Below are positions 1 to 32,494 of a stretch of DNA of 32,494 nucleotides, piece after piece. This DNA comes from Candidatus Binatia bacterium. GTDB taxonomy: Bacteria > Desulfobacterota > Binatia > UBA12015. Location of the stretch: the NCBI GenBank assembly GCA_029243485.1, contig JAQWRY010000065.1, positions 1 through 32,494 of the forward strand, read 5' to 3'. The number at the start of each line of letters is the position of its first letter. Position 1 is the stretch's first letter. Under the pieces are notes generated by a model. It saw only the letters and a program-made list of their open reading frames with translations, was not told where the DNA came from and searched no databases. The translations under genes and the position numbers were made by a program.

Positions 1-17
1 CATATCGTGGTTGGACC

Positions 18-1739
18 ATGGTGGCTACGCTTGCGGCGGCTTGGCTGGTCGCCGCAGGATGTGGTGAGGGTGCGAGTGGCCCTCACGCGAACACCCTGGT
101 CGTGCCAGAAGCGGAGCCTGCACCAGATCCGTCCGACCCCAACGAGCCTCCGCAGGAGGGATGCGGCGAGGCGTTCGAGAGCACGTTCGGCGCGATTCAA
201 CAGGTCATCTTCGAGGATCGCGGCTGCACGGAGGCCGTCTGTCACGGTAGCTCCGCCCAGGGCGGTCTCGATCTGCGCCCGGACGTGGCCTACCAGAATC
301 TATTCCAAGCGGCGTCGCAGGGCAGCGCTCTTCCTCGACTTACACCTGGCGAACCCACCCAGAGCTACCTCTTCAGGAAGCTGCAAGCGGGGGTCGAGCC
401 TGGCCGCGTCGAGATCGCAGGCGCGCCGATGCCGAGCGGGCTTCCCCCGATTAGTGAAGGGCAGCTGGAAGCGTTGCGACTATGGATCGAGGTCGGTGCC
501 CCTGAGACTGGCTCGACTGGCGATTCGGTGCGCGGCTCATCCGACTACATCGAGGGACTTCTAGAGGTCTGCCTCCCGCCCGCAACGCCGGTCGAGATCG
601 CGCCCCTGCCGGCGCCCGACCCAGAGGTCGGTGTTCAGTTCGCGATGCCGACCTTTACCTTGCCGGCCGCAACCGAGGTCGAGGTGTGCTTCGCGCAGTA
701 CTTCGATTTCTCGGAGATCGTTCCCGAGACCTTCCAGGATCCCGAGGCCGGGGTCTTCTACGTGAACGGGAGCCGCCTCCGGCAGGATCCGCACAGCCAC
801 CACCTCATCCTCCACCATTCCGGGTTGGGTGCGGACTTCGTAGATCACGAGGCGTTCGGTGCCTGGGCGTGTCGGGGCGGAAGTCGCGACGGGGAGACGT
901 GCGATCCGTTAGACCCGGCGTTCTGTGGCGAGAGCCTCTGCGGCAGCGAAGTACGCGATTCGCTCGCCTGCATCGGATATGGGCCGCCTGATGCCGCGAT
1001 CAATCCTGCCGGCGGTGGTTTTGGAGGGGCGCAGACCGCCCAGCAGTTCAATCCTCCGCGCGACGGCCAGTTCGAAGCCCTTCCGATTCGTGGGATCCTT
1101 CTGTGGAATGCGCACGCCTTCAACCTGACCACCAAAGACCACGAGATGCATGCGTGGCAGAACTTCTTTTTTACGGATGATCTGCGCTTCGAGGAGCTCC
1201 GGATCGTCCGCGGTGGCAACGACTTCGCCGGACAGCCTCCGTTTACGTACGAGACCTATTGCACGGAGCACGTCATGCCGGAGGGTGCGGAGCTGCTGTT
1301 CTTGAGTTCGCACACGCACAAGCGCGGCCGGAACTTCACAGCCGACCTGCCAGACGGAACACGGATCTACGAGAGTGCCTTCTACTCAGACCCGGTGGAG
1401 CAGGAGTTCGATCCGCCGCTCCGGTTCGACTCGCCGAATCCCGCGGACCGCACCATTCATTACTGCGCGGACTATAACAATGGCGTCGACGACGACGGCG
1501 CGCCCGATCTGCGCTACGTGACCCGACTCTCCACCATGCCCAACCGCGCTACATGCACCCCGGTCGCATGTGTCGAGGGAAGAATCGGGTCGGCGTGTGC
1601 GGGCGAGGGAGACGACGAGGAATGCGACTCGTCACCGGGGGCCGGAGACGGTTGGTGCGATGCCTGCGCGATCACGCCGGGCGTCACGACGGAGAACGAG
1701 ATGTTCTTCCTTCTCGGATCGTACACGGTCCGCGAATGA
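18..1739 (+). CDS. Lipoprotein with CX4CH motif and PHM-like copper type II monooxygenase core (copy 1)
   Basis: Probably an exported, lipid-anchored copper oxygenase. The N-terminus is hydrophobic and ends in a lipobox (Cys15), followed by a Pro/Glu-rich linker. C70, C75 and H76 form a CX4CH haem-attachment-like motif in a small cytochrome-like domain. The C-terminal half shows the peptidylglycine alpha-hydroxylating monooxygenase (PHM) pattern: H261-H262 (first copper), H366 in a WNAHAFNLT segment, the HTH pair H432/H434 in HTHKRG (second copper), and M562 in an ENEMFFL segment placed like the PHM methionine ligand. Cysteine-rich inserts lie near residues 285-310 and 513-550. The reading frame is open upstream of the ATG at 18 to the window edge, and the short signal lacks a basic n-region, so the true start may lie before base 1. 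It is followed by a paralogue 41 bp downstream. The PHM assignment is by motif only and the substrate is unknown. Confidence 0.75.
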   Translation: MVATLAAAWLVAAGCGEGASGPHANTLVVPEAEPAPDPSDPNEPPQEGCGEAFESTFGAIQQVIFEDRGCTEAVCHGSSAQGGLDLRPDVAYQNLFQAASQGSALPRLTPGEPTQSYLFRKLQAGVEPGRVEIAGAPMPSGLPPISEGQLEALRLWIEVGAPETGSTGDSVRGSSDYIEGLLEVCLPPATPVEIAPLPAPDPEVGVQFAMPTFTLPAATEVEVCFAQYFDFSEIVPETFQDPEAGVFYVNGSRLRQDPHSHHLILHHSGLGADFVDHEAFGAWACRGGSRDGETCDPLDPAFCGESLCGSEVRDSLACIGYGPPDAAINPAGGGFGGAQTAQQFNPPRDGQFEALPIRGILLWNAHAFNLTTKDHEMHAWQNFFFTDDLRFEELRIVRGGNDFAGQPPFTYETYCTEHVMPEGAELLFLSSHTHKRGRNFTADLPDGTRIYESAFYSDPVEQEFDPPLRFDSPNPADRTIHYCADYNNGVDDDGAPDLRYVTRLSTMPNRATCTPVACVEGRIGSACAGEGDDEECDSSPGAGDGWCDACAITPGVTTENEMFFLLGSYTVRE

Positions 1740-1780
1740 CGGTCGAGGGCCTGAACCAACGAACGACTCGAGGGAAAGCC

Positions 1781-3538
1781 ATGATCGAAGTCCTGAAACG
1801 CAATTGTCTTGCCCTTCTTTTCTTTGTCTTCGTCGCTGGATTCGCGGCCGGTTGCGGCTCGGAATCCACGTCCGGCACGGCGACGTCCGCGCCGCCGGCG
1901 GAGATCCCGCCCGAGCCCGAGCCAGGGCCCGAGCCGGGACCAGACCCCGAACCGAACCCCGGCGACTGTGATGAGTCCTTCGACGGCGCGTACGACGCGA
2001 TCCAGAACGTCATCTTCGAACGACGTGGCTGCACCGCCGACGCGTGTCACGGCAGCAGTGCCGCGGGTGGCCTCGTGCTGAGTGCCGACGTTTCGTTCGA
2101 CAACCTCGTTCGAGCCGACTCGGTCGGCAGCATTCTACGCCGCGTCGAGCCGACGAAGGTGAAGGACAGCTACCTCTTCCATAAGCTCGCCGCCGCGACC
2201 GACCCGTCGTTGGTCACGATCGACCTCGCGGGAAGCGCGATGCCCCTGTCGGGCGCAGCGCTGTCGCGGCAGGAGCTCGAAGCGATCCGGTTGTGGATCG
2301 AGGGCGGGAGCCCGCGCGAAGGTTCGATCGGTGACGAGTTCGGCGGCAATCGCGTCGCCGACCTGCTCGACGCCTGCCTGCCGGATCCGGAGCCAGTGGT
2401 GATCGAGCCGCTCGAGCCGCCGGCCGACGGCATGGGCGTCCAGATGTCGATGCCGCCGCACCAGATTCCCGCCGCGAGTGAGTTCGAGATCTGCTTCGCC
2501 GAGTACATCGATTTCCGCGACCAGATCCCCGATGAGTTCCTCACGCCGGATGGCGATAGCTTCTATGCCAACGGAGAGACGAACCTGGCGGACCCCAACA
2601 CTCATCACCTGACGATCAGCTACTCGGGCTTCGGAGCCGAGATGGTGGACGCACCGGAGTTCGGTCGTTGGGAATGCGCCGCGGGCCCTCTCGAGGGGGA
2701 GGCTTGTGACCCCCTCGATCCCGACCACTGCGACGGCGGGCAATGTCGATCCGAGATCAAGAGCAGCGTCGCCTGCCTAGGCTTCGGACCGCGCGGCGGC
2801 GGGAGTGGCATTACCCCCGGTAGCCGCGTGCAGACGGCGAATGGGCGCCCTGGCTTCTTCGCCGAGTTCCCATCGCACGGGATCTTCTACTGGAACTCTC
2901 ATGCCTTCAACCTGACTCCGAAGGACCTAACGCATCACAACTACACCAACGTCTACTTCACCGACGATCTGCGCTTTAAGGACGTCGGCTTCCAGAATAC
3001 GTCGCAGCTCGGCATCGCCGCCGGCACGCCACCGTTCACGAAGGCAGAGTACTGCGCTGAGCATGTGCTTCCGCGCGGCACGGAGCTGTTGAGTCTCGTT
3101 TCGCATACACACAAGCGAGGCGAGCGGTTCACGATGAACCTGAAGAGCACCGGAGAGCTCCTGTACGACAACCCGTTCTGGGATGACCCGCTGTGGATCT
3201 ATTATGAGCCGGCGCGGCTGTTCGATTCCGAAGATCCCGCCGACCGAACGATCATCTATTGCGCGGTCTACAACAATGGTGTCGCGCCGGACGGCTCGCC
3301 CGACGTCGGAGGTGTCACGCGTCTCTCACGCAAGCCGGAACGATCGAGCTGCCGGCCTGTGGCGTGCGCCGAAGGCCTGATCGGCGAGCCCTGCAAAGGC
3401 GTGAACGATGACGCCGCATGCGACACCTCTCCCGGCGCGGGCGACGGCATGTGCGACGCGTGCCCGATCACGGGCGGCCTGACCAGCGACGACGAGATGT
3501 TCATCATCCTGGGATCGACTCTCGAGGTGGTCCAGTAG
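1781..3538 (+). CDS. Lipoprotein with CX4CH motif and PHM-like copper type II monooxygenase core (copy 2)
   Basis: 585-residue paralogue of the preceding gene, with the same domain order. The ATG at 1781 is chosen because it follows a GAGGGAAAG ribosome site and gives a clean signal: basic MIEVLKRN, a hydrophobic stretch and lipobox FAAGC (Cys25). The open frame extends upstream into the previous gene but has no signal there. A Pro-Glu-Pro-Gly linker (about 40-60) leads to C84/C89/H90 (CX4CH). Copper-type ligands are H275-H276, H374, H442/H444 in HTHKRG, and M573 in DEMFIIL. Cysteine-rich blocks at about 299-322 and 524-561 match copy 1. The pair probably forms one transcription unit, and close conservation of every ligand argues that both copies are active. 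It could act on an organic substrate in the periplasm or at the outer membrane. The exact reaction is not inferable. Confidence 0.78.
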   Translation: MIEVLKRNCLALLFFVFVAGFAAGCGSESTSGTATSAPPAEIPPEPEPGPEPGPDPEPNPGDCDESFDGAYDAIQNVIFERRGCTADACHGSSAAGGLVLSADVSFDNLVRADSVGSILRRVEPTKVKDSYLFHKLAAATDPSLVTIDLAGSAMPLSGAALSRQELEAIRLWIEGGSPREGSIGDEFGGNRVADLLDACLPDPEPVVIEPLEPPADGMGVQMSMPPHQIPAASEFEICFAEYIDFRDQIPDEFLTPDGDSFYANGETNLADPNTHHLTISYSGFGAEMVDAPEFGRWECAAGPLEGEACDPLDPDHCDGGQCRSEIKSSVACLGFGPRGGGSGITPGSRVQTANGRPGFFAEFPSHGIFYWNSHAFNLTPKDLTHHNYTNVYFTDDLRFKDVGFQNTSQLGIAAGTPPFTKAEYCAEHVLPRGTELLSLVSHTHKRGERFTMNLKSTGELLYDNPFWDDPLWIYYEPARLFDSEDPADRTIIYCAVYNNGVAPDGSPDVGGVTRLSRKPERSSCRPVACAEGLIGEPCKGVNDDAACDTSPGAGDGMCDACPITGGLTSDDEMFIILGSTLEVVQ

Positions 3539-3550
3539 AACGAGCTTGGG

Positions 3551-4126
3551 TCAGGGCAGGAGCCTCTGCGCCTGCTGCTGCATGTGGGAACGTAGCTCCT
3601 TGTCGGCGAGCTTCTCGACGAGAGGGTGGATGACTGCGCCACCGATGGCGGTCGTGAGCATGGCGACCTGTACCTGGGCCCGCGCGCCGGAGCCACCGCC
3701 CATCAGCATGCGGTATACGCGCTCCATCACTCGCCGGAAGGGCTCGTGCTCCGACAGGAAACGCAACATCACCGGGTCGCGCTGGAGGATGCCTGCCATC
3801 CGGCGGCGCGCGACGGCTAAGTCGATCATGCCAGTGATCAACACGTCGCGTCCTCGCGACATCGAGCGCTCGGCCTCGGCTGCGGTCACGGCCCCCTCCA
3901 ATGCCGACAGGATGACCTGAGCTACGGCGAGGACGATCTCGCCTTTGGTGCTGTACTGGTGGTAGACGGCGGCCTTCGTAACCCCGATCTCGTCCGCGAT
4001 CATCTGCAGTGAGGTCCCGCTGATCCCGTGCTCGCCGAACAATATGAGCGCGGCTCCGATGATCCGGCTCTGTGCACTGGTGGACGCCGGGCTGGGCAGG
4101 GCCGACGCGGCCTTGTCGGAGCTCAT
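3551..4126 (-). CDS. TetR family transcriptional regulator (TetR1)
   Basis: 191-residue TetR-type repressor. The N-terminal helix-turn-helix spans about residues 20-65, with SLQMIADEIGV and the recognition helix TKAAVYHQY typical of the family. The rest is the helical ligand-binding and dimer domain. The ATG at 4126 is preferred; a TTG at 4144 in the same frame would add six residues and has no better ribosome site. It is the last gene of a short leftward unit (37-aa ORF, SGNH-like remnant, TetR) whose upstream promoter (4569-4596) is one of three copies of a repeated promoter/operator. This makes it the best candidate for the repressor of that regulon, with autoregulation. It ends 12 bp from the converging copper protein gene. 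The family is clear; the operator assignment is inference. Confidence 0.88.
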   Translation of the reverse strand: MSSDKAASALPSPASTSAQSRIIGAALILFGEHGISGTSLQMIADEIGVTKAAVYHQYSTKGEIVLAVAQVILSALEGAVTAAEAERSMSRGRDVLITGMIDLAVARRRMAGILQRDPVMLRFLSEHEPFRRVMERVYRMLMGGGSGARAQVQVAMLTTAIGGAVIHPLVEKLADKELRSHMQQQAQRLLP

Positions 4127-4189
4127 CTCGGTGAGACTACCCAATCGGGTCTTGTTCGCGAACCCGCGTTCGAATCGCTCGTCGCTGGA

Positions 4190-4399
4190 TCAATACGCAG
4201 GGCTTGGCGGGATCCGACTTGATGTCGACTTCGGCGGCACTCGGGGCCCGAGCCCGATCCCGGCGGCAAACGAGCTTCCCAGCGCGACGAACTGTGGACG
4301 TCCTTCGGGCCGTCGTCTTCCCTCGCAAATGAGTACGATGAGGATCAGGAGCCCGATGACGAGCACGGCGACTACGCCGCCGATCAGCCCTACGGTCAT
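4190..4399 (-). pseudogene. Truncated SGNH/GDSL-hydrolase-like membrane-anchored protein
   Basis: 69 codons. Residues 3-26 form one hydrophobic membrane segment (VGLIGGVVAVLVIGLLIL...), then a basic stretch. This is followed by FVALGSSFAAGIGLG, which looks like block I of SGNH/GDSL hydrolases, where the nucleophile Ser sits in G(D/S)S. After about ten more residues the frame stops, and none of the remaining blocks (Gly, Asn, DxxH) occurs in any nearby frame. The family usually runs to more than 200 residues, so this is most likely a 3'-deleted remnant. It may still be expressed: its ATG overlaps the stop of the upstream 37-aa ORF (ATGA), and a GGAG lies upstream. Alternatively it is a genuine small membrane protein with a chance resemblance. 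Confidence 0.5.
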
Positions 4400-4509
4400 G
4401 CGCCGAGCTCCATGTTGTCGCCCTGGGCCGATCGCATCGAGCCCGTGCCGTCGTCGGGCGTCAAGATCGGAATGTCCTCAGGCTCGTCGTGCACGGGGTC
4501 CTCTTCCAT
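4396..4509 (-). CDS. 37-residue acidic small protein, translationally coupled
   Basis: Short ORF not recognised as any known family. It starts MEEDPVHDEPEDIPIL, is strongly acidic in its first half and ends in NMELGA. Its stop codon overlaps the start of the next leftward ORF by the ATGA arrangement typical of coupled genes. It begins about 53 nt after the transcription start predicted from the promoter at 4569-4596, so it is the first ORF of the TetR unit. No strong ribosome site is visible in front of its ATG. It could be a real small protein, a leader peptide, or the displaced N-terminal part of the decayed SGNH gene. Confidence 0.4.
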   Translation of the reverse strand: MEEDPVHDEPEDIPILTPDDGTGSMRSAQGDNMELGA

Positions 4510-4547
4510 CGCTCGCCCGCCCGGTCGCGGGGCGTCGTTCGTCCTTC

Positions 4548-4576
4548 TTGCTCCGCTGTTAAAAAGTTCCTATATC
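4548..4576 (+). promoter_or_regulatory. Candidate divergent promoter for the enoyl-CoA hydratase gene
   Basis: On the plus strand, TTGCTC (4548-4553), a 17-bp spacer and TATATC (4571-4576) form a plausible -35/-10 pair facing the hydratase gene at 4648. The same operator palindrome (4575-4590) would lie over its transcription start. This is weaker than the leftward element because only the overlap with the conserved block supports it. Confidence 0.4.
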
Positions 4577-4596
4577 GACGTCGGTGTCGAAAACAA
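4569..4596 (-). promoter_or_regulatory. Shared promoter/operator, copy A (leftward, to the TetR1 unit)
   Basis: Read on the minus strand: -35 TTGTTT, a 16-bp spacer TCGACACCGACGTCGA that is nearly palindromic, then -10 TATAGG. It shares 20 of 28 positions with the copies at 9167-9194 and 30303-30330. The predicted start near 4562 lies about 53 nt before the 37-aa ORF. A repressor bound to the spacer palindrome would block polymerase. The location in front of a TetR gene fits autoregulation. The conservation is seen directly; the function is inferred. Confidence 0.72.
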
Positions 4597-4647
4597 TCCC
4601 CTCGCCGCGAAACGGCGGCCCGATGCAGAACTCGTGAAGAGGAGCTC

Positions 4648-5478
4648 ATGCCACTGACAGCTGTTTTGCTCGATGACCCTGCGCCGGGTGTGCGGCGTGT
4701 CACGCTGAACCGCCCCGAGAAGCGGAACGCCCTCAACCACGTGTTGCGCGGCGAGATCATCACCGCTCTCGAAGAAGCAGACCGCGATCCGGACGTTCGC
4801 GTCTCGATCCTGCGGGGCGCTGGCGCGAGCTTCTCCGCCGGGTACGACCTCGGTGGTGGGAACACCGGACAGGAGGAGCCGTGGTTCACGGCGGAGGGGG
4901 AGGGGCATTGGCCGCGACACGTGACGCAGGGCTGGTTCTCGATCTGGGATCTCGCGAAGCCGGTGATCGCCCAGGTGCACGGCTACTGCCTGGCTGGGGG
5001 AAGCGAGCTCGCCACGTGCTGTGACCTGGTCTACATGGCCGAGGACGGGGAGATGGGCTACCCCGCGGTCCGCTTCGGTGTGCCCGACAACCACTTCCAC
5101 CCTTGGTTCGTCGGGATGCGGAAGGCAATGGACATGATGCTGACCGGCGACTCGATCAACGGAATCGAGGCGGCGCGACTCGGGTGGGCGAATGAGGCGT
5201 TTCCCGCAGAAGAGCTCGAGGCGAAGGTGCTCGCGAAGGCGGAGCGCATCGCGGCCATGCCGCAGGATCTCGTTCAGCTCAACAAGCGTGTCGTGCACCG
5301 ACAGATGGAGATCATGGGGCTGCGCACGGGCATTCGAGCCGGCTCGGAGCTCTGCGCTCTCGGCATCCACTCGAAGACGACGCGCAGCTTCGTCACGAAA
5401 CTCCAGGAGAAGGGTGTCACCCAGGCGGCGCAGGAGCGGGACGAAGTTTTCGGCGACTATCGAACGCGTCGCAAGTGA
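4648..5478 (+). CDS. Enoyl-CoA hydratase/isomerase (crotonase) family protein
   Basis: 276-residue cytosolic crotonase-fold enzyme acting on an acyl-CoA. The ATG at 4648 has a strong GAAGAGGAG site; the open frame runs further upstream without family similarity. RRVTLNRPEKRNALN is the N-terminal CoA-binding block, ASFSAGYDLGGG supplies the first oxyanion segment and HGYCLAGGSELATCCD the second. E120 matches the catalytic Glu144 of rat mitochondrial hydratase. The partner Glu164 position is A140 (GYPAVRFG). This may mean an isomerase, a hydratase with changed chemistry, or another crotonase reaction. Length is normal for the family. The next gene starts 9 bp downstream after a GAGGAGA site, so the two are co-transcribed. 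Confidence 0.9.
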   Translation: MPLTAVLLDDPAPGVRRVTLNRPEKRNALNHVLRGEIITALEEADRDPDVRVSILRGAGASFSAGYDLGGGNTGQEEPWFTAEGEGHWPRHVTQGWFSIWDLAKPVIAQVHGYCLAGGSELATCCDLVYMAEDGEMGYPAVRFGVPDNHFHPWFVGMRKAMDMMLTGDSINGIEAARLGWANEAFPAEELEAKVLAKAERIAAMPQDLVQLNKRVVHRQMEIMGLRTGIRAGSELCALGIHSKTTRSFVTKLQEKGVTQAAQERDEVFGDYRTRRK

Positions 5479-5487
5479 GGAGACTCG

Positions 5488-6588
5488 ATGAAGTACTCGG
5501 CCGCCGATGAGAGCTTTACCCACCAGCTGCCCCGCCCGTTCGACGAGATGCACCATCCGGACGGGAGCTGGTCAGATCGTTGTTACTTCTTCGCGCACTC
5601 ACCCGACGGCTCTCTGCTCCTGACGAACGGCTACGGCACCAACCCGAACCAGCGGCAGGCGACCGGCTACTGCAAGGTTGCGCTCGCCGACGGGCGTCAC
5701 TGGGACCTGACGGCGGGTCGGCCGATCACACCGGCCGATCGGGACGACCTGTACGCCGGTCCGATGCGGTGGACGTGCGTCGAGCCCCTGAAGCACTGGA
5801 AGCTCGATCTCGCGCCCAACGAGTCCGGCATCGAATGGGAGCTCCACTACGAGCCTCGCGCGCCCATGTGGGATCTCCTGCCCATGAACGTCGTCGTCGA
5901 CGGGAAGCCGATCGTCGACATGTACCACATGAAGGAGCCGGGAAAGTGGACGGGGTGGGTGCGGATTGACGGGGAGAAGATCTCCGTCGATGGTTTCCAC
6001 GGCGGGCGAGACCGCACGTTCGGCGTCCGCGTCGCCGACGAGATCAACTTCTGGCTTTGGCTCGACGCGGGGTTCGAGGACTGCGCGATCGAGGCGTGGG
6101 TGATCGAGTCCCGCGACGGGACCGTGCAGTACGTCGACGGCGGCATCACGCACGTCGACGGTACGCTATCGAAGCGTTTCGTCGCGATCGAGCACGACGT
6201 CGAATTCGACAGCGACCGGAAGCGGCCGGCGCGCGCGGTTCTCGTGTTCACCGACGAAGACGGCCAGACCTACCGGGTCACGGCGGACTCGCCGCACCAG
6301 CACGTGAATGCGTACTACGGCATGCCACTCGGCCACATGAAGGCCCAGAGGCTCGAAGGCGGGGGCTACTTCCTCTACTTCCCGTGGAACAGCTCCGATC
6401 GCGAGGAACTCGTCGCGTTGGAGACGAAGTCGATGGCGATCGACCAGCTCATGCGCTTCGACTTCGACGGCAGGGTTGGCCACGGGATCTTCGAGATCCT
6501 GTCCGGCGCCGACGGTTACGCCCGGTACCCCAACTGGCCGAAGATGGACATGGCGTCGTTTCGTCAGAAGCCGGCGAAGTCCAGCTGA
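5488..6588 (+). CDS. DUF7064/DUF7065-like (AttH/CrtC lipocalin-type) protein
   Basis: 366 residues, no signal peptide or membrane segment, rich in Trp, Tyr and Asp with many alternating beta-type stretches. The segment GFHGGRDRTFGVR (169-181) resembles the GxGxRDxSWGxR signature I associate with the DUF7064/7065 families, which are related to hydroxyneurosporene-synthase and AttH lipocalin-like folds. Such proteins often sit in steroid and hydrocarbon degradation clusters, and some relatives act as hydratases or isomerases on hydrophobic ligands. Coupled to the hydratase by a 9-bp gap, it probably binds or converts the same hydrophobic intermediate. Family placement is moderate; the reaction is unknown. 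Confidence 0.6.
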   Translation: MKYSAADESFTHQLPRPFDEMHHPDGSWSDRCYFFAHSPDGSLLLTNGYGTNPNQRQATGYCKVALADGRHWDLTAGRPITPADRDDLYAGPMRWTCVEPLKHWKLDLAPNESGIEWELHYEPRAPMWDLLPMNVVVDGKPIVDMYHMKEPGKWTGWVRIDGEKISVDGFHGGRDRTFGVRVADEINFWLWLDAGFEDCAIEAWVIESRDGTVQYVDGGITHVDGTLSKRFVAIEHDVEFDSDRKRPARAVLVFTDEDGQTYRVTADSPHQHVNAYYGMPLGHMKAQRLEGGGYFLYFPWNSSDREELVALETKSMAIDQLMRFDFDGRVGHGIFEILSGADGYARYPNWPKMDMASFRQKPAKSS

Positions 6589-6634
6589 TGCAGGGCGCGC
6601 GGAGGAGACCGGAACCGATGTTCTTGCGCAGGGG

Positions 6635-9109
6635 TTAGAACCTCCAGGACAGCTCGGCTCCGTACGTGCGCGGAGCGGCGTACGCCCGGGTGAGGAATCC
6701 GACGGTCGACACGGTGGGCGTCACGTTCGTGAAGTAGGCCACGTTGAGCAGGTTCTTCGCCCACAACGCGACCTGAGCGCGGTCGTCCATGAAATCGTAG
6801 GAGAAGCGTGCGTTCAGCAGGTTGTAGCCCGACTGCGTTGCCTCCGGCACCTCGGGGCCGAGCCACTGGACGGAGCTTACGTAGGCCCACTCGACGCGGG
6901 GCGTGAACCAACCCGACATCGGGCTTCCGTCGAGTCCGGGCATCGCGAAGGAGTACTGCGCGGCCAGGAACGTCTGCAGTCGCGGCGTGAACAGGAAGCG
7001 ATCGCCCGAGCGATCGAGCGGGTTTCCGTCGTAGTCGCTCAGGCCCTCGGAGAAGTCGTCGTAGGTCGCGTCGGTGTAGCCGACGTTCCCCATGATGAGA
7101 AGGCCGTCCGTCGGTGTGGTCAGCAGCTCGATCTCGAAGCCCTTGGTCGTGGCCGTTGCCGCATTGTCGGTGATGCGTGAGATGGTCGGAGCGCCGTCGG
7201 GTCCAGTCCCGGTGTCGCGGATCTGCGTCACCTGGATGTCGTCGTATTTCCCGATGAAGAACGACGTGTTGAGGGTTGCACGTTGGTCGAAGCCGATCAG
7301 CTTTAGGCCGATCTCGAAGTTGTCGAGAGTTTCAGGACCGTAGGCGAAGGCGACTCCGGACCCAACGGTGGAGCCGGAACTGGTGCCGGTGGCGACGCCG
7401 TTGAAGCCACCACCCTTGAACCCCTCCGAGTACGTGAAGTAGCCCATCACGTGGTCGAGCGGCGTGTCGGAGATGAGGTCCTCGGGAAGGGTCGCGGCGA
7501 TGCTGCCCATCGGCGTCCATGCCTGGAAGACCTTGTCGCCTGCTTCGTTGCCGGTCTGACTGCCGGTCGGGACGTCGAAGGACTCGAACGTGAGGCCCTT
7601 CTTGTCTTGCGTGTAGCGGATGCCGCCGGTGAGGCTCAGCCAGTCGAGCACGTCGTACGTGGCCTGGCCGTAGAGCGCCCACGTCCAGTTGTCGATACTT
7701 ACGGTTTGGAGGGACTGCTGGTTGAGGGCGATGGGGTTGCCCTGGCCGGGCGGCAGCACGTACGTGACGCGGTCACCGCCGTTTCCCTTCTCCCAGAAAC
7801 CGAAGGCGCCCGCGACGTAGTTGAGTCGATCGTCGAGCGCCGACCCGTTCAACTGTCCCTCTTGCATGATCTGGCGTTGGAACCCGGGCGTGCCGTCGAG
7901 CGGCGCGCCGCCACCGACGTTGGAGAGTTGCACGATGATGAAGTCCGTGCCGTCGACGTCAAAGCGCGTTCGAGGGTTCTGTTGGCGCCACGACGTGAGC
8001 GACTTCACGGAGATGTCGCCCATGAATGGCACCTCGCCCACGTCCCAATCCGCGACCATCCAGGCGCCGTAGCTCTCGAGATCGGTGAGGGCGGCCAGGT
8101 TCGAGGTCGTCTCGAACGGCGTCGTCTCGCTGCACGCCTCGGGAGACCCCGGGGGTAGCAACGACGAGAGAGGCGAATCGGGGTTCCCAACCACGCACCG
8201 TTGGGCGATGCCGTTGTTGTGATCGCGGCTCCAGGTTCCCGTGAGATCGATCGTGACGTCGTCGTGCGGCAGGAACCGGAGGGCGCCCAGGAACGCCAGG
8301 GAGTTGTGACCGTTCAGGTACTCGTCCCGGAACGAGTTGTAAGAGTAGCCGGGTGTGTTCCTCGAGGCGAAGGAGGTTCGCATGAGGAGGAGGTCGTCGA
8401 GAATCGGGATGTTCAGGGTGAACCGGGTATCGATGCTGTTGAAGTTCCCTGGCCGGACCATCGCGAAGCCCGCGAGCTCATTTGATGGCTTGACCGTCGT
8501 GATGTTGATTGCGCCGCCGACCGTGTTCTTGCCGAAAAGCGTTCCTTGCGGCCCGCGTAGGACCTCGACCTGTTGCACGTCCACGATGTTGACGAGCGTG
8601 CCGAGGGCGCGCGGGAGGAAGACTCCATCGACGTAGACGCCCACGCCGGGGTCGAAGGCGATCTCGGTCGACGACGTTCCGACGCCGCGGATCCGGATGT
8701 TGCTCTGCGCCCCGGTGTTGTCCGTCTGGAAGGTCAGGTTGGGTACGAGCGTCTGGATGTCGTCGAGGCGCTCGACGCCGGATTCGCGCAGGGCGTTCTC
8801 GGAGAGGGCCGTCACGGAGACCGGAGTGTCCTCGAGGAACTCCTGCCTCTTTCGGGCCTGGACGACGATCTCCTCGACCGCCTTCGCCTGACGACGCGAG
8901 ATGCCGGGCACGTGGCCCGATGACTCGAGGCGTTCCGCCTGCGCGCCGGCCGCGTCGACTTCGTCCTCCTCTCCACCTCGTGCCCCCTGCGTTTCGACCG
9001 ATTCGGCGTAGCTCGAAGGCGCTTCGGGCGGCTGCGCCGCGGAGGGCGTGCCGAGGACGAACACGAGACCAAGGGTCAGCGGCGCGTAGGGTAGGGCCGA
9101 GTGTCGCAT
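6635..9109 (-). CDS. TonB-dependent outer-membrane receptor
   Basis: 824-residue outer-membrane transporter, probably for the hydrophobic substrate of this cluster. A signal peptide ends near residue 25 (TPSAAQ). An acidic, low-complexity stretch follows, then a TonB-box-like EEIVVQA (79-85). The plug runs about 88-207 and includes the signature RGVGTSSTEIAFDPGVGVYVDG and VEVLRGPQGTLFGKNTVGGA. The remainder is a 22-strand-type barrel ending in aromatic F (SWRF). Length and ending are complete. It is the only gene of its unit and is driven by the shared promoter at 9167-9194, so it should be induced together with the TetR1 unit and the kinase 3/ligase unit. Substrate specificity cannot be read from the sequence; iron-siderophore uptake is an alternative role, but the context disfavours it. 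Confidence 0.95.
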   Translation of the reverse strand: MRHSALPYAPLTLGLVFVLGTPSAAQPPEAPSSYAESVETQGARGGEEDEVDAAGAQAERLESSGHVPGISRRQAKAVEEIVVQARKRQEFLEDTPVSVTALSENALRESGVERLDDIQTLVPNLTFQTDNTGAQSNIRIRGVGTSSTEIAFDPGVGVYVDGVFLPRALGTLVNIVDVQQVEVLRGPQGTLFGKNTVGGAINITTVKPSNELAGFAMVRPGNFNSIDTRFTLNIPILDDLLLMRTSFASRNTPGYSYNSFRDEYLNGHNSLAFLGALRFLPHDDVTIDLTGTWSRDHNNGIAQRCVVGNPDSPLSSLLPPGSPEACSETTPFETTSNLAALTDLESYGAWMVADWDVGEVPFMGDISVKSLTSWRQQNPRTRFDVDGTDFIIVQLSNVGGGAPLDGTPGFQRQIMQEGQLNGSALDDRLNYVAGAFGFWEKGNGGDRVTYVLPPGQGNPIALNQQSLQTVSIDNWTWALYGQATYDVLDWLSLTGGIRYTQDKKGLTFESFDVPTGSQTGNEAGDKVFQAWTPMGSIAATLPEDLISDTPLDHVMGYFTYSEGFKGGGFNGVATGTSSGSTVGSGVAFAYGPETLDNFEIGLKLIGFDQRATLNTSFFIGKYDDIQVTQIRDTGTGPDGAPTISRITDNAATATTKGFEIELLTTPTDGLLIMGNVGYTDATYDDFSEGLSDYDGNPLDRSGDRFLFTPRLQTFLAAQYSFAMPGLDGSPMSGWFTPRVEWAYVSSVQWLGPEVPEATQSGYNLLNARFSYDFMDDRAQVALWAKNLLNVAYFTNVTPTVSTVGFLTRAYAAPRTYGAELSWRF

Positions 9110-9146
9110 CGGAGAATTCCTTTCTACTGACGGGGCGTCTTCGGAC

Positions 9147-9174
9147 TTGCCGGAACGATCATCGGTCCTATATT
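9147..9174 (+). promoter_or_regulatory. Candidate divergent promoter for the amidohydrolase/TetR2/kinase unit
   Basis: Plus strand TTGCCG (9147-9152), 16-bp spacer, TATATT (9169-9174). The predicted start near 9181 lies inside the operator palindrome, so the same repressor could silence both directions. The first rightward gene begins at 9258. Confidence 0.45.
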
Positions 9175-9194
9175 GACATCGATATCAAAAGCAA
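9167..9194 (-). promoter_or_regulatory. Shared promoter/operator, copy B (leftward, to the TonB receptor)
   Basis: On the minus strand: -35 TTGCTT, spacer TTGATATCGATGTCAA, -10 TATAGG. The 16-bp spacer is a palindrome with a single mismatched pair, the best of the three copies. The predicted start near 9160 leaves a leader of about 50 nt before the receptor ATG at 9109. See the copies at 4569-4596 and 30303-30330. Confidence 0.75.
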
Positions 9195-9257
9195 GAGCCG
9201 AGGGGCCGTCTGAGCGGGCGGCGCCTGGGACCCGTCGCGATTGGGAGAAGAGAACTC

Positions 9258-10505
9258 ATGAACGCCACGAACGAATCGTCGCCCTACATCTGCATCACGG
9301 CCGACACGCACGCAGGCGCGTCGATCGACACGTATCGCGGCTACCTCGAGCCACGCTATCGCGACGAGTTCGACGAGTGGCGTGGCGGCTACCGAAACCC
9401 GTCGAAGAAGAAGCACGGCGGCAGGAAGACGAAGAACTGGGACTCGGCCGAGCGCCTTTCAGACCTGAAGGGCGACGGTGTGGTCGGGGAGGTGCTCTTC
9501 CCGAACACGGTTCCTCCCTTCTATCGGACGGCGTTCCACATCGCGCCGCCCGTCTCGCACGCGCACTACCCGCATGCACTCGTGGGTACGCGTGCACACA
9601 ACCGCTGGCTCGCGGACTTTTGCCGAGAGGCGCCGCAACGTCGTGCCGGGATCGGGCTGATCCACTTGAACGACATCGACGACGCGATCGAAGACGTGAA
9701 GTGGATCGCGGAGAACGGGCTGCGGGGCGGAGTCCTCTTGCCCCTTCCGTCGCCCGGTGAGCACTGGCTCCAACCTCTCAACCACCCGGACTACGACCGG
9801 CTGTGGGCGGTCATCCAGGACTGTGACCTGCCGATCAACCAACACTCCGGGCAGGGCTCGCCGCCGTACTGCGAAGGGCAGGGGTCGAAGGTGCTCTGGG
9901 CGTTGGAGATGCCGTTCTACGTGCAGCGCGGTTACACGAGCCTGATCATGGGTGGCGTGTTCGAGCGCTTCCCCGGATTGAAGTATTGCTTGACGGAATC
10001 GGGATGCTCGTGGGCGCCGGCGCTCCTCCGCCGGATGGATCAGCTCTACTACTCGTGGAAGGCCGGTGCGATTGGAGAGATCGACGTCGCGAAGGACCCG
10101 GCGCTCAAGGAGCCTCCGAGTTTCTATGCGCGGCGCAACTGTTGGTACGGGGCGAGTTTTCCGGGGCCGCGGGAGGTCGAGGGGCGAGACTTCGTGGGCA
10201 AGGACAAGATCCTGTGGGGCAACGACTATCCCCATCACGAGGGAAGCTATCCTTACTCGCGGGAGAACATGCGTCTCGCCTTCTCCCAAGTTCCCGAGGA
10301 CGAGGTCCGCATGATGCTCGGGGAGAATGCGGCCAAGCTTTACAACTTCGACCTCGACGCTTTGCGGCAGGAAGCCAACGAGGCCAACATCACTCCCGAT
10401 CTCGTGGCGACGCCTCTCGACGAGATCCCCGAGGACTCGACGTGCCTGGCGTTTCTGCGGGTACGCGCGGAGCAGGCGGCGAAGAGCAAGGCGGCGCGGA
10501 GGTGA
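9258..10505 (+). CDS. Amidohydrolase family (ACMSD-like TIM-barrel) protein 1
   Basis: 415 residues, cytosolic, related to PF04909 metal-dependent hydrolases and decarboxylases. The start at 9258 has a GGGAGAAGAG site. The first-strand metal motif, usually HxH, is D16-T-H18 here. H196 in INQHSGQG and D323 in LWGNDYPHHEGSYP are the other expected metal and catalytic positions, with a TESGCSWAP segment between them. The C-terminal tail of about 50 residues beyond the LYNFD end is longer than in most relatives. Members hydrolyse or decarboxylate ring and beta-keto compounds; two paralogues lie in this window (20408-21490 and 24751-25968). The family is sure; the substrate is unknown. Confidence 0.9.
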   Translation: MNATNESSPYICITADTHAGASIDTYRGYLEPRYRDEFDEWRGGYRNPSKKKHGGRKTKNWDSAERLSDLKGDGVVGEVLFPNTVPPFYRTAFHIAPPVSHAHYPHALVGTRAHNRWLADFCREAPQRRAGIGLIHLNDIDDAIEDVKWIAENGLRGGVLLPLPSPGEHWLQPLNHPDYDRLWAVIQDCDLPINQHSGQGSPPYCEGQGSKVLWALEMPFYVQRGYTSLIMGGVFERFPGLKYCLTESGCSWAPALLRRMDQLYYSWKAGAIGEIDVAKDPALKEPPSFYARRNCWYGASFPGPREVEGRDFVGKDKILWGNDYPHHEGSYPYSRENMRLAFSQVPEDEVRMMLGENAAKLYNFDLDALRQEANEANITPDLVATPLDEIPEDSTCLAFLRVRAEQAAKSKAARR

Positions 10506-10587
10506 GCGAAGCGCGACACGGCGCGAACTCGCTGAGCGCCGTTCCGGGTGCCGCGAGCCGAATATGCAGAAGGTGGAGGGTGTGAGA

Positions 10588-11220
10588 ATGTCGGAGCCCG
10601 CCGTTTCGACGGAAGGAAACGTGCCCCGCTCGCCGAAGGGGGCGAAGACCCGGGCGCGGCTGGTCAAGGCGGCCAAGACGGTCTTCGAGCGCGACGGATT
10701 CCTGAACGCTCGAATTTCGGACATAGCGAGCCAGGCCGGCGTCTCGCACGGGTCGTTCTACCATTACTTCGACTCGAAGGAGGAGATCTTCCGCGAGGTG
10801 GCGGAGGCAGCGGAGAGCGTCCTGACGTCGCCGCCCGAGCAGACCGCGCCTCCGCCTAGCTCTCCGATCGAGCGCATTCGCCGGGCGAACCGACGCTACC
10901 TCGAGCAGTACCGCGATGAGGCTCGAATCATGGGTGTCGTCGAGGAGGTCTCCCGATACGACGAGCACGTCCGCGCGGTGCGCGCGGAGACCCATAAGCA
11001 CTTTGCCGACCGGGCCGAGCGCAACATCCGTCAGCTGCAGGACGACGGTCGGGTCGACGCGGCCATCTCACCGCCGATCGCCGCGATGGCACTCGGAGCA
11101 ATGGTCGCGCGCTTCGCGGAACTCTGGCTCGTGCAGGGGTCGGCAGAATACCAGTTCGACGAGGCCGTCGATCAGCTGACGCGCCTGTGGTGCAACGCTC
11201 TCGGTCTCGAAGAGAGCTGA
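10588..11220 (+). CDS. TetR family transcriptional regulator (TetR2)
   Basis: 210-residue TetR repressor. The helix-turn-helix is at about 21-67, with RISDIASQAGVSHGSFYHYFDSKEEIF as a classical recognition segment, followed by a helical effector domain. The ATG at 10588 is preferred because GTGGAGGGTG precedes it; an in-frame ATG at 10564 has no ribosome site. It is unrelated in detail to TetR1. It lies between an amidohydrolase and a kinase in one rightward unit and may control that unit. It is the main rival of TetR1 for the shared operator, since the promoter region at 9147-9194 controls its own transcription unit. Confidence 0.9.
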   Translation: MSEPAVSTEGNVPRSPKGAKTRARLVKAAKTVFERDGFLNARISDIASQAGVSHGSFYHYFDSKEEIFREVAEAAESVLTSPPEQTAPPPSSPIERIRRANRRYLEQYRDEARIMGVVEEVSRYDEHVRAVRAETHKHFADRAERNIRQLQDDGRVDAAISPPIAAMALGAMVARFAELWLVQGSAEYQFDEAVDQLTRLWCNALGLEES

Positions 11221-11238
11221 TCAGGCGGCCGCAACGTC

Positions 11239-12327
11239 ATGACGAGCAATGAAGTGCACGACCAGCTCACGGAATGGTTGGCGGCGCAGCAGCCGGGCGT
11301 AGACGACCTCCGTATCGCGGGCCTTGACCGAGTCGAGTTCGGGCACTCGGCTGAGATGTTGGCGCTCACGCTCGCTTGGCGAGCCGACGGTGTCGAGCGC
11401 CGGCAGGATGTGGTGGTCCGCCTTCGGCCACCGCCGCCTGGGCTGCTCGAGCCGTACGACATGGAACGGCAGTTCCAGGTTCTGCGAGCGCTCGGGGAGA
11501 CGGACGTGCGTTCGCCAGGTGCGCTCTGGTTAGAGCCGACGGGCGACGTTCTGGGTCGGCCCTTCTACGTGATGCAGCGTCTCGACGGGGAGGTGTACGA
11601 GCGCGAGGTTCCCGACGAGATTCGCGCCGCACCCCAGCGCGTCCGGCGGATGTCGGAGAATCTGGTACGCGAGATCGCACGGATCCACCAGGTCGATCTG
11701 GCCGCGACCGGGCTCGCCGACCTCGGCGACGGCACGGAGTACCTCGATCGCCAGCTGAAGCACTGGGCGAGCGAGATTCACCGGGTGAAGCGCGGTCCGG
11801 TGCCGGGGCTCGAGAGACTTCACGCGGAGCTTCTCGAGAGCCAGCCCGAGCCCTGCCCGCGGGTCGCGCTCGTCCACGGGGACACCAAGCCCGGCAACTT
11901 CGCCTTCGTTGGCGACGACGTGAGCGCTGTGTTCGACTGGGAGATGACCGACGTGGGCGACCCGCTCGCCGACATTGGTTGGGCAGAGGTGACCTGGCCG
12001 CTCGCGGGTTTCACCGCGCTTCCCGGCGCGCTCTCGGGCGACGAGCTCGTCACGCTCTACGAAGAGTTGACCGGAACCATGGTTCGGCACCGCGAGTGGT
12101 ACCGAGCGTTTCAGGGCTTCAAGATGACCGTGATCCTGTTTCTGGGCTCGATGCTCGTGGACAGTGGCGCGAGCGACGATCTCCGGCTCGCGTCGATGGG
12201 CGGAGTCGTTCCGATGTTCACGGACCGGGCCCTGAAGGAGCTGGGGATCGACGAAGCTCTCGATTCCGGTCCTGTAGCTCCTCGCGACGAGCGTCTTCGA
12301 GCCGTGAAGGCCAAGGCCGGCGCCTGA
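11239..12327 (+). CDS. Aminoglycoside-phosphotransferase-fold kinase 1 (ACAD10/11 or LvaA-like)
   Basis: 362-residue APH/choline-kinase-fold protein. The catalytic loop is H213-G-D215-TKPGN220 and the metal-binding DWE begins at D233 (FDWEMTDVGDPLADIGW). The N-lobe carries a PFYVMQRLDG segment. The pattern matches the ACAD10/11-type branch rather than antibiotic-resistance enzymes. In known systems (LvaA, ACAD11) this branch phosphorylates 4-hydroxyacyl-CoA before dehydration. It sits 18 bp after TetR2 with only a weak ribosome site, and it faces kinase 2 tail to tail across 82 bp. Resistance is unlikely given the catabolic surroundings. Confidence 0.85.
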   Translation: MTSNEVHDQLTEWLAAQQPGVDDLRIAGLDRVEFGHSAEMLALTLAWRADGVERRQDVVVRLRPPPPGLLEPYDMERQFQVLRALGETDVRSPGALWLEPTGDVLGRPFYVMQRLDGEVYEREVPDEIRAAPQRVRRMSENLVREIARIHQVDLAATGLADLGDGTEYLDRQLKHWASEIHRVKRGPVPGLERLHAELLESQPEPCPRVALVHGDTKPGNFAFVGDDVSAVFDWEMTDVGDPLADIGWAEVTWPLAGFTALPGALSGDELVTLYEELTGTMVRHREWYRAFQGFKMTVILFLGSMLVDSGASDDLRLASMGGVVPMFTDRALKELGIDEALDSGPVAPRDERLRAVKAKAGA

Positions 12328-12409
12328 GCGTCCCGGACCCGGTTCGTCGCCGGAATCTGGCAGGGGCTCGAGTTCTCCGCGGTCGCGGTCGAAGGTGAGG
12401 CGCGGCGGT

Positions 12410-13477
12410 TCAACCGTCGACCACGGCGAAGGCGTCGTGGTCGTCCACCGCAGTACCCATACGCTCGAGGAGTGCGGTGGTGATCGGCGGATCGACCTGC
12501 TGTGTGATTGCCCAGAGGTAGAACCCGTGAACCAGGCCGTACCGAAGGTCGGCCCACGCCTGTTCTTCTGTCGGGGCGTCGACCCCACCCGCAGCAAGCG
12601 CTCCGAGGTAGTGGCGGACGAGGTCTCTCTCCGTTCGGCGGCGGTCGTCCACCGTGAGGGTGGCGGCGAGGTGGTAGCCGAGGTCGAGGTACCACGGGCC
12701 CCGCTGCGCGAGCTGCCAGTCGACGAGAGCCGGCCGGCCGTCCGCGTCGAGGAACAGGTTGCTGACGTGTGGATCCCCGTGGATGACCGACCACGGCCGG
12801 GCCGACGAAACGCGGTCCACCACCGCCCGGTAGGATCGGTAGAGCCGCTCGGTGTCCCGGACTGCAGACGGAACGCGCGCACCGATGGGTCCGTCGAAGT
12901 TGCTGCTGATCTCGGCGACCCCCCGTCCCCGAGCGATCTTCTCCAGACGGGGAGCGAGCCAGCCGGTCGTCTCGACCGAAGGCCTCAGCCATGTCTTCGC
13001 GTGCAGCTTCGCGAGTTCCTCGAGGGTCTGCGCGGTTTGGTCGGGCGAGTACGGGCTCAGCGAGTCGAGGAAGGTGGCGCCCCGGGCCACGACGTCCTCG
13101 GTCACCAAGATGCTGTCGTCCGTGTCGACGTCGACGTGCGCGTAGACGCACTCGAGCGTCCGGACTCCGGTCTCCTCGGCGAGGTCACGGTAGAAGCCCG
13201 CCTCCGGCACGCCGACGAAACGCAGGGCCCGGCCGAGCTCGTTGAAGTACCCCTTCACGCAGAGCGCCGGCGACAACCCGTCCGGCACGCCGCCGGCGCA
13301 CTCGATGCGAAAGCGCGCATTCGTCGTGATTCGGCTGACCACCGGACCGGGGTGCACGTGGGAGACCTCGATGCCCGGGTACTTCGTAGCGAGGGCCGCG
13401 CTCAGCCACTCCGGGGAGAGGGCCTGCTCGAGCGTGGTGGGGATCGGGGGGTGATCGCGTTCGGTCGCGGGGCTCAC
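12410..13477 (-). CDS. Aminoglycoside-phosphotransferase-fold kinase 2
   Basis: 355 residues. The GTG at 13477 is taken as start because it overlaps the stop of the preceding esterase gene by GTGA, the same coupling used elsewhere in this operon; the longer frame into that gene is an antisense artefact. Motifs are the catalytic loop HGDPHVSN (233-240, D235) and DWQ from D253 (LVDWQLAQRGPWYLDLGY). The N-terminal stretch ALSPEWLSAALATKYPGIEVS resembles that of kinase 3 (30432-31484), so those two are closer to each other than to kinase 1. It is the last gene of the ten-gene leftward operon. A role phosphorylating a hydroxyacyl-CoA or a related alcohol is inferred from LvaA and ACAD10/11. Confidence 0.87.
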   Translation of the reverse strand: MSPATERDHPPIPTTLEQALSPEWLSAALATKYPGIEVSHVHPGPVVSRITTNARFRIECAGGVPDGLSPALCVKGYFNELGRALRFVGVPEAGFYRDLAEETGVRTLECVYAHVDVDTDDSILVTEDVVARGATFLDSLSPYSPDQTAQTLEELAKLHAKTWLRPSVETTGWLAPRLEKIARGRGVAEISSNFDGPIGARVPSAVRDTERLYRSYRAVVDRVSSARPWSVIHGDPHVSNLFLDADGRPALVDWQLAQRGPWYLDLGYHLAATLTVDDRRRTERDLVRHYLGALAAGGVDAPTEEQAWADLRYGLVHGFYLWAITQQVDPPITTALLERMGTAVDDHDAFAVVDG

Positions 13478-15249
13478 CAGTCCCCCGGAAGAGTGGAGCC
13501 GTCGCGCACCGTGGGCGGCGTAATGCTCCGAGACGTCTCGAAGGAGCCGTGTGCGATCAGTGGCAGGCGAACCGACGACGCAGACGTGCCTCCGTAGTGG
13601 ATCGTGTAGACGCCGCCCGGAAGGGTCTCGCGCATGGGTTCGGTGAGGTTGCATCCCCACGGTGGGTTCCCGATCACGAACCCGCAGTTTTCCGCACGCG
13701 GTCGGGTGGAGAGGCGGACCCCCAGGCGGTGCCCGGGCTCGATCGACCAGAGGGTTGGGACGAGGGGGACGTCGATGCCGGTGCGTTGGTCGGGGAGGAG
13801 TGGTTCGTCTCGGTCGAGCGCCAAGTAGGGGCGAATGAGCTCTCCGTCCGCGTCGGTCCACGACCGGTCGGTGTCGAGGCCGCGACGGGACCCGAGCACA
13901 CTGCCGTGCGAGATGACTGCGCGCGCTCCGTCGGGAGCGACGTCCAGAAGCTCGATTAGGAGCTGCGCATTCGTATTCGACGACGAGATCTCCAGGCGCG
14001 CGGCCATCGGCCCGGCGAGCACCGCTCCGTCGGAAAAAGGTGCGCTCGTGTACTCGACGGACGCCGAGACCTCCTCGGGGGGAACCCACGTGAGTGTGTC
14101 TCGTCCGGCGGCGGCAGCGGATCCCGCGAGCTCTCCCGCCTGTGTCAGGTAGAGCGCGGTGGAGTCGTCGGTCAGGGGATACCTCTTCGCATTGATCCAC
14201 CTGTTCGACGCGAGCTCTTGCAGGTGCAGCGGCGTACGCGTGTTTTTCGGTAGGCCGGTGTCGATGCCCTTGATCCACGTGTCGTACCACTGGAGCTCGA
14301 TTCCCTGGTCGAGCCCGCCCGCGTGCGCCCAATCGCCAATGATCGCTTGGTATCGTCCGGTCACCGGTTGATCGTCCCTCATGGGCGCGAAGACGCCGCG
14401 TCCGGCCGAGAGGTTCTGCAGGGCCGCGTACAGTTCGAGGGCACCGAGAGCGCCGCCTTCGCCCCAGCCGACCCACATCAGCATGGGAATGCCGGTTGCG
14501 GCGATCGCCGGGGCGCGTGCGACTCGGTCGAGGTTTCGCCAGTAGTCGCGGTAGTAGCCGCGGTCTCCGCCGGGAAGCGCGTCGGGCCAGACCCCCGGCC
14601 ACGCGGTGGCGATGGGTCCCGGGATGCCGTTGTCGAACAGCGTGTCTCGGTACGAGTCGCCGGTGAAGCAACCCGGGATCATCGCCTTCACAGGAGAGTC
14701 GGGACCGAGCTGGGTTGCGGCCTCGAGCTGGTTGATTCCGAGGAAGGAGCATCCCCACAGCCCGACGTTGCCGTCCGATCCGCCAAGCCGCGACGCCCAG
14801 GCCACGAGCTCGGCTCCGTCCTCGGCCGTGCGCGGGGTGAACAACTCCGCGCCCGATCCCCCCGAGCGCGATGTGCCGCGTACGTCGACACCGGCAAAGA
14901 TGTACCCGCGGCTCACGAAGAAGCTCCCCGCCGTGGCCGCGATGTTCCCGCCGTACGGGTTCTGGGTCAGGATGACCGGGAACGAGCCATTCGCGCGCTC
15001 ACCGGTTTCGAGGTCCGCCGGATAGTTGACGTCGGCGACCAAGATGACGCCGTCGCTCATCGGGAGCTCGACGTCTGTCTGCGTAAAGTTGCCGAACGTC
15101 GGTTCGGGAGGCGACCAGCGGCCGCCGGGGTAGGGCGTGCTGGGCCCGTCGTCGCCGAGCAGCGTGTCTCCGCAGCCGATGGCGGTGATCGATAGCGCGA
15201 GGACGACTGCGGCCGTGACGGCGGAGAACCGGTTGTCGAGACGTCTCAC
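13474..15249 (-). CDS. CocE/NonD-type (X-Pro dipeptidyl-peptidase S15-like) hydrolase, lipoprotein
   Basis: 591-residue alpha/beta hydrolase. The GTG start at 15249 overlaps the DUF35 stop (GTGA). MRRLDNRFS and a hydrophobic stretch end in lipobox AIGC (Cys26), so it is exported and lipid-anchored. ELPMSDGVILVADVNYP is the CocE N-terminal pattern. S168 in GLWGCSFLG is the nucleophile (family GxxGxSYxG) and H309 in GDWAHAG the catalytic His. The usual acid in a GWYD-type motif aligns with E264 in VGWGEGG, an odd replacement. The C-terminal jelly-roll domain ends near GSFETS. It probably cleaves an ester or amide outside the cytoplasm, releasing the substrate for uptake. Confidence 0.88.
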   Translation of the reverse strand: MRRLDNRFSAVTAAVVLALSITAIGCGDTLLGDDGPSTPYPGGRWSPPEPTFGNFTQTDVELPMSDGVILVADVNYPADLETGERANGSFPVILTQNPYGGNIAATAGSFFVSRGYIFAGVDVRGTSRSGGSGAELFTPRTAEDGAELVAWASRLGGSDGNVGLWGCSFLGINQLEAATQLGPDSPVKAMIPGCFTGDSYRDTLFDNGIPGPIATAWPGVWPDALPGGDRGYYRDYWRNLDRVARAPAIAATGIPMLMWVGWGEGGALGALELYAALQNLSAGRGVFAPMRDDQPVTGRYQAIIGDWAHAGGLDQGIELQWYDTWIKGIDTGLPKNTRTPLHLQELASNRWINAKRYPLTDDSTALYLTQAGELAGSAAAAGRDTLTWVPPEEVSASVEYTSAPFSDGAVLAGPMAARLEISSSNTNAQLLIELLDVAPDGARAVISHGSVLGSRRGLDTDRSWTDADGELIRPYLALDRDEPLLPDQRTGIDVPLVPTLWSIEPGHRLGVRLSTRPRAENCGFVIGNPPWGCNLTEPMRETLPGGVYTIHYGGTSASSVRLPLIAHGSFETSRSITPPTVRDGSTLPGDW

Positions 15250-15662
15250 GTCGGACTCCTCTGCGGTCGGAACCGCGGCAGCGTGACTTCATCGGACACG
15301 TCGTCGAAGACGACCTCGACGGGCATGCCAATGTGGATCTCCTCGTTCGCGCAGTCGACGACGTTCGAGTGGAAGAACGGGCCCTCTTCGAGTTCCACGA
15401 CGACGACGTTGTACGGAACGCGGTCCACCAACTCGCGGCGGAACACCTGGTGGATGATCGAGAACGTGTGCACGAGGCCGCGTCCACTGCCGCGCACCCA
15501 CTCCATGCCCTCGCGCCCCGTCTCCGGATCGCAGACCGCGGGCCAATGATATCGACCGGTCACCTGCGATCGTTGGAGCAGGAACTCGCGGCGCCGGCAG
15601 GCCTCCCAGAAGGGGCGGTCCAGATCGTCCGGCGCGAGGTCGAGCGGGTTGCGTGTACTCAT
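15246..15662 (-). CDS. DUF35 / OB-fold protein, partner of the thiolase-fold protein
   Basis: 138 residues. The ATG at 15662 overlaps the stop of the thiolase gene (ATGA). DLDRPFWEACRRREFLLQRSQVTGRYHWP is the DUF35 N-terminal helix and zinc-ribbon region. The usual CxxC pairs are gone: only C44 remains near the expected site. The OB-fold part is VRGSGRGLVHTFSIIHQVF...VPYNVVVVELEEGPFFHSNVVD. DUF35 proteins form complexes with thiolase-like proteins; the Ltp2-DUF35 pair performs a retro-aldol cleavage in steroid side-chain degradation. Gene order and coupling strongly imply such a complex here. Confidence 0.85.
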   Translation of the reverse strand: MSTRNPLDLAPDDLDRPFWEACRRREFLLQRSQVTGRYHWPAVCDPETGREGMEWVRGSGRGLVHTFSIIHQVFRRELVDRVPYNVVVVELEEGPFFHSNVVDCANEEIHIGMPVEVVFDDVSDEVTLPRFRPQRSPT

Positions 15663-16825
15663 TTGCCGACCCCCAACACTGCCGTTGCGTGCGCCCAGGT
15701 GTTTTGAATGCCGCCGTTGCCGCCGTGCCCGCTCACCAGTGCGATCTCCGCGTCGGCGACCTGCGTCGCGCCGCCTTCGCCACGAAGCTGGTGAATGCCC
15801 TCGACCATCGCAGTGAAGCCCGTCGCGTAGTAGCCCGACAGCTGGCCGCCGCCCGTGTTCGTGGGGATCGTGCCGGTCGGGCCGGTCTTCCCGGCAGCCA
15901 CGAAGGGGCCGCCTTCGCCCGTGCCACAGAAGCCGTACTCCTCGAGCTGCATGATCACCGAGATCGTGAAGGGATCGTAGAGCGCGGCGACGTCGACGTC
16001 GCCGACGTCGATTCCGGCCTCGGCGAACGCGCGTGCCTTCGCGGGGGCGATGTCGTCGTGGTGGGCGTAGACGCTGCCGTCGTACCAGTTGCGGATGTTG
16101 TGCCCGGTGCCGGTGCCGAGCACGCGCACCGGTGTGCCGCGGAGGTCGCGCGCCCGCTCGGCCGTGGTGACGATGACGCAGACGCCGCCATCCGTGTCGC
16201 GACAGCAATCGAGGAGGCGCAGCGGCTCACAGATCATCCGCGAGGTCTGGTGGTCTTCGAGCGTGATCGGCTTTTCATACCCGAGTGTCCCCGGTCGCTT
16301 CGATGCGTAGGCTCGTTGCGTCACGGCCACCGCGCCGAGCTGCTCGGACGTCGTCCCGTAGAGGTGCATGTGACGCTGGGCGTGCAGCGCGTGGCTCGTG
16401 GAAGGCCCGACCATGTCGAACAGTTCGGGATACCCGTAACCGAATCCGCCGTAGCCCCGGCCTCCCCCGCTGCCGCCACCGCGGAAGCGCGACGGAACCG
16501 TTCCGTAGCAGAGGGCCACCGTGGAGGCCTGGCCGACGGCGAGCACGCCACGGGCGGCGATGAGCGCCGAGATCGCGGTGGCACCGCCGGACGACAGGCT
16601 CCACGAGAAGAGGGGGCCCAGCCCGAGATACCGGAGGTCTTCGAACGCGACGCCGCCGTGGCAGGCAATGTACCCGTCGACGTCGGGGCGCTTCAGGCCG
16701 GCGTCGGCGAGCGCGAGTTCGACGGCCTCGCGCCGAAGCTCGCGTTCGGGGATCTCGAGGTTTCGGCCTTGCTGCGTGACCCCGACGCCGACGATCACGC
16801 AGTCGTTTCCGTTCAGCTCGGCCAC
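15659..16825 (-). CDS. Thiolase-fold protein of the SCP2/Ltp2 type (probable aldolase)
   Basis: 388 residues. The GTG at 16825 overlaps the end of the aldehyde dehydrogenase gene by 13 bp. CVIVGVGVTQQGR is the thiolase N-terminus. The nucleophile-cysteine site reads S76 (WSLSSGGATA). The usual histidine of a GHP motif is tyrosine (GGGQLSGYYATGF, Y332/Y333). The second cysteine motif reads SGHGGNGG (365-372). Loss of both cysteines and the histidine rules out normal thiolysis. Tyrosine at the His position is what I recall for Ltp2-type aldolases, which pair with a DUF35 protein as here. The predicted reaction is retro-aldol cleavage of a beta-hydroxyacyl-CoA. A Gly-rich insert lies at 116-132. 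Confidence 0.82.
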   Translation of the reverse strand: MAELNGNDCVIVGVGVTQQGRNLEIPERELRREAVELALADAGLKRPDVDGYIACHGGVAFEDLRYLGLGPLFSWSLSSGGATAISALIAARGVLAVGQASTVALCYGTVPSRFRGGGSGGGRGYGGFGYGYPELFDMVGPSTSHALHAQRHMHLYGTTSEQLGAVAVTQRAYASKRPGTLGYEKPITLEDHQTSRMICEPLRLLDCCRDTDGGVCVIVTTAERARDLRGTPVRVLGTGTGHNIRNWYDGSVYAHHDDIAPAKARAFAEAGIDVGDVDVAALYDPFTISVIMQLEEYGFCGTGEGGPFVAAGKTGPTGTIPTNTGGGQLSGYYATGFTAMVEGIHQLRGEGGATQVADAEIALVSGHGGNGGIQNTWAHATAVLGVGK

Positions 16826-18270
16826 ATCACCGCCTGGTACTCGGTGTACTCGTCGATTCCGTACGCGCCGTTCTCACGCCCGAGACCGGATTGCTTGAAC
16901 CCGCCCGAAGGCTTGGAGAACGAGTTGACGGCGCCGTTGATCGCCACGCCGCCGGTGCGAATCCGGCGGGCCATGTCGATCGCGCGTCGCTTGTCCTGGG
17001 TGAGGATGCCCCCGAAGAGACCGTACTCCGAGTCGTTCGCGATGCGGACGGCGTCCTCTTCCTCGTCGAACGGGAGGACCGAGACGACGGGGCCGAAGAC
17101 CTCTTCGCGCGCGATGCGCATGTCGTTGCGTACGTTCGCAAAAATCGTGGGCTCGACGAACCAGCCACGTTCGAGGCCGGCCGGGCGTCCGCCCCCCGTC
17201 GCCAGGTCCGCGCCCTCGTCTCGTGCCGAGGCGATGTGGTCCTCGATTGCGGCGCGGCGCTCCGGTCGGATGACCGGTCCGAGCAGGATGCTCGGGTCGG
17301 CGGGGTCGCCGATCTTCACGTTCTTCTCCACGAAGTCCGTCATCTTGGTCACGAGATCGTCGTGTCGCGAGCGGCTCACGAGGACCCGGGTCGTCATCGC
17401 ACACCCCTGTCCCGCGTGGAAGAAGGTCGGAACGCAGCCGCTCAAGACGGCCGCGTCCAGGTCGTAGTCGTCGAGGACGATGAGAGCAGACTTGCCACCG
17501 AGCTCGAGGTGCACCTTCGTCAAGTTCTTCGCCGCGCACTCCATGATGCGTTTCCCGACGCCGTTCGAGCCGGTGAAGCTCACCATGTCGATGCGTGGGT
17601 CCTCGACGAGCGCGCGCCCGATCTCCGGCGATTGCCCGGAGACCACGTTGAAGACACCCGGCGGAACACCAGCTTCGGCCACGACTTCAGCGAGCATCAG
17701 GTCGATGAGCGGGCCCCAGGGGGACGGCTTCACCACCATCGTGCAGCCGGCGGCGAGCGCCGGCGCGAACTTCTGTGCGGTGACCCACAGCGGAAAGTTC
17801 CACGTCGGGATCAGCGCGCACACGCCTACGGGCTGGCGCACGACGAGTGTGCTGACGAGATTTCCACCGGTCGGCGGATCGATGAGCGGGAGCATCTCCT
17901 CGAACGCGTACCCGCGCGCGAGCTCCGCGTAGTTGCGGATGAGCTGGATCGGAGCGTCGACCTGCTGGCCGTGCGTCAGCGCGGCCGCGCCGTGCGCGCG
18001 GACGACCGTGTCGCGGAATTCTTCCTTCCGGCTCTCGATGCCGTCAGCGATCCGATGCAGGACGGCGACGCGCTCGGCGACTGGAGTCCGGGGCCACGGA
18101 CCCTCGTCGAACGCACGGCGGGCGGCCGCGACGGCTCGTTCGACGTCGACGACGTCCGCATCGGGGGCGAGTGCGACGTCCTCCTCGGTTGCGGGATTCG
18201 GCAGCGAGTACGACCGGCCATCTCGCGCCTCGATCCACGCGTCGTCGATGTACATCTTCCAGGTCTTCAT
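16813..18270 (-). CDS. NAD(P)-dependent aldehyde dehydrogenase
   Basis: 485 residues, full length for the ALDH superfamily and cytosolic. The ATG at 18270 follows an AAAGGAGA site. Catalytic and cofactor residues are present: N158 (PTWNFP), K181 (VVKPSPWGPL), the SFTGSNGVGK nucleotide turn (231-240), E256 (LELGGKS), C290 (GQGCAMTTR) and EEVFGPV. It would oxidise an aldehyde to a carboxylic acid, possibly the aldehyde or ketone fragment released by the Ltp2-like protein encoded directly downstream, whose start lies inside this gene. Specificity cannot be deduced. Confidence 0.95.
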   Translation of the reverse strand: MKTWKMYIDDAWIEARDGRSYSLPNPATEEDVALAPDADVVDVERAVAAARRAFDEGPWPRTPVAERVAVLHRIADGIESRKEEFRDTVVRAHGAAALTHGQQVDAPIQLIRNYAELARGYAFEEMLPLIDPPTGGNLVSTLVVRQPVGVCALIPTWNFPLWVTAQKFAPALAAGCTMVVKPSPWGPLIDLMLAEVVAEAGVPPGVFNVVSGQSPEIGRALVEDPRIDMVSFTGSNGVGKRIMECAAKNLTKVHLELGGKSALIVLDDYDLDAAVLSGCVPTFFHAGQGCAMTTRVLVSRSRHDDLVTKMTDFVEKNVKIGDPADPSILLGPVIRPERRAAIEDHIASARDEGADLATGGGRPAGLERGWFVEPTIFANVRNDMRIAREEVFGPVVSVLPFDEEEDAVRIANDSEYGLFGGILTQDKRRAIDMARRIRTGGVAINGAVNSFSKPSGGFKQSGLGRENGAYGIDEYTEYQAVMWPS

Positions 18271-18312
18271 GGTCGGGTGTCTCCTTTGCGGGACGCGAGA
18301 CCGGAGGCTCGG

Positions 18313-19521
18313 CTACAGGACCTCGTCATCGCGGAGCGCGCTGATCTCTTGCCAGTCGAGGCCGAGCGCGAGAAGTACCTCTTCCGTATGCGCACCGACC
18401 TCCGGCGCGGGGGAGAGTGCGGGCACCCGCTCGTCGAATTGGCACGGGTTCGAGACCACCTCGAACCGTTCGTTCGAGCCGCTCTCGATCTCGGTGAGAT
18501 ACCCGTTCGCTCCGGCCTGCGGATCTTCTCGTACCTCTCGAACGCTCTGCTGTGGCTCCCAGGCCGCGTCGAGTCCGGCCAGCTGTTCGGTCCATTCGGC
18601 AAGGGTACGCGTGGCGAACACGGCGGAGAGATCGCGGGAGCAGGCCTCGGCGTTCTCGCGGCGCGCCTTGGTGTCGGCGTATCGGGGATCGTCGGTCCAC
18701 TCGGGACGCCCGAGGTGTCGGCAGAAGTCCGGCCAGTGGCGATCGGCCTGGAGCATGACGAGCGCGAGAAAGCGGCTGTCGGCCGTGCGGTACGTCGCCG
18801 TGAGGGGGTTTGCCATCGGGTGCTTGAAGCCCGCGTGCGCGTCGTACTGCGGGTTCGCGCTGTACACGACGTCCGACGACATCACCCACATCGCGGTTCC
18901 GAGCAGCGAGACATCGACCACGGAAGGCTCGCTGCGGCGCTCGCGCCGGAAGAGGGCCGCAGCAATGCCGAACGCGAGGTTCATCGCGCTCGTGTGGTCC
19001 CCGAAGCCGGGGCGTTGGCCGACAGCGCGGTCGGCGTCCGGCGGCGTGAGCGAATGGGCCACGCCGCCACGAGACCAGAAGGCCGACATGTCGTAGCTCG
19101 GGCGGTTGGCTCCGGGCCCGCGCATGCCGAGTCCGTGCCCGCGTGCGTAGATGATCTGCGGATTGCTCTTGCGTACCGCGTCCACGCCGAGAGAGAGCCT
19201 CTCGATCGCGGCGGGCCGCAGGCTCGTCAGGAAGACGTCTGATTCCGCAACGAGCCGAAGGAGCAGCTCGCGGCCGGCCTTCTTCTTGACGTCGATCCCG
19301 ATGCTGCGCTTTCCGCGGTTGTTCTGCTCGACCGCGAGGTTCGGACCGCTCGGGCCGCCACCGAGCCCCATCGTACGCAGGCCGCGCGCGGGGTCTCCCT
19401 GTCGCGGGTGCTCGACCTTGATCACGTCCGCGCCGAGATCCGCGAGCAGCGCCCCGGCCGACGGCACGAACACCCACTGCGCCAGCTCGACGATGCGCAC
19501 TCCCTCCAGGATTCCACTCAT
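18313..19521 (-). CDS. CaiB/BaiF class III CoA-transferase A
   Basis: 402 residues. The ATG at 19521 has GAGGAG upstream; an upstream extension of 21 codons has no family similarity. EGVRIVELAQWVFVPSAGALLADLGADVIKVEHPRQGDPAR is the N-terminal CoA-binding fold. The catalytic Asp is D175 in PGFGDHTSAMNLAFGIAAAL, aligned with the FRC/racemase aspartate. It would transfer CoA between carboxylates or racemise a 2-methylacyl-CoA. It sits between ALDH and an LLM oxidoreductase in the ten-gene operon, so it may activate the acid made by the pathway. It is a single-gene (homodimer-type) member, unlike the pair at 26030-28563. Confidence 0.92.
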   Translation of the reverse strand: MSGILEGVRIVELAQWVFVPSAGALLADLGADVIKVEHPRQGDPARGLRTMGLGGGPSGPNLAVEQNNRGKRSIGIDVKKKAGRELLLRLVAESDVFLTSLRPAAIERLSLGVDAVRKSNPQIIYARGHGLGMRGPGANRPSYDMSAFWSRGGVAHSLTPPDADRAVGQRPGFGDHTSAMNLAFGIAAALFRRERRSEPSVVDVSLLGTAMWVMSSDVVYSANPQYDAHAGFKHPMANPLTATYRTADSRFLALVMLQADRHWPDFCRHLGRPEWTDDPRYADTKARRENAEACSRDLSAVFATRTLAEWTEQLAGLDAAWEPQQSVREVREDPQAGANGYLTEIESGSNERFEVVSNPCQFDERVPALSPAPEVGAHTEEVLLALGLDWQEISALRDDEVL

Positions 19522-19534
19522 GCCAAATTCTCCT

Positions 19535-20398
19535 CTACGCCGGCGCGAGGAACATCTCGGCGTACTCGTCGAGCCGTTGCTCACGAGTCTCTCCTCGCAC
19601 GTCCATCGCGAAGAGAATCAGCTGATCTGCGCCGGCGTCGCGGTACTGGAGCATCCTGTCGCGGTCGACCGGGTGCCGATATCCGCACACGCTGATGCAG
19701 AGCTCGTCCCGGCTCCGTCCGACGCTCTGGAGCTGGGCGTCCAGTGCGTCGAGCCGCTTGCGTAGCTCGTCCGGCTCCAGATTGAACCCGTACCAGCCGT
19801 TGCCGAACCGTGCGGCACGCCGTAGCGCACCATCGCTGTTGCCGCCGATGTGTACCGGCAGAGGAGTCTGGATTGGCTTGGGCCAGCAGCGCGACGTCGG
19901 GAGCGTATAGTGCGGCGTCTCGCACGAGGACGGATCGTCTTCCCAGAGCGCGCGCATCACCTCGAGATAGCTGTTGGTCCGGGCGGCGCGGTCCTTGAAC
20001 GGCGCGTCCACGGCTTCGAACTCCTCACGCACCCAGCCGATCCCGAGACCGAGGTCGAGTCGTCCACCCGACAGGTAGTCGATGGTCGCCGCGAGCTTCG
20101 CAGTCTGCACCGGGTTGCGCTGCGGCACGAGCGCGACGCCCGTGCCGAGACGGATCTTCTCGGTCGCGCACGAGAGGTAGGAGAGCGCGGCGAACGGGTC
20201 CAGCAGGCCCCACTCTCCCGCGATGAGCGAGGACCTTTCGGCGAACGGTGGCTTCGACCCGAGTTCGTCGAAGAACAGCACGTGCTCGGCCACCCAAAGA
20301 GAGTGGAAGCCTCGTTCCTCTGCGGCACGGGCGGTGGCCGCAAGGTGCTCTGCGGTGGAGAAGGGTGCGGTCGAATCGATGAAGAGCCCGATGTGCAT
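19535..20398 (-). CDS. LLM class flavin (F420- or FMN-dependent) oxidoreductase
   Basis: 287-residue luciferase-like TIM-barrel enzyme. MHIGLFIDSTAPFSTAEHLAATARAAEERGFHSLWVAEHV is the N-terminal strand and helix. KIRLGTGVALVPQRNPVQTAKLAATIDYLSGGRLDLGLGIGW (81-122) is the family signature around the cofactor pocket. The sequence type resembles F420-dependent TIGR03619 members more than bacterial luciferase. It may oxidise an alcohol or reduce a double bond using F420, or oxygenate using FMNH2. The gene lies 13 bp before CaiB A and 9 bp after the amidohydrolase in the operon. Whether the host makes F420 cannot be seen here. Confidence 0.88.
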   Translation of the reverse strand: MHIGLFIDSTAPFSTAEHLAATARAAEERGFHSLWVAEHVLFFDELGSKPPFAERSSLIAGEWGLLDPFAALSYLSCATEKIRLGTGVALVPQRNPVQTAKLAATIDYLSGGRLDLGLGIGWVREEFEAVDAPFKDRAARTNSYLEVMRALWEDDPSSCETPHYTLPTSRCWPKPIQTPLPVHIGGNSDGALRRAARFGNGWYGFNLEPDELRKRLDALDAQLQSVGRSRDELCISVCGYRHPVDRDRMLQYRDAGADQLILFAMDVRGETREQRLDEYAEMFLAPA

Positions 20399-20407
20399 TG
20401 GCTCGCT

Positions 20408-21490
20408 CTAGAGCCTGTAGAGACGCGCTGCGTTCTCGTAGAGGATCTTTCGGCGCTCTGCCTCGGGGAAGCCGCTCATCCATTCGTTCGTGAGCTTGCG
20501 GCTGTCGGGCCAGGTCGTCTCCGAGTGGGGGTAGTCGCTCGACCACATGATGTTGTCGATGCCGATGTGCTCGCGCTCGCGCAGGCCGACGGGGTCTTCC
20601 ATGAACGTCGCGTGGACCTGGCGCTTGAAGTAGAAGCTCGGCGGGTTCTTCAACTCGTTCTTGGTCCAGTGCCGGTGCTTCTCCCATACGTGATCGAGGT
20701 AGTGCTGGGTGAACGACAGCCACCCGAGTTGACCTTCGACGGAGACGACCTGGAGATCGGGGTAACGCTCGAGCAGGCCGGAGAGAACCATCCGCGAAAC
20801 GGACTCGGCCATCGCGAACTTGCTCATGAGCAGGTCACTGATGAAGCCGACGGAGTCCGTGCTCGGCATTGCGGCCTTGCGATGCCGGCCCCCCACGTGG
20901 ACCGCGGCGGCCCAGCCTTGGTCGAGGATGGCGCGCCACAGGCCGTCCCACTTCGGTTCGTACCATTCGTCGTCGCCGGGAAAGCGCGGAATCACGCCGC
21001 CTTTGAGTCCGCGGCCGGCGGCGCGCTTCACCTCGGCGATCGCCATCTCCGGTGTGTCGCACGGGAGGTAGGCGATGCCGATCAGGCGCTTGGGATCGGC
21101 CGAGCAGAAGTCGGCGAGCCAGTCGTTGTAGACCTGATAGCTCGCGTGCCGCAGTTCCGCGTCTTGTGAGGGCAGAGGCCCTCCACCGTAGATCACCTCG
21201 GCCTGGACGTGGTCTGCGTCCATGTCCTCGAGTCGCGCATTCGGTTCGAAACCGCCCGCCCGCTGCTCGTTCAGTCGTCGGACGTTCCAGCTGAACTCCT
21301 CGGGCTTCTTGCCGGCCATGGCGTTGATGCCGAGCAGGGGAGTGCGCCGTCCTTCGAACACTTGGAAGTCGCCCTCGTCCGTGGATTCGATTCGGGGCGC
21401 CTTCTCACGAAGGGATTCTGGAAGGTACTTGGCCCACATGGTGGCGGGTGGGTTGACGTGCGAGTCGGCGGAAATGAGTTCGTGAGACAT
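20408..21490 (-). CDS. Amidohydrolase family (ACMSD-like) protein 2
   Basis: 360 residues. The ATG at 21490 follows AGGAGGAA, a very strong site. LISADSHVNPP holds the first metal motif as D9-S-H11. H198 (AAAVHVGGRH) and D319 (IMWSSDYPHSETTWPDS) are the remaining expected ligands, and the protein ends at the conserved ENAARLYRL. It has normal PF04909 length. It lies between the SDR and the LLM oxidoreductase in the operon, so hydrolysis or C-C cleavage of an intermediate made by P450 and SDR is plausible. Confidence 0.92.
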   Translation of the reverse strand: MSHELISADSHVNPPATMWAKYLPESLREKAPRIESTDEGDFQVFEGRRTPLLGINAMAGKKPEEFSWNVRRLNEQRAGGFEPNARLEDMDADHVQAEVIYGGGPLPSQDAELRHASYQVYNDWLADFCSADPKRLIGIAYLPCDTPEMAIAEVKRAAGRGLKGGVIPRFPGDDEWYEPKWDGLWRAILDQGWAAAVHVGGRHRKAAMPSTDSVGFISDLLMSKFAMAESVSRMVLSGLLERYPDLQVVSVEGQLGWLSFTQHYLDHVWEKHRHWTKNELKNPPSFYFKRQVHATFMEDPVGLREREHIGIDNIMWSSDYPHSETTWPDSRKLTNEWMSGFPEAERRKILYENAARLYRL

Positions 21491-21518
21491 CGTGTTCCTC
21501 CTGGGTTCCGGGCGCCGC

Positions 21519-22295
21519 CTAGCGCGCCAGGTATCCACCATCGACAGGCAGCGCGACGCCCGTCACGTTGGATGACAAACTGGATGCCAGATAGAGCGCG
21601 GCATTCGCGCAGTCTTCGGCCAGGATGGGACGCCCGAGCGGATGCTGGCCGGCAATCGCATCGAGGAACTCCTTCGGCTTTGGCTGAAAGGCGGCCTCGG
21701 GCGGCATCGCGAAGTTCGTGTCGATCGCTCCGGGGCAGAGGCAGTTGACGCGGATTCCGGCCGCTGCGTTCTCGATCGCCAGTCCCCGCGTGAGTTGGAT
21801 GACACCGGCCTTCGTGGCGCCGTAGGGCACGCCGCCCCAGCCCACCATTCCGGCCGCGGAGCCGGTGTTCACGATCACGCCGCCGTCGCCCTGCGCCTTG
21901 AAACGCAGCAGTGCGTGTTTGCAGCCGTACGCGACGCCGAGAAGGTTGATGTCGATCAGGCGCTTCCAATCCGCGGCGTCGTGTTCCTCGAACGACGCGC
22001 CGAGCCTGGGCGTGCTGACACCCACGTTGTTCATCATGACGTCGAGGCGTCCATGAGCGGAGACGGCCGCGTCCACGAGATCGTGCACGTCGTCCTCGCG
22101 CGAGACATCACAGGGAACGAATCGTGCATCGGGGCTGCCGTCTTCGGTTACGAGGCGCAGGGTTTCGTTGCCCCAGTCTTCCTGTACGTCGCCGCCGACC
22201 ACGTGGGCGCCTTCCTTGGCGAACAGCCGGGCCGTCGCACGGCCGACGCCCGAGCCGATGCCCGTGATGACGACGACCTTCCCTTCGAGCAGCAT
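21519..22295 (-). CDS. Short-chain dehydrogenase/reductase
   Basis: 258 residues, classical SDR. TGIGSGVGRA (11-20) is the nucleotide-binding glycine motif. D36 at the end of strand 2 favours NAD(H). NNVG (89-92) replaces NNAG, and S146-Y158-K162 form the catalytic triad (YGATK). CPGAIDTNF and the C-terminal VDGGYLAR are typical. It probably oxidises the hydroxyl introduced by the P450 whose stop lies 18 bp upstream in the same operon. The start is supported by AAAGGAAA. Confidence 0.95.
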   Translation of the reverse strand: MLLEGKVVVITGIGSGVGRATARLFAKEGAHVVGGDVQEDWGNETLRLVTEDGSPDARFVPCDVSREDDVHDLVDAAVSAHGRLDVMMNNVGVSTPRLGASFEEHDAADWKRLIDINLLGVAYGCKHALLRFKAQGDGGVIVNTGSAAGMVGWGGVPYGATKAGVIQLTRGLAIENAAAGIRVNCLCPGAIDTNFAMPPEAAFQPKPKEFLDAIAGQHPLGRPILAEDCANAALYLASSLSSNVTGVALPVDGGYLAR

Positions 22296-22313
22296 CCTGG
22301 GTTTCCTTTCGAT

Positions 22314-23612
22314 TCAGTTTTCGAGGATCACCGGCAGCGCGGTGGGCATGCGAAACAGCAAGCCCGTGATCCAGGGCTCTGGCGCATCGGGGTCGAGGCG
22401 GAAGGTCGGAAAGCGGTCGAGTATCGTGTTCAATGCGGTGCGCATCTCGAGCCGCGCGAGGTGGGCGCCCACGCAGAAGTGGGGTCCCAGGCCGAAGCTC
22501 GCGTGCACGCGGCGTTCGCGCGTGATGTCGAAGCGGTGCGGTTCGGGCCAGCGCGCGGGATCGTGGTTGGCCGCGGCCAGACACGCATTGACGACGCTTC
22601 CCTCCGGGATGGCCACGCCGGCGACCTCGCTGTCGCGCGTGGCGATGCGGCTGATCGACGTGAGCGGCTGCTCCCAGCGCAGAGCCTCTTCGATCGTCTC
22701 TTCGAGCCGCGATCGATCGTCCCGCAACAGATCGAATTGTCCCGTCTGCAGCAGGCCCAGCAGAAGGCAGCCGAGTCCCCGGTAGGTCGTACCCGCTCCC
22801 GCCGGGAGCATCACGCGGGCGAATGCGAGGATCTCGTCGTCGTCGAGTACGTGACGACCGCCGTCTTCGTCACGCATCTCCGCCTGGCAGAGCACGCTGA
22901 TCAGGTCGTCCTTCGGCTCGACGCGGCGGTCTCCGACGACTTTGCGGAGGTAGTCGGCGATCTCCTCCGAAGCACGCATCGCATTGCCGGGAGCGCCCGA
23001 CGCACCTCCGACGGCGAGGATGGCGAGCTCGTGGAAGTGCGCAACGTCCTCGCGTGCGACCCCGAAGGAGCTCGCGATCGTGTAAACGGGGAGATGGGCG
23101 CACAGCTCCGCGTAGAGATCGACGCGGCCTCCGCGCGCGGCGCACTCGTCGAGGATCCGATCGATCGTCGGCTGGATCCACCGCTCGCACCAACGCTCCA
23201 CCTGCCCTCGCAAGAGCGACGGTTGCACCAGCTCTCGGTGGCGTCGGTGCGGCTCACCGTCGAGCTGAATCAGGCTGACGCCGACGGTTGGCTCGAGTGT
23301 GCGTTGGTACCAGCGTGAAGAGAAGGTCTCCTTGTCGCTGAGTACCTCGTCGACAGAGTCCCAGCCGTAGCACGAGAACTGGCGGGACTCGGGCCAGCCC
23401 ATCCCACCGACGTCGCCGAGCCCGAACGCGCCGGTGATCGTTCCTTCCTGGACCGAACCGATCTCGCGCAGCTCGTCGTATCGCGGATACGGATCATCGA
23501 TCGAGCCGGCTCCGGTCGCTCGATTGCGGGCGCGCTCCGCGGCGTTGGCACCGACCTCGATGGGTGCGGAGGTAGCTCGATCGCTCTTGTCGGCCTCGGG
23601 ACGGGTGGACAT
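22314..23612 (-). CDS. Cytochrome P450
   Basis: 432-residue soluble bacterial P450, first gene of the ten-gene operon, with GAGGAG before the ATG at 23612. The haem ligand is C380 in FGLGPHFCVGAHLAR. The ExxR pair is E309/R312 (EEALRWE). The I-helix reads PAGAGTT (270-276): T275 is present, but the acidic residue normally before it (Asp251 in P450cam) is G274. The substrate-proximal region is rich in Trp and Arg. It would hydroxylate the hydrophobic growth substrate with a ferredoxin partner, not encoded in this window. Transcription likely starts in the palindrome-rich gap shared with the IclR gene. Confidence 0.95.
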   Translation of the reverse strand: MSTRPEADKSDRATSAPIEVGANAAERARNRATGAGSIDDPYPRYDELREIGSVQEGTITGAFGLGDVGGMGWPESRQFSCYGWDSVDEVLSDKETFSSRWYQRTLEPTVGVSLIQLDGEPHRRHRELVQPSLLRGQVERWCERWIQPTIDRILDECAARGGRVDLYAELCAHLPVYTIASSFGVAREDVAHFHELAILAVGGASGAPGNAMRASEEIADYLRKVVGDRRVEPKDDLISVLCQAEMRDEDGGRHVLDDDEILAFARVMLPAGAGTTYRGLGCLLLGLLQTGQFDLLRDDRSRLEETIEEALRWEQPLTSISRIATRDSEVAGVAIPEGSVVNACLAAANHDPARWPEPHRFDITRERRVHASFGLGPHFCVGAHLARLEMRTALNTILDRFPTFRLDPDAPEPWITGLLFRMPTALPVILEN

Positions 23613-23654
23613 GGCGGCTCCTCGTTCGCGGAACTTGCGCTGGCTCTCTTGATG

Positions 23655-23670
23655 TGCTGAAATATCAGCA
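23655..23670. promoter_or_regulatory. Palindrome 1 between P450 and IclR genes
   Basis: TGCTGA-AATA-TCAGCA, perfect 6-bp arms. It lies 1 bp from palindrome 2, with which it shares the TGCT...AGCA ends, in the divergent gap. A candidate site for the adjacent IclR regulator. Confidence 0.6.
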
Positions 23671-23671
23671 C

Positions 23672-23690
23672 TGCTAGTGGTATACTAGCA
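23672..23690. promoter_or_regulatory. Palindrome 2 between P450 and IclR genes
   Basis: TGCTAGT-GGTAT-ACTAGCA, perfect 7-bp arms. It contains a TATACT (23681-23686) that could be a rightward -10 for the IclR gene, so binding here would give autoregulation. No convincing -35 partner was found. Confidence 0.6.
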
Positions 23691-23743
23691 TTTAAGTATC
23701 AACTCCATTCGTCCGGGGCAATAGGAATCTCTGGAGGAGCCGC

Positions 23744-24673
23744 ATGCCGATCACTCCCTCGCCCGCAGTTCTTCGTGCCTGCGACGTACTCGGGCACCTC
23801 ACGCGTCACCCCGGGGAGTCGTTCACGGTTTCGGAGTTGGCGCGCGTCGTCGAGGTGCCTCGGGCTACGTGCGACGCAATCCTGCAGGCGCTCGCGTCTG
23901 CGCAGTACGTCACTCGGAATCACGGCGATCGCCGCTATCGGCTCGGGCCGGGTGGCATCGCTCTTGGCGACGCGGCACGGACGGCACACCCGGTTCTTCA
24001 AGCTGCCAAGATCGAAGCGGAAGAGCTGGCGCGTCAGAGCGAGTCTTGTGTTGCGGTGTGCATCCGCGACGGAGACACGGCGCGCGTCGTCGAGGTGTTC
24101 GACTTCGGACCTCTCTTCGCGCTTCGAGCCCGCGTGGGGCAGACCATCCCGCTGGTTCCACCGTTCGGAGCCGTGTTCGTCGCGTGGGCCGATGCCGATG
24201 TCGACGCATGGCTGGCGAACGCGCGGCCGGCACTCACGACGGACGAGCAGCGGCGCTATCGTCGTGCGCTCGAAGAGGTACGGCGACGCGGCTACAGCGT
24301 TTCGGTCGCGACGCGTCGGCAGACGGAGCTCACGCGGGCAGTGGACACCCTCGCGACATCGCCCGAGTCCGAAGTTGCGCTGCTCGCACGCGACCGGGTG
24401 GTGCAAGAGATGATGCACAGCCGCTACCTCGTCGCGGAGCTCGATACGGACCAGGCGGTGCGCGTCGCTCAGGTTTCGGCGCCCGTCTTCGATGGGAGCG
24501 GGCACGCGGCGGCGTCGATCCTCGCGCCCGGACCCGACTACGATCTGGCGGGTGCCGAGCTTCGCGAGTTGGTACGGCGCATTGCCGCGGCGGCGGTTCG
24601 TGCTACGGGCCGCGCGGGTGGCCGAGATTCGGCGCACGGATCCGCCGCCGGCGAGGACCCGCGGGCGCTCTGA
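23744..24673 (+). CDS. IclR family transcriptional regulator
   Basis: 309 residues. The N-terminal winged helix covers about 8-72 (SPAVLRACDVLGHL, SFTVSELARVVEVPRATCDAILQALASAQYV, RYRLGPGGIALG). The IclR effector domain follows to about residue 280, with a disordered Gly/Ala tail. TGGAGGAGCC precedes the ATG at 23744. It is transcribed divergently from the P450 operon across 131 bp that carry two related palindromes, so it most likely controls that operon in response to a pathway compound. It could be activator or repressor, since both occur in the family. It converges with amidohydrolase 3. Confidence 0.93.
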   Translation: MPITPSPAVLRACDVLGHLTRHPGESFTVSELARVVEVPRATCDAILQALASAQYVTRNHGDRRYRLGPGGIALGDAARTAHPVLQAAKIEAEELARQSESCVAVCIRDGDTARVVEVFDFGPLFALRARVGQTIPLVPPFGAVFVAWADADVDAWLANARPALTTDEQRRYRRALEEVRRRGYSVSVATRRQTELTRAVDTLATSPESEVALLARDRVVQEMMHSRYLVAELDTDQAVRVAQVSAPVFDGSGHAAASILAPGPDYDLAGAELRELVRRIAAAAVRATGRAGGRDSAHGSAAGEDPRAL

Positions 24674-24750
24674 GGCCTACCGGGAGATCGACCCTGCGGG
24701 CCATCGTCGCGAGATTCCTCCTCGAAAGATCGTGCGGCGGTGGGCGCGGC

Positions 24751-25968
24751 TCAGTCGACGGCCAGCCCGTACACGCCGGCCGCGTTGGTGCTCAGGACCT
24801 TGCGTCGTTCCTGTGGTGTCAGGTCGGCGAGCTGCTCGCGCGCGTGGTCGAGCGGGCGAGGGTAGAGGCAGGTGGGATGCGGGAAGTCCGTCTCGAACAT
24901 CACGTTGTCCACGCCGAGGCGCCGGATGGTGGAGGCGACGTCTCGCGTCTCGAACCAGAAGCACCCGTAGATCTGCCGGCGGAAGTACTCGAGTGGCGAG
25001 AGCGAGAGCTTGTCGAGCCGGCTCGCGCCGCTCTCCGCCAGGGAGTACTCCAGCGTCTCGAGGATGAACGGAATCCACCCGATGCCGCTCTCGACGGAGA
25101 CGAACTTCAGCTTCGGGAACCGCTCGAGAAGTCCCGACGTGATCAGATTCGAGATGACCTTGGCGTTGCTGATGAACATCATCCCGGACCCGACCGAGAG
25201 CTTTTCCTCGGGCGCCAGTGATGGCCAAGGCGTCTCGCCGTACCAACTCATGGTGCTGTCGCTGGCGCCGATGTGGAAGTTTACCGGCAGTTCCTTGTCG
25301 CAGCAGAGTTCCCACAACGGCGTCCAGTAGTCCCCGCTCAGGTCCTGCATGCCGTGAAGCTGTGGGTCCGAGTTGATGTTCACTCCGCGCATACCCATGT
25401 TCGCGCAGCGCTCGGCTTCTTGGACGGCGAGGTCGATGTCCCACCACGGGAGGAGGGCCATCGGGAGGAGGCGGTCGCCCGACTCGGCCTGCATCTCCGC
25501 CATGGCTTCGTTGTAGATCTTCGTGCTCACCAAGCGGAGATCGGCCTCGACCGGCTCGCGACGGGGTGCGCCCAGGGGGGCGCGGCCTTGGCCCGCGAAG
25601 CCGAGAACGTTGGGGTAGATGACGTGAGCCCAGATGCCGTTGTCGTCCATCCACTGAAGGCGCTCCTTGGTGCGCGAACATCCGGGGTGGACGTCATCGA
25701 GCTGCCAGTCGGTGAACTCGATCCCGGCCGCCTTCTGGCCGTCCCGACGGACGACGCTCGCGGCGGAGCCGACGCCCATGGAGCGGTCGCCGTCGATGGT
25801 CCAGACCCGCTTGCCGTCGGTCATCTTCATCTGCGGCACGCGGTCGCGATACTTGGGTGTCGCGCGCGACGTCCACAAGTCCAGCGGCTCACTGATGTGT
25901 GTGTCGACGTCGACGATCTTGAGCGTGTCGATGTCCGAGCAGCGTGTCGCTTCCGAGCCGGCGTTCAT
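24751..25968 (-). CDS. Amidohydrolase family (ACMSD-like) protein 3
   Basis: 405 residues. The ATG at 25968 follows AAGGAGGAA; the open frame runs further upstream without similarity. LKIVDVDTHISEPLDLW holds D22-T-H24 as the first metal motif. H232 (VNFHIGASDS) and D361 (VMFETDFPHPTCLYP) complete the site. The protein ends in ERRKVLSTNAAGVYGL, as usual for PF04909. It is longer than protein 2 owing to an insert at about 45-100. It is the last gene of a leftward unit with CaiB B and C (61-bp gap), so it may act on a CoA-pathway intermediate distinct from those of the other two amidohydrolases. Confidence 0.92.
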   Translation of the reverse strand: MNAGSEATRCSDIDTLKIVDVDTHISEPLDLWTSRATPKYRDRVPQMKMTDGKRVWTIDGDRSMGVGSAASVVRRDGQKAAGIEFTDWQLDDVHPGCSRTKERLQWMDDNGIWAHVIYPNVLGFAGQGRAPLGAPRREPVEADLRLVSTKIYNEAMAEMQAESGDRLLPMALLPWWDIDLAVQEAERCANMGMRGVNINSDPQLHGMQDLSGDYWTPLWELCCDKELPVNFHIGASDSTMSWYGETPWPSLAPEEKLSVGSGMMFISNAKVISNLITSGLLERFPKLKFVSVESGIGWIPFILETLEYSLAESGASRLDKLSLSPLEYFRRQIYGCFWFETRDVASTIRRLGVDNVMFETDFPHPTCLYPRPLDHAREQLADLTPQERRKVLSTNAAGVYGLAVD

Positions 25969-26029
25969 GACTGGTTCCTCCTTGTTTCCGGGTAGCTCTC
26001 CGCGCCCATCCGAACAACGAACGACGCCA

Positions 26030-27319
26030 TCAGATGACTCCGCCCGCGCGCAGGGCGGCGAGATTGTGTTGCGTGACGCCCAGTTCGGCAAGAACCTCTG
26101 CGGTGTGTTCGCTGAGAAGCGGCGCCCGTCGTGCAATCCGCCAAGGAGATTTTTCGAACGCGTAGGGTGCGCCGGGGTAGCGGAAGGAGCGTTGGAGGTC
26201 GGGGTGGTCGACCTCCACTTGAAAGCCGCGCGCGCGGAAGTGCTCGTCTTCGAACGCCTCCTCGGGCGCGTAGATGACGCCAACGGGCATGCCGCGCGAC
26301 TGCGCGCCGACGAAGAAGTCGTACGCCGGCAAACGGGACGCGATCAGGTTGAGCGCCTCTCGGCCCGCGGCGTAGATCGCGGTCACCTCGTCGTCCGTCC
26401 CGATCTTCGACAAGTCGAGGGTCTCGCGCTCTGCACCCATGCGAAGAAAGACGGTTTCGGGAAGCTCGTCTGCAAGGGCCAAAGAGTCGAGCCATTCGAT
26501 GAGCCGGCCGAACTCCTCGCCGCGACGCGGGGGCACGCCGGTCGTGACGTGCCGACCGTCGGCGCACTCGATCTGGGTGGGGAGACTCGGCTGTTCGAGG
26601 GCGTGGCGGCCGGTCTGCCGCTGTACCGTGCCCTGCTGCACGAGCCAGTGGTACGACGCCATCTCGGTCGTGACGTTGGCGGCCGCGTGCATACTCACGT
26701 CGACGTGTTGCCCCCGGCCGGTCACCTGTCGCGCGACGAGAGCCGTGAGAACCGAGAGTACGGCAAAGTGGCAGGCCGTCGCGTAGCCCTGGTTCCCGCC
26801 GCCGCGCACCGGCGGAAGGGAGTGGTCGTCGTATCCGCAACTCCAGACCGGACCGCCCGAGGCGAGCAGTGTGAGGTCGGTGATCGGCTCGTCGCGCTCT
26901 GGTCCTCGGCGACCGAAGGGCGTGAGCGAGACGACGATCAGCTCCTTCTTGTTGCGTGTCAGGTCTGGATGGTCGAGGCCGAGCTCGGCCATCCGACCCG
27001 GCCGCTCACATTCGAGAACCACGTCGGCAGTGGCGGCGAGGCGGCGGAACAGGTCGCGCCCGCCCTCGTCGTCGACGTTCAACGTAATGCCGCGCTTGCT
27101 CGTGTTGTGGTGCCACCAGTACAGGCTTCGCTCGGTTCCGGGCACGTCGTCGAGAAAGGGTGGATAGCTGCGGGTTCGGTCGCCGCCCGGCGGCTCGACG
27201 AGGATCACGTCGGCGCCCATGTCGGCGAGGAGCTTTCCGCCGAATGCGCCGTGCTCGTGCGCGAGCTCGACGACGCGGACTCCGTCGAGGGCGCCAGGGG
27301 ATTGCGTCGGCGCGCTCAT
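26030..27319 (-). CDS. CaiB/BaiF class III CoA-transferase B (lacks catalytic Asp)
   Basis: 429 residues. The start at 27319 overlaps the stop of CaiB C (ATGA). GALDGVRVVELAHEHGAFGGKLLADMGADVILVEPPGGDRTR is the family N-terminus and GRGQHVDVSMHAAA the helix after the active site. At the position of the catalytic aspartate the chain reads RGGGNQGYATACHF (172-185), with no Asp in any reasonable alignment. This makes it a probable non-catalytic subunit of a two-subunit transferase with CaiB C, as in benzylsuccinate CoA-transferase BbsEF. A separate inactive paralogue is the alternative. Confidence 0.9.
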   Translation of the reverse strand: MSAPTQSPGALDGVRVVELAHEHGAFGGKLLADMGADVILVEPPGGDRTRSYPPFLDDVPGTERSLYWWHHNTSKRGITLNVDDEGGRDLFRRLAATADVVLECERPGRMAELGLDHPDLTRNKKELIVVSLTPFGRRGPERDEPITDLTLLASGGPVWSCGYDDHSLPPVRGGGNQGYATACHFAVLSVLTALVARQVTGRGQHVDVSMHAAANVTTEMASYHWLVQQGTVQRQTGRHALEQPSLPTQIECADGRHVTTGVPPRRGEEFGRLIEWLDSLALADELPETVFLRMGAERETLDLSKIGTDDEVTAIYAAGREALNLIASRLPAYDFFVGAQSRGMPVGVIYAPEEAFEDEHFRARGFQVEVDHPDLQRSFRYPGAPYAFEKSPWRIARRAPLLSEHTAEVLAELGVTQHNLAALRAGGVI

Positions 27320-28563
27320 ATCACTGCCGCCCCGCGGAGCTCGTCGATCTCGACCTGCGACAGGCCGAGGAGCGTCGAGAAGATCTCATCGTTGTGTTCG
27401 CCGAGGCAGGGGGCACCGCGCTCGATCTTCCAGTCTGTCTCGGAGAAGTGGACGGGCAGGCCGTCAACGCGGACGCGCCCTACCTTCGAATGCTCCGCCG
27501 TGGGCCAGAGTCCCCAGTCGCGCGTGCTCTCGCATTCGTCGATGCGCTCGGACGGTCGTGCGATCGCGCTGGCCGGCACGCCGGCCTCCCGAAGGGCAGC
27601 GGCCGCTTCGTAGTCGTCGCGCGTGCGCGTCCACCGCGCGACGAGCTCATCCAGCTCTTCCTCCGCGGCGCCGCGACCGGCGAGTGTCGCGAAGCGATCG
27701 GCGGAGACGGCCTCTTCTCCGATTGCAGAAGCCAGCGCTCCCCAATCACGATCGTCCCGACATGCAATTGCGATCCAGCGGTCGTCTCCTCGCGCGGGGT
27801 AGATCCCGTGCGGTGCCATGGGCGGCCACTCGTTCCGATTGCTGCTGGGCGATCCGGGGCGGCGCATCGGTCGTCCGTTCACGGTGTAGTCCAGGATCGC
27901 CGGACCGTTCAGCGTGAGCCCGGCGTCCGTGCAGGACATGTCGACCCATTGGCCCTCACCCGTCCGGCCGCGGTGGAGGAGGGCGAGCAGGATCGCCATT
28001 GCCATGTACGAACCGCCGGTATGGTCCATGTACGAGAAGCCCCAACCCGCGGGCGGCTGTTCGGGGAGTCCTGAAGTAAAGGTGAGCCCGGAGAGCGCTT
28101 GGACGATGGGGCCCCAGGTCTTGAAGCGGGAGTAGGGCCCGACCTGGCCGAAGCCGCAGTTCGAGACATAGATGATGTCGGATCGGAGCTCCTTCAGCCG
28201 GGCGTAGCCGAAGCCGAGGCGCTCGAGGACGCCGGAGGCAAAGTTCTCCGCGACCACGTCGCTCTGCTCGACGATCTGCCCGAGAAGCTCGCGCCCACGC
28301 TCGGTCCGCAGGTTCAGCGTGATCCCGTACTTCTCGACGTTGTGGTTGTTGAAGCCGCCGCCGAAGTCGACGCCGCGGCGCTCGTCCGCGTAGGGCGGCA
28401 TGGTTCGAAGGATGTCCCATCGACCTTCGCGTACGGGGTCCTCGATGCGGATCACCTGCGCGCCGAACGCGGCGAGCCACCTCGTGGCGCCAGCGCCGGC
28501 GAGTTGACCGGTGAAGTCGCAGATGCGCAGGTGTCCGAGCGCGTTGGCCTTCGAAGTTGACAT
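27316..28563 (-). CDS. CaiB/BaiF class III CoA-transferase C (catalytic subunit candidate)
   Basis: 415 residues. LGHLRICDFTGQLAGAGATRWLAAFGAQVIRIEDPVREGR is the N-terminal fold. TWGPIVQALSGLT is typical of the aromatic/alicyclic CoA-transferase branch. D180 in GFSYMDHTGGSYMAMAILLAL is the catalytic aspartate that forms the aspartyl-CoA adduct. Its stop overlaps the start of CaiB B by 4 bp, so equal synthesis of both subunits is likely. No ribosome site precedes the ATG at 28563, which suggests a leaderless or very short-leader mRNA. An operator-like sequence (28557-28571) overlaps the start codon. Confidence 0.92.
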   Translation of the reverse strand: MSTSKANALGHLRICDFTGQLAGAGATRWLAAFGAQVIRIEDPVREGRWDILRTMPPYADERRGVDFGGGFNNHNVEKYGITLNLRTERGRELLGQIVEQSDVVAENFASGVLERLGFGYARLKELRSDIIYVSNCGFGQVGPYSRFKTWGPIVQALSGLTFTSGLPEQPPAGWGFSYMDHTGGSYMAMAILLALLHRGRTGEGQWVDMSCTDAGLTLNGPAILDYTVNGRPMRRPGSPSSNRNEWPPMAPHGIYPARGDDRWIAIACRDDRDWGALASAIGEEAVSADRFATLAGRGAAEEELDELVARWTRTRDDYEAAAALREAGVPASAIARPSERIDECESTRDWGLWPTAEHSKVGRVRVDGLPVHFSETDWKIERGAPCLGEHNDEIFSTLLGLSQVEIDELRGAAVI

Positions 28564-28571
28564 CGACGTCG
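28557..28571 (-). promoter_or_regulatory. Operator-like core overlapping the CaiB C start (copy D, weak)
   Basis: The plus strand reads TTGACATCGACGTCG. It matches the core palindrome of the three shared promoters but not their TTGNTT and TATAG flanks. It lies exactly over the CaiB C start codon and 102 bp before the divergent ligase gene. GTCGAC-rich words are frequent in this GC-rich coding DNA, so chance is a real possibility. Confidence 0.3.
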
Positions 28572-28672
28572 GTTGGGACGCTATTGCCGATGGCGCGAGA
28601 TCGCAAGAACGTTCGCGTCCGCTCGTCGGGAGCTACACCCATTCGCGCCGAACCCATACGGATGTCGAGACA

Positions 28673-30238
28673 ATGGCCACGCTGAACTTGCCGCCGCGCA
28701 TCCCGGACGATCTGGCTGAGCGCTATCGAGCCGACGGCCTCTGGGACGATCGGTTGCTTGCCGACGGGATCGAAGCGGGCGCCCGGCAACGACCGACGGC
28801 GTTCGCCGTTGCGGACAATGAGCGTTCGCTGACCTACGCCGATCTCGCCCGAGAGATTCAGTCGGCGGTCGCGGCGTTGGCCGACGAGGGTGTGCGGCAG
28901 GGCGCCGAAGTCCTCTTGATCGCGGGGAATACCGTTGCGGGTGTCGTGGCCTACCACGCGCTGCTTCGGGTCGGGGCCACGATCGCGGTGCTGGACCGCC
29001 GATGCGGAGCGGCGGACGTGCGGTCTGCGCTCGACGTTCTCGCGCAGACCACTCTCGTCGTCGTTCCCGCATCGGAGCGCGCTCGCCTCTCGGATGGGCT
29101 CGGCCAGATGCGGGTCGTCGCCCTCGAGTCGCTCGCCGCTGGCCCGAGGCCCGGACCGTGGGCTGAGCCCGATCGAGACGACGCGCGGGTCGTGCTCTTC
29201 TCCTCGGGGACGACGGATCGTCCGAAGGCCGTGGTGCACTCGCTCAACACGCTGACGGCCGGCGCCCGGAACATGGCGCGCATCACCGGCGCCAACGAGC
29301 AAGCCGGGCTCTTCCTGGTGAGTCCGCTCACGAGCATCACCGGGGTCGTGCAGATGCACCTCGCCGCCGATCGGCACGCGGCGCTGATCCTCGAGGACGC
29401 ATTTTCCCCGGAGGCCTCTCTCGAGCGGATCAACGCGTGCGGTGCGACGCTTCTCGGTGGCGCGCCCGTGATTGCAGAGCGACTGCTCCGTGCAGCCGAA
29501 GCGAGAGCCGATCGCCGCATCGCTCTTCGCTCGCTTGCGCTCGGAGGCGCGATGCTGCCGTTGCCTCTCCTCGAGCTTGCAACGGACTCTTTCGGCATCG
29601 AGATCGCGCGCGTCTACGGTTCGACCGAGGTTCCGTGTGTCACGGGCAGCGTCCCAGGAGAGGACCGCGCGAGTCGGCTCGCCGACGACGGCGTGCTTCT
29701 GCCCGGGACGGAGGTCCGCGTCGGGTCGACCGAGAGCCCGCAGGAAGGTCTCGTACGCGGGCCAAGCATGTTCCTGGGTTACGCAGATGGAGAGCACGAC
29801 GCAGGGGCCTTCGAGAACGGCTGGTACCGCACCGGCGACCTCGTGGACCTTGCGGCCGGGCGCCTCACCGTCGTCGGGCGACTGAAGGAGATCGTCAACC
29901 GAAGCGGCCTCAAGATCTCGCTGAACGAGATCGAGGCGGCACTCGCGCGGATGCCGGGCCTGCACGAGTACGCGTCCTTCGTGGCTCCCGACCCCGAAAC
30001 GGGCGAGCGGCTCGCCGTCGCGGTTCGGCCGGAGCCGGGTACGACGGTCGGACTGGACGAGGTGATCGCGCACCTGCTTGGTGAGGGGATCGCCCGCCGA
30101 AACCTCCCCGAAGAGTTCGTCGTCTGGCAAGACCCATTGCCCCGAACCGCCTCGGGCAAGGTGGTCCGCTCTCGACTCGCCCGCGAGTCCACGGGCCGTC
30201 CGGTCGAGGTTGCAGCCCGCCTCGAAGCCGAGGCGTGA
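28673..30238 (+). CDS. AMP-forming acyl-CoA ligase (ANL superfamily)
   Basis: 521 residues. The ATG at 28673 is chosen from the frame, with only a weak GAGA site upstream. The phosphate-binding loop is FSSGTTDRPKA (176-186), with D182 where Gly is usual. YGSTE (315-319), GWYRTGDL (383-390, D389), GRLKEIVNRSGLKIS (402-416, R403) and K496 in PRTASGK complete the adenylation and thioesterification set. It would activate a carboxylic acid to its CoA ester. It is divergent from the CaiB pair and is followed, after 193 bp holding the shared promoter, by kinase 3 and a second ligase. A specialised substrate is likely; acid type unknown. Confidence 0.92.
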   Translation: MATLNLPPRIPDDLAERYRADGLWDDRLLADGIEAGARQRPTAFAVADNERSLTYADLAREIQSAVAALADEGVRQGAEVLLIAGNTVAGVVAYHALLRVGATIAVLDRRCGAADVRSALDVLAQTTLVVVPASERARLSDGLGQMRVVALESLAAGPRPGPWAEPDRDDARVVLFSSGTTDRPKAVVHSLNTLTAGARNMARITGANEQAGLFLVSPLTSITGVVQMHLAADRHAALILEDAFSPEASLERINACGATLLGGAPVIAERLLRAAEARADRRIALRSLALGGAMLPLPLLELATDSFGIEIARVYGSTEVPCVTGSVPGEDRASRLADDGVLLPGTEVRVGSTESPQEGLVRGPSMFLGYADGEHDAGAFENGWYRTGDLVDLAAGRLTVVGRLKEIVNRSGLKISLNEIEAALARMPGLHEYASFVAPDPETGERLAVAVRPEPGTTVGLDEVIAHLLGEGIARRNLPEEFVVWQDPLPRTASGKVVRSRLARESTGRPVEVAARLEAEA

Positions 30239-30302
30239 GCACCATCTCGAGCCCGGCTGGTCTCGGAATCATACCTCCTTACCTATACTGCGGTGAGGCG
30301 CC

Positions 30303-30330
30303 TTGATTTCGACTTCGACGTCAATATAGC
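30303..30330 (+). promoter_or_regulatory. Shared promoter/operator, copy C (rightward, to kinase 3 and the FadD17-like ligase)
   Basis: On the plus strand: -35 TTGATT, spacer TCGACTTCGACGTCAA, -10 TATAGC. The predicted start near 30337 leaves a leader of about 95 nt before the ATG at 30432. This copy has the same orientation relative to its gene as copies A and B, which is what a promoter, rather than a random repeat, should show. An additional TATACT lies at 30284-30289 without a good -35. Confidence 0.75.
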
Positions 30331-30431
30331 TTTGTCGCCGCAGACTCGCCCGACCCCGTCGTTCGTGCGGGCGTGAGGCGCGGCCATCTGCGTCGACTGG
30401 ATTTGAAACGGACCGAAGCGGAGACAACGGC

Positions 30432-31484
30432 ATGTCCCTCCCCGACACACCTGAAGCGATTACACCGCAGTGGCTGACGACGGCGCTCGCGACGTCCGTG
30501 CCCGGTGTCGAGGTCTCGAGCGTCGAGGTCGTCGACCGGCATTCGGGGACGACGGGGCGTGCGCGACTCCGGCTCGAGTATGCATCGAGCACAGCCGGGC
30601 CGGAGACGGTCTTCGTCAAGCTGCCGCCCTTCGGCGCGGAGCAGCGGCAGCTCGTCGCGGTGACCGACATGGGTCGGCGAGAGGCTCGATTTTACGAATC
30701 CGTGGCCGCCGAGACGCCGATGCGTGTCCCGCGCGCCTATTTCGCCGCTCACGGAGACGAGAAGACCGAGTACATCATGGTCTTGGAGGATCTCGAGGCG
30801 AATGGGTGTACGTTCCCGGAGGGCTGGGGAGAACACGCGCGCACGCACGGCCAGCAGCTCGTCGAAGGCCTTGCGCGCGTGCACGCGCACTTCTGGGAGG
30901 ACGCGCGGTTCGCGTCCGAACTCTCGTGGATACCGCGTTCGTCCCGCGGGCCGATGGGCGCGAAGCTGATCGACCTCGCGCGCCAGAGCCTCGGCGGAGA
31001 TCTTCCGCCCGTGTTCACGGAGCTCTGCCAGCTCTACGTCGAGAACCACGAACGGATCGTCGACGTGTGGGACGACGGCGAGTCGACGCTGATCCACGGC
31101 GACACGCACGCGGGAAATCATTTGGTCGATGCCGGTCAGGTCGGTTTGTACGACTGGGCTGTCGTGACACGGTCGCCGGGCATTCGGGACGTCGCAATCT
31201 TTCTCTGCAATTCGTGCCCGGGGGACGTACGGCGCGAGAATCAGGACGAGTGGATTCGTGCCTACCACCAGGGGCTCGTCGACGGCGGAGTGGCTGCACC
31301 GGACCTCGAGACCCTCCAGCTGCGCTATCGTCGCACGGTCCTCTACGGGTGGGTCGCCGCCACGACGACCGCGGCGATGGGCGACCGGTGGCAGCCGATC
31401 GAGGTGGGGATGCAGGCCACGCGCCGTGCGACGGAGGCCTGCGATGATCTCGGGACCCTGGACGCCTTCCGGGAGGCGCTCTGA
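30432..31484 (+). CDS. Aminoglycoside-phosphotransferase-fold kinase 3
   Basis: 350 residues. GGAG lies before the ATG at 30432. The catalytic loop is HGDTHAGN (222-229, D224) and the metal Asp is D241 (LYDWAVVTRSPGIRDVAIF). The N-terminus (EAITPQWLTTALATSVPGVEVSSVEV) resembles kinase 2, so the two are paralogues. The FadD17-like ligase begins 2 bp after its stop, so they are co-transcribed from the shared promoter at 30303-30330. Ligase plus kinase recalls the LvaE/LvaA arrangement in levulinate catabolism, where a 4-hydroxyacyl-CoA is phosphorylated. No acyl-CoA-dehydrogenase-like partner is in the window. Confidence 0.87.
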   Translation: MSLPDTPEAITPQWLTTALATSVPGVEVSSVEVVDRHSGTTGRARLRLEYASSTAGPETVFVKLPPFGAEQRQLVAVTDMGRREARFYESVAAETPMRVPRAYFAAHGDEKTEYIMVLEDLEANGCTFPEGWGEHARTHGQQLVEGLARVHAHFWEDARFASELSWIPRSSRGPMGAKLIDLARQSLGGDLPPVFTELCQLYVENHERIVDVWDDGESTLIHGDTHAGNHLVDAGQVGLYDWAVVTRSPGIRDVAIFLCNSCPGDVRRENQDEWIRAYHQGLVDGGVAAPDLETLQLRYRRTVLYGWVAATTTAAMGDRWQPIEVGMQATRRATEACDDLGTLDAFREAL

Positions 31485-31486
31485 CG

Positions 31487-32494
31487 ATGAAGCTCGAGCC
31501 GTTCCGCAATTGGGTCGTCGCCCGCGCAAACGACGACAACCCAGCGATTCACTTCGAGGATCGATCCTGGCCGTACCGCGACGCCGTGCAGGCCGGCGCG
31601 GAGCGGGCTACGTTCATGCTCGCCGAGCGACGCGACGGACCGCTTCACGTCGGCGTGCTTCTCGAGAACGTGCCCGAGTTTTGGTTCTGGCTGGCCGGGG
31701 CCTCGCTCGCCGGAGCGGTCGTCGTTGGGATCAATCCGACGCGCCGGGGCGCGGAGCTCGCGCGCGACATCGAGCACACGGATTGCCAATGGATCGTTAC
31801 CGACGCGAAGCACCGTGATCTGCTCGACGGACTTGGGCTCGACGTCCCGATTCTCGAGATCGATACCGACGCTTACGCAGCGGCGCTGGAGCCGTTTGCG
31901 GGCTCTCCGCTTCCGGACGTGGAAGTGGAGCCCGACGCCCACCTCCTTCTGATCTTCACGTCCGGTACGAGTGGTGCGCCCAAGGCGGTGATCTGCACTC
32001 AGAGAAAGCTCGCACTTACGGCCCAGAGCGTCGTCGGCATCGCGGAGCTCAGCGCGCGGAGCGTCACGTACGTCGCGATGCCCATGTTTCATTCCAACTG
32101 TCTCTTCATGGGCTGGGGGCCGACGGTCGTGGCAGGCGGCGCGACGGTGTTGCGCCGAAAATTCTCCGCGTCGTCCGCATTACCGGACATCCGCAAGTAC
32201 GGGTGCACCTACTTCCATTACGTGGGGAAGCCGCTCTCCTACATTCTGGCGCAGCCCGAGCAGCCCGACGATGCGGACAATCCGCTCGAGCTCGTGTTTG
32301 GCAATGAAGGCGCCGAGCTCGACATCGAGCGCTTCAGTAAGCGCTTCGATGTCCGGGTGATCGACAGCTATGGCTCGACCGAGACCGGCGCTACGGTCCG
32401 CCGGGTCGAGGGGATGCCGAAGGGCGCGTTGGGTCGTGCGGGGAAGGAGATCAAGGTCCTCGATCCGGATTCGGGGGAGGAGTGTCCCCCCGCC
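31487..32494 (+). CDS. AMP-forming fatty acid/steroid-acid CoA ligase, FadD17-like (3' end outside window)
   Basis: 336 codons, open to the last base, so the C-terminal domain is missing only because the window ends. GGGAGG within the kinase end serves as ribosome site. The phosphate loop is FTSGTSGAPKA (157-167), MPMFHSNCLFMGWGP (199-212) the acyl-binding helix region, and YGSTE (295-299) is present. The segment CTYFHYVGKPLSYILAQPEQPDDADNP (240-266) and FGNEGAELDIERF resemble the mycobacterial FadD17/FadD19 branch, which activates steroid side-chain acids. That resemblance is from memory and is the main hint that the pathway handles a branched or polycyclic acid. Confidence 0.88.
   Translation, partial: MKLEPFRNWVVARANDDNPAIHFEDRSWPYRDAVQAGAERATFMLAERRDGPLHVGVLLENVPEFWFWLAGASLAGAVVVGINPTRRGAELARDIEHTDCQWIVTDAKHRDLLDGLGLDVPILEIDTDAYAAALEPFAGSPLPDVEVEPDAHLLLIFTSGTSGAPKAVICTQRKLALTAQSVVGIAELSARSVTYVAMPMFHSNCLFMGWGPTVVAGGATVLRRKFSASSALPDIRKYGCTYFHYVGKPLSYILAQPEQPDDADNPLELVFGNEGAELDIERFSKRFDVRVIDSYGSTETGATVRRVEGMPKGALGRAGKEIKVLDPDSGEECPPA

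What the first reader, a model, noticed from the sequence alone, without database searches (positions are those of the whole stretch)
18..3538. Fusion of a CX4CH haem-type domain to a PHM-like copper monooxygenase in a lipoprotein
Both proteins carry a CX4CH motif (C70/C75/H76; C84/C89/H90) followed by a full set of PHM-type ligands (HH, H, HTH, Met). A covalent haem next to a type II copper oxygenase could supply electrons directly in place of ascorbate. I know of no described enzyme with this order in a bacterial surface lipoprotein.
Basis: partly seen in the sequence, partly recalled or inferred. Interest (0 to 1): 0.75.

Follow-up and report, generated by a model that had tools for sequence, protein, structure and literature searches.

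The report
Haem-fused PHM-like copper monooxygenase lipoproteins
Two neighbouring bacterial genes encode lipoproteins that join a cytochrome c-type haem domain to a copper enzyme domain resembling the one that makes amidated hormones in animals, which suggests that the haem, rather than vitamin C, feeds electrons to the copper.

Summary
Both ORFs (18-1739 and 1781-3538, +) carry CX4CH, then HH, H, HTH and Met, behind a lipobox. The C-terminal ~375 residues of protein 2 have the PHM/DBH fold by prediction: the 26 top structural rows are all PHM or DBH, Z 11.7-13.8, next 8.3. A profile comparison aligns five of six PHM copper ligands. In 65 full-length sequences (mean identity 44%, window proteins included), both Cys, the His and a Met of the haem domain and all six copper ligands are invariant; the invariant His and Met are exactly these. 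One clade has classical CX2CH instead of CX4CH. The domain hits cytochrome c Pfam families and also follows PQQ-type propellers in this genome. The arrangement is real but not unique: 15 intact copies here, and other PHM groups carry the same fusion. Haem, copper, substrate and activity are unproven; ligand distances could not be measured; the haem-domain model had no significant Foldseek hit. Best reading: a haem-fed, ascorbate-independent PHM-type hydroxylase acting outside the cytoplasm. New variant of a known kind.

The parts
18..1739 (+). Protein 1 (573 aa as annotated; start may lie beyond the contig end): lipoprotein signal, CX4CH haem-c-like domain, PHM-like domain
   Evidence: 48% identical to protein 2
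60..62 (+). Predicted lipobox Cys (VAAGC, C15) of protein 1
   Evidence: sequence; loose lipobox pattern found in 43 of 65 sequences
162..572 (+). Haem-c-like domain of protein 1, between two invariant Cys (C49, C185); CX4CH C70/C75/H76 (225-245), candidate axial Met M138 (429-431)
585..1736 (+). PHM-like domain of protein 1: H261 H262 (798-803), H366 (1113-1115), H432 (1311-1313), H434 (1317-1319), M562 (1701-1703); domain start approximate
   Evidence: fold was predicted only for its paralogue, protein 2
1781..3538 (+). Protein 2 (585 aa), same architecture, 41 bp after protein 1; probable operon
1853..1855 (+). Predicted lipobox Cys (FAAGC, C25) of protein 2
   Evidence: sequence
1967..2377 (+). 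Haem-c-like domain of protein 2: CX4CH C84/C89/H90 (2030-2050), candidate axial Met M154 (2240-2242), bracketed by C63 and C199
2408..3535 (+). PHM/DBH-fold domain of protein 2: CuH-type H275 H276 (2603-2608), H374 (2900-2902); CuM-type H442 (3104-3106), H444 (3110-3112), M573 (3497-3499); Cys-rich insertion between C494 and M573
3551..4144 (-). TetR-type regulator (neighbour)
   Evidence: PF00440
4645..5478 (+). Enoyl-CoA hydratase family protein (neighbour)
   Evidence: PF00378
5488..6588 (+). DUF7064 protein (neighbour)
   Evidence: PF23212
6635..9109 (-). TonB-dependent outer-membrane receptor (neighbour; possible uptake route for the product)
   Evidence: PF00593, PF07715

Best explanation
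Both genes encode exported lipoproteins made of an N-terminal c-type cytochrome domain (haem attached through CX4CH, with His and Met as axial ligands) and a C-terminal PHM/DBH-type two-domain copper monooxygenase (CuH: H275, H276, H374; CuM: H442, H444, M573 in protein 2). Most likely the haem takes single electrons from a periplasmic or outer-membrane donor and passes them to the copper sites, replacing ascorbate; CuM then activates O2 and hydroxylates a C-H bond of a substrate outside the cytoplasm, whose product enters through TonB receptors and is degraded by CoA-dependent pathways. Shown: sequence, fold by prediction, ligand conservation, homology of both domains to known families. Inferred: haem and copper occupancy, direction of electron flow, hydroxylation, substrate, cellular location.
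For: Fold: Foldseek top hit human DBH (E 1.5e-7); all 19 hits at E<=0.001 are DBH or PHM; VIA-align rows 1-26 all PHM/DBH, Z 11.7-13.8, rmsd 3.8-4.7, 231-255 aligned, next row Z 8.3. Profile: whole-protein hhalign against eight PF03712-positive proteins, six of them with a CX4CH domain, probability 99.8, E 1.1e-28; PHM part alone, three settings, probability 97.4-98.6, E 1.1e-11 to 1e-14, with the H107, H108, H172, H242 and H244 equivalents aligned His to His; the profile of those eight finds PHM in the PDB at E 7.5e-14. Conservation: ten of ten putative ligands invariant in 65 of 65. Haem: 72 haem-type domains give Pfam hits at E<=0.1 to PSCyt1 (28, best 7.7e-7), CTI (19, best 0.0014), Cytochrome_CBB3 (11, best 2.2e-4) and Cytochrom_C (3, best 6e-4); PDB profile hit FoxE, E 0.0025 summed over weak stretches; 4 of 65 carry CX2CH, as one clade; the same domain follows PQQ propellers in two own-genome proteins; CcmE is present. 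Coupling: of 13 PF03712 matches in 39 genomes, 7 have CX4CH in the same ORF, one of these (L055) in reverse order and below Pfam's cut-off; 6 of 8 gammaproteobacterial loci add a CX2CH motif upstream by eye, and of the two scanned L024 passes Pfam's Cytochrome_CBB3 cut-off and L030 does not.
Against: No Pfam hit for either window protein at E<=1; no direct PDB sequence hit for protein 1 and only a chance hit for the family profile. The whole-protein model is middling (pLDDT 62.7, pTM 0.56), Foldseek TM-scores are low (0.17-0.26 by query for the 19 hits, rmsd 10 or more), and most of the region before M573 is below pLDDT 50. The haem-domain model (pLDDT 77.3) has no Foldseek hit at E<=0.001 and one weak VIA row out of 64 chains (hydrazine synthase, Z 4.7). 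The two FoxE stretches are not significant singly. M573 was not aligned to M314 by hhalign. No coordinates were available, so haem-copper and copper-copper distances are unknown. In the PF03712-positive group the Met position is His in 7 of 8 rows, so that group may use different chemistry. Substrate is unknown.
Confidence: 0.65

Rival explanations
1. Electrons run the other way: the PHM-like site oxidises a substrate (or Cu(I), or another small molecule) and the haem carries electrons off to the respiratory chain, as in PQQ dehydrogenases with a C-terminal cytochrome.
For: The same CX4CH domain is fused to PQQ-type propellers in this genome, where it would be expected to accept electrons; sequence alone does not fix direction.
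Against: All six ligands of the O2-activating PHM family are kept in 65 of 65, and known members with that set are monooxygenases that need electron input (recalled).
Confidence: 0.15
2. CX4CH is a structural disulfide or zinc motif and the domain carries no haem; the enzyme is an ordinary PHM-type monooxygenase fed by a diffusible reductant.
For: Single-sequence Pfam search finds no cytochrome family for either window protein; protein 2's domain alone reaches PSCyt1 only at E 0.14; the haem-domain model has no significant Foldseek match; the proteins have many Cys (19 and 20).
Against: C, C, H and M are invariant in 65 of 65 and in 72 of 72 haem-type domains; one clade has classical CX2CH in the same place; three cytochrome c Pfam families and CTI are hit by members of the set; CcmE present.
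Confidence: 0.12
3. The PHM-fold part is not catalytic: it binds copper or a ligand for sensing, copper storage or delivery, with haem as redox sensor.
For: Exported copper-ligand proteins can serve homeostasis (recalled); the family is lipid-anchored by prediction and greatly multiplied.
Against: Both halves of the split PHM site are complete and invariant; storage would not need the exact CuH/CuM set. Of 20 neighbouring ORFs scanned, none hit a copper-resistance family and most hit catabolic enzyme families.
Confidence: 0.08

Closest known systems
Peptidylglycine alpha-hydroxylating monooxygenase / dopamine beta-hydroxylase (PF01082/PF03712)
   Same: Predicted two-domain beta fold, HH + H and HxH + Met ligand set in the same order, five His aligned position by position through an intermediate group.
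   Different: No match to the Pfam models; 8-14% identity to PHM/DBH chains in the structural alignments; Cys-rich insertion before the Met; fused cytochrome c-like domain; bacterial lipoprotein; substrate unknown.
Planctomycete-type / CBB3-type cytochrome c domains (PF07635, PF13442)
   Same: CXnCH, later Met in an MP motif, then a helix ending W-I-x-x-G-A; Pfam hits at E<=0.1 in 28 and 11 of 72 domains.
   Different: CX4CH instead of CX2CH in 61 of 65; bracketed by two invariant Cys.
Cellvibrio japonicus Cbp2D domain CjX183, a c-type cytochrome that reduces LPMOs (PMC8981238; abstract and section 5 read)
   Same: Works-like precedent: a bacterial c-type cytochrome domain feeds electrons to a mononuclear-copper monooxygenase in place of ascorbate.
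   Different: LPMO is an unrelated fold (recalled), and the cytochrome there belongs to another protein; here haem and PHM-like domains share one chain.
Quinohaemoproteins (PQQ dehydrogenase with C-terminal cytochrome c; recalled)
   Same: Same logic of a redox enzyme with its own cytochrome; two own-genome PQQ-propeller proteins bear this CX4CH domain.
   Different: Different catalytic domain and electron direction.

Membership tests
PHM/DBH copper monooxygenases | PHM/DBH two-domain fold | tested here: met
   protein 2: 19 of 19 hits at E<=0.001, but low TM-scores; Z 11.7-13.8 against 8.3 for the next row; model quality middling
PHM/DBH copper monooxygenases | CuH ligands H107, H108, H172 | tested here: met
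   His aligned to His in three hhalign settings against the PF03712-positive group, itself aligned to PHM; invariant 65 of 65. PHM ligand numbers are recalled; PDB titles support 107, 108, 172 and 314
PHM/DBH copper monooxygenases | CuM ligands H242, H244 | tested here: met
PHM/DBH copper monooxygenases | CuM ligand M314 | tested here: inconclusive
   M573 invariant 65 of 65, preceded by Glu in 63 of 65, like DEMC of PHM, but hhalign did not reach it; last aligned residues 559 and 326 would pair M573 (model residue 547) with 314 if that strand has no gap (inference)
PHM/DBH copper monooxygenases | Recognised by Pfam PF01082/PF03712 (a detection threshold, not a biochemical trait) | tested here: not met
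   no hit at E<=1; reached only through intermediates
PHM/DBH copper monooxygenases | Two bound coppers about 11 A apart, O2-dependent hydroxylation | not testable with these tools
c-type cytochromes | CXnCH haem-attachment motif | tested here: met
   CX4CH 61 of 65, CX2CH 4 of 65
c-type cytochromes | Invariant candidate for the distal axial ligand | tested here: met
   Met invariant 65 of 65 and 72 of 72; that it binds iron is inferred
c-type cytochromes | Sequence relation to known cytochrome c families | tested here: met
   for members of the set (three further Pfam families were hit by one member each and look like chance); protein 2's own domain only PSCyt1 E 0.14, under the cut-off; whole window proteins none
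c-type cytochromes | Cytochrome c fold in the model | tested here: inconclusive
c-type cytochromes | Haem c biogenesis in the host | tested here: met
   CcmE, 83 bits; other Ccm parts not searched
c-type cytochromes | Covalent haem | not testable with these tools
   needs protein
Bacterial lipoproteins | N-terminal hydrophobic stretch with lipobox Cys | tested here: met
   both window proteins and 43 of 65 sequences in all by a loose pattern; the other 22 were not followed up and some fetched stretches may lack the start

The most novel reading that the evidence does not exclude
A large, unnamed enzyme family of self-sufficient, haem-fed PHM-type copper hydroxylases, amplified to 15 intact copies in this genome and to many in its relatives (7 to 37 matching pieces per genome in the same family), shared with some marine gammaproteobacteria, each paralogue tuned to a different hydrophobic substrate outside the cell; the first PHM-type enzymes that take electrons from a built-in haem instead of ascorbate.
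Probability: 0.45. Interest if true: 0.82.

Novelty: new variant of a known kind. Interest (0 to 1): 0.62.

Why it matters
PHM and DBH are textbook ascorbate enzymes whose long-range electron transfer between two distant coppers is debated (recalled). A natural version with its own haem would give an optical handle on electron delivery, make single-turnover studies direct, and show how bacteria without ascorbate could run this chemistry. The number of copies suggests an unrecognised route for oxidising environmental compounds in uncultured bacteria; a copy in the named strain HTCC2148 makes it testable.

Tried and rejected
Pfam and NCBIfam on the two window proteins gave nothing above cut-off; phmmer of protein 1 and an A1 profile against PDB sequences gave nothing or chance; a narrow haem-domain profile gave only a chance PDB hit, so a broader set of 72 was used. 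Very long open frames in some homologues were checked in ten fetched loci as possible extra domains and rejected: a lipobox-like stretch lies just before the haem domain in the Binatia-type ones and the rest reads as unconserved upstream frame. A TonB-receptor link was tested after looking at the distances: 5 of 14 own-genome loci (the two window genes counted as one) lie within 10 kb of a Plug domain against 1.7 expected (P 0.02), 4 within 5 kb against 1.0 (P 0.013), under a uniform model that ignores contig ends and clustering; suggestive only. The HTCC2148 copy also has a TonB receptor 2.7 kb upstream, one of the loci scanned. DUF7064 does not track the family: 4 matches in the genome, only the window's lies near a copy (where it is below cut-off; hmmscan of the protein puts it over). 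Neighbourhoods differ between this genome and the three gammaproteobacterial loci looked at, so no substrate could be read from context. phmmer of L135 against the PDB gave a glycosyl hydrolase at E 1.2e-4 over 59 residues, no PHM, so its PHM nature rests on motifs alone.

Literature: no cytochrome-PHM fusion or bacterial PHM of this type appeared in what I saw of the listings: searches (3 of 3 papers; 2 of 2; 2 of 2; 10 of 10; 16 of 16) whole; others (20 of 89; 25 of 242; 20 of 47; 12 of 69; 5 of 4,069) in part. The Binatota genome paper (PMC8262859, passages by term search) has no 'peptidylglycine' and the copper passages shown concern membrane copper monooxygenases; PMC4782131 (passages) proved irrelevant. 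PMC10734462 (passages) counts CX4CH as a haem-binding motif.

Rows dropped: the 65 are hits covering profile positions <=20 to >=505, repeats of the same sequence removed (some near-identical pairs remain); fragments, contig-end pieces, remnants and the PF03712-positive group were left out of that count.
Full report
What was checked. The window is one whole contig (C65, 32,494 bases) of a 6.55-Mb genome assembly that is 97.5% complete. Two ORFs lie head to tail at its left end: 18-1739 (573 aa) and, from the ATG at 1781, 1781-3538 (585 aa), 41 bp apart, 48% identical. Both show coding-type GC by codon position. The first frame is open to the contig end, so its start is uncertain.

The copper half. 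Neither protein matches any Pfam model at E<=1; protein 1 matches no PDB sequence and the family profile only by chance. An AlphaFold2 model of mature protein 2 from 14 sequences has pLDDT 62.7 and pTM 0.56. Foldseek against the PDB puts human dopamine beta-hydroxylase first (E 1.5e-7), and all 19 hits at E<=0.001 are DBH or PHM, though with low TM-scores (0.17-0.26 by query). Re-alignment by VIA-align gives 26 rows of PHM/DBH with Z 11.7-13.8 over 231-255 residues, the next row being unrelated with Z 8.3. Protein 1 was not modelled.

Linking to PHM by sequence. A search of 39 related genomes with PF03712 found 13 matches in 10 genomes. Seven of the 13 have a CX4CH motif in the same ORF (L046, L047, L048, L050, L052, L056, and L055 in reverse order and below cut-off); L053, L054 and L057 do not, and my filter printed no suitable ORF for L049, L051 and L058. 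In this genome there are two matches, and both sit behind a CX4CH domain (L048, L056). Eight proteins over the cut-off were aligned (A2), six with CX4CH and two (L053, L057) without; all eight hit PF03712 in hmmscan, and their profile finds PHM at E 7.5e-14 with the HH, H172, HxH and Met/His positions aligned. hhalign of the window family (A1) with A2 gives probability 99.8, E 1.1e-28, across both domains. With the haem part removed, a 65-row profile against A2 gives probability 97.4-98.6 and E 1.1e-11 to 1e-14 in three settings, and pairs H275, H276, H374, H442 and H444 with the five PHM His ligands in each. hhalign E-values for one pair are not calibrated on a database. M573 was not reached; its pairing with M314 rests on the E-M motif and on the end of the structural alignment (model 559 with PHM 326; M573 is model residue 547), which is inference. 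PHM ligand numbers are recalled.

The haem half. Across 65 full-length sequences (mean pairwise identity 0.44, minimum 0.31), C84, C89, H90 and M154 are invariant. Four of 65 have CX2CH at the same place (L013 in this genome, L093, L094, L095), and they form one clade with support 1.0 in a midpoint-rooted tree of otherwise CX4CH proteins; they keep every other ligand. In 72 haem-type domains C, C, H, M, P and a Trp are among only eight invariant columns. At E<=0.1 these domains hit PSCyt1 in 28 of 72 (best 7.7e-7), CTI in 19 (best 0.0014), Cytochrome_CBB3 in 11 (best 2.2e-4) and Cytochrom_C in 3 (best 6e-4); three unrelated families were hit by one member each. That CTI is a haem protein is recalled. 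Protein 2's own domain reaches PSCyt1 only at E 0.14. The best PDB match is FoxE (a dihaem cytochrome, recalled), E 0.0025 summed over stretches that are not significant singly. Against this, a model of the domain alone (pLDDT 77.3, pTM 0.78) has no Foldseek hit at E<=0.001 and a single weak VIA row among 64 chains, hydrazine synthase residues 674-801, Z 4.7. The host has CcmE. That CX4CH can bind haem c is known from Desulfovibrio cytochrome c3 (recalled) and is assumed in PMC10734462 (passages).

Specificity of the conservation. Of 13 His in protein 2's aligned region, six are invariant: one haem His and five copper His. Of eight Met, two are invariant: the haem Met and the CuM-type Met. Of 18 Cys, 15 are invariant. 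This is what a haem-plus-two-copper protein should show. The 65 include the two window proteins, were drawn from loci in hand rather than from all matches, and were selected by end-to-end profile match, so the count does not speak for degenerate copies; two of three own-genome remnants have lost the first His of HxH.

How common it is. This genome holds 15 intact copies of the family (alignment A3) and broken remnants at C62:59565-60239, C28:222422-223255 and C73:30413-31222, none of whose matched pieces covers CX4CH; two short pieces at C28:45186-45446 may be a fourth. At E<=1e-10 matches occur in 28 of 39 genomes: 14 of 14 of the same family (own included) and 14 of 25 others of the class, some perhaps through the haem domain alone. 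In an even sample of the phylum, 4 of 198 match at E<=1e-40, all in the window's own class. Outside it, the eight gammaproteobacterial genomes behind loci L024-L031 (titled Halioglobus, Haliea, Halieaceae, Spongiibacteraceae, HTCC2148 or only Gammaproteobacteria) carry 1-2 matches each, and 6 of 58 genomes drawn around HTCC2148's, itself included, match at E<=1e-20. The gammaproteobacterial copies form one clade (support 1.0) among the others. The window's class is probably Binatia: a same-family genome (G006) holds a contig of the same length, with an ORF of the same length and profile score, as JAIEPK010000444.1, titled Candidatus Binatia (inference).

Fusion as evidence of function. A profile of the haem domain finds 30 places in this genome. 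Fifteen are this family. Two more are PF03712-recognised PHM proteins (L126, L129), and two (L131, L135) look PHM-like by motif only, with the haem domain at the other end; Pfam does not recognise them and a PDB search of L135 found no PHM. Two have PQQ propellers followed by CX4CH (L133, L134). The rest are other or unidentified proteins and fragments. In another genome L055 has the PHM part first and CX4CH last, PF03712 below cut-off (19.3 against 23 bits). Six of eight gammaproteobacterial homologues have an extra upstream CX2CH motif by eye; of two scanned, Pfam's Cytochrome_CBB3 passes its cut-off in L024 (27.4 bits against 27) and misses it in L030 (24.2). The domain therefore behaves as a mobile redox module.

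How it most likely works. Electrons from a periplasmic or outer-membrane donor reduce the haem; the haem reduces the coppers one electron at a time; CuM activates O2 and hydroxylates a substrate outside the cytoplasm. Cbp2D's cytochrome domain CjX183 does the equivalent for LPMOs (PMC8981238, abstract and section 5). Downstream in the window lie a TetR regulator, an enoyl-CoA hydratase, a DUF7064 protein and a TonB receptor, then amidohydrolases, aldehyde dehydrogenase, a thiolase-like protein, CoA transferases, P450, luciferase-like monooxygenase and an AMP-binding (acyl-CoA synthetase-like) enzyme, which reads as a catabolic island. Five of 14 family loci lie within 10 kb of a TonB Plug domain against 1.7 expected (P 0.02); the thresholds were set after seeing the distances, so this is suggestive only. 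Substrate and direction of flow are not shown.

Verdict. It works like a PHM with a built-in cytochrome donor. As to membership, it shares fold and His ligands with PHM/DBH but lies outside the present Pfam models, so I call it a remote, haem-fused branch of that superfamily: a new variant of a known kind. No paper describing it appeared in what ten searches of open-licence literature listed (five of them seen in part); subscription journals were not covered.

Noticed in passing
L133 (G000:C3:117936-118268 region, -) and L134 (G000:C66:1585-1929 region, +): PQQ-type beta-propeller proteins with a C-terminal CX4CH haem-like domain (CAGGSCH, CASGSCH): quinohaemoprotein-like enzymes using the same unusual motif.
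   Followed up: partly
L131 (G000:C86:699257 region) and L135 (G000:C50:374-709 region): Proteins with HH, HYH and QEMC motifs followed by CX4CH; PHM-like by eye but unknown to Pfam, haem domain at the C-terminus.
   Followed up: partly
L046, L047, L048, L050, L052, L053, L057 (alignment A2): PF03712-recognised bacterial PHM proteins in which the CuM Met position is His (NEHC); 7 of 8 rows of A2, L056 alone has Met; a natural M314H-type variant.
   Followed up: no
G000:C62:59565-60239 (-), C28:222422-223255 (+), C73:30413-31222 (-): Broken or shortened copies of the family whose matched pieces lack the CX4CH motif; signs of birth and death in a large paralogue set.
   Followed up: partly
L024, L025, L026, L028, L029, L030 (gammaproteobacterial loci): Homologues in open frames of 811-960 aa with an extra CX2CH motif upstream of CX4CH; would carry two haems in line with the copper domain. 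L024, L027, L030 and L031 also end in a His-rich GHYHxYL region (Pfam for L024 and L030 only).
   Followed up: partly
window 3260-3496 (and homologues): Cys-rich insertion (CxPxAC...CDSSPGAGDGxCDAC) between C494 and M573 with nearly invariant Cys, yet low-confidence in the model.
   Followed up: no
window 9258-30238: Dense catabolic island: three amidohydrolases, P450, luciferase-like monooxygenase, three CoA transferases, aldehyde dehydrogenase, thiolase-like and AMP-binding enzymes.
   Followed up: partly
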